A DNA stretch of 64,000 bases from positions 2,743,001 through 2,807,000 of the forward strand of contig JBAGRR010000001.1 in NCBI GenBank assembly GCA_036924835.1, written 5' to 3'. The notes beneath the pieces were generated by a model. That model saw only the letters and a list, made by a program, of their open reading frames with translations. It was not told where the DNA came from and did not search any database. Positions 1 through 64,000 of this stretch are shown here, in pieces. Both the position numbers and the translations under genes were made by a program. This DNA is from Nitrobacteraceae bacterium AZCC 1564. Its GTDB lineage: Bacteria; Pseudomonadota; Alphaproteobacteria; Rhizobiales; Xanthobacteraceae. Each line of letters opens with the position of its first letter. Position 1 is the first letter of the stretch.

Positions 1-1
1 T

Positions 2-766
2 TTTGCGCCCTACAACAATGACGAACTCGCTGCGTATATGACGCCAAGCTCATCCGGCCGAACAGAACGAAAGATCCCCTCGCTGCAGCAGTTCTGCGGT
101 GGTGTCGAGCACGAAATTGCCGGCCTCGCAATTGATCAGATTCAGCGTGCCATTCAGCCGACGAAGGAGCAACGGGCTGCGTTCGATCATCTTGCCGACG
201 CGTCCAACTCGGCTGCTCAGATCATTCGGGCATCTTGTCCGACACAGCCCGCATTAACAGCTCCGGCTCGGTTGGCCCTGATGCAGCAGCGCACTGCAGC
301 CATCCTCCAGGCAGTGACATCCCTTGAGCCGCCGCTACAGGAGCTTTATCGCCTGCTGAATGACGAGCAGAAAACGCGGCTCAACGCACTCGTCAACGAC
401 CAGCTCAAGGTGGCGTCCGCGAACGCGACCACCAGGGCACCAGCCCAAAGCTGCGCACCTCCGCCAGCCGCGTTAGAATGGCCGGCTCACGCGATCGAGG
501 CTAGGCTACGCCTGAACGATGCTCAACGCGATGCGCTTGAACGGCTGCAGCGAGCAAGCGCCGAAAGTGCCGAAATCCTGAATTATGAATGTCAGTCGAC
601 AGATGCGATCACGCCATCAGATCGTCTCGCCGCGGTGGATCGTCGGCTTGATACCTTGCAAAAAGCCATCAATCTGGTGAGCCTCTCGCTAGAAGACTTC
701 TACGCTACGTTGAGTGATGAGCAGAAATCTCAATTCGAGCTGATCGGACCAGAACGAGCAGGATGA
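2..766 (+). CDS. LTXXQ-motif (Spy/CpxP-like) family protein, 5' end missing
   Basis: The frame is open to the left edge of the window, so the gene begins upstream; the ATG at 38 is probably internal. The visible 254 residues contain two similar helical units of about 100 residues. Each has a CP or CQ motif, an RLA segment, and ends in L(N/S)DEQK(T/S), the signature of LTXXQ proteins related to the periplasmic chaperones Spy and CpxP. Hyphomicrobiales often encode such duplicated versions as putative envelope-stress proteins. No signal peptide can be seen because the N-terminus is outside the window. The stop lies 3 bp before a twin-hairpin element. The family is fairly secure; the function is inferred. 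Confidence 0.7.
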   Translation, partial: FAPYNNDELAAYMTPSSSGRTERKIPSLQQFCGGVEHEIAGLAIDQIQRAIQPTKEQRAAFDHLADASNSAAQIIRASCPTQPALTAPARLALMQQRTAAILQAVTSLEPPLQELYRLLNDEQKTRLNALVNDQLKVASANATTRAPAQSCAPPPAALEWPAHAIEARLRLNDAQRDALERLQRASAESAEILNYECQSTDAITPSDRLAAVDRRLDTLQKAINLVSLSLEDFYATLSDEQKSQFELIGPERAG

Positions 767-769
767 TTG

Positions 770-934
770 CTAGTGGTCCGATTCTAACATTCGCATCCCG
801 TTTCAGCAGCCATCTCCTGCGAATGTTAGAATCAAAGGACCACAAATATAAGTTTCTAGTGGAGTTTAAGATTTGACATTCGCTTGACGAACTCGCGGCC
901 GGGTGGCTAGCGAATGTCAAATCCACTCCACTAG
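770..934 (+). repeat. Twin-hairpin CTAG element, subfamily I
   Basis: Two hairpins, 770-843 and 856-934, are separated by 12 nt. Stem 1 is GATTCTAACATTCGCA with its complement; stem 2 is ATTTGACATTCGCT with its complement. The whole unit begins CTAGTGGTCC and ends ACTCCACTAG. The same subfamily occurs at 39707-39874 in this orientation, and at 27387-27549 and 63485-63817 reversed. It lies between the convergent LTXXQ and ABC-ATPase genes. Confidence 0.9.
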
Positions 935-1003
935 ATCACCGCGCTTGATGAAGGTGCGCGGGCTAAGAGCCGCAGGAGTTCGCTCATGGTTGGTCCCTGT
1001 GGC

Positions 1004-1738
1004 TCAGGGCCTGAACGCCGTCGCTTTCAGCATTCGCAGCCGTTCGGGTCCACCCGATTTCTCACTCACCAAAACGCCATCCTCAATCTCAATGATGCGA
1101 TCCCCGAACGGGATGACGCGGGGATCGTGGGTGACGACAAGCACCGCTCGATTGCGCTCATGTGCAGCTTCCGCGAGGATGCGCATGATCGTGCGGCCAT
1201 TATCGCTGTCGAGCGCCGAGGTCGGCTCATCGGCGAGAATGATCGACGGATTGGCAACAAACGCGCGTGCAATCGCAACCCTCTGCTGCTCGCCCCCGCT
1301 CAAACCACCCGGCAGCGTATTTGACTTCTGCTCAAGTTCGACCAGACCAAGCGCCTCGTGCGCTTTTTTCGGCGCGTCGCGGCCGTGGTCACCGCGGATG
1401 TCGAGCGCAAGCTGGACATTTTGCATCGCCGTCAAGGTTGGAAACAGATGATAGGACTGGAACACAAAGCCGATATGGTCACGGCGAATCTTGGCCAAAG
1501 CTTCCTTGTCAGCGCCGCTGGTCGAGGTGCCGCAGATACTGACGGTGCCCGAGTTCGGCGTCAGCATGCAGCCGAGGATGAGCAGAAGCGTGGTTTTGCC
1601 ACTGCCGGATGGGCCCATGAGCAGCGTGAGCTCTCCCCTGCGCAGCGCAAGGTCGACGCCGCGCAGCGCCTGCACCTGCCCTGCTCCTCTGCCGAGCGTC
1701 TTTTTGAGCTCCCTGGCTTCGATGATATTTTCGTTCAT
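1004..1738 (-). CDS. ABC exporter ATP-binding protein (DevA/LolD type)
   Basis: This 244-residue ATPase would power the permease encoded just upstream. It has Walker A GPSGSGKT at residues 42-49, the signature LSGGEQQR at 145-152, Walker B IILADEP at 165-171 and the switch histidine at 203. The set fits the LolD/MacB/DevA class, which pairs with FtsX-type permeases. The ATG at 1738 is chosen because it overlaps the permease stop as ATGA, implying translational coupling; the frame stays open further upstream but reads permease sequence out of frame. The substrate is unknown. Confidence 0.9.
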   Translation of the reverse strand: MNENIIEARELKKTLGRGAGQVQALRGVDLALRRGELTLLMGPSGSGKTTLLLILGCMLTPNSGTVSICGTSTSGADKEALAKIRRDHIGFVFQSYHLFPTLTAMQNVQLALDIRGDHGRDAPKKAHEALGLVELEQKSNTLPGGLSGGEQQRVAIARAFVANPSIILADEPTSALDSDNGRTIMRILAEAAHERNRAVLVVTHDPRVIPFGDRIIEIEDGVLVSEKSGGPERLRMLKATAFRP

Positions 1739-2868
1739 CGCATGAACACCGTGGCAGGATCGATCCGAACCACGCGGACTATCGCCCCTATGCCTGAGGT
1801 CACGCACATTGCGACCGTGAGCACCAGCAGGACGACGATCAGCCATGGCGTGATCACGATTGGAAGTGCAGTCTTTGCAGACATCTCCACCACAACAAGA
1901 CCGATGGCAGTGGCGAGGATGAAGCCGATCACCGCGTTCAGCAGCGCCTGACAAATGATAACCTTGTAGATGTAACTGTTCGACGAGCCCATGGCGCGGA
2001 GGGTGGCGAACTCGCTGAGATGATCTTTAGCCGATGAATAAAGCGTCTGCGCAACAATCACGGTGCCGACGATCACTCCGAGCAAGGCACCCGCAAAGAG
2101 TGCCGCGCCGGCGCCGGTCCCGAACAGCCAAAACGACCGGCTGCGGCTGCGGAATTCGTCCGAAGTGAGCACCTCAGCATCGCCGACATCAGCGCGGATT
2201 GCCTCGATTGCTTTGGCGCGATCTGCATCCGGCTTCAGGCGGACGATCAGATTGCTGGCGCGATTGGGAAACGTACCGGTGTAGAGTCGAGCGTTCTTTA
2301 GATCGACGAAAACATAGGGCGTGGTGGTGAACGAACGGATTCCATCCGTTAACGCAACCACTTTGACACGCCGACCACGGATTTCAGCGGTGGCATCGAG
2401 ACCCTTAATCCCCAGCCGACCGAAATAGGATCGATCTACAATCACACCGCCCGATTGCGAGAGCGCACGAACATCGCCTTCGACGACGTTCCAGGGCGGC
2501 AAGACGTCAGACTTCACATCGGCACCGACGATAAAGACGGGGGTCACCTCGCCCGAGTCGAGCCGCCAGTTTGAAAACCCAATCACCAGCGGCACCACGG
2601 AAGCAACCCCGTCCACGGCATCGACCTTGTCGCGCAGCTTGATATCGAGCAGTGAAGGGTCTTCGAAGCATTTCGCTGCCTTGGGCAGCACCCAGAGGTC
2701 GGCGTTGGCGTGGTCGATCATGGTCGTGACCATGCGGCCGAAGCCGAGGAACAGCCCCATCTGGATCATCACAAGCACGACCGAGAACACGATGCCGACG
2801 AGGGTCGCAATGAAGCGCAGCCGATCGTGAAAGAGATTGCGCGAGGCCAGCGTGGTGACCAGAGACAT
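1735..2868 (-). CDS. ABC exporter permease, DevC/FtsX family
   Basis: A 377-residue inner-membrane protein with the FtsX/MacB topology: one transmembrane segment near residues 18-43, a large periplasmic domain of about 200 residues, then three C-terminal transmembrane segments. Similarity in style is closest to DevC, the permease of the cyanobacterial DevBCA glycolipid exporter. The start chosen (MSLVTTLASRN) begins 7 bp after the acyltransferase stop and follows GAGGCTCTC. The longer open frame would overlap the acyltransferase gene. No DevB-like membrane fusion gene is adjacent, so the exporter is incomplete in this locus or borrows a partner. Confidence 0.85.
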   Translation of the reverse strand: MSLVTTLASRNLFHDRLRFIATLVGIVFSVVLVMIQMGLFLGFGRMVTTMIDHANADLWVLPKAAKCFEDPSLLDIKLRDKVDAVDGVASVVPLVIGFSNWRLDSGEVTPVFIVGADVKSDVLPPWNVVEGDVRALSQSGGVIVDRSYFGRLGIKGLDATAEIRGRRVKVVALTDGIRSFTTTPYVFVDLKNARLYTGTFPNRASNLIVRLKPDADRAKAIEAIRADVGDAEVLTSDEFRSRSRSFWLFGTGAGAALFAGALLGVIVGTVIVAQTLYSSAKDHLSEFATLRAMGSSNSYIYKVIICQALLNAVIGFILATAIGLVVVEMSAKTALPIVITPWLIVVLLVLTVAMCVTSGIGAIVRVVRIDPATVFMR

Positions 2869-2875
2869 GAGAGCC

Positions 2876-4096
2876 TCATCGTGTGTGATCGACGATTGCC
2901 CCTTTGTGCGAGATCGCCGCTGGGCCCCGCAGCAGCGCCTTGACCAACCTGCCGCCGGCACTTGTGGCCCAACTCAGCGTCAGCGCAACCGAGAAGACTA
3001 AGATCACCTTAGCGAACGCGCTCATCGTCGCGCCGACCAACGCGTATTGTAGCCACAGGACGAAGACATAGTGCACGATATAGATGCCATAGGCATTGGC
3101 CGAGAGGCTATCGAGCACATGGTCGCGTGCGCACAAGAGCCGCAACGTTATTCCTAGATAGGCTATGACGCCGGTTGCGCAGGCAGGTGGAAAGGCCAGC
3201 GCCGCGGCCAGCCTGTACGAAAGCGGGCTCGCGTTCCAGTCTGGCAGGGTCAGCGATGTCAGGCCACCCCATGCGCCGAAACAGATCACGGCCCCTGCGA
3301 GCCAGGCAAGCCAATGCCGTGCAATAGGCCCGTCGACGCGTAGCACGCTCCGATCGCAACCGTAACTGCCGATGGCGAAAGCCACGAGGAAATAGACGAG
3401 GTAATGCAAAGGCCGGCTCAGCTGGAAGGAGAACGGCCCAAGGTAAGTCCAATCCCAAGGCCCGAACGTCATCGCTAACGGAAGGTAGGCCAGACTCGAC
3501 AACCCCGTTAGCCCGACAAAGAAGGTGAGCGGCCGGTCGCTCAGTCGCCCGACCAAGCGGCTCAAGGCACAACTCCATTGAGGGGCTAAGCTGTGAAGTG
3601 CTGCTACGAACGAGCTGAGCACGAACAGTTGCCACAGAAACCATTGCGGGCCCGCTGGCCACATGGGGAGCGCTCGCAAATGCTCCCAGAAAGCGGCGGG
3701 CGAGGGGTCAATCGCGGTCAATCGATACGAGGCATAGTAAGCAAGCGGGCTAAGAACTGCGACGGCCAGCACGAAGGGGAGTCCGATGCGCCGCCACCGA
3801 TCGTAAAGGTAGGCAAGAAGGCCCTTGCGCCCGAGGCTCGCTGGTACAAACAGGCCGGCGAGAAAAAACATCAGCGTCATCAAGCTGACGTCCTGCCAGG
3901 CGCAAAACAGGTCGAAGCCGAACCAGCGTTCACGATCGATAATCGGGAACGCAATCCAACGATAAGGCGGTGCATCAAAGGCAAAAGGCTGCGCTTGCTG
4001 TGATGCAAGATAAGGCAACACCGAATGGAAGGCGACCACGATGAGGATGACGACCGCTCGCAAGTTAGACAAGGGCAAGTCAACCTTCGAGGTCAT
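2876..4096 (-). CDS. Acyltransferase 3 family membrane protein
   Basis: A 406-residue polytopic membrane protein. After a short N-terminus (SNLRAVVILIVVAFHS) come about ten hydrophobic segments, typical of acyltransferase-3 (OatA/OpgC/NodX-like) enzymes that O-acylate extracytoplasmic glycans or lipids. The histidine in VVAFHS matches the conserved position near the first membrane segment. The ATG at 4096 is preferred; an in-frame TTG at 4135 would add 13 residues. It is the first gene of a leftward operon with the DevC-like permease 7 bp downstream, suggesting the acylated product or its precursor is the exported substrate (inference). Confidence 0.8.
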   Translation of the reverse strand: MTSKVDLPLSNLRAVVILIVVAFHSVLPYLASQQAQPFAFDAPPYRWIAFPIIDRERWFGFDLFCAWQDVSLMTLMFFLAGLFVPASLGRKGLLAYLYDRWRRIGLPFVLAVAVLSPLAYYASYRLTAIDPSPAAFWEHLRALPMWPAGPQWFLWQLFVLSSFVAALHSLAPQWSCALSRLVGRLSDRPLTFFVGLTGLSSLAYLPLAMTFGPWDWTYLGPFSFQLSRPLHYLVYFLVAFAIGSYGCDRSVLRVDGPIARHWLAWLAGAVICFGAWGGLTSLTLPDWNASPLSYRLAAALAFPPACATGVIAYLGITLRLLCARDHVLDSLSANAYGIYIVHYVFVLWLQYALVGATMSAFAKVILVFSVALTLSWATSAGGRLVKALLRGPAAISHKGAIVDHTR

Positions 4097-4671
4097 GTTG
4101 TGCCACCGCGAAAATTGGAGATTCTGAAAAATCAACTCTGAGATGTGCTCGTTGTTCCCAGTGCGGCAGAGGTCCGACGGAAAAGCGCCGCAGGCGATTA
4201 ATTCAGAGAGGCGTGTGTGCAGTTCTGTTTTCCCGTGGGAGAAAACCGGGAGAGCACACGCACCTGTAGAGATGATGGCAGAATGCTGCTACGGCCTCGA
4301 TTTCCGATATGGATGTCGGTTGTGCGCACGGATAGCTCGGAAAACGGCCGGTCGACAATCGTTGCAGTCCGCTATGTCTGACCCGCCTTCAAGGATCAGC
4401 CAGTTGCCGCGATCGGCGATGCACTGGCCTTGTAGGTCGTACAGCCGATCTTAAACGAGAAACGCGAAACGGCTCTACGCTCCCGAGGACGATCTCAAGC
4501 GCCTTCTCGATTGGCCGCGGCGTCATGAAGTAACGCACGGGACACAGTCCGGCACGCTGGCGTGGACATCCTGATCATCTACCCGATACCCGAGCGGCGC
4601 ATCGAGCATCGCTCATCACGCTGCCCCTTCCATTGATGAAAAAGCCCGGTTTATTGGGATTTGAGAAGCTT
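4097..4671. other. Intergenic stretch, no convincing gene
   Basis: The promoter of the leftward acyltransferase operon should lie here. An inverted repeat (GCGTGTG and CACACGC arms with inner GTTTTCCC and GAGAAAAC arms) spans about 4211-4262. A short frame near 4461-4575 on the plus strand reads like a gene fragment (KRLYAPEDDLKRLLDW) but has no start and soon stops. I do not recognise it; it may be debris left of the island boundary. Confidence 0.5.
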
Positions 4672-4690
4672 TGGCGGAGAGGGAGGGATT
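4672..4690 (-). repeat. Direct repeat of tRNA-Ser 3' end (candidate att site, left)
   Basis: These 19 bases match 15382-15400 exactly, which are the last 16 bases of the tRNA-Ser gene plus its encoded CCA. The copy has the same orientation as the tRNA and stops matching at 4691. This is the arrangement left when a tyrosine-recombinase element integrates into the 3' end of a tRNA gene. It marks the distal end of a 10.7-kb island. Confidence 0.7.
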
Positions 4691-5140
4691 GGCCCGCTCG
4701 CGACTCAACTTCAATAAAATCAATAACTTATTGCAATCCCGATGACGCTTTGTGTACCACTTTTGTGTGCCGAAGTCGACTTCTTTTGACCGCTGCCTTG
4801 AGATGATCGGCCGCTTATTGATCCCGTCTCGGTTATTTCGAGCCGCAAAGGTGGAGGACCAAGAACCATTAAAAGGACCGCCGTCCAATTTGAGACGCGG
4901 AGGAGACAGGGGTTTCTTTGAAGCTCGATCAAGAGAGCCGCCACAACCGATACCGGTATATTTACTTGTGCCTTCATGCAGAGCTGAGCAGACCTCATCG
5001 GGCCAATTTCCCCAGCTCGCTATCGTTAAATTGAAGAGTGCAAGGCCGCCCTCGCACGAATTCTCTAGCCCAACGCGAGTGGTCAAACCTGCTTGAGTTT
5101 GCGCTTCACTGCGTCGCATTGATCGTGCGAGCTGCGAAGA
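4691..5140. other. Island left end, non-coding
   Basis: No gene with a good start and ribosome site is visible. Just inside the att copy, 10-base near-repeats TTTGTGTACC (4749-4758) and TTTGTGTGCC (4762-4771) lie 3 bp apart. Such repeats could be recombinase arm-binding sites of the lost integration module, but that is inference. Confidence 0.4.
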
Positions 5141-5164
5141 ACCCCGCCACTGCTGACGGGGTTT
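5141..5164. terminator. Hairpin downstream of first cspA gene
   Basis: ACCCCG/CGGGGT arms around CCACTGCTGA, followed by TTTT on the plus strand. The sister locus has the same hairpin at 8855-8880. It is the likely end of the leftward csp transcript about 95 bp beyond its stop, and may also stop rightward transcription. Confidence 0.6.
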
Positions 5165-5256
5165 TCAAATCGTTCCAGTACATCCGTGAAACGACTTTAA
5201 GCCAGCTTGAAGCTCGCCATTCCGGTACATCCGCGGACTGGTGTCCGAACTGCCTG

Positions 5257-5466
5257 TTAGATTAGGGAGAGATTTTCCGCGCTCGACTTACCGCGCATCC
5301 TGTCGGTCTTGATCTCGTAGGAAACCTTTTGACCTTCCGCGAGGCCGGTCAGGCCTGCACGCTCCACTGCGCTGATGTGAACGAACACATCGGTCCCGCC
5401 GTCATTCGGCTGGATGAAACCAAAGCCTTTTTGGCCGTTGAACCACTTCACTGTACCTGTTGTCAT
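5257..5466 (-). CDS. cspA: Cold-shock domain protein (CspA family), copy 1
   Basis: A 69-residue single-domain nucleic-acid chaperone. RNP1 is KGFGFI at residues 13-18 and RNP2 is VFVHIS at 27-32; the length is standard for the family. It would bind single-stranded RNA and melt structure during cold or stress. The ATG at 5466 gives the usual N-terminus [10 protein letters not shown] and follows a GAGGAAAG ribosome site; the open frame extends further without homology. It is 85-90% identical to copy 2 at 8975-9184. The upstream sequence is as conserved as the gene, which suggests a structured 5' leader, as in other csp genes. Confidence 0.93.
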
Positions 5467-6031
5467 TTGCTTTCCTCTAGGCGCACGGATGCGCGTTGCC
5501 GCGCAACATTGCGCGAACCTATCCAATTTTCAGCGATGTCTTTGGAAAGGGGCCAGAGGCGCGTTAACAAAAATCAGTGCCAGCAATCGAATGACGACAA
5601 CTTAGCAGGTTAAGCCCGAGAAAGCCAGAACTCTATTGTGCTGTATTTGAGACGCGTCGAGCGAAGCAGTCCGAACGAACAAGTGCACCTGAACTCGGAC
5701 TGCTATAAGAAGCCACCGTGACTTACCGATATTACCCCTCATCTGCGAGATATCCGCGTCTCTCACGGACTGCGGAAGGGGCGGCCGGTCGGAGGCGATC
5801 ACTTTCGTAACCGCACTGACCGGCCGTCCTAAAAACTGTCCCCAAATTAGGGGATCGTGGCGACGCTTCACAAAAGCCCTGCAGGAAGCCTTGCTTCCGA
5901 TGCTGGGCGTGTAGCACCCCGACGCATGCGACTATGAGAGCACGGCGGCCGTGAGAGCCGAGACAAGGCTTTGATCTCCGGGCCGGTTTGCCTGACGGTC
6001 TTGCGCACTCCAGCATTGTTCCGTGGACTCG
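5467..6031. other. csp leader and unannotated stretch
   Basis: 5467-5640 is the duplicated csp upstream region, presumably promoter and 5' leader. From 5641 to 6031 I find no supported gene. A GC-rich inverted repeat with 9-bp arms (CGGCCGGTC and GACCGGCCG) lies at 5782-5826. Confidence 0.5.
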
Positions 6032-6125
6032 CCTAAATAAATGATTCGCTATTTGCAGCTATCGGGGCGAGAGTGAGCTATTGCTGTGCGTTACTTAACG
6101 TTCGGTGACAGAGAGACCGGTCGTG

Positions 6126-6145
6126 CTCCCCGCCTGCAAAGGGAG
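6126..6145 (+). promoter_or_regulatory. Hairpin sequestering the ribosome-binding site, copy 1
   Basis: CTCCC (6126-6130) can pair with GGGAG (6141-6145), which is the Shine-Dalgarno of the gene starting at 6153. The loop contains GCCTGCAAA. The same hairpin and the preceding GAGAGACCG occur before all three zinc-ribbon paralogues, so the conservation goes beyond what a ribosome site needs. Confidence 0.5.
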
Positions 6146-6152
6146 GCCAGCC

Positions 6153-6383
6153 GTGAAAATAATTCACCCGCTTCATTTCCACCGAAAATCCGAACGCAAT
6201 TGGGCGAACCGCGTGGCACGTGATAGCCCGGTGCGAAGGTCGCGACCAGAAGGTACGGACACGTGCGCTTGTGGGGAGACGGTAACGGCGCCCTTCAGTT
6301 CGAGCTACGCCCCGGATGCAGTAGTGAACAAATGGCGATGCAGCGCTTGTGGTAGGCGATGGAAAACTACTGCCGGCATTTAG
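6153..6383 (+). CDS. Small zinc-ribbon-like protein, copy 1
   Basis: A 76-residue protein with a basic N-terminal half and two cysteine pairs, C38-x-C40-G and C63-x2-C66-G, spaced like a zinc ribbon. The conserved core is RRSRPEGTDTCxCG followed by YSSxYxxxAVxNxWxCxxCG. The GTG at 6153 is chosen to match the paralogue at 13206, which has the same GTG after GGGAG; the ATG upstream at 6105 lies in the shared leader. Paralogues are at 9945 and 13206. The function is unknown; nucleic-acid binding would fit the charge and cysteines. It is the first gene of the repeated cassette. Confidence 0.75.
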   Translation: MKIIHPLHFHRKSERNWANRVARDSPVRRSRPEGTDTCACGETVTAPFSSSYAPDAVVNKWRCSACGRRWKTTAGI

Positions 6384-6470
6384 CTGGTAGGAACCTAGGG
6401 TCACCTCCAAAAGATGCATTGCCACCATCAAAGTATTTTACTCAATCCATCTAAAGAGGAGGCAAGCCAC

Positions 6471-6662
6471 GTGATCTCTTACAAAACAAACGCTCGCAAA
6501 GCTCTTCTTCCTAAAGTGCTGATAGATCAACCGCGCAGTCTAACTGCGGAGCTGGCAGAACTGGCGCTGTTACGGGAAAAGATTCGATTGGCTGAGGCGC
6601 GAATCCACCAAAGAGGGTCCTCGATATTATTCCCCGCGCCAAGACGTTCTCCGCGCTCATGA
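6471..6662 (+). CDS. Small basic helical protein, copy 1
   Basis: A 63-residue protein starting at GTG 6471 after a clear AAGAGGAGG ribosome site. Its centre (LTAELAEL-LLREKIRLAEARI) is predicted helical with heptad-like leucines; the ends are basic. It is about 80% identical to the product at 13612-13803, which starts at ATG in the same place. The stop overlaps the next gene as ATGA, so translation is probably coupled. No known family recognised. Confidence 0.7.
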   Translation: MISYKTNARKALLPKVLIDQPRSLTAELAELALLREKIRLAEARIHQRGSSILFPAPRRSPRS

Positions 6663-6898
6663 GGCCTCTCCTCTCCTTCGCGATCATGATGGGTCTTTTA
6701 ACTGTCACCGCAGACGCTCAGGAACTGAACTGCGCGGATTTCCAGCGGATTCCAAATGGCTCGTGGATCCCAATCAAACAGCTTCTAATTATCAAGCCTG
6801 CCGGCCATGTCCCCATCGGACCCGGCAATGCCTTCGATCCGGGCATTCCTTTTAAAGGAATCGATTTCGCCACCCTGCTGAATGCCAAGTGCGGATAA
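6659..6898 (+). CDS. Small secreted two-cysteine protein, copy 1
   Basis: A 79-residue precursor with a signal peptide (hydrophobic residues 3-17, cleavage likely after ADA at 20), leaving a mature chain of about 59 residues. Cys25 and Cys78 sit at the two ends of the mature part and could form a disulfide closing the chain. The mature sequence is nearly identical to that of the copy at 13800-14039 (COOH-end IDFATLLNAKC), while the signal peptides differ more, suggesting selection on the exported part. No family recognised. Confidence 0.7.
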   Translation: MRPLLSFAIMMGLLTVTADAQELNCADFQRIPNGSWIPIKQLLIIKPAGHVPIGPGNAFDPGIPFKGIDFATLLNAKCG

Positions 6899-6967
6899 CT
6901 CGGATAGCCCTTATCCCCCGGTGGAAAACATCTCGCGGCACACATGATCCTTTCATCAGGCATAGCG

Positions 6968-7267
6968 CTAGTCGCTTTGCTGCGTAAGACGGGAAAAGTC
7001 CGCAAGCACCGCCGCGATAAGATCGCGGTGACGCGAATCTTGCGGCCCTAAGGAAGTGGCGTAAAGATTCAGCACGTAGCGCGCCTTGGCAGCGGCCTCG
7101 GGCCACGTTGTTGCAGGCGTGTCTATCAATTGTGTTTCGATTTGCGCCTCACGTTCACGAACCAGCGCTGAATGCCTTTCAGCCTCCGCCAATACCCGCC
7201 GAAGATCAGTAGCCTTCTGCGCAGCCATTCCACGATGGGTGTCAAGATCAACCGGGTCGTCCGTCAT
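6968..7267 (-). CDS. Conserved small helical protein of unknown function
   Basis: A 99-residue, mostly helical charged protein; the centre (LRRVLAEAERHSALVREREAQIETQLI) suggests a short coiled coil. The start at 7267 (MTDDPVDLDTHRG) is preferred because the decayed paralogue at 12490-12711 begins with the equivalent MNDYPADLDAHRG. It faces the cassette genes and its stop lies 70 bp from the secreted-protein gene. No function can be assigned. Confidence 0.65.
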   Translation of the reverse strand: MTDDPVDLDTHRGMAAQKATDLRRVLAEAERHSALVREREAQIETQLIDTPATTWPEAAAKARYVLNLYATSLGPQDSRHRDLIAAVLADFSRLTQQSD

Positions 7268-7729
7268 ATGGCATACTCGCATCGGTCAGGCGGAAACCAC
7301 GATGATGCGCCTTAATCAATCGGGATGCACGTAGAAAAGCGCTCGGCGCATCATCATCTTAATAGAAGGCAGGGCTGCGGGTACACCTGAGGTTTAACGT
7401 GCGCCGTCCATCGCCATCCCTGCTCCAAGTGAACGGCGTTAGCGAGTTTTATGTCGCCTTGCTGAAGGGCGGGTTCGCCAAACAAAAAAGGCCCGCAGCC
7501 GTTGCCGGCGCGGGCCAGTTCGCCAGTCCGCGCAGATTGAATAGCGCTGCGGTTGACGCTTCTCTATTGATTTTGAGAGGCTGACGCAACCCACGCCAAC
7601 GCTAGAGTACTTCATACAATGCCAGTGTCAGAGATTCTCAATATGCGGGATGACGCAAGTGCTCGATCATTGGCACGACGAAGAGATCGAGGAAGTTGAG
7701 ATGTCCGGGCCGCCGACACGGAGGAACCA
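7268..7729. other. Intergenic stretch with orphan terminator
   Basis: No supported protein gene. It holds the strong leftward terminator at 7484-7516. About 100-130 bp upstream of it on the minus strand a CTGACA box followed 16 bp later by TACTCT could be a promoter, so a short leftward RNA of about 130 nt is possible but unproven. Confidence 0.4.
7484..7516 (-). terminator. Rho-independent terminator with no obvious gene
   Basis: Read on the minus strand, GGCCCGC and GCGGGCC arms enclose GCCGGCAACGGCT and are followed by six T. This is one of the best terminators in the window, yet no minus-strand coding gene lies within 1 kb upstream of it. Confidence 0.75.
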
Positions 7730-7876
7730 ATGGTGTCACGCGAACGAAAGATAACGGATCGCTATGCCAAAAAGATGCACGCTCACATCAAATGGATTAC
7801 AGTTTGTCACCCCTGGAATCTATCGTCGTTCGGAAACGCGATATCCTGCGGCATTGCCTTCTCCTCAGACGATTGA
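7730..7876 (+). CDS. Possible 48-residue small protein
   Basis: The ATG at 7730 follows an excellent GGAGGAACCA ribosome site. The basic N-terminal half (REYKITDRYAKKMHAHIKW-like composition) looks protein-like, but the C-terminal half reads poorly and overlaps the frame of the next candidate. It may be intact, or the front of a frameshifted gene continuing at 7792. Not recognised. Confidence 0.3.
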   Translation: MVSRERKITDRYAKKMHAHIKWITVCHPWNLSSFGNAISCGIAFSSDD

Positions 7877-7992
7877 TCAGAGACGGCTACCGCTCGACCG
7901 ATCTCCCTGCGGATGATTTCCTCATGCGCGCACAACGGGGTTTGGTCCAGCTTCGCAGGGAGCGCGCGCTTGCAAGGAAAGCCATGCACTAA
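7792..7992 (+). CDS. Possible small basic protein
   Basis: A 66-residue open frame rich in Arg and Leu (RDILRHCLLLRRLIRDGYRS), predicted helical. It overlaps the candidate at 7730 in another frame and has no good ribosome site of its own, so the two may be parts of one gene separated by a frameshift. Confidence 0.35.
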   Translation: MDYSLSPLESIVVRKRDILRHCLLLRRLIRDGYRSTDLPADDFLMRAQRGLVQLRRERALARKAMH

Positions 7993-8329
7993 ATCAGAAC
8001 GGCGGCGGTTGAACTCGCAGGCGAGCTTGCGCTTGCGCATGTTCATGTCGGCAGGAACTCGGCGGATGTCGAAGTGAGAGTCAACATTCCAAATCGCGGA
8101 GGTTGACCCAGATCACAGTCCACACCTCACTATCGCTATGGCGGGATTATCCGGATTGAACCGCGACGATGCTAAAATTACGCCCTTGATTGTTTTGCAT
8201 TTCCTAATTTCTCAGCCGGCCGCCTTAACCCATGAGTAAGGACACCGCACCTAGAACGTTGATAGGCCTTCTTCCGCCTAGGATCGGACAACGTTCGGTT
8301 GCATTGTCCGCCCGCAGTGGGAAGTTGGA

Positions 8330-8578
8330 ATGCAAGGCTACAAGATCAAACGCGCCGGTCGCGAGTTTGTCGTTTACGTCGGTGACAGTGAGATCCTCAA
8401 ATGCGCGACGAAACGAGAAGCGCAGAAAGCAATTAGCTATGCGTGGCACGGCCCCACTGGTCATTCTATGACCAAGAAACAATCCGTTAGCTTCGGTTGG
8501 ATTCTCGGCGGAGTTTTGGTTCTGGCCCTCGCGCTGCTCTATACGTACCATTTGAGCAACGTGCATGGCGCGCTTTAG
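8330..8578 (+). CDS. Small membrane-anchored protein
   Basis: An 82-residue open frame after GGGAAG. Residues 1-46 are basic and soluble (a short YKIKRAG-FVVYVGD segment reads like a small beta hairpin); residues 53-75 form one hydrophobic segment (GWILGGVLVLALALLY). An internal ATG at 8468 would give a 36-residue membrane peptide alone. No family recognised. Confidence 0.45.
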   Translation: MQGYKIKRAGREFVVYVGDSEILKCATKREAQKAISYAWHGPTGHSMTKKQSVSFGWILGGVLVLALALLYTYHLSNVHGAL

Positions 8579-8596
8579 CCCAATCCATTCTACCAT

Positions 8597-8803
8597 TCAC
8601 AAGATTGGGCTGAGCTGATCTTCTGTCACAATCCGCTCAACGTTGTCGCTCTTACTCCTGATGCGGTAGCGTATGCGCATATCAGCCTCGATCGGCATCC
8701 TTGAGATCACGGTGTAGATATTGGATTGAACGTTGTCCGAGCGCCCCTGCGGCCCCTGGTGTTGATGATAGACATCTTCATCTTTCAGAAAGACCTGCGC
8801 CAT
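8597..8803 (-). CDS. Conserved small protein of unknown function
   Basis: A 68-residue soluble protein beginning MAQVFLKDEDVYHQHQ, with alternating hydrophobic residues (ADMRIRYRIRSKSDNVERIV) suggesting beta structure in the C-terminal half. Codon use is typical of coding sequence. It ends 18 bp from the convergent candidate at 8330-8578. Not recognised. Confidence 0.55.
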   Translation of the reverse strand: MAQVFLKDEDVYHQHQGPQGRSDNVQSNIYTVISRMPIEADMRIRYRIRSKSDNVERIVTEDQLSPIL

Positions 8804-8854
8804 TTATCTCACTCCCGCTGTCCGAGTTGGTGCCAAAACTCCATACAAGGCAAA

Positions 8855-8880
8855 AAACCCCGTCACTGCTGACGGGGTTT
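8855..8880 (-). terminator. Terminator of second cspA gene
   Basis: AAACCCCGTC and GACGGGGTTT arms around ACTGCT. On the minus strand the hairpin is followed by six T, and it sits 95 bp beyond the csp stop. Confidence 0.75.
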
Positions 8881-9358
8881 CATCAAATCGTTCCAATACA
8901 TCCGTGAAACGACTTTAGGCCAGCTTGAAGGGCGCCATTCCGGTACATCCGCGGAATAGCGTCCAAACTGTCCGCTAGATTAGGGCGAGATTTTCCGCGC
9001 TGACTTTGCCACGCATCTGGTCGACCTTAGTTTCATAGGAGACCTTTTGACCTTCAGCGAGGCCGGTCAGGCCTGCCCGCTCCACTGCGCTGATATGAAC
9101 GAACACATCGGCGCCGCTGCCGTTCGGCTGAATGAAACCAAAGCCTTTTTGGCCGTTGAACCACTTTACTGTACCTGTTGTCATTTGCTTTTCCTCTAGG
9201 CGCACAGATGCGCGTTGTCGCGCAAGATTGCGCGAACCTATCCAATTTTCAGCGATGTCTTTGGAAAGGGGCCAGAGGCGCGTTAACAAAAATCAGTGCC
9301 AGCAATCGAATGACGACACCTTAGCAGGTTAGGCCGAGAAAGCCAGAACTCAATTGTG
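8857..9358 (-). repeat. Segmental duplication, cspA locus copy 2
   Basis: Second copy of the 500-bp csp segment at 5141-5640, in the same orientation 3.7 kb away. Leader, gene and downstream hairpin are all retained. Confidence 0.85.
8975..9184 (-). CDS. cspA: Cold-shock domain protein (CspA family), copy 2
   Basis: A 69-residue cold-shock protein with RNP1 KGFGFI and RNP2 VFVHIS at the same positions as copy 1. Differences are confined to the loop after residue 20 (NGSGAD for NDGGTD) and the C-terminal third. The ATG at 9184 follows GAGGAAAAG. Both copies keep all RNA-binding aromatics, so both should be functional. Confidence 0.93.
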
Positions 9359-9442
9359 TTCATGGAAAGGCCCTCGTCTTGGCTTTCCTCGTAATGTGGG
9401 CCGGATACCCCATATAAAAGGCTACGACGGAAAGCGGGTGAG

Positions 9443-9676
9443 ATGACAAAGCAACCAACTGCCTCCCACATCGCGCGTACCGAACGCATGCGCATCGCGG
9501 CTCAATCCGGCGCTGAAGCGCGCGCGCACTTCCAGGCTCAAGATATTGCTATCCGTAAGAATATGGAGCGGCTTCGTGCAATCCGCCTGGCCAAGGAGGC
9601 CGAAGATGCTGCTATCGCTCCGAAGCTGGCTGCGAAGCCCCGCCTATCGAGGAAACGAAACTCTAAACTTACATAG
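9443..9676 (+). CDS. Small basic helical protein
   Basis: A 77-residue protein, strongly helical and basic, with an Ala/Arg/Lys-rich C-terminus (KLAAKPRLSRKRNSK). The composition suggests nucleic-acid binding, but no motif supports a specific role. The ATG lies next to a purine-rich GGAAAGCGGGTGAG. Not recognised. Confidence 0.55.
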   Translation: MTKQPTASHIARTERMRIAAQSGAEARAHFQAQDIAIRKNMERLRAIRLAKEAEDAAIAPKLAAKPRLSRKRNSKLT

Positions 9677-9918
9677 CTCGACAAAGCTGCGCCGTTTCCG
9701 CATTCTCATCTGAGAGAAGAAGCTCTTCCGTAACAGCGGCTCGGATCGCATTCTTAAAAACTTTACGCATGAGCTTCCATTCCGCTCGGCTTCGGCACGC
9801 TTGCCAATAAGTTCCAGACGGCCAAGAATTCTTTCGACTAGCTTCGCTCGTCTTTGAAGCGCATAGTGGTTTATCGCCGCAAGGATCCTGGCATCCGGTG
9901 ACTGAGAGACCGCTCGCG

Positions 9919-9937
9919 CTCCCGCCTGCAAAGGGAG
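9919..9937 (+). promoter_or_regulatory. Hairpin sequestering the ribosome-binding site, copy 2
   Basis: CTCCC (9919-9923) pairs with the Shine-Dalgarno GGGAG (9933-9937) of the gene at 9945. Loop GCCTGCAAA and upstream GACTGAGAGACCG match the other two copies. Confidence 0.5.
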
Positions 9938-9944
9938 TGCAGCT

Positions 9945-10205
9945 ATGACGGCCATTGTTTATCCGATCCATTTTCAGCGAAGATTCGAACGACGTTGGGC
10001 AAACCAAGTGGCGCGCCATGCGGTCGTTCGAAAGTCACGGCCGGAGGGCACCGATACATGTGCTTGTGGACACGATGTGACGGCACCTTACAGTTCTAAT
10101 TATACATCAAAAGCGGTAATCAATCGTTGGCACTGCTTGGCTTGCGGTGCGGATTGGAGGACGAGCGCTGATGTTCGTCGTCGTGTTTCGGACTTAGGCG
10201 AATGA
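9945..10205 (+). CDS. Small zinc-ribbon-like protein, copy 2
   Basis: An 86-residue paralogue of the proteins at 6153 and 13206. Cysteine pairs are C39-x-C41-G and C64-x2-C67-G. It is the most divergent of the three and has an extra C-terminal tail (DVRRRVSDLGE). Its stop overlaps the next start as ATGA, so here the zinc-ribbon gene is coupled to a SANT/GcrA-like gene and not to the secreted-protein cassette. Confidence 0.75.
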   Translation: MTAIVYPIHFQRRFERRWANQVARHAVVRKSRPEGTDTCACGHDVTAPYSSNYTSKAVINRWHCLACGADWRTSADVRRRVSDLGE

Positions 10206-10435
10206 GAAGCCGTGCCTGGACCGCCGCAGAAACTGAACAATTACGAAAACTGGTTCAAGATGGTATCAGTCCCGCCAGGGCCTCGGTTTACTTCGATCGA
10301 CCGACAGCGTCAGTGCAGCACTATGCTGCCCGATCTGGATTTCCGTTCACTCACATCCGTGAATTGAAGCGGGACAGACAAAAGAAAGAGGACGCAATCA
10401 GGGCCAAGCTGGGACTGCCTCGGCCATACCGATGA
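10202..10435 (+). CDS. SANT/GcrA-like small DNA-binding protein, copy 1
   Basis: A 77-residue protein. Residues 5-48 (WTAAETEQLRKLV-GISPARASVYFDRPTASVQHYA) follow the pattern of a Myb/SANT or GcrA-type three-helix fold: tryptophan start, acidic first helix, then A-x2-F-xR-x3-SV. A basic tail follows. A paralogue is at 11188. It is translationally coupled to the zinc-ribbon gene. A DNA-binding role is inferred from the fold pattern only. Confidence 0.65.
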   Translation: MRSRAWTAAETEQLRKLVQDGISPARASVYFDRPTASVQHYAARSGFPFTHIRELKRDRQKKEDAIRAKLGLPRPYR

Positions 10436-10480
10436 AGCCGAATCTGATCTGCGAGACTCCAACCGACCGAGGAGAAACTC

Positions 10481-10693
10481 ATGCCTTTCGTCGAAATATC
10501 GCGGGACGAGTTCGCCAAAATTGCCGATCAAGTTGAGGATCGGGCCTACACGCTGCCTGCTGGTCCTGAACGGACAGACGTGCTCCTGCAGGCTTACAGC
10601 ATGCAGACGTTGGTAAACCGAGCCCAATGGGACGACAAAATTGTATTCAGAGCCGAAATGTTCGCGAAGCCTGAAAAGTTAAAGCCCTCATGA
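10481..10693 (+). CDS. Conserved small protein of unknown function
   Basis: A 70-residue acidic to neutral helical protein (EISRDEFAKIADQVEDRA) starting at an ATG 6 bp after GAGGAG, a good ribosome site. It follows the SANT-like gene by 45 bp, probably in one transcript. Not recognised. Confidence 0.6.
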   Translation: MPFVEISRDEFAKIADQVEDRAYTLPAGPERTDVLLQAYSMQTLVNRAQWDDKIVFRAEMFAKPEKLKPS

Positions 10694-10721
10694 ACCCGCG
10701 TGTTCGACGGTCAAGTCTCTA

Positions 10722-10865
10722 ATGCAAAGTCCGATTCGAAAAGCCGACCTCGCGAAAGGCGTTTTGCTGGGACTCGTCGCAGGCTTGTTATTAGTCGCTG
10801 GGATCACAGGCGTGGCGGTTTATTTCTTCCCCGAGCTAATTGTTGGCTCACCACCACCTCGCTAG
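10722..10865 (+). CDS. 47-residue single-span membrane protein
   Basis: A small gene in the gap between two larger ones. The product is a basic N-terminus (MQSPIRKADLAKG) followed by one hydrophobic span, residues 14-36 (VLLGLVAGLLLVAGITGVAVYFF), and a short proline-rich tail. The arrangement predicts N-in topology. No strong ribosome site, but the coding pattern and location in a tight gene row support it. Confidence 0.5.
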   Translation: MQSPIRKADLAKGVLLGLVAGLLLVAGITGVAVYFFPELIVGSPPPR

Positions 10866-10990
10866 GGCACCGGCCCTCCGCCGCCCGCTCTCTCAGCCTT
10901 CATTCGCTGCCGTTACGTGGGTTTTGGCTGGAACTAAGTTCCGCCCTGGGAATTGAATCTGCCGAAAATTGCATCGCTAAGATTGCGGCA

Positions 10991-11191
10991 ATGAAAACGT
11001 CAGAAATCTACCGAGAGAACGCTGAGAACTGCCTGCAGCTTTCAGAGCGTGCAACGTCCGAGCCGGCTGCGAAACGCTATCGACGAATGGCTAAGGCTTG
11101 GATAGCCCTTGCCGACGAACAAGATTGGCTTGATGGCGAAATTAGTTTCGCCGCATCCGCGGCCCTGTCTCGCGAGACGAGGCCGCAATGA
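10991..11191 (+). CDS. Conserved small helical protein
   Basis: A 66-residue protein (MKTSEIYRENAENCLQLSERA) of a type I associate with Bradyrhizobium relatives, where related sequences share YRENAENC and an RM-KAW-LAEEQ-WLDGE stretch. It is almost all helix. The ATG at 10991 is chosen over the longer frame from 10700 because conservation starts here. The stop overlaps the next start as ATGA. Function unknown. Confidence 0.65.
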   Translation: MKTSEIYRENAENCLQLSERATSEPAAKRYRRMAKAWIALADEQDWLDGEISFAASAALSRETRPQ

Positions 11192-11541
11192 AACATCCAA
11201 CGAGCAGAAGCTGGACGCCCGAGGATATCGAGAAGCTGCGTCACTTCGTTGAGACTGGCGTTTCGCCTGCGCGAACGGCGGCACACTTCAAGCGATCGAT
11301 GGTTTCGGTTCAAGCGAGAGCGCGGCAGGAAGGCTTTCCGGATCGGCGGTATCTGCAAAGAGAAGGCGAGCCTTATCGCTGTGTCTCAGTGAGGTTCGCC
11401 CCCCTCAGCCTCAAATTTTCTTTTCGGTTTCGAAGGCACGTCCCCGGCGCGGTAGGCGCGACCCACCGCCCGAGCTTTTTTTACCCTCCCCGACGGCCTG
11501 TTGAGTTACTCTCAGATCCGGCCGTGGAGGATAGACGATGA
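11188..11541 (+). CDS. SANT/GcrA-like small DNA-binding protein, copy 2, long tail
   Basis: A 117-residue protein. Residues 9-53 (WTPEDIEKLRHFV-GVSPARTAAHFKRSMVSVQARA) repeat the SANT/GcrA-like pattern of copy 1 at 10202. After residue 60 the sequence becomes a basic, proline-rich tail not seen in copy 1, which might reflect an old frameshift. However, the stop overlaps the next start as ATGA and the first ATG overlaps the previous stop, so the present frame fits the operon. Confidence 0.55.
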   Translation: MKHPTSRSWTPEDIEKLRHFVETGVSPARTAAHFKRSMVSVQARARQEGFPDRRYLQREGEPYRCVSVRFAPLSLKFSFRFRRHVPGAVGATHRPSFFYPPRRPVELLSDPAVEDRR

Positions 11542-11726
11542 CAGGCGACGGAAACAATCGAGGACAGCCGGATCGCAGTAAGGTCAATGTCAATGAGCCA
11601 TATGAGGTCAGATACTGGATGGACCGTCTGCGGTGCACAGAAGAAGAGCTGAAAAACGCTGTTCGTGCAGTTGGGGTAAATGTGTCTGCGGTTGAAGACT
11701 TCATCGAGAAGAAGAAGCGCAGGTGA
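11538..11726 (+). CDS. DUF3606 domain protein
   Basis: A 62-residue protein matching the short DUF3606 pattern: DRSKVNVNEPYEVRYWMDRLRCTEEELKNAV with the conserved VN-(x)4-YEVRYW and a C-terminal AVE-(F/Y)(I/L). The whole protein is the domain, the usual length. The ATG follows GGAGG at suitable spacing. It is the last gene of the coupled row 10991-11726. The role of the family is unknown. Confidence 0.8.
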   Translation: MTGDGNNRGQPDRSKVNVNEPYEVRYWMDRLRCTEEELKNAVRAVGVNVSAVEDFIEKKKRR

Positions 11727-12235
11727 TCGACCCTATCTGGTCGCATGCAGCGCTCACACACAGGGCTACCCGCAAGCTGCTCTCGCCCCAGACCAACAGG
11801 GCCGCGCCATATGGGCAGGTCGTACCACGTGCGATATTCGTCGTTCTGACAACTCCTAGCATCACGCTCGGTGTGCCCTGACGTGTTTATTCCCGATCGC
11901 TCTGCGGCGGTCGTTGCTGAAGCGCGGGAGGAACAAACCCCATTTATTGCTGTTCGTTCGGAGCCTGCAGAGTTAGTCGGCTCGACCGGAGCAGATCGAT
12001 GGCTAAGATCCGCCTTAGCAAGTGTGCTCTTGAGCGCCTCGCCCTTGCCGAAATCAGGTCTCAAGTAGGACGCGAGCAGATCGTCGCGGTCGAAATCGAA
12101 TACGCTCCGTGCCGCAGTGATGGGAATTGGCGCATTTCAAACCAATTTTGTTGATCATGTTTATGGAGCTATTCCAATCGGAAAGGCGCACAGTAGGCAC
12201 GCATTTAGATGCGTCACGTAGAGCGGAGCGGGTCA
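11727..12235. other. Intergenic stretch, no supported gene
   Basis: Open frames here overlap each other on both strands without a good ribosome site. GGAAC (11930-11934) and GTT (11952-11954) are 17 bp apart, resembling an alphaproteobacterial EcfG general-stress promoter, but the nearest start is 280 bp away. Confidence 0.35.
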
Positions 12236-12493
12236 ATGACCACTAGAACGCGACGGGAAATTGTCACCTTCAAGCATCCAGCACGCATCAAGGGAGTTGA
12301 TCGAATCATCCCGGCAGGAAGCTATGAAATTGTTACGGACGAAGAAATGATCGAGGGGATTTCCTACCCTGTTTATCGGCGCGTTGCCACGTTGATCCTG
12401 TTACCAAGCGAGCGTGGGTCATCTATGGAAATGATCTCTATCGGATCTATTGATTTATCGGACGCGCAATTGGCGGACGTGAGTATGCCATGA
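12236..12493 (+). CDS. Conserved small protein of unknown function
   Basis: An 85-residue protein, mostly beta by pattern (REIVTFKHPARIKGVDRIIPAGSYEIVTDEE), starting at an ATG after GCGGAGCGGG; the upstream in-frame start at 12209 has no such site. Related short proteins are frequent in Bradyrhizobium relatives as far as I recall. The stop overlaps the start of the decayed gene at 12490 as ATGA, so this was once a two-gene unit. Confidence 0.65.
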   Translation: MTTRTRREIVTFKHPARIKGVDRIIPAGSYEIVTDEEMIEGISYPVYRRVATLILLPSERGSSMEMISIGSIDLSDAQLADVSMP

Positions 12494-12711
12494 ACGATTA
12501 TCCGGCTGATCTTGATGCGCATCGGGGAACGACTGCACAGAGGGCAGCATTCTCCGCCGCTTGCTCGCGGAAGCGGAGCGGCATTCAACGTTCGTGCGCA
12601 AACGGCAAGTCGAGATCGAGGCGCAGCTTATAAGCACGTCTACAACAACATGGGCAGAGGGCTAAGGCGGGCTACCTGCTAAAGGCTTGGCTTCGAGATA
12701 ACTGTCGATGA
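12490..12711 (+). pseudogene. Frameshifted paralogue of the 6968-7267 gene
   Basis: The ATG at 12490 reads MNDYPADLDAHRGTTAQ, then a frameshift near 12550 leads to RRLLAEAERHSTFVRKR and QVEIEAQLIS, and a second shift near 12660 leads to AKAGYLLKAW before a stop. Piece by piece this follows the intact 99-residue product encoded at 6968-7267. At least two indels make it a pseudogene. Confidence 0.7.
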
Positions 12712-13087
12712 GCTAGTCTTCACGACGGAAGCAGTCGAAGATTCGTGTTAGCGCGACGTAATCTGGCATCATGGTAGCGACCTAGCGGCTCAGGGTGTCT
12801 CGATACTCAGCCGCGCTCAACCAAAAAAAGACAGCCGATACGAGATAGCTGTTGTGAGCTTTTATTCCGCCCGCGTTGTCATGGGCATCCTGCTGATCGC
12901 GATTGTCGATCCCCTCCTCCCGCGCTACGCGGCGGCTATGGGTGATCTAAGGTTCTGTGCCGCTGTGCTGAAACGCGGGTTGTCGGCGTTGACGCCGTGA
13001 AAAGCCCCCCGGAGCGATTCAGGGTCGAGGACATCCAGTCGTTGGCATAATAGTCTCTCGTACTCCCCATTGGTTCCTTGGAAGCCA
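12712..13087. other. Intergenic stretch, no supported gene
   Basis: Between the pseudogene and the second cassette. A 49-codon GTG frame at 12853-13002 has one hydrophobic segment but no ribosome site and is not accepted. Nothing else seen. Confidence 0.4.
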
Positions 13088-13179
13088 CCAAATAAATGAC
13101 TCGCTATTTGCAAACATTGGGCCAACAATTGAGGCATCGCTGTGCGCAATTTTGTTCGGTGACTGAGAGACCGGTTGTG

Positions 13180-13198
13180 CTCCCACCTGCAAAGGGAG
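13180..13198 (+). promoter_or_regulatory. Hairpin sequestering the ribosome-binding site, copy 3
   Basis: CTCCC (13180-13184) pairs with GGGAG (13194-13198), the Shine-Dalgarno of the GTG start at 13206. The loop is ACCTGCAAA. Third instance of the same arrangement. Confidence 0.5.
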
Positions 13199-13205
13199 AC
13201 CAGCC

Positions 13206-13439
13206 GTGAACGAGATAATATACCCGATTCATTTTCACCGAAAATTCGAACGCAACTGGGCGAGTCGCGTGGCTCGTGAAGCCCCGGTGCGAAGATCGCG
13301 ACCGGAAGGCACGGATACCTGCCATTGTGGCGAGAGCATAACTGCGCCCTATAGTTCGAATTACTCCCCCGATGCCGTAGTGAACAAATGGCACTGTTCC
13401 GCTTGTGGTAGGCGGTGGACGACTACTGCCGGCATTTAG
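13206..13439 (+). CDS. Small zinc-ribbon-like protein, copy 3
   Basis: A 77-residue paralogue of 6153 (about 80% identical) and 9945. Cysteines are C39-x-C41-G and C64-x2-C67-G; one pair has His before the second Cys (CHCG). The GTG start after GGGAG is the same in copy 1. First gene of cassette copy 2. Confidence 0.75.
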   Translation: MNEIIYPIHFHRKFERNWASRVAREAPVRRSRPEGTDTCHCGESITAPYSSNYSPDAVVNKWHCSACGRRWTTTAGI

Positions 13440-13611
13440 CGCGTGCTCCTCCTATGTCTCCGAATCTAGTTTCAGCACCTCAAAGGCCAGTTTGGAACTA
13501 TCTTCTATTTCGATTTCATTGCTTTTGCCCTCGGAGGCTTAAGGTCGTTACCAATCGAGCCTTCTCCAGATCGAACCTGCGTCCGTCCCGTTCAATGAAG
13601 AGGCATGTCAG

Positions 13612-13803
13612 ATGATTTCCTACAAAACAAATGCTCGCAAAGCTCTTCTTCCTAAGGAGCCGATCGAAAACCCGCGCAGCCTAACTGCAGAGCTCGCAGA
13701 ACTGTCGCTGTTACGGGAAAAAATTCGATTGGCTGAGGCGCGAATCCAACAAAGAAGGTGCTCGATGTTATTCGCCCCACCAAGACGCGCTCCGCGGTCG
13801 TGA
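13612..13803 (+). CDS. Small basic helical protein, copy 2
   Basis: A 63-residue paralogue of 6471-6662, beginning MISYKTNARKALLPKE at an ATG. The leucine-rich helix is conserved and the C-terminus is basic and proline-rich. The stop overlaps the next gene's GTG start as GTGA, mirroring the ATGA of copy 1. Confidence 0.7.
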   Translation: MISYKTNARKALLPKEPIENPRSLTAELAELSLLREKIRLAEARIQQRRCSMLFAPPRRAPRS

Positions 13804-14039
13804 GGCATCTCCTCTCCTTCGCGATGATGACGGTTCTGGTAGCTATCGGCGCAGATGCTCAGGAATTAAATTGCGCGGACTTCCAGCGGATACCGAATGG
13901 CTTGTGGATCCCAATCAGGCAGCTATTAATTACCGCGCCCGCTGGCAACGTCCTCATTGGCCCGGGCAACGCCTTCGATCCGGGCATTCCTTTTAAAGGA
14001 ATCGATTTCGCAACGCTGCTGAATGCCAAGTGCGAATAG
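13800..14039 (+). CDS. Small secreted two-cysteine protein, copy 2
   Basis: A 79-residue precursor starting at GTG 13800. Signal peptide ends about GADA at residue 20; the mature part is almost the same as that of 6659-6898, with Cys25 and Cys78 kept. The upstream in-frame ATG at 13758 lies inside the previous gene and is not conserved in copy 1, so it is rejected. Confidence 0.7.
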   Translation: MRHLLSFAMMTVLVAIGADAQELNCADFQRIPNGLWIPIRQLLITAPAGNVLIGPGNAFDPGIPFKGIDFATLLNAKCE

Positions 14040-14291
14040 CGCAAACATATCGGCTTCATGTCCGGCACAGTTGGCCGACCACCGGTATCCGAGCTCTTTG
14101 CGGGGCTGGGCGCGCGCGAGGTATCCCGGTGCGATCGAGTGTCGCTGACAGAGTAGGCTCGACCGGCTGCAAAGCGCTTGCTCGCGGATTAGCTCGCGGA
14201 ACAGCGTCTGGCAAAAAAGATCACAAAACGAGCTGACGTTAGAGAATTGTCCTGCCTTCTCTAACTGCCGCTCCGGCGGAATCAGCCCTTC

Positions 14292-14522
14292 TTAGGCGTA
14301 TGGCGGTACTTCTACCAAGGTACCGATCAGACGTAAGAGGGCTTGCTGTTCAGGACTGTTAACATGACTCCTCAAGAATTCGCCCAACTCGATATGCGAT
14401 AGTCGCCCACCGGAGGGCGCATTCGGCTGATGGATCACAAAGGCGTTTCCAGTTGTGGGTTCGCGCCCCAGGAACCACGCGTCTCCATTCGGACTGCGAT
14501 AAAGTTCACGACGCTCTGACAT
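14292..14522 (-). CDS. Conserved small protein of unknown function
   Basis: A 76-residue soluble protein (MSERRELYRSPNGDAWFLGRE) with a beta-rich first half and the segment HQPNAPSGGRLSHIELGEFL followed by a C-terminal helix. The ATG at 14522 has a good AAGGAA ribosome site; the frame is open further upstream but without signs of coding. Similar short proteins are common in Bradyrhizobium relatives. No function known. Confidence 0.65.
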   Translation of the reverse strand: MSERRELYRSPNGDAWFLGREPTTGNAFVIHQPNAPSGGRLSHIELGEFLRSHVNSPEQQALLRLIGTLVEVPPYA

Positions 14523-14759
14523 GGCGATTCCTTGTTTGAAGTTACCCGAGCGAAGGAAATCATAGAACTCAAAGACGTGCTCGCACAGCAAGATACAAAG
14601 CTGAAGCACGGCAAGAACCGCTTGCGGCGATAGCCGCAATGGCCGAACTGCTCGAATCAACGGGCCGCCGCTGACCCGCCAACGCGATTTCGCGGGCGGT
14701 CTCGGCTATGCGGTTACCGATTCCCGTCTCCACTCAGAACCGCTGAAGATGGAGAACTG

Positions 14760-15098
14760 ATGGGAAAGATCCTAACATTCCCGAGGCAATCGATTGCGCC
14801 AATCACAGTGCGAAAAGGGCCGAAACATCCCATCAGCGTGGAGGTCCTGGATGAAGTTCGACCACGGCGCACGCGGTGGGCGGTGCAATTCGAGATCCAG
14901 GAAGCGTCGGGTTATGCGGCACTCGGTGGATTTACCGATGGCGCAGTCGCGGCTGGTCTCAGGCACCGCTTCTATGTAGGCAACACTCAGGCTGTTCGGC
15001 GGTTTGTCGCCGCAACTTCGGACCTCGTGGCAACTGGCCGGATCGCCCTATGGATCGACGGCGTGCGTGTGCAGCACCATATCAAGAAGCTAGCATAA
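14760..15098 (+). CDS. Hypothetical protein
   Basis: A 112-residue basic protein starting 5 bp after GGAG. The sequence (RWAVQFEIQEASGYAALGGFTDG, then FVAATSDLVATGRIALWIDGVRVQHHI) shows alternating patterns of a compact alpha/beta fold. It ends 6 bp before a GC-rich hairpin that could terminate it. Not recognised. Confidence 0.5.
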   Translation: MGKILTFPRQSIAPITVRKGPKHPISVEVLDEVRPRRTRWAVQFEIQEASGYAALGGFTDGAVAAGLRHRFYVGNTQAVRRFVAATSDLVATGRIALWIDGVRVQHHIKKLA

Positions 15099-15103
15099 AG
15101 AAA

Positions 15104-15130
15104 GGCCGGAGCGGATCACCCGCTCCGGCC
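15104..15130. terminator. GC-rich hairpin after the 14760 gene
   Basis: Perfect GGCCGGAGCGG and CCGCTCCGGCC arms around ATCAC. No T-run follows on the plus strand; on the minus strand TTTCTTT follows, so it may act in either or both directions. Confidence 0.55.
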
Positions 15131-15381
15131 CTCGGTCCGTCGCAAGGATCTCTCGAGAACATGATCGAGTGTTGCAAGAAGGGAGCCGAAGCGATCGGCT
15201 CACGACACCACAGCGACTGTTACGAACTGTTTCCGCGATGATGATGAAGCCAAAATCCATACTCGTCCGAGCATGGCTTCCGTTATGCGTGGCGACCCAC
15301 AAAATCTGTTGGGGCAGGCGTCGGGGCAGGGATCAGGAGTCGCTTAATATGTCAATGATTTCAATCGTTTAGCTTGGCGTC

Positions 15382-15400
15382 TGGCGGAGAGGGAGGGATT
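15382..15400 (-). repeat. tRNA 3' end direct repeat (candidate att site, right)
   Basis: The tRNA end and CCA, identical over 19 bases to 4672-4690. Island integration would have regenerated the tRNA here. Confidence 0.7.
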
Positions 15401-15471
15401 CGAACCCCCGATAGGCTTGCACCTATGCCGCATTTCGAGTGCGGTGCATTCAACCACTCTGCCACCTCTCC
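15382..15471 (-). tRNA. tRNA-Ser (anticodon CGA)
   Basis: Read on the minus strand the gene begins GGAGAGGTGGCAGAG and ends CCTCTCCG plus encoded CCA. The anticodon stem CCGCA/TGCGG encloses the loop CTCGAAA, so the anticodon is CGA, reading UCG. A long variable arm (ATAGGTGCAAGCCTAT) and the T-loop GGTTCGAATCC are present, as expected for a serine tRNA of 90 nt. Its 3' end is the right boundary of the proposed genomic island. Confidence 0.97.
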
Positions 15472-15761
15472 GGGTGCCAAATCGGCAGATCGCCTGCCGG
15501 GTCGGGGCGTGTTCTATGCGAGGTTGACCGGATAGACAAGGCGCGGAAGCGATTAACCCACCCCGTTTAGCAGGGGAATCGTCTCAAATTTCCAATTCGC
15601 CGGATCACACCCCACATTAGGTAACGTGTTGCAACCGGAGGCGTTTTTTTAATGTGGGGCTTGGTTTCTGCGGGACGCCGTATGCGGCTCACTCGCGGCC
15701 TCACCGCCAATAAGCGGAGCAGCACTGAGAAACCCGCCGGCGATGGACGGATTACCCCGTT
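15472..15761. other. Intergenic stretch with inverted repeat
   Basis: Presumed tRNA promoter region plus the end of the ROK-gene transcript. Arms CCCCACATTA (15610-15619) and TAATGTGGGG (15650-15659) form a 10-bp inverted repeat with a 30-nt loop. Role unknown. Confidence 0.45.
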
Positions 15762-16838
15762 TCACCCTTTCTTTTTCTCGCGCGGATTGCGCATGGTGAA
15801 TCGCGCGTTGCCGAGGCCGGTGCCGATGGTCAGGATTCCCCAGCGCTTGTAGTCCTGCATGAAGGGAATCTCGCTTAAGCCCTGCACCACGCCGTCATTG
15901 TGCATGAGCACCGCGGTGTCGTAGGCCCCGATGGCCGGGATCGCTTCGGTCAGGCTATTCGGTAGGTTGAACCTGCTGCTTTCCCAGTTGCCCGGGAGAT
16001 TTTGGGCGCCCTTCTCTATCGAGCCGTCTTCCTTAATGGCGCCTGGGCACGAGATGCCAATAAACGGCGCTAGCTTCAGTCCCTCAGCCTGGGCCTGCTT
16101 GATGAGGTCCTTCAGCATGTTCGCGAGCTTCTTCACAGCCCCCTCGCGGGTCGGCTCATCGTCCGCGTGACGCCACACCTCGGACTTCCAGACCTGCGCC
16201 TTCGACAGATCCGCAGCCTTTTTCTGGCGTGTTTCCACAACGCCGCAGCGGATATTCGTGCCGCCAATATCGACAGCCAGAATCGAGTCATGCGCCTCGA
16301 AAATCCATGAGGGTGCGAGGTGCACACAGCCGATCAACCCGGCCTCATCAGGATGAAAACGGATCGGAATCATGCGCACCTTGTGCCCGTCCGCCTTCAG
16401 GATGATGTCGGCGCGCGCGATCGCCAGTTCGCCGATCCGGCTCTGCCGGAAGCCGCCGCCGACAATGATCGCTTCTGTTTTGTCCCAGGCCTTGGTTTTC
16501 AAAAAGCGCCTCGTGACATAGGCCAGTTCCTGCGCGAAGTCCTCAATCGCACTATGAACAAGCGCGGAGGCCTCGACGTCATCGCCGACGAGAATTTCGT
16601 CGAGCTTCTTCTTGCTGAGTTCTTCGGATGATTTCGCGCCGAATGGATCGTCGCCGATTTTCTTCAGAGATTTGCGCCAGCCATCGAGAATCGCCTGGAA
16701 AGCGCCTTTGCTGGCGCGATCCCCCAGAAAGCCCTCTTCGTCCTTGATCTCAACATTGTAACTGTCAACGTCTACGGATGGCAGGCGAGACACCCCATGG
16801 TTGCCGATTCCGGCGGTCGTCAGCGTGTCTTCAGCCAT
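15762..16838 (-). CDS. ROK-family sugar kinase-like protein, circularly permuted order
   Basis: A 358-residue protein with all hallmarks of the ROK/hexokinase fold but in swapped order. Motifs that normally lie at the C-terminal side come first (VGGG at 126-129 and DEAGLIGC at 164-171). The ATP-phosphate loop DIGGT follows at 190-194, then CPGAI at 264-268, the HND containing the catalytic-type aspartate at 313-315, and GTGLG at 339-343 near the end. The expected sugar- or ATP-binding residues are therefore present, but the ROK zinc motif is not seen. ATG 16838 follows GAGGG; the frame upstream is not conserved in character. The substrate is unknown. Confidence 0.8.
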   Translation of the reverse strand: MAEDTLTTAGIGNHGVSRLPSVDVDSYNVEIKDEEGFLGDRASKGAFQAILDGWRKSLKKIGDDPFGAKSSEELSKKKLDEILVGDDVEASALVHSAIEDFAQELAYVTRRFLKTKAWDKTEAIIVGGGFRQSRIGELAIARADIILKADGHKVRMIPIRFHPDEAGLIGCVHLAPSWIFEAHDSILAVDIGGTNIRCGVVETRQKKAADLSKAQVWKSEVWRHADDEPTREGAVKKLANMLKDLIKQAQAEGLKLAPFIGISCPGAIKEDGSIEKGAQNLPGNWESSRFNLPNSLTEAIPAIGAYDTAVLMHNDGVVQGLSEIPFMQDYKRWGILTIGTGLGNARFTMRNPREKKKG

Positions 16839-16982
16839 AATCCCTCTTCCCTCGCCCTTGGAGCAAGTGACAACGGCTGGGAAACTGGATTGTTTCATGG
16901 GCGAAAGCCGCAACGGCAGGCCGAAACGGCTCCAAATCGCGCTAAATCACGGCTGTTTAAGCCGTTTTTCGGCTGGCCTGCC

Positions 16983-17010
16983 TTGACTCACGGCTTCGAG
17001 CCGATATAAG
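16983..17010 (+). promoter_or_regulatory. Probable sigma-70-type promoter of rplU-rpmA
   Basis: TTGACT (16983-16988), 16 bp, TATAAG (17005-17010): the best -35/-10 pair in the region. It would give a leader of about 165 nt before rplU. Confidence 0.55.
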
Positions 17011-17183
17011 TCCTGCCATCCGGCGTGGGACTTCTCGCGCCGTTTGTTTTTGCGTGGCTGCCCGATTGCAAGCCAAGCAAGAATTTCGCGATCCAAGTGA
17101 TCGCGGTGAACCCATAACGACTGAATAAGAAGCCGGCCCGGACGTCCTCCGAGCGCCGGGATCGAACACGAAGGAAGAGAACG

Positions 17184-17627
17184 ATGTTCGCAGTCATCAA
17201 AACCGGCGGCCGGCAATTCCGTGTCGTTCCGAATGATGTACTTGAGATTGGCAAGATCGCCGGCGAAGTCGGCACGATTGTGCAGCTGGGCGAAGTGATG
17301 GTTGTCGGCGGCGATACGCCGACGCTGGGAGCTCCCTTTATTGCTGGCGCGTCGGTCGCCGCCGAAGTGCTTGACCACAAGCGCGGCCCGAAGGTCATCG
17401 CCTTCAAGAAGCGCCGCCGCAAGAATTCGAAGCGCAAGCGCGGCTATCGTGACGAAATCACGGTCATTCGCGTCACCGAGATCCTGACCGACGGCAAGGC
17501 TCCGACCATCGGACCGCGTCCGAAGAAGGAAAAGAAGGTCGAGGCTGCGCCGGCTGAGGGCGAGGCACCTGCGAAGAAGGCAGCAGCCCCCAAGACCGCA
17601 GCAAAAAAAGCTGCGCCGAAGGCCTAG
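17184..17627 (+). CDS. rplU: Large ribosomal subunit protein bL21
   Basis: A 147-residue protein. Residues 1-103 are the complete L21 domain (MFAVIKTGGRQFRV at the start, KRRRKNSKRKRGYRDE in the middle) that binds 23S rRNA. The remaining 44 residues are an Ala/Lys-rich tail typical of alphaproteobacterial L21. The ATG follows GGAAGAGA. The stop TAG (17625-17627) is part of the CTAG that opens the twin-hairpin element, so the element inserted exactly at the stop. Followed by rpmA, the usual order. Confidence 0.97.
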   Translation: MFAVIKTGGRQFRVVPNDVLEIGKIAGEVGTIVQLGEVMVVGGDTPTLGAPFIAGASVAAEVLDHKRGPKVIAFKKRRRKNSKRKRGYRDEITVIRVTEILTDGKAPTIGPRPKKEKKVEAAPAEGEAPAKKAAAPKTAAKKAAPKA

Positions 17628-17787
17628 TGTGGCTGTTCAGAAGTCCGCATCATTTGTGCTGCGAGCCTGGAATGCGGACTTCTGAACCAAAGCCACACTA
17701 GAACAATAACTTGCTAGTGTCCTTCGATTCCGAAGTTCGCAAAAAACGTGCAGCGAAATGATGCGAACTTCGGAATCGAGACACTAG
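17624..17787 (-). repeat. Twin-hairpin CTAG element, subfamily VI
   Basis: Stem A is GTTCAGAAGTCCGCAT with its complement; stem B is GATTCCGAAGTTCGCA with its complement; the spacer AACAATAACTTG lies between CTAG ends. It overlaps the rplU stop codon and separates rplU from rpmA. Confidence 0.9.
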
Positions 17788-17858
17788 AGCGACAAAAAGT
17801 GAAATGATTCCGTCGAGGAATCGGTCTATAGCTTAAAGACGAATTTTGGAGACGAGCC

Positions 17859-18128
17859 ATGGCTCACAAAAAAGCAGGCGGTTCATCGCGCAACGGACGC
17901 GACTCGGCAGGTAAGCGCCTTGGCATCAAGGCGTTTGGCGGTCAGCACGTGATTCCGGGCAATATCATTGCACGTCAGCGCGGCACCACCTGGCATCCCG
18001 GCCAGAACGTCGGCATGGGCACTGATCACACCCTATTCGCGAAGGTCGAAGGCCGCGTCGAATTCCGCGCCAAAGCCAACGGCCGCACGTTCATCTCGGT
18101 TATTCCGATGGTGGCCGCGGCTGAATAA
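17859..18128 (+). CDS. rpmA: Large ribosomal subunit protein bL27
   Basis: An 89-residue protein starting [16 protein letters not shown], the N-terminal tail that reaches the peptidyl-transferase centre, followed by the canonical [15 protein letters not shown] core. Full length. Good GGAGACGAGCC upstream. A terminator follows at 18190. Confidence 0.97.
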
Positions 18129-18189
18129 ACGGTAGACACATCGCGTCTGCCGGGTCCTGTTGAACCGGCAGAGCAACTGGAAGGCTCGA

Positions 18190-18224
18190 AGGGGAGACGG
18201 GAAACCGGCCTCCCCTTTCGTTTT
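18190..18224 (+). terminator. Terminator after rpmA
   Basis: AGGGGAG and CTCCCCT arms (with a GG mismatch region) enclosing ACGGGAAACCGG, followed by TTCGTTTT. Confidence 0.7.
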
Positions 18225-18269
18225 GCGCGCTCGTTCATGGGGGGCGAGCGCAAACCAAGGAGCCCACCC

Positions 18270-18863
18270 ATGTTGCAGGAAATTCCAACGCCGACGTTGC
18301 GGGAATCAAGAACTGTCGTCCTCGAGACCGAGCGGCTGGTGTTGCGCCGGCCGACACTCGCGGACGTAAAAGCCATCGCCGCTGTCGTTGCCGACAAACG
18401 CGTGTCCATTAACCTGCGTCGTGTGCCGCATCCTTATACGCTGGACGACGCCAAAGAGTTCGTGGCCACGGTTGCGAACACGATCGACACCGTCTTCCTG
18501 ATCGAGCGCGAGCGCGCTGTAATTGGCCTCGTTGGCATCAGCTGGGAAAATGAAGACGCGCCGGAGCTTGGCTATTGCCTCGGCGTCGATCACTGGGGCA
18601 AAGGCTACGCGACGGAAGCGGCGCGGGCGGTGATCGACTACGCCTTCGAGGAATTCGCCATCGAGCGTCTGATCTCGGGCGCGCGCGTCCTGAACCCGGC
18701 ATCTCGCCATGTGCTGGAGAAGTGCGGCTTCCAGTGGACCGGCGTTGAGTTGCATCGGTTCCTCGCGCTCGGCTCATCCACGCCAGTCGACTGCTTCAAG
18801 CTCGATCGCGCCGTCTGGGCGTCGATCAAAAGCTGGCGCAACTCGATGCGGCGCGGCGCCTAG
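18270..18863 (+). CDS. GNAT acetyltransferase (RimJ/RimL type)
   Basis: A 197-residue N-acetyltransferase. ETERLVLRRPTLAD at residues 18-31 is the usual RimJ/RimL opening, ELGYCLGVDHWGKGYATEA holds the acetyl-CoA loop (GKGYATEA), and NPASRHVLEKCGF is the conserved C-terminal helix. The ATG at 18270 follows AAGGAG at ideal spacing. This gene sits between rpmA and obgE in several relatives. The acceptor (a ribosomal protein N-terminus or small molecule) is unknown. Confidence 0.88.
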   Translation: MLQEIPTPTLRESRTVVLETERLVLRRPTLADVKAIAAVVADKRVSINLRRVPHPYTLDDAKEFVATVANTIDTVFLIERERAVIGLVGISWENEDAPELGYCLGVDHWGKGYATEAARAVIDYAFEEFAIERLISGARVLNPASRHVLEKCGFQWTGVELHRFLALGSSTPVDCFKLDRAVWASIKSWRNSMRRGA

Positions 18864-18964
18864 AGCCCATTCGGTTCTGACTCATCAGAACCGAAGCTCC
18901 GGAATCTTATTTTGACGCGTTTTCTTCACGCGAACCGGTACCCGCTTCGCTCGAAAACGCTTTA
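18860..18964. repeat. Palindromic repeat after the GNAT gene
   Basis: The perfect 11-bp hairpin TTCGGTTCTGA/TCAGAACCGAA (18870-18895) is followed by a second palindrome with outer arms GCGTTTTC and GAAAACGC around CACGCGAACCGGTACCCG. The second palindrome resembles a repeat I know from Bradyrhizobium genomes. Its two halves reappear at about 62290-62316 and 62470-62500, split by a hairpin element. Confidence 0.75.
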
Positions 18965-18976
18965 GGAGGCGACGCG

Positions 18977-19909
18977 CTACACCACCGTTGGCGGATTGGG
19001 CTCCGGCTCGCGGTGCATGACCACGCGTTCGCGCAGGAAAATATAGATGCCGGCGCACGCGACAATAAAGGCTCCGATCACGGTGTTCGGCGATGGAATG
19101 TCGCCGAACACCAGAAAGCCAAGCACGATTGCCCAGATGATCATCGTGTACTGAAACGGCGCAACAACACTCGCCGGCGCCAGCGTCAATGATCGGTTGA
19201 TGCACAAGATGCCCGCAACATTGATGATGCCGCTGAGCATCAACAAGCCCACGATTGCCCAGGTCGGCGGTACAAACACGAACGCGGACAGAAAGCCACC
19301 GAACAGGAATGAACCAACGACCTGTGTGGTGCCCAGGAACACGTTGGATGTTCCGCGCACGAAGCGCGTGGTGACCATGAACATCGACTGACACAGGCAT
19401 CCCGCAAGCGCGATCAGCGCCGGCCAGGAAAAGGTTGCGCCGGTCGGACGCAAAGCAATCAGCACGCCGATGAATCCGATAACCACCGCACTCCATCGCC
19501 GCCAGCCGACATGCTCCCGCAGAAAAATCGCTGAAAACGCAGTCACGAAAATCGGCGCCGCGAGATAGCAGGTGGTGGCGTCCGCAAGCGGAATGAACTT
19601 GATCGCGGTGAAGAACAGCATGCCGTCCGCGACGGAGAAGGCCATTCTCAGCGCCTGCAGTCCGGGCCTGGGCAGGCCTCTCGCCGCGGCGAAGTTATTG
19701 CGGGCGAGAAACGGCAGCAGGACAGCCAGCGCACCGAAACCGCGGATGAAGAACACCTGCGCCGGAGGATACGTCGCGACCATCATTTTGCTGAACGCGT
19801 TAACGAGCGAGAAAATCGATATGCTCGCTACCATGAAGAGAATGCCCTTCACCGTGGACGATTTTGCTTTCGTCCCAACCGAAGGTTTAAAAGAAAAAGG
19901 CATCTGCAA
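18977..19909 (-). CDS. EamA/DMT-family transporter, paralogue 1
   Basis: A 310-residue inner-membrane protein with ten predicted membrane spans in two EamA repeats; the second repeat starts around residue 160. The conserved INRSLTLAPASVVAPFQY segment before the last spans is typical. It probably exports or imports a small metabolite; the substrate is unknown. It is about 40-50% identical to the adjacent paralogue 2, so the pair arose by tandem duplication. Confidence 0.88.
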   Translation of the reverse strand: MQMPFSFKPSVGTKAKSSTVKGILFMVASISIFSLVNAFSKMMVATYPPAQVFFIRGFGALAVLLPFLARNNFAAARGLPRPGLQALRMAFSVADGMLFFTAIKFIPLADATTCYLAAPIFVTAFSAIFLREHVGWRRWSAVVIGFIGVLIALRPTGATFSWPALIALAGCLCQSMFMVTTRFVRGTSNVFLGTTQVVGSFLFGGFLSAFVFVPPTWAIVGLLMLSGIINVAGILCINRSLTLAPASVVAPFQYTMIIWAIVLGFLVFGDIPSPNTVIGAFIVACAGIYIFLRERVVMHREPEPNPPTVV

Positions 19910-20040
19910 TGGCTATAATTTGAAATATAGGCGGGCGCGGAGCGACGGAATTATCGCGCGCCAGAATGCTTAGAAAGCATTCGGACGCAGAACAACCAGC
20001 AGAAATGCACGCCTTCCGCGGTTGCTATGCCACCAGCATG

Positions 20041-20955
20041 TTAGCCTGGCGGCGACACCACCACCGGCTCCTGCCGCGCGAGATTGCGCTCGCGGAAGAA
20101 GATGTAGAGCCCCGCGCCGATGATGATCGCAGCCCCAGCAAGTGTGTGCGGCGTTGGAATGTCTCCAAACGCGACATAGCCGAAGATCACCGCCCAGATG
20201 ATCATGGAATATTGATACGGCACCACAACGCTGGCCGGCGCCAGCATCAGCGAGCGGTTCAGGCTAAGCAGCGCGCCAACGGAGAAACAGGCAGCGAGGA
20301 GGAACAGGCCAAGATGCGGGAATGACGGCATCACCCAGCCCAGAGGCGCGATCAAACCACCGAACACGATCGTGCCCACAAACTGGCTCGAGGCGAGCAC
20401 GATATCCGGCGTGTCCCGCAACGAACGCGTCACCAGCATCAGAGCCGCGAACGACGTGCTGCCGCCAAGAGCAATTAGCGCCGGCCAACTAATAGTCTGT
20501 GGTGAGGGCTGCAGCGCGATCAGGACACCACTGAATCCCACCGCGATCGCGATCCACCGCCGCCAGCCGACATGCTCGCCAAGGAAGAACGCGGCTCCCG
20601 CCGTCACAAAGATCGGTGCCGCGAGATAGTAGGTGATGATATCGGCAAGCGGCAGATAGATCGCTGCGGCAAAAAACGCTGCGACTTCCGCCGTGGACAG
20701 AACCACCCGGAGAACCTGCAGACCGGGCCGCCGCACCCTGGTGAATTGCGCCCGGTACCGCCAGATCAACGGCGACATCAGGAGCAGCGACCCGAGGCCG
20801 CGCAAGAACAGCAATTGTCCGACCGAATAGGTCCCAACGATGAATTTCCCGAGCGCGTCCCCGAACGAGAACAAAAAGATGCCGAGCAGCATCAGGCCAA
20901 TGCCGGCGAGGCGGGCCGAGCGGTTGTTGGCGTCGGCTGAGATTTTCGCAAACAT
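20041..20955 (-). CDS. EamA/DMT-family transporter, paralogue 2
   Basis: A 304-residue ten-span transporter of the drug/metabolite superfamily. It shares with paralogue 1 the LNRSLMLAPASVVVPYQYSMIIWA block and the HVGWRRW motif between spans. ATG 20955 is chosen; the frame extends to an ATG at 21018 whose product would add a basic leader. It is separated from paralogue 1 by 131 bp and is probably cotranscribed. Confidence 0.88.
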   Translation of the reverse strand: MFAKISADANNRSARLAGIGLMLLGIFLFSFGDALGKFIVGTYSVGQLLFLRGLGSLLLMSPLIWRYRAQFTRVRRPGLQVLRVVLSTAEVAAFFAAAIYLPLADIITYYLAAPIFVTAGAAFFLGEHVGWRRWIAIAVGFSGVLIALQPSPQTISWPALIALGGSTSFAALMLVTRSLRDTPDIVLASSQFVGTIVFGGLIAPLGWVMPSFPHLGLFLLAACFSVGALLSLNRSLMLAPASVVVPYQYSMIIWAVIFGYVAFGDIPTPHTLAGAAIIIGAGLYIFFRERNLARQEPVVVSPPG

Positions 20956-21190
20956 GGCTGTGCCGGGGATGAATCGGACCAAAATGCGGCTGGAAAGTCG
21001 TTTACGGGGCCGAGGCATTTACTGCAACCGCCACAAATGCAGCCATTAACCTACGGACATGCATCAATCGGTTGCTGCTGCGGCGCCCATGGCGCATATA
21101 TGATCCACACGGAAACGAGCGGCGCGGCCGGTTTCCGCATTTTCGGCGCCCGAAGGGCATGTTTTGCTGATCGCGCTCCGTTACGGATGA

Positions 21191-22273
<1,083 letters not shown>

Positions 22274-22320
22274 CCCTTTCTTTCCGCAGCTCATTCATTC
22301 CCGCCAAACACCGCGCTCTC

Positions 22321-23466
22321 ATGTCGAAGCCTTCCCTCAAGAAATTTCGCCGTATCGTCGTCAAGGTCGGCTCATCGCTATTGATCGATGCGAAGGCGGG
22401 CGAAGTACGCTCAGCCTGGCTCGCAGCGCTTGCGGCCGACATCGCGAAGCTGCATCACGACGGCAAGGATGTCCTCGTTGTTTCGTCCGGCTCGATCGCT
22501 CTTGGCCGCAGCCGTCTCAAGCTGCCGAGCGGCACGTTGAAGCTCGAAGAAAGTCAGGCCGCAGCGGCTGTCGGCCAAATTGCGCTGGCGCGCACCTGGT
22601 CCGAAGTGCTCGGCGCTCATGGCATTGGCGCGGGGCAGATTCTTGTCACGCTGCAGGATACCGAGGAACGGCGGCGCTATCTCAACGCCCGCTCGACCAT
22701 CTCGAAACTGCTCGAATGGCGCGCGGTGCCCGTGATCAACGAGAATGACACCGTCGCGACCAACGAAATCCGCTATGGTGACAACGACCGTCTCGCCGCT
22801 CGCGTCGCCACCATGACCAGCGCAGATCTCCTCGTGCTGCTCTCGGATATCGATGGGCTTTACACCGCGCCGCCAGCGGCCAATCCGAATGCGAAGCTCA
22901 TTCCTGTCGTTGAATCCGTGACCGCCGACATCGAAGCGATGGCGGGAGCTGCGGAGTCCGAGCTGTCGCGTGGCGGCATGCGCACCAAAATCGAAGCCGC
23001 GAAGATCGCGACCAGCGCCGGCACGCACATGCTGATCGCATCCGGCAAGATCGACCACCCGCTGCAGGCCATCGCCGATGGCGGGCCTTGCACGTGGTTC
23101 CTCACGCCGGCCAACCCCGTGACCGCGCGCAAGCGCTGGATTGCGGGATCGCTCGAGCCCAAGGGTACGCTGACCATCGACGCCGGTGCAGTAGCGGCAT
23201 TGCGCGCAGGCAAAAGCCTGCTTCCGGCGGGGGTCATCCGGGTGGATGGACAATTCGCCCGCGGAGATGCCGTGGTGGTCCGCGGGCCGGACACCCACGA
23301 AATCGGGCGCGGCCTCGTGGCCTATGACGCTGAGAACGCCGAGAAGATCAAAGGACGCTCGTCTTCGGACGCCGCGCAGATCCTGGGCGTCAGCGGCCGG
23401 GCTGAGATGATCCACCGGGACGACCTGGTCGTAGGCGGACCTCGCGGCGCGGACAGCGTCAAATAG
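22321..23466 (+). CDS. proB: Glutamate 5-kinase
   Basis: A 381-residue enzyme phosphorylating glutamate in the first step of proline synthesis. The amino-acid kinase domain begins [12 protein letters not shown] and holds [17 protein letters not shown]; a C-terminal PUA domain starts about residue 280 ([15 protein letters not shown]). The ATG at 22321 is 48 bp after obgE; the earlier in-frame ATG at 22252 lies inside obgE and is rejected. Proline probably inhibits it, as in the family. Confidence 0.96.
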
Positions 23467-23592
23467 GTTTTCCGGGCGGTCTCGGCCATTGGCCGACCCT
23501 TCCGCGGGCAGCCATGCCCGCTGTATCTCGCAGCCGCGGATTTTCTGTGCTACGGCATGGCTTTACGTGAATTCCACACCAGATAGACCCAA

Positions 23593-24885
23593 ATGACCGC
23601 CCCGCTCAAAACCCTCGACGGCACAACCGATCTCAACGCGCTCATGATGGAGCTTGCTGCCGGCGCTTGCCGCGCCGCGCGCGTGCTGGCGATCGCGCCA
23701 ACTGAGCAAAAGAATGCGGCTCTGGCTGCGATGGCGGATGCCATCCGTGCCAATGCATCTGCGATCCTCGCCGCCAATGCCGAGGATGTCGAAGAAGCGA
23801 AAGCCGCCGGTTCAAGCGCCGCCTTTGTCGATCGTCTCGCGCTCAACGAGGCGCGCATCAAGGCGATGGCTGACGGTATCAATGTCGTGCGCGACGTCGC
23901 CGACCCCGTTGGCAAAGTCACGGAGAGCTGGACGCGCCCTAACGGTATGACCATCGAACGCGTGCGCGTGCCGCTCGGCGTCATCGGCGTGATCTTCGAA
24001 AGCCGTCCCAATGTTGCCGCCGATGCTGGCGCGCTCTGTCTCAAATCCGGCAACGCCGTGATCCTCCGCGGCGGCTCCGACAGCTTCCGTTCCTGCGGCG
24101 CGATCCATCAGTGCCTCGTGGATGGCCTCCGCAAAGCGGGACTTCCTGAAGAAGCAATCGTGCTGGTGCCGACCCGCGACCGCGCGGCAGTCGGATTGAT
24201 GCTCAGCGGACTTCAGGGCGCGATCGATGTGATTGTCCCCCGCGGCGGCAAGAACCTTGTCGCCCGCGTGCAGGATGAAGCACGTGTGCCGGTGTTCGCG
24301 CATCTCGAAGGCGTCAATCACGTCTTCATCGACAAAGCCGCATCGCTCGATATGGCCAAGACCATTGTTCTCAACGCCAAGATGCGCCGGCCGGGCGTCT
24401 GCGGAGCAGCCGAAACATTGCTCGTCGACAAGGCGGTCGCGCCGACCCAGCTCAAGCCGCTTGTGACGATGCTGCTCGATGCGGGCTGTGAAGTACGCGG
24501 CGGCGGCGATGTGCGGGAAGTCGATGCCCGCGTGAAGCCGGTGTCGGAAGAAGATTGGGCGACCGAATACGAGGACGCGATCATCTCGGCGAAGGTCGTC
24601 GGCGGTCTCGATGAGGCGATCGCGCATATCGAACGCTACGGTTCGCACCATACCGACGCCATCGTCACCGAAGATGCGAACGCTGCGAAAACATTTCTCA
24701 ATGAAGTGGACTCCGCCATCGTTCTGCATAACGCCTCGACGCAATTCGCCGATGGCGGGGAATTCGGTTTCGGTGCGGAAATCGGAATTGCGACCGGCAA
24801 ATTCCACGCGAGGGGGCCGGTCGGCGTTGAGCAACTGACCAGCTTCAAATATCGCGTCCACGGCACGGGCCAAACTCGCCCGTGA
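23593..24885 (+). CDS. proA: Glutamate-5-semialdehyde dehydrogenase
   Basis: A 430-residue NADPH-dependent reductase of gamma-glutamyl phosphate, the second step of proline synthesis. The catalytic cysteine is in [13 protein letters not shown]; the motif [12 protein letters not shown] and the C-terminal [11 protein letters not shown] are typical. It follows proB by 126 bp, and its stop overlaps the nadD start as GTGA. Confidence 0.97.
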
Positions 24886-25526
24886 ACGATCTGACATTGT
24901 CCAACGAGATTCATCAGCCTCACGACATTCCGTTCCATACGGACGGCATGCGCATCGGCCTGCTTGGGGGATCGTTCAATCCACCGCACGACGCTCATCG
25001 TGCGATCAGCCTGTTTGCATTGAAGCGTCTAAAGCTCGACCGCATTTGGTGGCTGGTGTCGCCGGGAAATCCGCTGAAGCGTGGACAAGCGCTTCACACG
25101 CTCGATGACCGTATCGCCGCCGCGGAGAAAATTGCGAACGATCCGCGTATCGACGTCAGTTGTCTCGAAGCTGTCATCGGCACACGGTATACAATGGACA
25201 CGATTTCATACCTGCGTCGCCGTTGCTCCGGCGTGCGTTTCGTTTGGATCATGGGCGCCGATAATCTTGCGCAATTCAATCGCTGGGAAAGCTGGCGACG
25301 CATCGCGGATCTGGTGCCGATCGCCGTAATCGATCGCCCGCCCGACAGCTTTCGCGCTCTTTCCTCCGTCGCAGCACAAACACTCGCGCCATACCGTATC
25401 GATGAGCGAGATGCGGGAACCTTGGCCACTCGCCGCGCGCCGGTATGGACATTTCTGACTGGCCTCAAGTCGGATCTTTCGTCCACGAGCCTCCGGAACC
25501 CCGACGGAAGCTGGAAGAGCACATGA
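24882..25526 (+). CDS. nadD: Nicotinate-nucleotide adenylyltransferase
   Basis: A 214-residue enzyme making deamido-NAD from NaMN and ATP. The nucleotidyltransferase motif [11 protein letters not shown] lies at residues 29-39, [14 protein letters not shown] in the middle, and the second signature LSSTSLR near the end replaces the usual ISSTxIR. The GTG at 24882 overlaps the proA stop. An internal ATG ([10 protein letters not shown]) could also serve as the start. Confidence 0.95.
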
Positions 25527-25672
25527 TGTTTTTCAGCAAGGAACTTTGCGAAGTACTCAGGTTCCGCCCTGGAAGATTGAAAACGTTAACCCCAAGTGTC
25601 TATGATGAAGGCGGGCATCAGGATTCGATGCTCGCGATACAGTGAAAGGAATGGTCCCTGACCACATCTGTA

Positions 25673-26074
25673 TTGTCTAAGGCTCGTAGTGAAGAAACGA
25701 TGCCTGTAGCGGCCTTGAAGGCGCGCCCTGACGCCGACGAGACGCTGAACCTGATCCTCTCCCGTCTTGACGATATGAAGGCGGAAGAGACGGTCACTAT
25801 CGACCTCCGCGGCAAATCCTCCATCACCGACTATATGATCGTCACCTCCGGGCGGGCAAACCGCCACGTGGGTGCGATCGCGGAGAATGTCGCGAAGGGT
25901 CTCAAGGAGAGCGGAATCGAAGCTCCTCACATCGAAGGCCTGTCCGCCTGCGACTGGGTGCTGATCGATTCCGGCGATGTGATCGTTCACGTGTTCAGAC
26001 CGGAAGTCCGTGAGTTCTACAATCTTGAAAAGATGTGGACCTCAGACAAGCCGACGGCAAAACGCGCGCGCTAA
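25673..26074 (+). CDS. rsfS: Ribosomal silencing factor RsfS
   Basis: A protein of about 133 residues that binds uL14 and blocks subunit joining. The core DMKAEETVTIDLRGKSSITDYMIVTSGRANRHVGAIAENV and CDWVLIDSGDVIVHVF is the full RsfS/Iojap domain. The start is uncertain: a TTG at 25673 is given, and the first ATG of the frame at 25700 would remove nine residues. It follows nadD in the common nadD-rsfS-rlmH order, here interrupted by an AraC gene and a repeat. Confidence 0.93.
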   Translation: MSKARSEETMPVAALKARPDADETLNLILSRLDDMKAEETVTIDLRGKSSITDYMIVTSGRANRHVGAIAENVAKGLKESGIEAPHIEGLSACDWVLIDSGDVIVHVFRPEVREFYNLEKMWTSDKPTAKRAR

Positions 26075-26359
26075 GAAGCTCTGGACTGATCGCGGTCGTA
26101 ACCGCAAAAGATGTGCGTGCCGTAGTTTTGCGGCACGGCAGTGGGTTGCGCCCAATCTACCGAGCCTGCCGCTTCGCGCGATAGGGGAAGGGCTGTCCGC
26201 GCCCCTCCCTAACAGGTTACAGGAGCGCGGATCCGCTCGGGCAAAGCTAAAGCTATTGAGAAGCCGTAATCAATAAATTCCCGCCGTTGTTGAACCAGCC
26301 CCAATGGAACCACCACTAATCGCGTGGTAATAAGATGCCTATCGGCCGGGGGGCGGGAG

Positions 26360-27352
26360 ATGGTGAACGACGACTTCGTAACGATGCACATGACAAGTGC
26401 GGAGTTCTCAGGCCCCGATCGCATGGAGGCGTTTCGTGAAACCTACGGACGCCAGGTCATGCGGCTCGAAATCGATCCGCATCCCGATCATCCTTTCGAA
26501 CTCGATTTCATCGTCCGCGGGCTTCCCAGTTTCGGCCTTGCATCAGGCACCCTTTCGCCGACGCGCAATACCCATACGGCGGACATGATCGATAACGACG
26601 ATGTCGTTCTTGTCTTCCCCTCACAGGGCTGCGGCACCCTGCAGCAGATTGGACGCGAAGTTACCATCAGGGATGGCGAGGCGACCTTGATTTCAAACGG
26701 TTCGCCGGGGGTCTTCTATGGCCATGTCCCATCCAACTTGCTGAACTTCCGGTTCGACCGATCATTGCTGTCGTCACTCACGCCGAACGTCGATGCCGCC
26801 TTCGTTCGTCCCATTTCCTGCGACAATCCCGCATTGAAGATGCTGGTCAGGTATGCCGGGATCATGGAAGACACCGATGCGTTGGCCACACCCGAGCTGC
26901 GCCGCGCCGTCGTGCTGCACATGCACGATCTTGCCGGCCTTGCAATCGGCGCAACGCCTGACGGCGCGCAGATCGCAAGGCAACGCGGCGTGCGGATGGC
27001 GCGACTGCGTGCCATCAAGGACGACATCGCAGCCAATCTCTTCCAGCAAAACCTGTCCACCGAGGTGCTAGCAAATCGCCATGGCATCTCGCCGCGTTAC
27101 GTCAACATGCTATTCGAAGCGGAAGGTTTGTCTGTGTCCGAATTCATCCTGACACAGCGCCTGATTCAGGCTCATCGGATGCTATCCGATCCGCGTCTGG
27201 TGAAGCGCGCCATTGGCGCTATTGCGTATGATGTCGGCTTTCGTGACCTGTCCTACTTCAACCGCACATTCCGCCGCCGCTACGGTGCAAAGCCTTCCGA
27301 TATCCGCGCAAATGCATTCATCTCGCCATCATTCGAGGCGGGTTTATCGTAA
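26360..27352 (+). CDS. AraC-family transcriptional regulator
   Basis: A 330-residue regulator. Residues 1-200 form the AraC-type ligand domain of the class that opens with an H-x-F-like capture region and SRGVxLPxG-like beta strands (GREVTIRDGEATLIS). The C-terminal 100 residues hold two helix-turn-helix motifs (STEVLANRHGISPRYVNMLFEAEG and IGAIAYDVGFRDLSYFNRTFRRRYG). It splits the conserved rsfS-rlmH pair and has no adjacent target gene, so it looks like a local insertion. The start is uncertain between GTG 26324 and ATG 26360. Confidence 0.88.
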   Translation: MVNDDFVTMHMTSAEFSGPDRMEAFRETYGRQVMRLEIDPHPDHPFELDFIVRGLPSFGLASGTLSPTRNTHTADMIDNDDVVLVFPSQGCGTLQQIGREVTIRDGEATLISNGSPGVFYGHVPSNLLNFRFDRSLLSSLTPNVDAAFVRPISCDNPALKMLVRYAGIMEDTDALATPELRRAVVLHMHDLAGLAIGATPDGAQIARQRGVRMARLRAIKDDIAANLFQQNLSTEVLANRHGISPRYVNMLFEAEGLSVSEFILTQRLIQAHRMLSDPRLVKRAIGAIAYDVGFRDLSYFNRTFRRRYGAKPSDIRANAFISPSFEAGLS

Positions 27353-27386
27353 ACAACAAACACATGTCCGGCTGCCGTGACGCATG

Positions 27387-27549
27387 CTAGTGGATTTGAC
27401 ATTCGCTACCCACCCGGCCGCGAGTTGGTCAAGCGAATGTCAAATCCAAAACTCCACTAGAAACTTATATTGGCTAGTGGTCCTTTGATTCTCACATTCG
27501 CAGGAAGTACCCCCGAACCGGGGTGCGAATGTTAGAATCGGACCACTAG
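27387..27549 (-). repeat. Twin-hairpin CTAG element, subfamily I
   Basis: Reversed relative to 770-934. Stems ATTTGACATTCGCT and GATTCTAACATTCGCA with complements, spacer AAACTTATATTGG. The right end CTAGGA contributes the AGGA that is the only ribosome-site candidate of rlmH. Confidence 0.9.
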
Positions 27550-27557
27550 GAAATCTC

Positions 27558-28040
27558 ATGCACGTCCTCGTCATTGGCATCGGCCGTCTCAAGCAAGGTC
27601 CCGAACGGGAGCTCGCCGAACGCTATCGCGAACGTTTTGACGACATCAGCCGCAAGCTGGGATTCCGCGGACTTCAGATTCACGAGATTCCGGAAAGCCG
27701 CGCGCGCGATGCGGCGGCACGGATCGCCGAAGAAGCCATGGCAATCACAGCGCTCATTCCTGAAAAATCGTCCATCATTGCCCTCGACGAACGCGGTGAG
27801 AGTATCGACAGTGCCACTTTCGCGCGGCATCTTGGCCGCTGGCGCGACGAATCAGTTCCGAATGCTGTTTTTTTGATCGGCGGCGCGGACGGACTTTCGC
27901 CCGAATTGAGGCGCAAAGCCAAGCTCAGCGTCGCATTCGGCAAAGCGACCTGGCCGCATCAGATGGTGCGTGTCATGTTACTGGAACAAATTTATCGGGC
28001 CGCCACCATTTTGTCCGGCCATCCTTATCACCGCGCATAA
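27558..28040 (+). CDS. rlmH: 23S rRNA pseudouridine-1915 N3-methyltransferase
   Basis: A 160-residue SPOUT methyltransferase that methylates pseudouridine 1915 in helix 69 of 23S rRNA in the assembled ribosome. FLIGGADG forms the SAM knot, LDERGE the substrate loop, and the C-terminus RVMLLEQIYRAATILSGHPYHRA is standard. Full length. Its ribosome site overlaps the preceding hairpin element by two bases. Confidence 0.97.
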   Translation: MHVLVIGIGRLKQGPERELAERYRERFDDISRKLGFRGLQIHEIPESRARDAAARIAEEAMAITALIPEKSSIIALDERGESIDSATFARHLGRWRDESVPNAVFLIGGADGLSPELRRKAKLSVAFGKATWPHQMVRVMLLEQIYRAATILSGHPYHRA

Positions 28041-28064
28041 GTCGGCAGACATATCGAACCGCAC

Positions 28065-29462
28065 GTGACCCACGCGAGAAGCACCGCAAACCCGCTGCCG
28101 ATGCGCAGGTTAATGCAAGGAGCAGCATTGCCCCTGGCTCTGTCATGCGTGCAGGCGGCGGCTCATTTCAACATGGTGACTCCGCTGATTTCGACAGCAG
28201 CCGCCCAGACCGCAAAGACCCAAACCAACAAGACACAGATCGCTGCTCCGGACCCCGAAGCGATCAAGCGACGAACGCAAGAGCTCGAAGCTGCGCGCGA
28301 ACAGCAGAGACAGGCAGCCGAGCAACAAGAAAAACTCAAGGCTGAGATCGCCGCCATCGGCCAGGACCGCGCCAAGCTCAACCAGCAATTGATCGATATC
28401 GCAGCCCGCGTGCGCGATATCGAAAGCCAAATGGCTGATACCGAAGGCCGGCTGCGGCCTTTGGATGCCCGCGAACTTCAGATTCGCGCCTCGCTCGAAT
28501 CCCGTCGGGACGAAATTGCGGAGGTGCTTGCGGCGCTTCAGCGTGCCGGCCGCCGGGCGCCGCCTGCGCTCATCGTCAGACCGGAAGATGCCCTCCAGTC
28601 GCTAAGAACCGCCATGCTGCTCGGCGCAGTCATCCCGGAGATGCGCGTCCGCGCCGCAAAGCTCGCAAGCGACCTGGGTGAACTCGTCACACTGCGCAAA
28701 AACATTTCCGAGGAGCGAGACAGGCTGGCGGCCGATCGCGACAGGCTCAATTCCGACCGTACCCGACTGGCGGCTCTGATCCAGGAACGCCAGAAGAATC
28801 AGGCCGACGTTGAGAAGGATATGGAGGCCGAGCGGCAACGCGCGGTCAACCTCTCGCGGCAGGCCGATACCCTTCAGGACCTGATCGCGAAGATGGAGCA
28901 GGACGTGAAGGCCGCAGCCAAGGCTGCAGCAGCGGCGGAATTGAAAGGAACCCCCACAGCCTTGAACGGAAAGCCGGATCTCGGCGCCCTCAAGGATCCC
29001 GGCCGGCTTAGTCCGGCCATCGCCTTCGCATCGGCCAAAGGCCTATTGGCAATGCCGGTTAATGGAACGAAAATTCGGAATTTTGGCGGTTCCGACGGCG
29101 TGGGTGGCCAGGAAAAGGGCATCTCCATTGCCGCCCGGCCAGGCGCCCAGGTCACAACCCCGTGTGATGGCTGGGTTGTGTATGCGGGGCCCTTCCGAAG
29201 CTATGGACAACTCTTGATCCTCAATGCGGGCGGCGGGTATCATGTATTAATCGCCGGGATGGAACGTATTTCGGTCAACATCGGCCAGTTTGTTCTGACG
29301 GGAGAGCCGGTTGCGACCATGGGAAGCACGTCTCAGGTCGCTTCAATTCTAGCGGCGGCACCCAGCCAGCCAGTCCTCTATGTCGAATTTCGGAAAGACG
29401 GCACTCCAATCGATTCGGGCCCATGGTGGGCCGCTAAACAAGGCGAAAAGGTTCGCGGATGA
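28065..29462 (+). CDS. envC: EnvC-like murein hydrolase activator
   Basis: A 465-residue periplasmic protein: signal-like N-terminus, a long coiled coil (about residues 60-290, rich in Glu, Gln and Arg heptads), then a LytM/M23 domain from about 330. The metal ligands of active M23 peptidases are missing (GVGGQEKGISI replaces the H-x-G-x-D loop and LYVEFRKDG the H-x-EVR strand). As in EnvC, it should therefore activate amidases at division and not cut peptidoglycan itself. GTG start at 28065; the stop overlaps ctpA (ATGA). Confidence 0.9.
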   Translation: MTHARSTANPLPMRRLMQGAALPLALSCVQAAAHFNMVTPLISTAAAQTAKTQTNKTQIAAPDPEAIKRRTQELEAAREQQRQAAEQQEKLKAEIAAIGQDRAKLNQQLIDIAARVRDIESQMADTEGRLRPLDARELQIRASLESRRDEIAEVLAALQRAGRRAPPALIVRPEDALQSLRTAMLLGAVIPEMRVRAAKLASDLGELVTLRKNISEERDRLAADRDRLNSDRTRLAALIQERQKNQADVEKDMEAERQRAVNLSRQADTLQDLIAKMEQDVKAAAKAAAAAELKGTPTALNGKPDLGALKDPGRLSPAIAFASAKGLLAMPVNGTKIRNFGGSDGVGGQEKGISIAARPGAQVTTPCDGWVVYAGPFRSYGQLLILNAGGGYHVLIAGMERISVNIGQFVLTGEPVATMGSTSQVASILAAAPSQPVLYVEFRKDGTPIDSGPWWAAKQGEKVRG

Positions 29463-30805
29463 TGCGTAAGACTTCCCTTATCCTCCTCAGCGCCGCGGCA
29501 GGCGCAGCAGCAACGCTCTTTCTGACACAGCCGCGCGCTGCTTTGGTCGGATCGACAGCGCGCGCCGCATCGTCCGATACTTATCGCCAGCTCAATCTGT
29601 TCGGCGATGTGTTCGAGCGCGTCCGCAGCGATTACGTCGAGAAGCCGGATGACAGCAAGCTGGTCGAAACCGCAATCAGCGGCATGCTGAGTGGTCTTGA
29701 TCCGCACTCGAGCTACATGGATGCCAAGAGCTTCCGCGACATGCAGGTGCAGACGCGCGGTGAGTTCGGCGGTCTCGGCATCGAAGTCACGATGGAAGAC
29801 GGCCTGATCAAGGTCGTCTCGCCGATCGACGATACCCCTGCGTCGAAGGCCGGCATCATGGCCAACGACATCATCACCAATCTCGACGACGAAGCAGTTC
29901 AGGGTCTGACTCTGAACCAGGCCGTCGAGAAGATGCGCGGTCCGGTCAACACCAAGATTAGGCTGAAGATCATCCGCAAGGGACAGGATAAGCCGATCGA
30001 GGTGACGCTGACCCGCGATAACATCCGTGTCCGCTCTGTGCGTGCCCGCGTCGAGGCCGACGACATTGCCTATATCCGCATCACGACCTTCAACGAGCAG
30101 ACCACCGAAGGCCTGAAGCGCGAGATGGCCAACCTCACCCAGCAGATCGGTCCGGACAAGATCAAGGGCTACATCCTCGACCTTCGCAACAACCCGGGCG
30201 GACTGCTTGAGGAAGCCGTATCGGTCTCCGACGCATTCCTTGATCGCGGTGAGATCGTCTCCACCCGCGGCCGCAATCCCGAGGAAACCCAACGCCGCGC
30301 CGCAAAGCCCGGCGACCTCGCCAAGGGCAAGCCGGTGATCGTGCTGATCAACGGCGGTTCGGCATCGGCTTCGGAAATCGTCGCGGGCGCGTTGCAGGAT
30401 CACAAGCGCGCAACGCTGCTGGGCACCCGCTCATTCGGCAAGGGATCGGTGCAGACCATTATCCCACTCGGCTCGGGCAATGGTGCGCTCCGGCTGACGA
30501 CTGCGCGCTACTTCACGCCGTCAGGCAAGTCGATTCAGGCCAAGGGCATCATCCCGGATATCGAAGTCCTGCAGGACGTGCCTGATGAGTTGAAGTCGAA
30601 GACCGACACCAAGGGCGAGGCCTCGTTGCGCGGCCACCTCAAGGCGGAAGGTCAGGAAGAGACCGGTTCGCAGTCGTACGTGCCGCCGGATGCCAAGGAC
30701 GACAAGGCCCTGAAGATGGCTGATGACCTGCTGCATGGCATCAAACAGACCACCTCGGCGCCAACGCCCACCGACAAAGCGAGCAACAACAAGGCTGCCA
30801 ACTAA
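29459..30805 (+). CDS. ctpA: C-terminal processing peptidase CtpA (S41)
   Basis: A 448-residue exported serine protease: signal peptide (LILLSAAAGAAATLF), PDZ domain at about residues 85-170, then the S41 catalytic domain with the Ser in NGGSASASE and the Lys in SFGKGS 25 residues apart. The tail is low-complexity and hydrophilic. It processes or degrades envelope proteins; the coupling with envC, a common pair in alphaproteobacteria, points to cell-wall hydrolase control. Confidence 0.95.
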   Translation: MMRKTSLILLSAAAGAAATLFLTQPRAALVGSTARAASSDTYRQLNLFGDVFERVRSDYVEKPDDSKLVETAISGMLSGLDPHSSYMDAKSFRDMQVQTRGEFGGLGIEVTMEDGLIKVVSPIDDTPASKAGIMANDIITNLDDEAVQGLTLNQAVEKMRGPVNTKIRLKIIRKGQDKPIEVTLTRDNIRVRSVRARVEADDIAYIRITTFNEQTTEGLKREMANLTQQIGPDKIKGYILDLRNNPGGLLEEAVSVSDAFLDRGEIVSTRGRNPEETQRRAAKPGDLAKGKPVIVLINGGSASASEIVAGALQDHKRATLLGTRSFGKGSVQTIIPLGSGNGALRLTTARYFTPSGKSIQAKGIIPDIEVLQDVPDELKSKTDTKGEASLRGHLKAEGQEETGSQSYVPPDAKDDKALKMADDLLHGIKQTTSAPTPTDKASNNKAAN

Positions 30806-30832
30806 CAGACGCTCAAAACGTCGATCGGATTC

Positions 30833-30857
30833 GGGCGGCCCTCGGGCCGCCCTTTTC
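30833..30857 (+). terminator. Terminator after ctpA
   Basis: GGGCGGCC and GGCCGCCC arms around CTCG, followed by TTTTCGTT. Confidence 0.85.
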
Positions 30858-30963
30858 GTTGGCGTCACACGCAAACTATCCCGATGACACGCGCCTGTAC
30901 GTGCGGCCCGCTCGTCGCGGTCGTGCTAGGATTCCGCCGATTGATTCGCGAGGTTGATTGGCA

Positions 30964-32163
30964 GTGACCACCGACGATCTGAGCGCCCCACTCGGGCAGG
31001 ATCGGCCGCGCAGACGGCGATTCCAGCTTCCCTTCACAGCGCCGCAGGCACTGACCGCTCTATTCGGTCTTTTTCTTGCGATCTTTGTCGGGTTCGCCAT
31101 TTTCAACAATGATCCGCTGGGTGGTGAGCCGATCGCCAGGGTCGCCTACAACTCGCCCTCGTCATCAACCGACAAATCTGCGCCACCGCCCGCCACCGCC
31201 CCTCAGGCCCAAGCGCCGGCAGGCGAAGCGCCAAAGGTGGTGCCAGGACAGCAAACCGTCACGATTATCGACGGCTCCAGCGGCAACCGTCAGGACGTTG
31301 TGATCGGAGGCGGGTCCAACAACTCGGCTAAGAGCGACGATTCGTCAGCGCCGGTAGCCGACGTCAATCCAAAGCTGCTCGAAGCGTCGCGCTATGGCAT
31401 GATTCCAACGGTCGCTGGCAGCCTGAAGCCGTTTCGTGCCTATGCCGCCGGAAGTGACGTCGAGCGGGCCAACGCCGCAAAGACGCCAAGCATCGCCATT
31501 GTCATTACAGGGCTCGGCGTCGGCGCAGCCAAGACGACTGAAGCAATTCTCAAACTTCCCGGCGCGGTCACCCTGGCTTTCACACCGTATGGCTCCGATC
31601 CTGCCAAGCTCGTGACGCGGGCTCGCGCACAAAAGCACGAGGTGCTGTTGCAGGTGCCGATGGAGCCGTTCGATTATCCTGACAACGACCCCGGTCCGCA
31701 GACTCTTTTGACATCGCTTGGTCCGGAACAAAACCTCGACCGTCTTGCGTGGCATATGAGCCGGTTCCAGGGATATGTCGGCATTGCGAATTTCATGGGA
31801 TCGCGCCTGCTAGCCAGCGATGCGGTGTTGAAGCCTATCATTCAGGATGCAGCCAAGCGCGGACTGGCCTATCTGGACGACGGCTCTGTCTCGCGAAGCG
31901 TCGCCGGTGTTCTCGCCGATAGCATCAGCATGCCCTACGCCAAGGCTGACGTGAGCATCGATACTTTGCCCACCGCCCTCGATATCGACCGCGCCCTGAC
32001 GAAACTCGAGACATTGGCGCGAGAGCGCGGCTCCGCCATCGGGGTGGCTTCGGCATTGCCGGTGTCGATCGAACGGATAGGGAACTGGGCAAAGGAGCTT
32101 GAGCGACGCGGTATCACACTTGTGCCGTTGACAACGGTAATGCTGAAACCAAAATCAAGCTGA
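30964..32163 (+). CDS. Divergent polysaccharide deacetylase family protein
   Basis: A protein of about 399 residues: cytoplasmic basic N-terminus, one membrane span (about 25-47), a Pro/Ala/Ser-rich linker, then a C-terminal domain beginning SIAIVITGLGVGAAKT that matches the YibQ/divergent polysaccharide deacetylase family. In this family the metal site is partly retained; here VPMEPFDYPDNDPG and NFMGSRLLASD are visible. The GTG at 30964 is preferred over TTG 30958. It commonly follows envC and ctpA, supporting a role at the cell wall. Confidence 0.87.
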   Translation: MTTDDLSAPLGQDRPRRRRFQLPFTAPQALTALFGLFLAIFVGFAIFNNDPLGGEPIARVAYNSPSSSTDKSAPPPATAPQAQAPAGEAPKVVPGQQTVTIIDGSSGNRQDVVIGGGSNNSAKSDDSSAPVADVNPKLLEASRYGMIPTVAGSLKPFRAYAAGSDVERANAAKTPSIAIVITGLGVGAAKTTEAILKLPGAVTLAFTPYGSDPAKLVTRARAQKHEVLLQVPMEPFDYPDNDPGPQTLLTSLGPEQNLDRLAWHMSRFQGYVGIANFMGSRLLASDAVLKPIIQDAAKRGLAYLDDGSVSRSVAGVLADSISMPYAKADVSIDTLPTALDIDRALTKLETLARERGSAIGVASALPVSIERIGNWAKELERRGITLVPLTTVMLKPKSS

Positions 32164-32165
32164 AC

Positions 32166-32332
32166 CTAGTGTCCCGAATCCAAAGTTCGCCTCGTGTTGC
32201 GGCACGCTCCGTAGCGAACTTTGGATTCGAGAGGACACTAGCAAATTTATGATGCTAGTGTGGTTTAGGTTCAGAAGTTCGCTGGAAGGACTCGCGGGAA
32301 AGACAGAGCGAACTTCTGAACCACCACACTAA
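32166..32332 (+). repeat. Twin-hairpin CTAG element, subfamily II (clearest copy)
   Basis: Hairpin 1: CTAGTGTCC end, stem AATCCAAAGTTCGC, long loop, complementary stem, GGACACTAG. Spacer CAAATTTATGATG. Hairpin 2: CTAGTGTGG end, stem GGTTCAGAAGTTCGCT and complement, CCACACTA. The same subfamily occurs at 43219-43385 and 44130-44295. Confidence 0.92.
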
Positions 32333-32422
32333 GGGCCGGTCTCCGGTTCGATCACACATCATGGTGCACACGGGCGCGGGAGCGCTCGCCTAAAAACGGC
32401 TCACGACCAGGGATTTTGCAGG

Positions 32423-32923
32423 ATGGCGCGTTACGACGATCTGCCCTATCGGACCTGTGTCGGGATGATGCTGATCAACGCGGAAGGGCTGGTGTTTATC
32501 GGGCGCCGCGCAGGTGGACCGGAACACGTTGACCAAACCCATGTCTGGCAGATGCCGCAGGGCGGCGTCGATGCTGGCGAAGACACCTGGGCCGCTGCCA
32601 AGCGCGAGCTTTACGAAGAAACCAATGCCCGGTCGGTCGAGAAGCTCGGCGAGGTCGCCGAATGGCTGACCTATGACATCCCGCGCACCGTCGCCGGGCG
32701 CGCTTGGAAAGGGCGTTTTCGCGGTCAGAAGCAAAAGTGGTACGCCATTCGCTTCACCGGCAAGGACAACGAGATCAACATCGTCTCCCCTGCCGGACAC
32801 AAGCCGGAATTCGTCGCCTGGCGCTGGGAGCCGATGAAGAACCTTCCTGAGCTCATCGTGCCCTTCAAGCGGCCGGTCTACGAGCGCGTGGTCAAGGAAT
32901 TTTCAAAGTTCGCCGGCAAATAA
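32423..32923 (+). CDS. rppH: RNA pyrophosphohydrolase
   Basis: A 166-residue Nudix hydrolase that removes pyrophosphate from mRNA 5' ends to start decay. The Nudix box [23 protein letters not shown] is complete, and [11 protein letters not shown] and the WYAIRF strand are typical of RppH/IalA. It converges on the atp operon with a shared bidirectional terminator. Confidence 0.95.
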
Positions 32924-32931
32924 GCCCGCAA

Positions 32932-32963
32932 TAAAAAAGCCCCGCAAATGCGGGGCTTTTTTA
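32932..32963. terminator. Bidirectional terminator between rppH and atpC
   Basis: AAGCCCCGCA and TGCGGGGCTT arms, with T-runs on both strands (AAAAAA before, TTTTTT after). It serves both convergent units. Confidence 0.92.
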
Positions 32964-32980
32964 TCGAATTGATGTGCGAA

Positions 32981-33391
32981 TTAATGCATCGCCGTCGAAG
33001 TGATGTAGGTCTGGATCGCCTTGAAGTGATCGAGCCGGGTGATCGCGCGGTCAAGCTCGTTGCCCGGTTCTTCTTCTTTCAGGTTCTCTTCCATCTCCGC
33101 AATCTGATTGGCGAACGCGACCCTGTCGAGTTCAGCCAGGGACGTTGCGGTATCAGCGAGCACCGTAAGGCCCTTCTCGGAGATTTCCGCGAGGCCGCCG
33201 AGCACGATGATCTTCTCGTGCTTGCCGCCGACAGTGACTGTCATAATGCCCGGGCGGACGCTCGCCACCAGCGGCGAATGACCGGCCATCACGCCGAAAT
33301 CCCCGTCGACGCCGGGAATATCGACCTGCTCGACTTCACCCGAAAAGGCGATCTTTTCTGGCGAAACAAGATCGAAGTGAAATGTGGCCAT
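32981..33391 (-). CDS. atpC: ATP synthase F1 subunit epsilon
   Basis: A 136-residue subunit of the central stalk, which couples rotation and inhibits hydrolysis. The N-terminal beta domain ([40 protein letters not shown]) is intact, followed by the helical C-terminus. Last gene of the leftward atp operon, 5 bp after atpD. Confidence 0.96.
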
Positions 33392-33396
33392 CGTGA

Positions 33397-34854
<1,458 letters not shown>

Positions 34855-35259
34855 TTAAACGGCGGTCAATTTGACGGGCACGTTGCCCTTGGTCGCCTTC
34901 GAATACGGGCAAATGGTGTGGGCATCTTCGATCAGCGCCTGCAGCTTGTCCTTGTCTGCTCCCGGCAGCGCGACCTTCAATTCCGCTGCCAGCGAGAACG
35001 CGCCGTCGTTGACGTTGAGCGTCACTTCGCAGGTCACCTTGGCGGCCTGACCGTCCAACCCATGCTTCTTGGCAAGAACCAGGATGGCCTGACCAAAGCA
35101 CGCCGACCAGCCCAGCGCGAATAACTGCTCCGGGTTGTGACCATCGCCGGTGCCGCCGAGATCCTTCGGCAAGGCCATGGCGAGTGCGAGACCGCCATTC
35201 TCGATAACCGCACGTCCGTTGCGTCCGCCTGACGTCGTAGCCTTCGTGACATAAGCCAT
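34855..35259 (-). CDS. Ohr/OsmC-family organic hydroperoxide reductase inside the atp operon
   Basis: A 134-residue peroxidase-type protein. The two reactive cysteines are at 54 (WSACFGQAIL) and 117 (HTICPYSKATKGN), spaced as in Ohr, and the N-terminus keeps the RNGRA and GTGDGHNPEQLFA elements. It would reduce organic peroxides, normally with a lipoylated partner. It lies between atpG (11 bp) and atpD (27 bp) on the same strand, so it must be cotranscribed with ATP synthase. No OhrR-type regulator is nearby. Confidence 0.93.
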   Translation of the reverse strand: MAYVTKATTSGGRNGRAVIENGGLALAMALPKDLGGTGDGHNPEQLFALGWSACFGQAILVLAKKHGLDGQAAKVTCEVTLNVNDGAFSLAAELKVALPGADKDKLQALIEDAHTICPYSKATKGNVPVKLTAV

Positions 35260-35270
35260 CGTGCCCCTCC

Positions 35271-36152
35271 TCAGATTGCCTCTGCACCGGAGATGATTTC
35301 GATGAGTTCTTTCGTAATCATCGCCTGGCGAGTGCGGTTGTAGACCAGCGTCTGCTTGCGGATCATGTCACCCGCGTTGCGGGTCGCATTGTCCATGGCG
35401 GTCATCTGCGCACCATAGAACGACGCGTTGTTCTCCAGCAGAGCGCGGAAAATCTGCACTGCGAGGTTGCGCGGCAGCAGGTCTGCGAGGATTTCCTCCT
35501 CGGCCGGCTCATAGTCGTACACCGCGTTCGAGGCGTTCTTGCCCTCTTCCTTCGCCTCGAGCACCAGCGGGATGATCTGCTGGGCGGTCGGGACCTGGGC
35601 GATTACCGACTTAAAGCGTGAATAGAACAGCGTGCAGACATCGAAGTCGCCCGCATCGAACATCGCGGTAACTTTCTTCGCGATCTCCTCAGCGTTCTTA
35701 AACCCGAGCACCTTCACAGAGCGCAGCTCCATGTGCCCGACGATCTGCTTTTCAAACTGGCGGCGCAGCTGCTCATAGCCCTTGCGGCCAACACAGAAGA
35801 ACCTGACCTCTTTGCCCTGGTTCATCAGGGCCAGTGCACGCTCACGTGCCAGACGCACGATGGAGGAGTTGAACGCGCCGGACAGGCCGCGCTCACCCGT
35901 GCAAACCAACAGCAGATGCACCTTGTCGCTGCCGGTCCCAGCAAGCAGCGCCGGCGCGGTGCCGGAACCGTTGGCGGCGCCAGCAATATTGGAAATCACA
36001 GCATCCATACGCTCAGCGTAAGGACGCGCAGCTTCGGCAGCGGTCTGGGCGCGGCGCAATTTCGACGCGGCCACCATCTGCATGGCCTTGGTGATCTTCT
36101 GCGTCGCCTTGGTGGAGGCGATGCGGACGCGCATGTCCTTGAGAGACGCCAT
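35271..36152 (-). CDS. atpG: ATP synthase F1 subunit gamma
   Basis: A 293-residue rotor shaft. The N-terminal helix [36 protein letters not shown] and the C-terminal [40 protein letters not shown] form the coiled coil. Complete. It is followed by ohr instead of directly by atpD. Confidence 0.97.
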
Positions 36153-36212
36153 TCTTTATCTCACCCTGACGATCCAACGCTTAGCCGGATCGCAAATCCC
36201 TCTGTCGTCATG

Positions 36213-36286
36213 CCCGGCCGTACGCCGGGCATCCCGTCTCAAATGTGTACGCACAAGGCGTGAATGGCCGAAGCGAACTTCGGCCA
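36213..36286 (-). other. Two hairpins between atpA and atpG
   Basis: ATGCCCGGCC/GCCGGGCAT with loop GTAC (36213-36233) resembles a dispersed Bradyrhizobium palindrome. ATGGCCGAAG/CTTCGGCCAT with loop CGAA (36263-36286) starts 10 nt beyond the atpA stop. Neither has a T-run; processing or stability signals are more likely than termination. Confidence 0.5.
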
Positions 36287-36296
36287 TTGGAAAAAA

Positions 36297-38389
<2,093 letters not shown>

Positions 38390-39111
38390 AAAAAAGCTCT
38401 CTAGCTGATGAATGCCCAAGGAAACGACCATCGCCACCGTACGGTGCCGTGACGGCACCAAGCGATTCAAGTCCTTGGAATTCAAGCGGGACTTCGATTT
38501 TTGGCCGGAGCGACCTACCCAGCAGCCCAAAATCGCGGTTTTGCTAACATAGGGCGCGCGCAGGTGCAACAAGACGGCGTTTGCAGAGATGTTTTTCACG
38601 ACGCCGGTTTGTCGCAGCCGATGATACGTCGCGCCACCCACTCGCCGTCCGGCTCACAAGCCCACCGATCCCCATCAGACGTTACCTCGTCTGGGCGACC
38701 GAATCATCGCCGCCCAGTTCCAGCCCCCAGCGGCAACGCCAATCCTGCCGCAAAAAATTTCATCCACCACGCGTTGCAGAAGGTCAACGGAACGTCCCTC
38801 TCACGGCATTCGTCCATTCCGGCCGCGCATACCTGAGGCCATTACGGTTTCTTTACGTTTACTTGAGGTTGTCAACAATTTGGCGCGTTATACAGTATAG
38901 GTAAGTAATACTGATGTAATACCTGTTGATAAATACAGATTATGGAAAACATAGAAGTTAACGCTGCATTTTAAACATAATTGTACCATTCGATTGGAAC
39001 GATTTGATTGCCGTGCTTATGCCTCATTATTGAATGATCCACCGCGCGTCGTAACAACTGGCTCGATATAGCCAGGCGATGGATTGCAATACCAATTAGG
39101 GGATTAGCTGT
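38390..39111. other. Intergenic region, AT-rich right half
   Basis: 38390-38860 should carry the atp promoter (leftward) and holds only weak open frames. 38865-39110 is unusually AT-rich for this genome, with several TTAA and TAATA tracts, and leads into rlpA. No terminator or RNA gene is recognised. Confidence 0.5.
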
Positions 39112-39549
39112 ATGATTAACGCTCTCAAGGGCGTGCCATTTCGAGGCGCGACAATTCGGAATGCCTCGATGGTTGTGCTGGCTGCCAGCACCGTGGCTCT
39201 TACTTCCTCAGCAAGTGAGGCCCGCTCTCGTAGAGATTGGCGCGATGCCAATGCCTCAATCAGTTCCGGCCACTCGTTCTCGGGAATGGCTTCCTATTAT
39301 GGCAATGAATCCGGCAGCAAGACTGCCTCGGGCCAGCGGTTTAATCAGAACGCCATGACCGCAGCACATCGGACCTTGCCGTTTGGCACCCGTTTGCGGG
39401 TGACTCACAACGGACACAGCGTCGTTGTCACGGTCAACGATCGTGGGCCGTTCATTCGCGGCCGCGTTCTCGATCTTTCGAAGGGCGCCGCCCGCGCGAT
39501 TGGCCTGACTGGCCGTGGCGTCGGCCGCGTCGTCGCCGAAGTTCAATAA
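39112..39549 (+). CDS. rlpA: RlpA-like septal lytic transglycosylase
   Basis: A 145-residue exported protein: signal peptide (SMVVLAASTVALTSSASEA) and one double-psi beta-barrel domain with GMASYYGNESGSKTASGQRFNQNAMTAAH-TLPFGT and VTVNDRGPFIRGRVLDLSKGAA, including the catalytic-type Asp of the ND-RGP motif. The SPOR domain of E. coli RlpA is absent, as in many short alphaproteobacterial versions. Upstream is the AT-rich region; a good terminator follows. Confidence 0.9.
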   Translation: MINALKGVPFRGATIRNASMVVLAASTVALTSSASEARSRRDWRDANASISSGHSFSGMASYYGNESGSKTASGQRFNQNAMTAAHRTLPFGTRLRVTHNGHSVVVTVNDRGPFIRGRVLDLSKGAARAIGLTGRGVGRVVAEVQ

Positions 39550-39669
39550 GCAACACAACATCATGCCAGAAGCTGTCCCAGGCAGCGTCTGGAAAACGCG
39601 ATGTTCGCGCTTATCTGAAGCGTCAGTAGCGTAAAGCGTACGTAGCGTGTGAGTTGAGTTGCGTTGAAG

Positions 39670-39698
39670 AGGCCGGCATCGGTTGTGCCGGCCTTTTT
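39670..39698 (+). terminator. Terminator after rlpA
   Basis: AGGCCGGCA and TGCCGGCCT arms around TCGGTTG, followed by TTTT. Confidence 0.85.
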
Positions 39699-39706
39699 CG
39701 TTGCCT

Positions 39707-39874
39707 CTAGTGGTCCGATTCTAACATTCGCATCCCATTTCGGCAGGCACCTCCTGCGAATGTTAGAATCAAAGGGCCGCTAGCAAATGTAAGTTCTAGT
39801 CGAGTTTTGGATTTGACATTCGCTTGACGAACTCGCAGCCAGGCGGGTCGCGAATGTCAAATCCACTCCACTAG
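39707..39874 (+). repeat. Twin-hairpin CTAG element, subfamily I
   Basis: Same orientation as 770-934. Stems GATTCTAACATTCGCA and ATTTGACATTCGCT with complements. The right CTAG (39871-39874) contains the TAG stop of priA read on the minus strand. Confidence 0.9.
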
Positions 39875-42045
39875 AGGAAGCTTTGCGGATCGATATCGAT
39901 CTCAAGCTTGAGGTTGCCCGTGAGCTTAGGCGCACCTGCGATCCAATGGCGTATGTAGTCGGAGAGATCCACGTTGCGCGCTGACTTCACCAGCAGGCGA
40001 AATCGATATCGCCCCTTGATCACCGCGAGCGGTGCCTCCGCTGGACCAAGCACCTGTACCCGCTCATCAAGTGGCGCCAGGGCCGCGAGCTTTCGGGCAA
40101 AACCTTCTGCGGTGGGACGATCGCCAGCCGAGATGATGAAACTTGCAAGCCGTCCAAACGGCGGATAGAGCGCACGCTCGCGCGATTCAATTTCGCTCGC
40201 GTAGAACGCCTCGCGGTCCGAGGCGATCAAGGCCTTCATCACCGGGTGCTCCGGCTGATGCGTCTGCAGATAACCAACGCCGCGCCCCTGCTCACGGCCG
40301 GCACGCCCGATCACCTGATTGAGTAACTGAAACGTACGTTCCGCGGCGCGTGGATCGCCATTGCCGAGCCCGAGATCGGCATCAACGACACCGACAAGAT
40401 TAAGCCGCGGGAAGTTATGCCCCTTGGCCACGAGTTGTGTGCCGATGATGATATCAACCCGGCCCTCCGCGATCTCATTCAGTTCCGCACGCATGGTCTC
40501 GATAGACGTGATCAGGTCGCTCGACAGCACCATGGTGCGCGCTTCGGGAAATAACGCCGCTGCTTCTTCCTGCAGTCGCTCCACGCCCGGGCCGATCGCC
40601 GCGAGCGATTCCTCCGCGTTGCATTGCGGGCATTGATGCGGGCGTGGCATCGAGAATCCGCAGTGATGGCAAACAAGCCGCTGACGAAAACGATGATCCA
40701 CCAGCCACGCGTCGCAGATCGTGCAGGCGAAGCGATGCCCGCAGGCGCGACACAAGGTGAGCGGTGCATAGCCGCGACGATTGAGGAACAGCAACGCCTG
40801 CTCCTTGCGCTCGACAGCGATCTTGATTTCTTCCGCCAATCGCGGCGAAATGAACTTGCCGCGCGGAGGGCCTTCACGCTTGAGATCAATCGCTTCGATG
40901 TGAGGCATATGCTGGCCACCGAAGCGAGACGGCAGCGCTACGCGACGATAGCGGCCCTTGCGTGCATTCACTTCACTTTCGACTGACGGTGTCGCGGAAC
41001 ACAGTACCACGGAGATTTTCGCAATGTGTCCGCGAACCACCGCCATATCGCGCGCGTGGTAATGCGCGCCCTCGTCCTGCTTGTAAGCTTGATCGTGCTC
41101 TTCATCGACCACGATGAGTCCGAGATCGGCATAGGGCAGAAACAGTGCCGAGCGCGCACCGACAACGACCTGCGCGTCTCCCGACGCGATAGCTGCCCAG
41201 TTGCGCGCGCGTGTCCGCGGCGTCAGTTCCGAATGCCACTCGATTGGCCGGACGCCAAAGCGCGACGCAAAGCGATCGAGAAACTGGCCGGTCAGTGCGA
41301 TCTCCGGCATCAGGATCATCGCCTGCTTGCCGCGGCGGATGATTTCGGCCACCCCCTCGAAATAGACTTCGGTCTTACCCGATCCCGTGACGCCGTCTAG
41401 CAGCGCGACATTGAATTCGTCCTTCGAAGCAAAGTCCCGCAGAACATCCGCCGCAGCGCTTTGTTCAGGCGAGAGATCCGGCTCTGCGAAGGATGGATCA
41501 GGCGCCGGTGCGGCAAGTTCGCGCGGCATCGGCTCGATTGTCAGCGTGCCTTCATCGACAAGACCATCGACCACACCAGCGCTGACACCTGCCTCCTTTG
41601 CCGCCTCGGTCTTCGCATGCAGCAGTCCGTCGGAGAGAAGGTCGATCAACCGGCGCCGCGCAGGCGTTAGACGCTGCGGCGGCGCGCCCACGAGCCGCAC
41701 GCCCATCCGTACCCGTTCGGGCCCCAGATGCTCGCCCATTCGCAGCGCCATACGCAGCACCATTCCCCGAGCCGACAGCGTGTAATTGGCAACCCAGTCC
41801 ACGAAGCTTCGTAGTTCCGGCTTGAGCGGCGGAACATCCAGCTTATCGCCGGTGTCCTTCAGTCGATTGTGCAGGCGGGGATCAGGATTGCCGTTCTCGG
41901 CCCAGACCACGGCCGTCACATCGCGTGGCCCCAGCGGCACGCTGACAACGTCGCCCGGATTGAGATCGACGCCATCCGGAACGCGGTAGGAATAGGCCTG
42001 GTTGAGGGCGACCGGCACGAGAACGTCCACAACTCGTCTTGCCAT
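39871..42045 (-). CDS. priA: Primosomal replication restart helicase PriA
   Basis: A 724-residue superfamily-2 helicase. Walker A GVTGSGKTE, DEEHD box, and two zinc-binding clusters within CRACGHRFACTICDAW and VCHHCGFSMPRPHQCPQC (eight cysteines) are complete. It reloads the replisome at stalled forks. The last codons are TTC CTC TAG, with the stop contained in the terminal CTAG of the hairpin element. It lies opposite xerC, a common arrangement in Hyphomicrobiales. Confidence 0.97.
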   Translation of the reverse strand: MARRVVDVLVPVALNQAYSYRVPDGVDLNPGDVVSVPLGPRDVTAVVWAENGNPDPRLHNRLKDTGDKLDVPPLKPELRSFVDWVANYTLSARGMVLRMALRMGEHLGPERVRMGVRLVGAPPQRLTPARRRLIDLLSDGLLHAKTEAAKEAGVSAGVVDGLVDEGTLTIEPMPRELAAPAPDPSFAEPDLSPEQSAAADVLRDFASKDEFNVALLDGVTGSGKTEVYFEGVAEIIRRGKQAMILMPEIALTGQFLDRFASRFGVRPIEWHSELTPRTRARNWAAIASGDAQVVVGARSALFLPYADLGLIVVDEEHDQAYKQDEGAHYHARDMAVVRGHIAKISVVLCSATPSVESEVNARKGRYRRVALPSRFGGQHMPHIEAIDLKREGPPRGKFISPRLAEEIKIAVERKEQALLFLNRRGYAPLTLCRACGHRFACTICDAWLVDHRFRQRLVCHHCGFSMPRPHQCPQCNAEESLAAIGPGVERLQEEAAALFPEARTMVLSSDLITSIETMRAELNEIAEGRVDIIIGTQLVAKGHNFPRLNLVGVVDADLGLGNGDPRAAERTFQLLNQVIGRAGREQGRGVGYLQTHQPEHPVMKALIASDREAFYASEIESRERALYPPFGRLASFIISAGDRPTAEGFARKLAALAPLDERVQVLGPAEAPLAVIKGRYRFRLLVKSARNVDLSDYIRHWIAGAPKLTGNLKLEIDIDPQSFL

Positions 42046-42126
42046 ACCAGCGAACGGTCCGAATGAGGTGAGATGTTAAGGAAAGGGAGCGATAAACCAG
42101 CTTCTGTCAAGCATTGGACATAAGAC

Positions 42127-43110
42127 ATGGCCAAAGCCGCCGACGCAACCGGCCCGGATGCGACCACAGCGCAACTGACCTGCGCGACGCCCGATCTTCT
42201 CGCCGAGATGACAAACTGGCTGTCACATTTGCGGGCGGAGCGACGACTGTCGCCGAAAACCCTTGAAGCCTATGCGCGCGACCTGCGTCAGTGCCTGATC
42301 TTTCTCAGCGAGCATTGGGGCGGCCCCGTGACGCTGAAACAATTTGCCGCCATCGAGGCAACGGACGTACGGGCATTCATGTCGTCCCGGCGCGCGGATG
42401 ACATCGGCGGCCGCTCGCTCATGCGGGCGCTTGCGGGATTGCGATCATTCGGAAAGTTTCTCGAACGTGAAGGCAAGGGCAAGGTCGGCGCCCTGTCCGC
42501 GATCCGCGCCCCCAAAATCGGCAAGAGCCTGCCAAAGCCCATCCAGATGGATTCCGCGCGGCAGATGGCCGATGCAGATATTCGCGCCGGCGAAAACCGC
42601 GAACCATGGATCTGGGCGCGGGATGCTGCCGTCATGGCGCTGCTTTATGGCTCAGGCCTTCGCATCTCTGAAGCTCTCGGCCTCAAGCGTCGTGATGTGC
42701 CGCTTCCCGGCAAGGGCGATGTCATCGTCGTCACCGGCAAGGGGAACAAGACGCGCATGGTGCCGGTTCTGCAGAACGTCCTGCAACTTGTGCAGGATTA
42801 TGTGGCGATGTGTCCGCACACAATCGCACCAAACGAGCCGATATTTGTCGGCGCGCGTTGCGGACCGCTCAGCCCGCGCATCATTCAGTTGACGATGGAG
42901 CGGCTACGCGGCGCTCTCGGATTACCCGACAGCGCGACCCCTCATGCGCTGCGTCATTCGTTCGCGACACATCTGCTGTCACGCGGCGGCGATCTGCGCG
43001 CGATCCAGGAATTGCTCGGGCACTCGTCCCTCTCGACCACGCAGATCTACACCGGCGTGGATGCGGAGCGCTTGCTTGATGTCTACAAGACGGCCCATCC
43101 GCGCGCGTGA
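42127..43110 (+). CDS. xerC: Site-specific tyrosine recombinase XerC
   Basis: A 327-residue recombinase that resolves chromosome dimers at dif with XerD. The N-terminal SAM-like domain (SHLRAERRLSPKTLEAYARDL) and catalytic residues are complete: Arg in GSGLRISEAL, Lys in GKGNKTR, HALRHSFATHLL, HSSLSTTQIYT with the tyrosine nucleophile. Location beside priA marks it as the housekeeping enzyme and not an island integrase. Confidence 0.95.
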   Translation: MAKAADATGPDATTAQLTCATPDLLAEMTNWLSHLRAERRLSPKTLEAYARDLRQCLIFLSEHWGGPVTLKQFAAIEATDVRAFMSSRRADDIGGRSLMRALAGLRSFGKFLEREGKGKVGALSAIRAPKIGKSLPKPIQMDSARQMADADIRAGENREPWIWARDAAVMALLYGSGLRISEALGLKRRDVPLPGKGDVIVVTGKGNKTRMVPVLQNVLQLVQDYVAMCPHTIAPNEPIFVGARCGPLSPRIIQLTMERLRGALGLPDSATPHALRHSFATHLLSRGGDLRAIQELLGHSSLSTTQIYTGVDAERLLDVYKTAHPRA

Positions 43111-43180
43111 CAGAATTTTGTCGTGCAATGTCACATAGCTGCCCCTTGCGCAGTGCGTGCAGTTCGGTCAATCGTGACCC

Positions 43181-43510
43181 CTAGTGTGGCGTCTCGCAAT
43201 TGCCGATCACTCTTGCGGCTAGTGTCCCGAATCCAAAGTTCGCCTCGTCGTGCAGTCCGCTCCGTAGCGAACTTTGGATTCGAGAGGATACTAGTAAACT
43301 TATGATTCTAGTGTGGTTTAGGTTCAGAAGTTCGCTGGAAGGACGCGCGGAAAAGATCCAGCGAACTTCTGAACCACCACACTAGTCTCTTATCAGCAAT
43401 TGCGAGACAGAAGCCACACTAGCATTTTGATTTTGCTAGTGTCCTTTCGTCTCCGAATAACCGTGCGAGCGCGCCGCAAATTGGCCGGTTATTCGGAGAC
43501 GGGACACTAG
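43181..43510 (-). repeat. Twin-hairpin element, subfamily IV, interrupted by another element
   Basis: Outer element: stem GTCTCGCAATTGC (from 43191) pairs with GCAATTGCGAGAC (about 43396-43408), then spacer CATTTTGATTTTG and the second hairpin with stem GTCTCCGAATAACC and complement. A complete subfamily II element occupies 43219-43385 within the first loop. The uninterrupted relative is 63560-63726. Confidence 0.92.
43219..43385 (+). repeat. Twin-hairpin element, subfamily II, inserted in the loop of another
   Basis: Nearly identical to 32166-32332. It is flanked by CTAG on both sides. Left of it 15 nt and right of it 10 nt complete the outer loop, exactly the spacing around CTGG in the uninterrupted copy at 63560, so CTAG is the duplicated target. 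Confidence 0.92.
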
Positions 43511-43533
43511 TTTGTTGGGGAGAACTGTTTGCC

Positions 43534-44124
43534 ATGAGCGCACACGAGAGTATGGAGCATGCGGAGCACGCCGAACACGCATCCGGCTCCAACAAGAAGA
43601 TCGCGCTGCTGATCGCCGTCATCGCTCTGTTCCTCGCGTTTTCGGAAACGCTCGGCAAAGGCGCGCAGACCGAATCCATCAGCAAGAATGTCGAGGCCTC
43701 CAATCTCTGGGCCTTCTTCCAAGCCAAGAGCATTCGCCGCACAGTCGTCCAGTCGATCTCCGAACACGCCAAACTTAGCCTGGGCCTCGCCGGTGATGAG
43801 GCACAGAAGGCGGCGCTGACCAAGCAGATCGAGGACTGGCAGAAGACCGCAGCGCGTTATCGCTCCGAACCCGAAACCGGTGAGGGGTCTGAACAACTGG
43901 CCGCACGCGCCAAGCATGCCGAGCACGACCGCGATCTCGCCATGGCGCGGTATCATCACTACGAACTGGCTTCAGCGGCATTCCAGATCGGCATCGTGCT
44001 GGCATCAGCGACCATCATCACCGGGATGATCGCGCTGGCTTGGGTTTCGTGCTTGCTGACTGTCGCCGGATTGGCATTTACGGCAATCGGCCTGTTCGCC
44101 CCGCACGCCGTTCATATCATGTAG
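43534..44124 (+). CDS. DUF4337 membrane protein
   Basis: A 196-residue protein: His-rich N-terminus (HESMEHAEHAEHA), one membrane span (KIALLIAVIALFLAFSETL), a central helical soluble part, and two C-terminal spans (FQIGIVLASATIITGMIALAW and CLLTVAGLAFTAIGLF). The KGAQTESISKNVEASNLWAFFQAKSIR stretch is the DUF4337 hallmark. The function is unknown. It lies between two hairpin-element clusters and is not part of a recognised operon. Confidence 0.88.
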   Translation: MSAHESMEHAEHAEHASGSNKKIALLIAVIALFLAFSETLGKGAQTESISKNVEASNLWAFFQAKSIRRTVVQSISEHAKLSLGLAGDEAQKAALTKQIEDWQKTAARYRSEPETGEGSEQLAARAKHAEHDRDLAMARYHHYELASAAFQIGIVLASATIITGMIALAWVSCLLTVAGLAFTAIGLFAPHAVHIM

Positions 44125-44129
44125 TCGAA

Positions 44130-44295
44130 CTCGTGTCCTGAATCCGAAGTTCGCCTCATACTGCAGCGCGCCTTGTAGCGAACTTCGGATTCGAAAGGAC
44201 ACTAGCAACCTATGATTCTAGTGTGGTTTAGGTTCAGAAGTTCGCTGAAAGGACTCGCCGAGGGAATGAAGCGAACTTCTGAACCACCACACTAG
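44130..44295 (+). repeat. Twin-hairpin CTAG element, subfamily II
   Basis: Stems AATCCGAAGTTCGC and GGTTCAGAAGTTCGCT with complements. The left CTAG has decayed to CTCG. The right CTAG (44292-44295) supplies the TAG stop of the next gene. Compared with 32166 the first stem has A-to-G changes on one strand and matching T-to-C on the other, a compensatory pair. Confidence 0.9.
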
Positions 44296-44819
44296 GATGA
44301 CGATCGCGACGCCTGCATGCGACGGCGCAGGCGCTGAACAAATCCAAGCGACGCTCGCCCCCGCAGGCGAGTCGCCCACCGCCGGATGGCATCCTTGAAG
44401 GGCGCGACCAAAGCGGTCGCGCGGGCGCGCAGGTCTAAAACGATTTCATAGAGCTTGCAAAACCAGTCCATCCGCAACAGCTTGTCGCGCGTCAAGTCGA
44501 AGACAAACGCGATGAGACCGACGCCCAAAACCTTATGCAGGATAATCAGGATCGTGGCGCCGACAAAATACTTGTGCGCCAGCAGCCACGGCTCGACCAA
44601 GCTCAAAGGAAACAGCAGGACGAGCGGCACAGCAAATACGATCAACGTCGCACCAGGCGAGAGATGATCGATCTGTGCCGCCAGCCACCTCTTAAAGGCA
44701 GGAAGCGGAATCAGCGCAACGACGCGTGCGATGATCGGCTCGACGCGGTCCCACAGCCAAGCCTCGAGCAGAAAGATCAGCGCAAGCAGAACCCACAGCG
44801 GACGAAGCAGCCGACGCAT
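44292..44819 (-). CDS. Hypothetical membrane protein
   Basis: A 175-residue protein with three hydrophobic segments (LWVLLALIFLLEAWLW, ATLIVFAVPLVLLFPLSLV, FVGATILIILHKVLGVGLIAFVF) and a very basic Arg-rich C-terminus. No family name can be given with confidence. The final codon and stop are TCC TAG, the stop lying in the terminal CTAG of the adjoining hairpin element. Hairpin elements flank it on both sides. Confidence 0.7.
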   Translation of the reverse strand: MRRLLRPLWVLLALIFLLEAWLWDRVEPIIARVVALIPLPAFKRWLAAQIDHLSPGATLIVFAVPLVLLFPLSLVEPWLLAHKYFVGATILIILHKVLGVGLIAFVFDLTRDKLLRMDWFCKLYEIVLDLRARATALVAPFKDAIRRWATRLRGRASLGFVQRLRRRMQASRSSS

Positions 44820-44844
44820 TCCGCACTCTCATCCTCGTGACCGC

Positions 44845-45013
44845 CTAGTGTCCCGGTTCTAACGTTCGCATCACTTTGCAGCACTCTCGTTCGCGAACGT
44901 TAGAACCAGGAAGGACACTAGCAACTCTATGAAGCTAGTGCGCTTTTTGGATTTGACGTTCGTACTGAGGACTCGCCGCAATGCTGGCACGAACGTCAAA
45001 TCCAGCGCACTAG
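44845..45013 (+). repeat. Twin-hairpin CTAG element, subfamily V
   Basis: Stems GGTTCTAACGTTCGC and GGATTTGACGTTCGT with complements, spacer CAACTCTATGAAG. It ends 12 bp from the lpdA stop and stands where an lpdA terminator would be expected. Confidence 0.9.
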
Positions 45014-45025
45014 CGCCGGACCACG

Positions 45026-46429
45026 TTACATATGGATGGCGCGTTTTCCGACCGCAAGCGCGGCTTCCTTGACAGCCTCAGACCGCGTCGGGTGGGCATG
45101 GCAGGTACGTGCAAGGTCTTCTGCCGAACCGCCGAACTCCATGAGAACCGCAGCTTCGTGGATCATTTCGCCGGCTTCCGCGCCCACAATGTGCGCACCG
45201 AGCACGCGATCCGTCTTTGCATCCGCAAGAATCTTCACAAAGCCATCCGTGGTCTGGTTGACCTTGGTGCGCGCGTTCGCCGTGAACGGAAACTTGCCAA
45301 CCGTGTAGGCCACGCCAGCCTGCTTCAATTCTTCCTCAGTCTTTCCGACCGAGGCCACTTCCGGCGATGTGTACACCACGCTTGGGATCACATCGTAATT
45401 GGTGTGACCAGCCTGGCCGGCGAGGATTTCGGCGATCGCAATGCCTTCGTCTTCCGCCTTGTGCGCCAGCATCGGTCCCGCAATCACGTCACCGATGGCA
45501 TAGATGCCCTTCACATTGGTTGCGAAGTGCCCGTCGGTCTGCACGCGGCCGCGCTGATCAAGCACAACGCCTGCCTCCTTCAGACCAAGGCCGTCAGTGT
45601 ACGGCACGCGTCCGATCGCAACGAGCACGACATCCGCCTCAATGGTTTCCGCCTTGCCCCCGCTAGCGGCTTCGACCTGCGCCTTCAGCCGCTTGCCTGA
45701 GCTGTCGACGCTGGTCACCTTGGTGCCGAGCTTGAAGGTCATGTCCTGCTTCTCGAGGATGCGCTGGAAGGACTTCGCCACTTCGCCGTCCATGCCGGGC
45801 AAGATCCGATCGAGGAATTCGACGACCACCACTTCTGTTCCCAGACGCCGCCATACCGAGCCAAGCTCAAGGCCAATGACGCCTGCGCCAATGACCAGCA
45901 TCTTCTCGGGCACCTTGTCGAGCACCAGCGCGCCGGTCGACGACACGATACGCTTCTCGTCGATGTCGACGCCCTTGAGCTTGGCGACGTCGGAGCCCGT
46001 GGCGATGACGATGTTCTTGGTTTCGAGAATCTCAGTTTTGCCGTCAGCGCCCTTCACCTCGACCTTGCCTGCAGACACGATGCGGCCCGTGCCCTGATAA
46101 GGCTCGACCTTGTTCTTCTTGAACAGGAATCCGACGCCCTTGACGTTGCCGTCAACACCATCGGTCTTGAACTTCATCATGGTCGAAAGGTCGAGCTTCG
46201 GCTTACCGACTTCGATGCCCATCTTCGGCAGCATATGAGAGACTTCCTCATAGCGCTCCGACGCCTGCAGCAACGCCTTCGAGGGAATACATCCGACATT
46301 CAGACACGTGCCTCCGAAGGTCGGCCACTTTTCGACAACCGCGACCTTCATGCCGAGCTGTGCTGCGCGGATCGCGCAGACATAACCACCGGGGCCGGTG
46401 CCGATAATGACGAGATCATAAGAGGCCAT
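45026..46429 (-). CDS. lpdA: Dihydrolipoyl dehydrogenase (E3)
   Basis: A 467-residue flavoprotein that reoxidises the lipoyl arms of E2. FAD loop [15 protein letters not shown], redox disulfide [18 protein letters not shown] loop [13 protein letters not shown], and catalytic His in HAHPTRSEA. Its position after sucB assigns it to the 2-oxoglutarate dehydrogenase complex, though one E3 may serve several complexes. Confidence 0.97.
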
Positions 46430-46464
46430 TGTAACTACCCTGCATTCATAGAGACGTGACGGTA

Positions 46465-47208
46465 CTACCGTCCGCCGGACACATCGAAAATTGTACCAGT
46501 GACATACGACGCTTCGTCGGACATTAGCCAGACGATCGCATTGGCGACTTCATCGGCCGTGCCGACGCGTTTCATCGGCACCGTGTGGGCAAGCTTCTGC
46601 GCGCGGCCTGGCTCACCGCCACTTGCATGGATATCGGTGTCGATCAATCCGGGACGAATCCCGTTAACACGGATACCCTCCCCGCTCACCTCGCGCGCGA
46701 GACCGACAGTGAACGTATCGATCGCGCCCTTTGACGCTGCGTAATCGACATAGAGGTTCGGTGAACCAAGCGTCGCAGCCACCGACGATAGGTTGACGAT
46801 CACGCCGCCTGAGCCACCGTGCTTCGTCGACATGCGCTTCACTGCTTCACGCGCGCACAGAATGCTGCCAACAACGTTGATATTCATCATCCGCGCGAGG
46901 CGCTCGGCGGACATCTCATCGACACGCGCGGTCTTGTCGATGACGCCTGCGTTGTTAACGAGTGCGCCAAGCTTGCCGAATTCGTCTGCCGCTTTGAACA
47001 AATTGACGATGTCAGCCTCGATGCCGACATCGCATTTCACGGCGATCGCCTTGCCGTTGCTGGCTTCGATCAGAGAGACAACTTCACGCGCTGCAGACTC
47101 ATTGCTGGCATAGCCAACAACCACCTTGTAGCCGAGCTTGGCAGCGCCAATGGCAGCAGCGCGACCAATGCCGCGGCTGCCTCCTGTTACGACGGCAACG
47201 CTATCCAT
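46465..47208 (-). CDS. SDR-family oxidoreductase
   Basis: A 247-residue short-chain dehydrogenase. Nucleotide loop [14 protein letters not shown] at about residue 89, catalytic Ser in LSSVAA, YxxxK as YAASKGA, and the PGLIDTDIH segment. Resembles glucose- or 3-oxoacyl-reductase-type members; the substrate cannot be told. It lies between sucB and lpdA on the same strand (78 and 35 bp gaps), so it is probably transcribed with the TCA genes. Confidence 0.9.
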
Positions 47209-47254
47209 TCAAATCTCCGCTGAGGTCAGTTGTTCGCGTTGGGGAAAACGAAAA

Positions 47255-47284
47255 CGATGGCGGCGCAAAGCAGCGCCGCCACCT
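47255..47284 (-). terminator. GC hairpin after sucB
   Basis: GGCGGCGC (47259-47266) and GCGCCGCC (47273-47280) arms. On the minus strand ATCGTTTTC follows. It may attenuate transcription between sucB and the SDR gene. Confidence 0.5.
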
Positions 47285-47286
47285 GA

Positions 47287-48528
47287 TCAGAGATCCAGCA
47301 CTAGGCGCGCCGGATCTTCCAGGCTCTCCTTGACGCGGACGAGGAAGGTGACCGCTTCCTTGCCGTCAATGACGCGGTGGTCGTAGGACAGCGCGAGATA
47401 CATCATCGGACGGATTTCGATCTTTCCGCCGACTGCAACCGGCCGTTCCTGGATCTTGTGCATGCCGAGGATACCGGCCTGCGGTGCGTTCAGGATCGGA
47501 GTCGACATCAACGAGCCGTAAACACCACCGTTCGAGATGGTGAAGGTGCCGCCCTGCATGTCCTCGATCTTGAGCTGACCGTCACGCGCCTTCTTGCCGA
47601 AGTCCGCGATGCTCTTCTCAATATCAGCGAGCGACTTGTGATCGCATTCGCGCACCACCGGCACAACAAGACCTTTGTCGGTGCCGACCGCAACGCCGAT
47701 GTGATAGTAGTTCTTGTAGACCAGATCACCGCCGTCGATTTCAGCGTTGACTGCCGGCACTTCCTTGAGCGCCTGAACGCAAGCCTTCACGAAGAAGCCC
47801 ATGAAGCCGAGCTTGGTGGCGTGCTTCTTCTCGAACAGATCCTTGTAGTGCGCGCGCAGGGCCATCAGGTTGGTCATGTCGACCTCATTGAAGGTCGTGA
47901 GCATGGCCGCGGTGTTCTGCACGTCCTTGAGACGGCGCGCGATGGTCTGGCGGAGCCGCGTCATCTTCACGCGTTCTTCGCGCGCAGCATCGTCGGCAGG
48001 CGACGGCGCACGGACCTGAACTGGCGCCGGCTGGCTGACCGGCATCGGTGATGACGCAGCCTTCTCGATGGCGGCGAGCATGTCGCCCTTGGTTACGCGG
48101 CCATCCTTGCCGGAGCCTGGCACGGTCGAGGCATCAATGCCGCTTTCAGCGGAGAGCTTGCGCACCGACGGCGCCTGCGGCGCATCCGCTGGAGGAGATT
48201 TCTGCGCTGGAGCGGGAGCAGCCGCGGCGGGAGCAGCCTTTGCCGGCTCAGCAGCCTTGGCGGCGGCAGGAGCAGCCGGCTTCGCACCGCCCGCACCTTC
48301 CGTGATCTGACCGAGCAGCGCGCCAACCGCAACCGTCTCGCCATCCTTGGCAACGATCTCGCCAAGCGTGCCGGCGAACGGAGCCGGGACTTCGATGGTC
48401 ACCTTGTCGGTTTCGAGCTCAACCAACGGTTCATCAACGGCCACCGCATCGCCGGGCTTCTTGAACCAGCGGCCAATGGTAGCCTCGGTGACGGACTCGC
48501 CGAGTGTCGGAACGCGAATTTCAGCCAT
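47287..48528 (-). CDS. sucB: Dihydrolipoyllysine-residue succinyltransferase (E2)
   Basis: A 413-residue core of the 2-oxoglutarate dehydrogenase complex. N-terminal lipoyl domain with the lipoylated Lys in ETDKVTIEV, an Ala/Pro-rich hinge, the peripheral-subunit-binding segment ([30 protein letters not shown]), and the catalytic domain ending with [14 protein letters not shown]. Between it and sucA lies a hairpin element. Confidence 0.97.
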
Positions 48529-48615
48529 TTTTTCTTCCTCTTGCGTCGTGAGCGGCGTGGCCCGCCGTCAGCGCTTCAAACAAATCAAAAGACAGGAACG
48601 TGGGATGCCGAAGAG

Positions 48616-48783
48616 CTAGTGCGGTGGATCTGACGTTCGTATCATTAGCAACCGCTGGTCCATCATACGAACGTCAGATCCAAAACCGCACTAGGTTCAT
48701 ATTTTTGCTAGTGTCCCTTAGGTTCTGACATTCGTAAACGAGCTAGCCGCAAGCTGATACGAATGTCAGAACCGGGACACTAG
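48616..48783 (-). repeat. Twin-hairpin CTAG element, subfamily III
   Basis: Stems GGATCTGACGTTCGTAT and GGTTCTGACATTCGTA with complements, spacer GTTCATATTTTTG. It lies in the 285-bp gap between sucA and sucB. A further hairpin ATGCCCGCG/CGCGGGCAT (48784-48806) separates it from the sucA stop. Confidence 0.9.
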
Positions 48784-48813
48784 ATGCCCGCGAAAGACGC
48801 GGGCATCCATTCC

Positions 48814-51765
48814 TCAGCCGAGCGCTTCGTCGAGTAGCGCCTTCAATTGCGCGAGGTGCTTCGACATCAAGCCCGTCGCGGTCGCTGCTGAAGCAGCGCG
48901 GCCGGCGTAGCGCGGACGCTTGTGGGTCGCGCCGATCTGGTTGAGCACCCACTCCAGGTACGGCTCGATGAAGTACCAGCCTCCCATGTTGCGCGGCTCT
49001 TCCTGGCACCACACCACTTCAGCCTTCTTGAAACGCTCCAGCTCCTGCACCAGCGTCTTCAGCGGCACAGGATAAAGCTGCTCGACGCGCAGGATGTACA
49101 TGTCGTTGATCCCGCGCTTCTCGCGCTCCTCGAACAGATCGTAATAGACCTTGCCAGAGCAGATGATCACGCGGCGGATCTTGTCGTCGGGAGCGAGTTT
49201 GATCTCGCCACCCTTCTCCGCATCGTCGCGCAGCACGCGATGGAACGACGTGTCAGACCCAAGTTCGTCGAGCTTCGACACCGCGCGCTTGTGGCGCAGC
49301 AGCGATTTCGGCGTCATCAGGATCAGCGGCTTGCGGATCTCCCGCTTCAGCTGACGGCGCAGGATGTGGAAATAGTTTGCAGGCGTCGTCAGGTTGGCGA
49401 CCTGCATGTTGTCTTCCGCGCACATCTGCAGGAACCGCTCGAGACGAGCTGAGGAATGCTCCGGTCCCTGGCCTTCATAGCCGTGCGGCAGCAGGCAGAC
49501 GAGACCGGACATGCGCAGCCATTTGCGCTCGCCCGAGGAAACAAACTGGTCGAACACAACCTGTGCACCGTTGGCGAAATCGCCGAACTGCGCTTCCCAC
49601 ATCGACAAAGCATTCGGCTCGGCCAGCGAATAGCCGTACTCGAAACCGAGCACCGCTTCTTCCGACAGCAACGAGTTGATGACCTCGTAGCGCCCTTGAT
49701 TTTCGCCAAGATGATTGAACGGCGTGTAACGGCTTTCGTCTTCCTGATCGAAGAGCACCGTATGCCGCTGCGAGAAGGTGCCGCGCTCAGAATCCTGCCC
49801 GGACAAGCGAACGTTATGGCCTTCCTGCATCAGCGAGCAGAACGAGAGAGCTTCAGCAGTCGCCCAGTCGATGCCTTCGCCGTTCTCGATCGCCTTCAGG
49901 CGGTTTTCCAGGAAGCGCTGCACCGTGCGGTGAACACGGAAGCCGTCCGGCACCTTGGTGATCTTGCGGCCGATTTCCTTGAGATCGTTGATCGCCACAC
50001 CGGTGTTGCCACGGCGCGGATCTTCTCCAAGGTCTGCCGATTTCAGGCCAGCCCACTTACCGTCCAGCCAGTCGGCCTTGTTCGGCTTGTAGCCGGAGCC
50101 GGCTTCGAGTTCGGCATCGAGGCGCGCACGCCAGTCGGCCTTCGCCTTTTCGACTTCGCCTTCGGTAACGACGCCGTCCGCGATCAGGCGCTTGGCGTAG
50201 ATGTCGAGCGTCGACGGATGGGTCGCGATCTTCTTGTACATCACCGGCTGGGTGAAGCCGGGCTCGTCGCCTTCGTTGTGGCCGTGACGGCGGTAGCAGA
50301 ACATGTCGATGACGACCGGCTTGTGGAATTTCTGCCGGTACTCGATCGCCACCTTCGCCGCGAACACCACCGCTTCCGGATCATCACCATTCACGTGGAA
50401 GATCGGCGCGTCGATCATCTTCGCCACATCCGACGGATACGGCGACGAACGCGAGTAGCGCGGATAAGTCGTGAAGCCGATCTGGTTGTTGACGATGAAG
50501 TGCAGCGAACCGCCGGTGCGATATCCCTTCAGGTCCGACAGCGCGAAGCATTCCGCCACAACGCCCTGACCTGCAAACGCGGCGTCACCGTGCATCAGCA
50601 GCGGCAGCACCGAGATCCGCTGATCCGGCGGGTCGCCGTTCTGGTCCTGCTTCGCACGAACCTTGCCGAGCACCACCGGGTCAACGATTTCAAGATGCGA
50701 TGGATTGGCGGTCAGTGAGAGATGGATCTTGTTGCCGTCGAACTCACGGTCCGACGATGCACCCAGATGGTACTTCACGTCGCCCGACCCCTCGACCTCG
50801 TCGGGGTTGGCCGAACCGCCCTTGAATTCATGGAACAGAGCGCGGTGCGGCTTGCCCATGACCTGGGTCAGAACGTTCAGGCGCCCGCGATGCGGCATGC
50901 CGAGGACAATGTCCTTCACACCGAGATTGCCGCCCCGCTTGATGATCTGTTCGAGTGCCGGGATCAGCGCTTCACCGCCGTCGAGGCCGAAGCGCTTGGT
51001 GCCGGTGAATTTGAGGTCGCAGAATTTCTCAAAGCCTTCCGCCTCTACCAGCTTCATCAGGATGGCGCGGCGACCTTCCCGGGTGAAGCTGATTTCCTTA
51101 TCCGGCCCCTCGATGCGCTCCTGAATCCAGGCCTTCTGCGCCGGATTGGAGATATGCATGAATTCGACGCCGAGGGTCTGGCAGTAAGTACGCTGGCAGA
51201 TCGCCACGATCTCGCGGAGCGTCCCGGTTTCCAGACCGAGCACGTGGTCGAGGAAAATCTTGCGGTCGAAGTCTGCGTCGGTGAAGCCGTAAGAGCGCGG
51301 ATCGAGCTCCTCGTGGTCCTTCTGGCCTTCAATACCAAGCGGATCGAGATTGGCGTGGAAGTGGCCACGCATGCGGTAAGCGCGGATCAACATCAGGGCG
51401 CGGACCGAGTCGCGCGTCGCCTGCTGGACATCGGCGGCGGCGAACCCGCTGCCCGGGACTTGCGCTTTGGCCGCGATCTTGCCGCCAACGACCTTCTCGA
51501 CCTGGGCCCAATTGCCATCGAGCGCTGAGGTCAGGTCGTCACTTGGGGTTGCCGGCCAGTTCGCTTTTTCCCAGGACGGGCCGGAGGCGTTCTTCTGAAC
51601 ATCCGCCGGCTGATCTTTCAAGCTTTTAAAGAAATCCGCCCACTCGGAGTCGACCGATGAAGGGTCTTTTTCGTAGCGGGCGTAGAGATCGTCAATGTAA
51701 GTGGCGTTAGCGCCGTCGAGGAAGGAAGTAATAGCGAAATTTGCATTCGCGTCCTGGCGAGACAT
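48814..51765 (-). CDS. sucA: 2-oxoglutarate dehydrogenase E1
   Basis: A 983-residue thiamine-diphosphate enzyme that decarboxylates 2-oxoglutarate. Visible landmarks: GMPHRGRLNVLTQVMGKP, the ThDP/Mg region GDAAFAGQGVVAE followed by HFIVNNQIGFTT, and the C-terminal LPHGYEGQGPEHSSARLERFLQ and WCQEEPRNMGGW. Length is normal for the E. coli-like E1o. The ATG at 51765 gives the usual N-terminal helix with the YIDDLYARYEKDPSSVD segment that binds E2. Confidence 0.98.
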   Translation of the reverse strand: MSRQDANANFAITSFLDGANATYIDDLYARYEKDPSSVDSEWADFFKSLKDQPADVQKNASGPSWEKANWPATPSDDLTSALDGNWAQVEKVVGGKIAAKAQVPGSGFAAADVQQATRDSVRALMLIRAYRMRGHFHANLDPLGIEGQKDHEELDPRSYGFTDADFDRKIFLDHVLGLETGTLREIVAICQRTYCQTLGVEFMHISNPAQKAWIQERIEGPDKEISFTREGRRAILMKLVEAEGFEKFCDLKFTGTKRFGLDGGEALIPALEQIIKRGGNLGVKDIVLGMPHRGRLNVLTQVMGKPHRALFHEFKGGSANPDEVEGSGDVKYHLGASSDREFDGNKIHLSLTANPSHLEIVDPVVLGKVRAKQDQNGDPPDQRISVLPLLMHGDAAFAGQGVVAECFALSDLKGYRTGGSLHFIVNNQIGFTTYPRYSRSSPYPSDVAKMIDAPIFHVNGDDPEAVVFAAKVAIEYRQKFHKPVVIDMFCYRRHGHNEGDEPGFTQPVMYKKIATHPSTLDIYAKRLIADGVVTEGEVEKAKADWRARLDAELEAGSGYKPNKADWLDGKWAGLKSADLGEDPRRGNTGVAINDLKEIGRKITKVPDGFRVHRTVQRFLENRLKAIENGEGIDWATAEALSFCSLMQEGHNVRLSGQDSERGTFSQRHTVLFDQEDESRYTPFNHLGENQGRYEVINSLLSEEAVLGFEYGYSLAEPNALSMWEAQFGDFANGAQVVFDQFVSSGERKWLRMSGLVCLLPHGYEGQGPEHSSARLERFLQMCAEDNMQVANLTTPANYFHILRRQLKREIRKPLILMTPKSLLRHKRAVSKLDELGSDTSFHRVLRDDAEKGGEIKLAPDDKIRRVIICSGKVYYDLFEEREKRGINDMYILRVEQLYPVPLKTLVQELERFKKAEVVWCQEEPRNMGGWYFIEPYLEWVLNQIGATHKRPRYAGRAASAATATGLMSKHLAQLKALLDEALG

Positions 51766-51793
51766 GATCGCGTCCTGATTCTTGGCATCGCGC

Positions 51794-51821
51794 GGAAAAA
51801 CCGGGAGAAATTGCCCGGTTT
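51794..51821 (-). terminator. Terminator between sucD and sucA
   Basis: On the minus strand AAACCGGG and CCCGGTTT arms around CAATTTCT, followed by TT. It lies 80 bp beyond the sucD stop and 30 bp before the sucA start, so sucA needs its own promoter or readthrough. Confidence 0.7.
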
Positions 51822-51901
51822 GAGCGGCGGCATCTTAGTTGGGCCGCACCTTTTACCCTATTTAGGGCAAAACTTCGCGCCGAAAAGAACGAAGGACTGA
51901 A

Positions 51902-52786
51902 CTAACCTTTCAATTTTTCGACAAGCGTCGTTCCAAGGCGAGCAGGCGACGGCGAGACCGTAATTCCAGCGGCTTCCATCGCAGCGATCTTGGACTCCGC
52001 ATCGCCCTTGCCACCCGAAACGATCGCGCCGGCATGGCCCATGCGACGGCCCGGAGGTGCCGTACGCCCGGCAATGAACCCGACCATCGGCTTCTTGCGG
52101 CCGCGCTTGGCTTCATCCTTCAGGAACTGCGCCGCATCTTCTTCAGCCGAGCCACCGATTTCACCGATCATGATGATCGACTCGGTCTTGTCGTCGGCGA
52201 GGAACATCTCCAGCACGTCGATGAACTCGGTTCCCTTGACCGGGTCGCCGCCGATGCCGACTGCCGAGGTCTGGCCGAGGCCGGCCTGCGTGGTCTGGAA
52301 CACGGCTTCATAGGTCAGCGTGCCGGAGCGCGAGACGATGCCGACGTTGCCCGGCTTGAAGATGTTCGCCGGCATAATGCCGATCTTGGACTCACCTGCG
52401 GTGACGACGCCGGGGCAGTTCGGCCCGATCAGGCGCGACTTCGAGCCCGACAGCGAGCGCTTCACCCGCACCATATCGAGCACCGGAATGCCTTCGGTGA
52501 TGCAGACGATCAGCGGGATTTCAGCATCAATGGCTTCGCAAATCGCGTCAGCAGCGCCCGGCGGCGGAACGTAGATCACGCTGGCGTCAGCGCCGGTCTT
52601 CTCGCGCGCTTCGGAAACGGTGTCGAAAACGGGCAAGTTAAGATGCGTGGTGCCGCCTTTGCCCGGCGACGTACCGCCGACCATCTTGGTGCCGTACGCA
52701 ATTGCAGCTTCCGAATGGAAGGTGCCGTTCTTGCCGGTGAAGCCCTGGCAGATGACTTTGGTGTTCTTGTCGATCAGGACGGACAT
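51902..52786 (-). CDS. sucD: Succinyl-CoA ligase subunit alpha
   Basis: A 294-residue subunit carrying the phosphohistidine ([13 protein letters not shown]) and the CoA-binding N-terminal fold ([25 protein letters not shown]). LIGPNCPGV is present. It starts 5 bp after the sucC stop. Confidence 0.98.
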
Positions 52787-52791
52787 CGGCT

Positions 52792-53988
<1,197 letters not shown>

Positions 53989-54013
53989 GGATCGCCTCTG
54001 AGGATTTTGGGGC

Positions 54014-54043
54014 GCGATCCGGAGAGACTTCCTACCGGATCGC
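54014..54043. other. Inverted repeat between mdh and sucC
   Basis: GCGATCCGG and CCGGATCGC arms (9 bp) with a 12-nt loop, between two genes of the same strand. No T-run. Possible mRNA processing or protein site. Confidence 0.45.
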
Positions 54044-54083
54044 AATCAATCAGACAAACAGTGCTGCTCTGGCAGCGAAGCTA

Positions 54084-55130
<1,047 letters not shown>

Positions 55131-55138
55131 TCAAGTCG

Positions 55139-55200
55139 CCTGGTGGAGCGGATTTGACATTCGCTACCGGTCAGGTAGCGGGCTCGTTCGAGCGGACTAA
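55139..55200 (-). repeat. Remnant of a subfamily I hairpin
   Basis: CTGGTGGAGCGGATTTGACATTCGCT matches the outer end and left stem of subfamily I apart from CTAG to CTGG. The right arm is only partly recognisable (CGTTCGAGCGGACT) and the second hairpin is absent. I read it as a truncated copy. Confidence 0.6.
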
Positions 55201-55262
55201 CGCTCAATAAAGCGGCTCGAAGGCCTGATGCGCGATATCCGCTCATGGCCCTAAATCCAACA

Positions 55263-56444
55263 TCAGGTTTCGACCAGGCCGGTGGTGGCACCGCTGGCGG
55301 TCGAATCGCTGCGGCCATGGGGCAGCGCAAGATACGATTCGGAGCCCATTTCGATCAGCCGTGATGCCGTGCGCTTGAATTCATTTGCCTCAATCCCCTC
55401 CGTTGCGATGTAGAGCGACAGCGGATCGGCGTCGGCGGACGCCATGAGCTTCACAGCATTGTCGTAAAGCGTATCGATCAACGTGATGAAGCGCTTGGCG
55501 ATATTGCGATGCTCGTAGGCCATCACCGGAATCCGGTCGATAATCAACGTATGGTAGTCATGGGCGAGCCGCAGATAATCCGACGCGCCATGCGGCTTCT
55601 CGCACAGGTCCGCAAACGTGAAGCGCGCAACACCGTGCGCCGAATGCGGGACGTGCAGGACCCGGCCCTTGATGGTGATATCGCGCGGCCGGGCTACGGC
55701 GCCGCCGGTGAGTTTGACCCAGGCCTGATCGAGCGTGGCCTTCGCTGCGTCATCCGCGGGCACCAGCCACATTTTGATGCCGGCGAGCTTTTCCAGGCGG
55801 AAATCGGTTCGCGCATCGAGCCGCAGGACATCCATCCGCGACTTGAACTGCTCGATAAAGGGGAGGAACAAGGCCCGGTTGAGACCGCCCTTGTAGAGAT
55901 CATCCGGCGCAACGTTCGACGTCGCGACAACCACCGTGCCGAGCTCAAACAACCGCGAAAACAGGCGGCCGAGGATCATGGCGTCCGCGATATCAGTGAC
56001 GTGAAACTCGTCGAAACACAAAAGCCACGCCTCGTCGAAGATCGAATTGGCCGCGAGTCGCACAGGATCGCTGTCCGAGATTTCTTCGCGCTCGATCTTC
56101 TGGCGAAAACCATGAATGCGTTCATGCACGTCGGCCATGAATTCATGAAAATGCGCGCGGCGCTTGTGCGCGACAGAGCTGTCGTTGAAGAACAGATCCA
56201 TCAGCATGGTCTTGCCGCGGCCGACCTCGCCATGAACGTAGAGACCTCGGATGGGAGCAGCATCCTTGTCAGCGAACAACCGCTGCAGCAGTCCGCCACG
56301 ACCCGGCTTGTAACCCGCGAGCCGCGCCTCAAGCGACGAGAAAGCCTCCACGGCCTGGGCCTGGGCCGGATCGGCCTCGATTGTGCCGGCGGCGACGAGA
56401 GCTTGATAATGCCTGCGGAAGGAGGCGGGCGTCGGAGCATTCAT
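55263..56444 (-). CDS. zapE: Cell division protein ZapE (AFG1-like ATPase)
   Basis: A 393-residue P-loop ATPase associated with the Z ring and protein quality control. Walker A GEVGRGKT at 72-79, Walker B LLCFDEFHV, sensor VATSNVAPDDLYKGGLNR, and the LSLYIATEG segment near the end. It commonly follows or precedes mdh in alphaproteobacteria, as here. Confidence 0.95.
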   Translation of the reverse strand: MNAPTPASFRRHYQALVAAGTIEADPAQAQAVEAFSSLEARLAGYKPGRGGLLQRLFADKDAAPIRGLYVHGEVGRGKTMLMDLFFNDSSVAHKRRAHFHEFMADVHERIHGFRQKIEREEISDSDPVRLAANSIFDEAWLLCFDEFHVTDIADAMILGRLFSRLFELGTVVVATSNVAPDDLYKGGLNRALFLPFIEQFKSRMDVLRLDARTDFRLEKLAGIKMWLVPADDAAKATLDQAWVKLTGGAVARPRDITIKGRVLHVPHSAHGVARFTFADLCEKPHGASDYLRLAHDYHTLIIDRIPVMAYEHRNIAKRFITLIDTLYDNAVKLMASADADPLSLYIATEGIEANEFKRTASRLIEMGSESYLALPHGRSDSTASGATTGLVET

Positions 56445-56491
56445 GACCTGCTAACGGCCTCAACGCCGCGAAAAATGCAAGCCTACAAAGG

Positions 56492-56519
56492 TGCGAGACC
56501 GCGAAATCGCGGTCTCGTC
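56492..56519. other. Perfect hairpin between thpR and zapE
   Basis: CGAGACCGCGA and TCGCGGTCTCG arms (11 bp) with a 2-nt loop. It could act as a terminator of the leftward thpR transcript, although no T-run follows closely. Confidence 0.5.
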
Positions 56520-56566
56520 AGATGAGACGCTGTCACCAATGCCCGATTTTGTTGGATCAAAGTACT

Positions 56567-57103
56567 CTATGCACTCAGCGCATAGGGGGCCTCGACAACG
56601 TAGGGACCACCGCCCACCGACGTCCGTGAGGAGAACAGGACAAAGCGCGACGCCATGAAGGTGCGCTTCGGGAAATAGCCGCGCAGCGAAAGATAATCCG
56701 CAACGTCCCGGTCGGATGCATCACGCAATCGCGCCAACGTCACATGAGGAATGAATTTTCGCCCCTCAGGATCGAGCCCGAAGCGCTGCATCAGACGTTC
56801 AAGCTCGGCCTGCAGTTCCATCAGCGGCCGGCTTGGCACAACGCATGCCACCACGGCGCGCGGCTTCTTGCCCCCAAAACTTTGCAACCCTTGGACCTCA
56901 ACCTCAAACGGCTTGCGATTGACTCGAAGCAGGGTGGACGCGATTTCGTTTGCAGCCAGACCGTCGATATCGCCGATAAAGCGCAACGTCACGTGATAGT
57001 TTTCAGGATCGATCCAGCGCGCGCCCGGCAATCCGCCGCGCAGACTCGAAAGCTTTTCTCCAATGTCGGGGGGAATTTCCAGTCCGGTGAACAAACGTGG
57101 CAT
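56567..57103 (-). CDS. thpR: RNA 2',3'-cyclic phosphodiesterase
   Basis: A 178-residue 2H phosphoesterase opening RLFTGLEIPPDI. Both catalytic H-x-T motifs are present (YHVTLRFIGD and PHVTLARLRD), about 85 residues apart. It hydrolyses 2',3'-cyclic phosphate RNA ends; the physiological substrate is unclear. ATG 57103 lies behind GAGGAG and is preferred to the adjacent GTG at 57106. Confidence 0.93.
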   Translation of the reverse strand: MPRLFTGLEIPPDIGEKLSSLRGGLPGARWIDPENYHVTLRFIGDIDGLAANEIASTLLRVNRKPFEVEVQGLQSFGGKKPRAVVACVVPSRPLMELQAELERLMQRFGLDPEGRKFIPHVTLARLRDASDRDVADYLSLRGYFPKRTFMASRFVLFSSRTSVGGGPYVVEAPYALSA

Positions 57104-57219
57104 CACAGGTCTCCTCGATGCTGAAGAGGATCACGAATCACCCGTCATCATTTTTACCGCAGCGCCATGACAGTGCGAAGTGACCATCACGGGAACGGCA
57201 AGAATCCTTCATGGAAGCC

Positions 57220-57930
57220 TCAACCCGCCACCCCATTATCTTTCAGAAACGCCTCAACGGTGGGCAGAATCCGCTGAACGACCATGTCCACTCCGGCGGC
57301 AGTCGGATGCAAGCCATCAGGCTGAGTCAGCTTCGCATCACCCGCAACGCCATCCAGAAAAAACGGATACAGCGGAACACCGTAGATTTTTGCGAGCTCG
57401 GGATAGATACCGTTGAACTTCGCGCCATACTCGGTGCCGAGGTTCGGCGGCGCGTACATGCCGCACAACAGGACAGCGATGTTCCGCGCCTTCAGTCTTT
57501 TCAGGATGTCTTCGAGGGCCGCGCGCGTCGTCGCGGGATCAACGCCGCGCAACGCGTCATTGGCGCCGAGCTCGACGATCACAGCTTCCGTCCCCTCAGG
57601 AATCGACCAGTCGAGCCGATCGCGCCCGCCAGTCGCGGTATCGCCCGATACGCCGGCGTTAAGGATATCGATCGCGATCCCTTTGTCCTGCAGGGCCTTC
57701 TGCAAGCGAACAGGAAAGGCCGCCGATGCAGGCAACCCGTAACCGGCCGTCAATGAATCGCCGAGAACCGCGAGCTTGATCGGCTTCACATTTTTGACAT
57801 CAGGCGTTTGCGCCCGTGCCGGCCCCGACATCGCCATCATTATCCCCGCCGCTGCCACCATGAGCACACGCGCAAGCCCCTCGACCCCGCGGCCCAAAGC
57901 CCCATATGACATATCCATGGACAATTTCAT
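57220..57930 (-). CDS. tesA: Arylesterase / lysophospholipase L1 (TesA-like SGNH hydrolase)
   Basis: A 236-residue exported esterase. After a signal peptide ending GPARA come block I GDSLTAGYG with the nucleophilic Ser, block II GVSGDTATGG, block III GAND, and block V DGLHP with catalytic Asp and His. Start is uncertain among ATGs at 57930, 57918 and 57912. The first two lie inside the divergent ABC gene, whose start is at 57917. The tesA/ybbA divergent pair is known from E. coli. Confidence 0.92.
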   Translation of the reverse strand: MKLSMDMSYGALGRGVEGLARVLMVAAAGIMMAMSGPARAQTPDVKNVKPIKLAVLGDSLTAGYGLPASAAFPVRLQKALQDKGIAIDILNAGVSGDTATGGRDRLDWSIPEGTEAVIVELGANDALRGVDPATTRAALEDILKRLKARNIAVLLCGMYAPPNLGTEYGAKFNGIYPELAKIYGVPLYPFFLDGVAGDAKLTQPDGLHPTAAGVDMVVQRILPTVEAFLKDNGVAG

Positions 57931-58648
57931 TGAATCCTCGACATCCGACACCATTTCCGTTTCAGGCGTTAACCTTTCACTTGGAAGCGGCGCCGCGCGC
58001 GTTCACATCCTGAAGGATATCAGCCTGAGCGTTGCTTCCGGCGAAACCGTCGGCCTGATCGGGCCCTCGGGATCAGGTAAATCCACTCTCCTCATGGTCA
58101 TGGCGGGATTAGAGCGTCCTGACAGCGGAAAAGTGGTGGTCAATGGAATTCCTTTCAATGACCTTGATGAGGATGGCCTTGCCCGCTTTCGCGGACGGCA
58201 TGTCGGCATCGTCTTTCAATCATTTCATCTCATTCCAACCATGACGGCGCTGGAGAATGTCGCCGTCCCGCTCGAGCTTGCCGGCCGAGCAGATGCGTCG
58301 ACGCGGGCCGCCAAAGAACTCACGGATGTCGGCCTCGGCGAACGCTTGCATCACTATCCCTCGCAGCTGTCCGGCGGCGAACAGCAGCGCGTCGCGCTGG
58401 CGCGCGCGCTTGCACCTGATCCGGCCATCCTTGTGGCCGACGAACCCACCGGCAATCTCGATGAGGCCACGGGCAAACAGATCGTCGATTTGTTGTTCGC
58501 AAAACATCTCGAGCGGGGCATGACGCTGGTGCTGGTCACCCACGATATCAATCTGGCGCAACGTTGCGATCGCGTCATTCGGCTGCGGTCGGGCCGCATC
58601 GACGGACCAGCAATCGACAGGCACTGGGCGGAGAAAGCATCCCTGTGA
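57917..58648 (+). CDS. ABC transporter ATP-binding protein (YbbA type)
   Basis: A 243-residue ATPase of the LolD/YbbA class. Walker [10 protein letters not shown]-loop FQSFHLIP, signature LSGGEQQR, Walker [13 protein letters not shown], and H-loop THD. The ATG at 57917 lies within CCATGG, which is also a start candidate for tesA on the other strand. The stop overlaps the next gene as GTGA. Partner of the FtsX-type permease downstream. Confidence 0.95.
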
Positions 58649-61215
58649 CAGCGGCGAATATGCCAGTGGCAGCGAACCGCATGTTGAGTCTCGCAATCCG
58701 TTACGCGGTGCGTGAACTGCGCAGCGGTCTGCGCGGCTTCTACGTTTTCATTGCCTGTATCGCGCTTGGCGTGATGGCCATCGCCGGCGTGGGTTCGGTT
58801 TCTGGAAGCCTCAGCGAAGGACTTGAACATCAGGGGCGCACATTGCTCGGCGGCGACCTCTCCTTCGCATTGATTCAACGTGAAGCAACGCGACAAGAGC
58901 GCGACTTTCTCGATGCTCATGGTCAGGTCTCGTCCGCAGCATTCCTGCGTGCAATGGCCCGGTCGAGCCGCGGCGAATTTGCCCTGATTGATTTGAAAGC
59001 CGTCGACAGCAGCTATCCGATGCTCGGCGAACTTTCGCTGGCACCACAGATGCCGGTCCATGATCTCCTCGCAGAACGCGATGGCACGTTCGGTGCTGGC
59101 GCCGATCCGATCTTGCTTGCTCGTCTTGGCCTGAAGATTGGCGATCGTGTCACCGTCGGAAACGCCGCTTTCCAGATTCGTAGCGCCATTGACGCGGAGC
59201 CGGACAAGCTTGCGGCGGGAGTCGGCCTCGGGCCGCGCTTCCTCATCAGCGAGGACGCTTTGCGCGCAACCGGCCTGTTGCAGCCCGGCTCCCTGGTTCG
59301 CTGGGTCTATCGCGTCCGCCTGCCGGAGACCGCAAATTCCGAGCTTGCATCTCAGAGACTTGCAGAAGAAGCGCGAACGGCATTACCCGAAGCAGGATGG
59401 GAGATCCGCACCCGCAGCAACGCCTCACCGCAACTCGAGCGCAACATCACGCGGTTCACACAATTCCTGACGCTGGTCGGCCTAGCCGCACTTCTGGTGG
59501 GCGGGGTTGGCGTCGCCAACGCGGTCAAGAGCCACCTCGACCGCAGACGCGATGTCGTCGCCACATTCAAGGCGCTTGGCGCAACCGGACGCGAGGTGTT
59601 CACGATCTACCTCACACAGGTGATGATCCTTGCCGCGGTCGGATCAGTCTTCGGACTTGTGATCGGCGCCGCACTGCCATTCGTCATCGTCGCCGTGTTC
59701 GGAAATATCCTGCCGCTGCCGGTCGATCCCACGTTCCATCCTGGTGAACTTGCGCTGTCGTTTGTTTACGGCCTTCTGACAGCACTCGCCTTCGGACTGT
59801 GGCCGCTTGCTCAAGTTCACGATGTGCCGGTGGCTACATTGTTTCGCGAAAGTGTTGCGTCCGAATTTCATTGGCCACGGCGGCGTTATCTCGCTTTTAT
59901 GGGCGGAGTGATTGCCCTTCTGGTCACGATTGCAATTGGCCTTGCTTACGACAAACGCGTCGCGACGGTCTTTGTTGTCTCATCAATCGGCGTTTTTATC
60001 ATCCTGCGGGGCACTGCGTCCGCACTGATGGCTCTGGCAAAGCGCTTGCCGCGCCCGCGTCTAACCATGCTGCGGCTTGCGATCGCGAACATTCACCGTC
60101 CGGGCGCGCTAACTCCGTCCGTGGTGATATCGCTGGGACTGGGGCTCGCGGTGTTGGTGACCGTAACCCAGATCGATGGCAATCTTCGCCGGCAGTTTGC
60201 CGCGTCATTGCCGGAGCACGCACCGTCCTTCTATTTCATCGACATCCCTTCCGCCCAGGCGACGAATTTCACGACCTTCCTGAAAGAGAAAGCACCCAAC
60301 GCCAACATCGAATCCGTGCCGATGTTGCGCGGACGCATCGTAGCCGCCAATGGCGTGAGGGCTGAAGAGCTCAAACCCGGTATCGATGTCGCCTGGGTCC
60401 TGCAGAGCGACCGTGGCCTAACTTACGCCACCGACGTGCCACGTGGCTCGAAGGTCGTGGAAGGAGAGTGGTGGAGCGCCGATTACGCCGGGCCGCCGCT
60501 GGTCTCGCTTGAAAAGAAGATCGCCGAGGGACTTCACCTTAAGGTTGGAGATAATATTACCGTGAACGTGCTCGGCCGCGACCTCACCGCCAAGATCAGC
60601 AACTTGCGGAACGTGGATTGGCAAAGTCTCGGCATCAATTTCGTCCTGGTCTATTCGCCAAAGACGTTCACCGGCGCACCGCATACCGACCTTGCAACTT
60701 TGACAGAGCTCAATTCCAGCACTGCGAACGACGCCAAACTCGTCAAAGCGGTGGCGGCGGCCTTCCCGAATGTCACCAGCGTCCGGGTCCGCGAGGCCCT
60801 CGAATCGGTCGGGAAGGTTGTCACAAATCTCATTCTGGCTATTCGCGGCGCCAGCTTGGTGACGTTGATTTCGGCGCTTTTGGTGCTCGGCGGGGCGCTA
60901 GCGGCCGGTCATCGACATCGCGTCTATGATGCCGTGATCCTGAAAACCCTCGGTGCAACGCGCGCACGGTTGATGGGCGCGTATGCACTCGAATACCTCA
61001 TCATCGGCCTCGCCACGGCCATCTTCGGCGTCGCCGTGGGCTCAATTGCCGCTTGGCAGATCGTGACGCGGCTGATGACTCTGAGCTTCGCCTGGCAGGC
61101 GGGAAGCGCAGCGATCGTCGTGCTGGCGGCGCTTGCAGTCACAGTTGGCCTTGGACTCGCGGGAACATTACTGGCGCTTAACCAAAAACCCGCAACTGTG
61201 CTACGTAACTTATGA
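58645..61215 (+). CDS. ABC transporter permease (YbbP/FtsX type)
   Basis: An 856-residue membrane protein with two FtsX units. The first membrane span follows RYAVRELRSGLRGFYVF, spans near 290-410 make the first FtsX block, and a third group near the end (GASLVTLISALLVLGGAL, YLIIGLATAIFGVAVGS) makes the second. Large periplasmic regions lie between. The GTG overlapping the ATPase stop is taken as start. YbbAP systems are linked to export of envelope lipids or esters; the tesA neighbour fits this (inference). Confidence 0.93.
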   Translation: MTAANMPVAANRMLSLAIRYAVRELRSGLRGFYVFIACIALGVMAIAGVGSVSGSLSEGLEHQGRTLLGGDLSFALIQREATRQERDFLDAHGQVSSAAFLRAMARSSRGEFALIDLKAVDSSYPMLGELSLAPQMPVHDLLAERDGTFGAGADPILLARLGLKIGDRVTVGNAAFQIRSAIDAEPDKLAAGVGLGPRFLISEDALRATGLLQPGSLVRWVYRVRLPETANSELASQRLAEEARTALPEAGWEIRTRSNASPQLERNITRFTQFLTLVGLAALLVGGVGVANAVKSHLDRRRDVVATFKALGATGREVFTIYLTQVMILAAVGSVFGLVIGAALPFVIVAVFGNILPLPVDPTFHPGELALSFVYGLLTALAFGLWPLAQVHDVPVATLFRESVASEFHWPRRRYLAFMGGVIALLVTIAIGLAYDKRVATVFVVSSIGVFIILRGTASALMALAKRLPRPRLTMLRLAIANIHRPGALTPSVVISLGLGLAVLVTVTQIDGNLRRQFAASLPEHAPSFYFIDIPSAQATNFTTFLKEKAPNANIESVPMLRGRIVAANGVRAEELKPGIDVAWVLQSDRGLTYATDVPRGSKVVEGEWWSADYAGPPLVSLEKKIAEGLHLKVGDNITVNVLGRDLTAKISNLRNVDWQSLGINFVLVYSPKTFTGAPHTDLATLTELNSSTANDAKLVKAVAAAFPNVTSVRVREALESVGKVVTNLILAIRGASLVTLISALLVLGGALAAGHRHRVYDAVILKTLGATRARLMGAYALEYLIIGLATAIFGVAVGSIAAWQIVTRLMTLSFAWQAGSAAIVVLAALAVTVGLGLAGTLLALNQKPATVLRNL

Positions 61216-61422
61216 CAATATGTAGCAGGCGTGCGCTGGTTTTGCGACATTCAGCCGCGCGCCCAAGCTTGCGTCGTGTGTGTTAATTTCCCACATACCG
61301 AGCGGGTTCGGAATTCGGCTTGATGCCATCACGGAATGGTCTATCAATTCGGTCTCCGGGAAGGACTCTTAGCTGACGGCGCAGACCCTTCGCTTTCGTC
61401 AGTCAACAACGAGGTTTCGACA

Positions 61423-62214
61423 ATGTCGGACTTGGACCGTAATTATGCTTCTCCGTTCGGCCGGGCCGCCGGGCGCGCCGATGCCGCGACCGTCGATGCG
61501 GGCCTGCGCTCGTACATGCTCAAGATCTACAACTACATGGCGATCGGCCTGGCCATTACCGGCTTTGCTGCGCTCGGCGTCTATATGGGCGCGGTAACCC
61601 CTGATTCTGCTGGCGCCGCCGCCAGGATCGGCAACACCTACCTGACGTCGTTTGGCGTTGCCATGTTCATCAGTCCGCTGAAGTGGGTGTTCATCCTTGC
61701 ACCGCTGGTCATGGTGTTCGCCATTTCGTTCGGCATCAACCGACTGCGCCCCGCGACAGCTCAAATGCTGTTCTGGGTGTTCTCGGCGCTGATGGGCATT
61801 TCGCTGTCGTCGATCTTCCTTGTCTACACCCACTCCTCGATCGTGCGGGTGTTCTTCATCACGGCGGCTGCGTTCGGTGCGCTGAGCCTCTACGGCTACA
61901 CCACCAAGCGTGACATGACCGGAATGGGTTCATTCCTCATGATGGGCCTGTTCGGCATCATCATTGCGAGCCTGGTCAACCTGTTCCTGGCAAGCTCGAT
62001 GCTGCAGTTCGTGGTGTCGGTGATCGGCGTGCTGGTGTTCGCTGGCTTGACCGCCTGGGATACGCAGCGCCTGAAGAACGACTATATTTACGGCTATGCT
62101 GGTCAGGGCGGCGACATCGCAGAGCGTGCGGCGATTACCGGCGCACTCTCCCTCTACCTGAACTTCATCAACCTGTTCACGCTGCTGCTGCAGTTGCTCG
62201 GACAGCGCGATTAA
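61423..62214 (+). CDS. Bax inhibitor-1 / YccA family membrane protein
   Basis: A 263-residue protein with seven membrane spans, opening YMLKIYNYMAIGLAITGFAA and ending with the family signature WDTQRLKNDYIYG and LNFINLFTLLLQLLG. Conserved Asp residues of the pH-sensing calcium-leak family sit in the last part. ATG 61423 follows AACGAGG; longer starts have no support. A terminator follows. Confidence 0.94.
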   Translation: MSDLDRNYASPFGRAAGRADAATVDAGLRSYMLKIYNYMAIGLAITGFAALGVYMGAVTPDSAGAAARIGNTYLTSFGVAMFISPLKWVFILAPLVMVFAISFGINRLRPATAQMLFWVFSALMGISLSSIFLVYTHSSIVRVFFITAAAFGALSLYGYTTKRDMTGMGSFLMMGLFGIIIASLVNLFLASSMLQFVVSVIGVLVFAGLTAWDTQRLKNDYIYGYAGQGGDIAERAAITGALSLYLNFINLFTLLLQLLGQRD

Positions 62215-62234
62215 TCAGAGACGATCGGTTCTCG

Positions 62235-62263
62235 AAAGCCCCGGCCAAAAAGCCGGGGCTTTT
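62235..62263 (+). terminator. Terminator after the Bax-inhibitor gene
   Basis: AAGCCCCGGC and GCCGGGGCTT arms around CAAAAA, followed by TTGTTTT. Confidence 0.9.
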
Positions 62264-62316
62264 GTTTTACGGGGCGCAAAGCTGATTCTTGCTTTGGCGC
62301 GCTTTCTTCACGCGAA

Positions 62317-62472
62317 CTGGTGCCCCAATTCCAAAGTTCGCAGGGATTTGCGGCTTGCTCGGATGCGAACTTCGGAATCGGGGCACCAGCCAACCTATGA
62401 CTCCAATGCCGCTTTTAGATTTGAAGTTCTTCACCGAGCTTGCGGCTTCATTCTGAAGAACCTCAAATCCGG
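62317..62472 (+). repeat. Decayed twin-hairpin element inside a palindromic repeat
   Basis: Stem 1 ATTCCAAAGTTCGC pairs with GCGAACTTCGGAAT, bounded by CTGGTGCC and GGCACCAG; spacer CAACCTATGACT; stem 2 AGATTTGAAGTTCTTC pairs imperfectly with GAAGAACCTCAAAT. The CTAG ends have become CTGG and CCAG/CCAA. It is flanked by the two halves of the palindrome seen intact at about 18900-18964. Confidence 0.75.
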
Positions 62473-62508
62473 TACCCACTTCGCTCGAAAACGCTCTAAG
62501 CTGCCCCA

Positions 62509-63036
62509 ATGTCACATCCTGCGATCCGATCCGCCGTTCTGACGGATATTCCTGCTGTCACCCGCATCTACGATCACGAGGTCCGCACCGGCACCGCGAC
62601 CTTCGAGCTGACTCCTCCCGACGCCGCCGAGATGACGCGCCGATTCGATGCCCTTCAGGAGGGCGGCTTTCCCTATCTCGTGGCAACGATTGGAGGAGAT
62701 GTGGTGGGCTACGCCTATGCGGGACCTTATCGCCCCCGCCCAGCCTATCGGTTCACAGTGGAAAATTCCGTCTATCTGGCGCCTTCCAGCCATCGCCGCG
62801 GCATTGGAACGGCGCTGATGACTGAGCTGATCGCGCAGTCGGAAGCGCGCGGTTACCGTCAGATGATCGCGGTGATTGGTGACTCCGCGAATGCGGCCTC
62901 CGTCGCCTTGCACGCCCGGATCGGTTTCCAGATGATCGGAACACACCCGAATGTCGGATTCAAATTCGGACGATGGCTCGATACGGTGATGATGCAACGC
63001 ACGCTCGGAGCGGGAGCAACCACCGTTCCAGCATAA
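62509..63036 (+). CDS. GNAT acetyltransferase, phosphinothricin acetyltransferase-like
   Basis: A 175-residue acetyltransferase with ENSVYLAPSSHRRGIGTALMTELI (acetyl-CoA loop RRGIGTAL) and SVALHARIGFQMIGTHPNVGFKFGRWLDTVMMQR, the pattern of the Pat/bar/MddA group that acetylates phosphinothricin or methionine derivatives. The normal substrate is probably a methionine-like amine. The ATG follows AAGCTGCC weakly. Confidence 0.9.
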   Translation: MSHPAIRSAVLTDIPAVTRIYDHEVRTGTATFELTPPDAAEMTRRFDALQEGGFPYLVATIGGDVVGYAYAGPYRPRPAYRFTVENSVYLAPSSHRRGIGTALMTELIAQSEARGYRQMIAVIGDSANAASVALHARIGFQMIGTHPNVGFKFGRWLDTVMMQRTLGAGATTVPA

Positions 63037-63038
63037 CC

Positions 63039-63407
63039 TCACACCAATGCGAGCTTACGGTCGATGACCAGCAGCACACGTTCCAGTTCGTGACCGCGAC
63101 GCAGAATTTGTCCGCTGGCGGCGACCACACTGTAAGCGCCCTGTTTGCGAGCAAGCCGCGGGTCCTTTTCAATGCGATAGATCGGCACTTCCGAAGAGCG
63201 CCGGAAGATCGAAAACACCGCCCGGTCCTTGAGGAAGTCGATGGCGTAATCACGCCACTCGCCATCGGCGACCATGCGCCCGTACAGGTTGAGGATACGA
63301 TTCAATTCGAGACGGTTGAAGGTTACGGTCTGGGGCGGGAGCGGTGTGGTGCTGCGCTCCGGCCCCCGGATCTCGCTTGGATCTGCATCGCCTGATATCG
63401 GGTTCAT
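63039..63407 (-). CDS. DUF2794 family protein
   Basis: A 122-residue protein typical of Hyphomicrobiales: FNRLELNRILNLYGRMVADGEWRDYAIDFLKDRAVFSIFRRSSEVPIYRIEKDP is the family core. Function unknown. Its stop lies 3 bp from the convergent acetyltransferase stop. Confidence 0.9.
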   Translation of the reverse strand: MNPISGDADPSEIRGPERSTTPLPPQTVTFNRLELNRILNLYGRMVADGEWRDYAIDFLKDRAVFSIFRRSSEVPIYRIEKDPRLARKQGAYSVVAASGQILRRGHELERVLLVIDRKLALV

Positions 63408-63484
63408 CGGCGCCTCCTGTCACTTAACCGACATAGTCCTCCTGTCTGGCGTAGCCTGCAAGCTTGAAATGGCCGTTGGAACAG

Positions 63485-63817
63485 CTAGTGGAGTGGATCT
63501 GACATTCGCTCCCCGCCCGGCTGCGAGCTCGTCAAGCGAATGCCAAATCTAAAACTCCACTCGTGTGGCGTCTCGCAATTGCGGACCTGTCCTGCGGCTG
63601 GTGTCATATGGGCAATTGCGAGACCTAAGCCACACTAGCATTTTGATTTTGCTAGTGTCCTTTCGTCTCCGAATAACCGTGCGAGCGCGCCGCAAACCGG
63701 TCGGTCATTCGGAGACGGGACACTAGAGACTTACATTTGCGAGTAGTCCTCCGGATTTCTAACATCGTAGGAGGTGCCTGCTGAAACCGGATGCGAATGT
63801 TAGAATCGGGCCACTAG
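63485..63817 (-). repeat. Twin-hairpin element, subfamily I, interrupted by another element
   Basis: Left hairpin stem ATCTGACATTCGCT and complement (63485-63563); right hairpin from 63740, stem GATTCTAACATTCGCA read on the minus strand (one arm partly decayed). A subfamily IV element lies at the junction between the left hairpin and the spacer. The uninterrupted relative is 27387-27549. Confidence 0.88.
63560..63726 (-). repeat. Twin-hairpin element, subfamily IV, inserted in another
   Basis: Stems GTCTCGCAATTGC and GTCTCCGAATAACC (right arm with one change) and complements, spacer CATTTTGATTTTG. Left junction CTCG, right junction CTAG; removal leaves the normal spacer AGACTTACATTTG of subfamily I. 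Confidence 0.9.
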
Positions 63818-64000
63818 GCTGCTCAATGAACAATCACATGCAAGTTAGTCGAAATCATAATGCTGCCTGAATTCGGCCAATAGGCCGCCGCGCTGGGCTG
63901 CGAATAAAGAATCACTGCGTTGACCCGGTCCTTTTGGCACCGGATTCCTCAGCCCCCAGCCCCCCGGGGTCGATAGGATCGGGTCTAATTTCTTCGCAGT
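63818..64000. other. Right end of window, nothing recognised
   Basis: No open frame or structure that I can support in the last 183 bases. Confidence 0.4.

Follow-up and report, generated by a model that had tools for sequence, protein, structure and literature searches.

A hairpin dimer nested in the loop of another in Nitrobacteraceae bacterium AZCC 1564, and the status of its flanking CTAG tetranucleotides

Our data show that a complete hairpin dimer lies inside a hairpin loop of a second dimer in Nitrobacteraceae bacterium AZCC 1564, at 43219-43385 of the window (the whole 64,000-nt stretch of DNA that was analysed), and that both belong to a large family whose mobile unit is a dimer of two inverted hairpins. 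We identify the dimer as the mobile unit because whole dimers are present or absent at orthologous sites and because they are found nested whole. Direct repeats at the flanks of an insertion are routinely read as target duplications; in the large family described here that reading is mostly wrong, and the repeats behave as stem ends. The best explanation, which we somewhat favor, is that a non-autonomous dimer enters YYRR-like sites of 4 nt, its target-derived ends then being rewritten to match the stem.

Architecture of the nested site and of its family

The host is a subfamily IV dimer at 43181-43510 that reads, directly from the sequence, as hairpin 1, the spacer CATTTTGATTTTG and hairpin 2. 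Hairpin 1 is broken after position 43218 by a complete 167-nt subfamily II dimer with CTAG at both outer ends. The sequence-only reading had described a full element inside the hairpin loop of another with CTAG on both sides, and reading the sequence confirmed this. Also correct was the spacing it gave: in the split copy, 15 nt separate the left stem (GCAATTGC) from the first CTAG and 10 nt separate the second CTAG from the right stem, and the same distances surround a CTGG in the subfamily IV dimer at 63560.

All parts of the nested site were annotated on the plus strand. By comparison with unsplit copies, the left part of host hairpin 1, up to the insertion point in the loop, spans 43181-43218, and its right part spans 43386-43422. 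These are followed by the 13-nt host spacer (43423-43435, with the same spacer at 63639-63651) and by host hairpin 2 (43436-43510). Within the insert (43219-43385, its 167 nt including both outer CTAGs), hairpin detection and folding delimit a 76-nt hairpin A, CTAGTGTCC...GGATACTAG, at 43219-43294; a 13-nt spacer, TAAACTTATGATT, at 43295-43307, separates it from the 78-nt hairpin B, CTAGTGTGG...CCACACTAG, at 43308-43385. Copies folded alone (for example 44130-44205 and 44218-44295) show a 3-nt bulge on the inner arm of each hairpin, and the two hairpins of a dimer are therefore mutually inverted.

The nesting at 43219-43385 is real and far beyond chance, since 42 of the 98 matches listed are near-full-length subfamily II copies (78-100% identical to the window copy) and shuffled sequence yielded 0 such hairpins in 100 kb. 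The shuffle control, run with another detector, is the better one; the reversed-sequence control (34 hairpins, versus 180 in the actual sequence) is poor because palindromes survive reversal. An Rfam search of 42900-45200 found nothing above the gathering score and two sub-threshold microRNA models over hairpin B; with only sub-threshold matches in these 2.3 kb of the window, a known RNA family was rejected.

Hairpins of the family are ~73-80 nt long with TG...CA just inside each end, and a dimer consists of two different hairpins joined by a spacer that usually measures 12-13 nt. In the genome that contains the window (hereafter the own genome), the pattern CTAGTG-N50-78-CACTAG matches 737 times, versus 41 for the pattern read backwards. 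The same pattern has 0 to 84 matches in each of 24 other genomes of the genus, with 48 and 42 in G019 and G020. Outside the family, 16 genomes of the same order were scanned: 11 lack the pattern and five have one or two matches unlike these hairpins. Exact cores occur, among the matches listed, in records titled Afipia, Bradyrhizobium, Nitrobacter, Rhodopseudomonas, Pseudolabrys and Aestuariivirga, some of these records being metagenome bins.

We sampled 464 kb of the own genome, comprising the window and 20 stretches that were picked around listed copies and are hence non-random. Of the neighbouring hairpins in this sample, 73 pairs are separated by 12-13 nt and 14 pairs overlap by exactly four bases, one tetranucleotide being common to both hairpins; no pair abuts with a gap of 0. 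By our own parsing, six of these overlaps are dimers split at an inner tetranucleotide by another complete dimer (L182, L183, L186, L188, L195 and the window at 63485). The case at 43219 is the seventh split dimer and the sole one with its insert in the loop.

The window holds further dimers. On the plus strand, the first hairpin of a subfamily I dimer (63485-63563) is split by the subfamily IV dimer at 63560-63726, whose loop site reads CTGG; the two overlap by four nucleotides, with CTCG common to both, and the spacer and second hairpin of the split dimer follow at 63727-63817. The dimer at 63560-63726, which had been taken as an intact comparator, therefore lies nested within a second dimer (63485-63817). 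A further subfamily II dimer, with CTAA as its right end and 92% identity, lies at 32166-32332, and another subfamily II-like dimer at 44130-44295, both on the plus strand. A related dimer at 17624-17787 on the minus strand has as its orthologous place AAAG in four of six relatives and GAAG in one, the sixth being gapped. By eye, this last dimer falls within the 3' end of a gene whose tail is rich in lysine and alanine; a TAG stop is supplied by CTAG, and relatives continue a few codons further. A long minus-strand gene at 39871-42045 (PriA-like, by eye) has its stop codon within the terminal CTAG of a dimer, at 39871-39874.

Several other arrangements were seen. Single hybrid hairpins at 591551-591624, 627800-627871 and 671897-671971 of the own genome have a left arm of one type and a right arm of the other, and look as if a deletion had joined both hairpins of a dimer via their common core. 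L192 contains a small tandem array of three similar hairpins with 87-nt gaps (15087-15666). Two dimers in opposite orientation, L013 (own genome 5226362) and L014 (5226034), are separated by ~160 nt and have the same outer flank, which makes it look as though element and flank were duplicated together as an inverted repeat. Outside detected hairpins CTAG is avoided in the 464-kb sample, with 232 found versus 391-555 expected, and 298 more lie inside hairpins.

Target sites of the dimers

According to the sequence-only reading, deleting the insert together with one CTAG recreates the empty site exactly. This was not confirmed, as the comparator at 63560 reads CTGG. The site was readable in 10 unsplit copies of this hairpin, seven from the fetched own-genome stretches and three from about 100 of the 737 pattern matches that were listed; an eleventh, in L182, lacks the site through a deletion and was left out of the count. 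The site reads CTCG in three copies, CTGG in three, and CTTG, CGAG, CTGC and CTAG in one each, the CTAG copy being L188 and the other nine having other tetranucleotides. The copy with the loop most like that of the split copy, L181 (GATCACTCTTGCGG / TCTCTTATC), reads CTCG. These copies suggest that the target of the 43219-43385 insert was probably other than CTAG, most likely CTCG or another CTNG, though the ancestor of this one host copy may have carried CTAG.

Comparison of the window sites with genus relatives at ~80% identity was rejected, the sites being mostly too diverged. Because the relatives of the own genome are only ~80% identical to it in DNA, we used G013, G041, G018 and G020, which are 91-95% identical to one another in the fetched stretches and between which dimer insertions of the same kind are polymorphic. 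Comparing G013/G041 dimers with dimer-free sites in the other genomes reduced 66 distinct occupied loci to 41 with clean empty orthologs, and to 39 after two duplicates were removed, with ties between relatives settled by script order (L334, L335). The empty site is 4 nt long at 20 loci, 5 nt at eight, 3 nt at four, 6 nt at three, and 1 nt and 2 nt at two each; 19 of the 39 thus have a length other than 4 nt.

None of the 20 four-nt empty sites reads CTAG. Eight of them have one mismatch to CTAG, eight have two, four have three and none has four, compared with background frequencies of 4%, 21%, 46% and 29% for one to four mismatches. Fourteen end in AG or start with CT, versus a background of 9% (P = 8e-11, for a motif chosen after seeing the sites), and 12 fit YYRR in full by our own count. 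Where both ends are CTAG and the empty site is 4 nt long, that site reads something else in 11 of 11 cases. Comparing ordinary 4-nt words of the flanks across these genomes gives differences in 180 of 650 cases, so 11 of 11 CTAG sites would rarely be lost by drift alone (0.28^11, ~1e-6, if sites drift no faster than flanks).

Relatives without the element mostly agree with one another (CAAG in 3/3 at L228, CCAG in 3/3 at L232), and on this ground we rejected the idea that the empty sites are excision scars; the agreement fits an ancestral site. At L202, L209, L220, L323, L333, L334 and L335 the empty relatives do not fully agree.

The same counts bear on the proposal that insertion into CTAG, with duplication of this tetranucleotide, was the work of an IS5-type transposase. 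Such a duplication would leave CTAG at both ends of the insert, as observed; the site is CTAG in one of the 10 unsplit copies, and beyond the 20 four-nt sites CTAG stands at the empty site of L206 in G020 and, for one of its two relatives, of L335, where the script settled the tie in favor of the 5-nt site found in the other. Nevertheless, nine of the 10 readable unsplit copies and all 20 four-nt orthologous empty sites lack CTAG, on which basis CTAG was rejected as the duplicated target, and the two matches to PF01609 in the own genome include no complete IS5-type gene with matching ends. We therefore consider this proposal very improbable, and as a general rule of the family CTAG duplication is already contradicted. 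Of the original claim of a 4-bp transposition, the insertion of a whole element at a CTAG-like 4-nt site stands, and the simple duplication of a CTAG target does not: the predominance of empty sites without CTAG speaks against that duplication, not against transposition itself.

Pairing of end tetranucleotides within hairpin stems

An earlier set of G013 hairpins was biased in that it required at least one perfect CTAG hairpin. We therefore rely on a G013/G041 set picked by stem core alone, in which 75 matches gave 55 distinct cores that were read and 50 that were parsed as dimers (five failed). Forty-six of the 50 (92 hairpins) were kept; L308 and L314 were dropped as the same sites as L280 and L286, and L304 and L311 for a mis-parsed partner hairpin. 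Tetranucleotides other than CTAG/CTAG occur in 33 of the 92 hairpins, and in 26 of these 33 the two end tetranucleotides are perfectly complementary, a count reached in 0 of 20,000 shuffles (shuffle maximum 9). The complementary pairs are CCAG/CTGG (13), CTGG/CCAG (7), CGAG/CTCG (3), and CTCG/CGAG, TTAG/CTAA and CCAA/TTGG (1 each). Across the 22 G013/G041 dimers with a non-CTAG outer end, the same tetranucleotide stands at both outer ends in only four, and its reverse complement in three.

Orthologous copies of 13 insertions were aligned. Both tetranucleotides of one hairpin differ between copies at four of them (L204, L227, L230, L233), and one-sided differences are found at L216, L219, L224 and L235. 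At L233 both arms differ at once (TCAG/CTGG versus CTAG/CTAG), which requires more than one simple arm-copying step. Stem coupling is weak in the own genome, where 108 hairpins in 54 dimers comprise 78 CTAG/CTAG, four complementary variants and 26 non-complementary ones, some of them mis-parsed. The own-genome copies may be old and decaying by single changes, as most of the subfamily II copies listed share 89-92% identity with the window copy.

Taken together, the G013, G041, G018 and G020 comparisons show whole dimers present or absent, at sites mostly 4 nt long and CTAG-like, and tetranucleotides that are paired in G013/G041; they show in part that the site is kept at the ends of the element. 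It stands at both ends at only two loci, L292 (CTGG in two relatives, CTGG at both ends) and L312 (one relative, both ends CTGG), and at one end at L232 (CCAG in three relatives, left end CCAG) and L298 (one relative, right end CCAG as in the site). The left end of L233 reads TCAG in the G041 and G020 copies, as does the G018 empty site, and CTAG in G013. Nine loci have a 4-nt site that appears in two or more listings, and there the ends match the site in 3 of 18 cases; for one of these loci, L305, the two listings are a single G018 place on both strands, and the other eight rest on at least two genomes.

Under the explanation that we favor, a mover acting in trans would cut a 4-nt target with a stagger, so that both ends begin as copies of the target. 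Facing the inner tetranucleotide across a long hairpin stem, the outer one would then be rewritten, usually to match an inner CTAG and sometimes the other way round. Template switching at an imperfect palindrome, or exchange with other copies, would be the likely rewriting processes. The former is a known process that makes arms match, according to the accessible portion of one report (PMC8794818). The latter is likely for some loci, because the loops of the L204 and L227 orthologs differ strongly. The CTAGs around 43219-43385 would accordingly be read as stem ends that hold no record of the target.

The pairing of outer and inner tetranucleotides in G013/G041 and the two-hairpin architecture would also suit insertion guided by the hairpin in an IS200/IS605-like manner, with single-stranded DNA entering after a tetranucleotide that is imperfectly paired with the inner one. 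Such a process, which we consider doubtful, would take one end from the target and the other, just as doubtfully, from the element; at L232 and in the G041/G020 copies of L233 the site recurs at one end and CTAG stands at the other, and one end resembles the site at L231, L226, L321 and L323. Against it, the site is present at both ends in L292 and L312, and the Y1 transposase domain PF01797 (RAYT) gave 0 matches in the own genome in a Pfam model search and none in G013, G041 and G018. The domain was found in three of 29 genus genomes (G019, G004, G020), once in each and weak or broken in every case, and within ~1.5 kb of those genes there is no convincing hairpin of the dimer family, with one weak candidate in L405. 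With no match in the own genome and no convincing hairpin beside the relatives' genes, a RAYT was rejected as the mover, as far as PF01797 can tell.

It is conceivable, though we think it unlikely, that the inner tetranucleotide acts as a pairing guide that chooses a partly matching 4-nt target, the inner stem remembering an earlier landing site for the next one. The target would then be overwritten by the element or would write its complement into the inner stem, a step to which we attach equally little confidence.

A further possibility, that the element brings both outer tetranucleotides with it and replaces ~4 nt of the target by blunt replacement or microhomology-mediated insertion, would explain why most ends are CTAG whatever the site, why the replaced stretch varies from 1 to 6 nt, and why neighbouring hairpins overlap by four bases (14 cases) and never abut. 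We judge it quite improbable, as the ends equal a non-CTAG site at L232, L292, L298, L312 and two L233 copies, and stem coupling requires a rewriting process anyway. Dozens of natural insertions with known empty sites make target choice, duplication and stem rewriting directly measurable in this family.

Candidate movers and comparison with known systems

TG...CA beside the insertion site is typical of several DDE transposase families. That an IS5-type transposase moves the element as a MITE in trans, as the sequence-only reading proposed, was not borne out by the two PF01609 matches of the own genome (L200, L201). No hairpins of the dimer family were found around L200. At L201, a 5'-truncated copy of the L200 IS4/IS5-type transposase gene (1327-1797) lies between two dimers of the family; the truncated gene starts at the dimer at 1337-1503, and the other dimer is at 2918-3083.

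An IS630-type duplication of TA inside CTAG was likewise rejected. The outermost C is seldom variable (exceptions number 2 and 4 among 77 outer ends, and 3 and 2 among 77 inner ends), TA stands in the middle of 2 of the 20 four-nt empty sites, and the IS630-type domain PF13358 has one partial match in the own genome. A search for an autonomous copy, as lone inverted arms around a gene, found none that was convincing in the 2.19 Mb fetched, and four chance-like pairs.

We found no description of this element in the literature searched, a search that had most subscription journals outside its coverage. Nearest in print are Br-REP1 and Br-REP2 (PMC5082802) and the GTAG and CGTC REPs (PMC3733652), as far as the available parts of these two papers go. 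Br-REP1 and Br-REP2 of Bradyrhizobium are repetitive palindromes of the same bacterial family, and Br-REP2 is described as belonging to a larger element that also occurs in Nitrobacter, Oligotropha and Afipia (PMC5082802, available text). Neither the Br-REP1 consensus printed there nor a 17-nt stretch of the Br-REP2 one matches the window with up to three mismatches.

IS481 of Bordetella is alike in the CTAG core of its insertion site, but its target is NCTAGN, it makes a 6-bp direct repeat and it has its own gene (PMC3279416, accessible sections); here 6-nt empty sites make up 3 of 39. Bacterial MITEs, which have terminal inverted repeats and target duplications and are moved by DDE transposases, differ in that our element has two tandem hairpins, its duplication is usually not visible as its ends are, we propose, rewritten, and its parent IS was not found. 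They resemble it in being short, in lacking a gene, and in TG...CA beside a 4-nt site.

REPINs and BIMEs, pairs of REP hairpins moved by RAYT (TnpA-REP), differ in several respects. REPIN hairpins have GTAG at one end, whereas here a CTAG-like tetranucleotide stands at both ends and pairs within the stem; REPs measure 20-40 bp (PMC3733652, in the part available), compared with ~73-80 nt for the hairpins here; and REPINs are moved by RAYT, while the own genome is without a PF01797 match. The likeness lies in the organization: both are dispersed dimers of inverted hairpins with a tetranucleotide tag, have no gene of their own, and occur nested and clustered.
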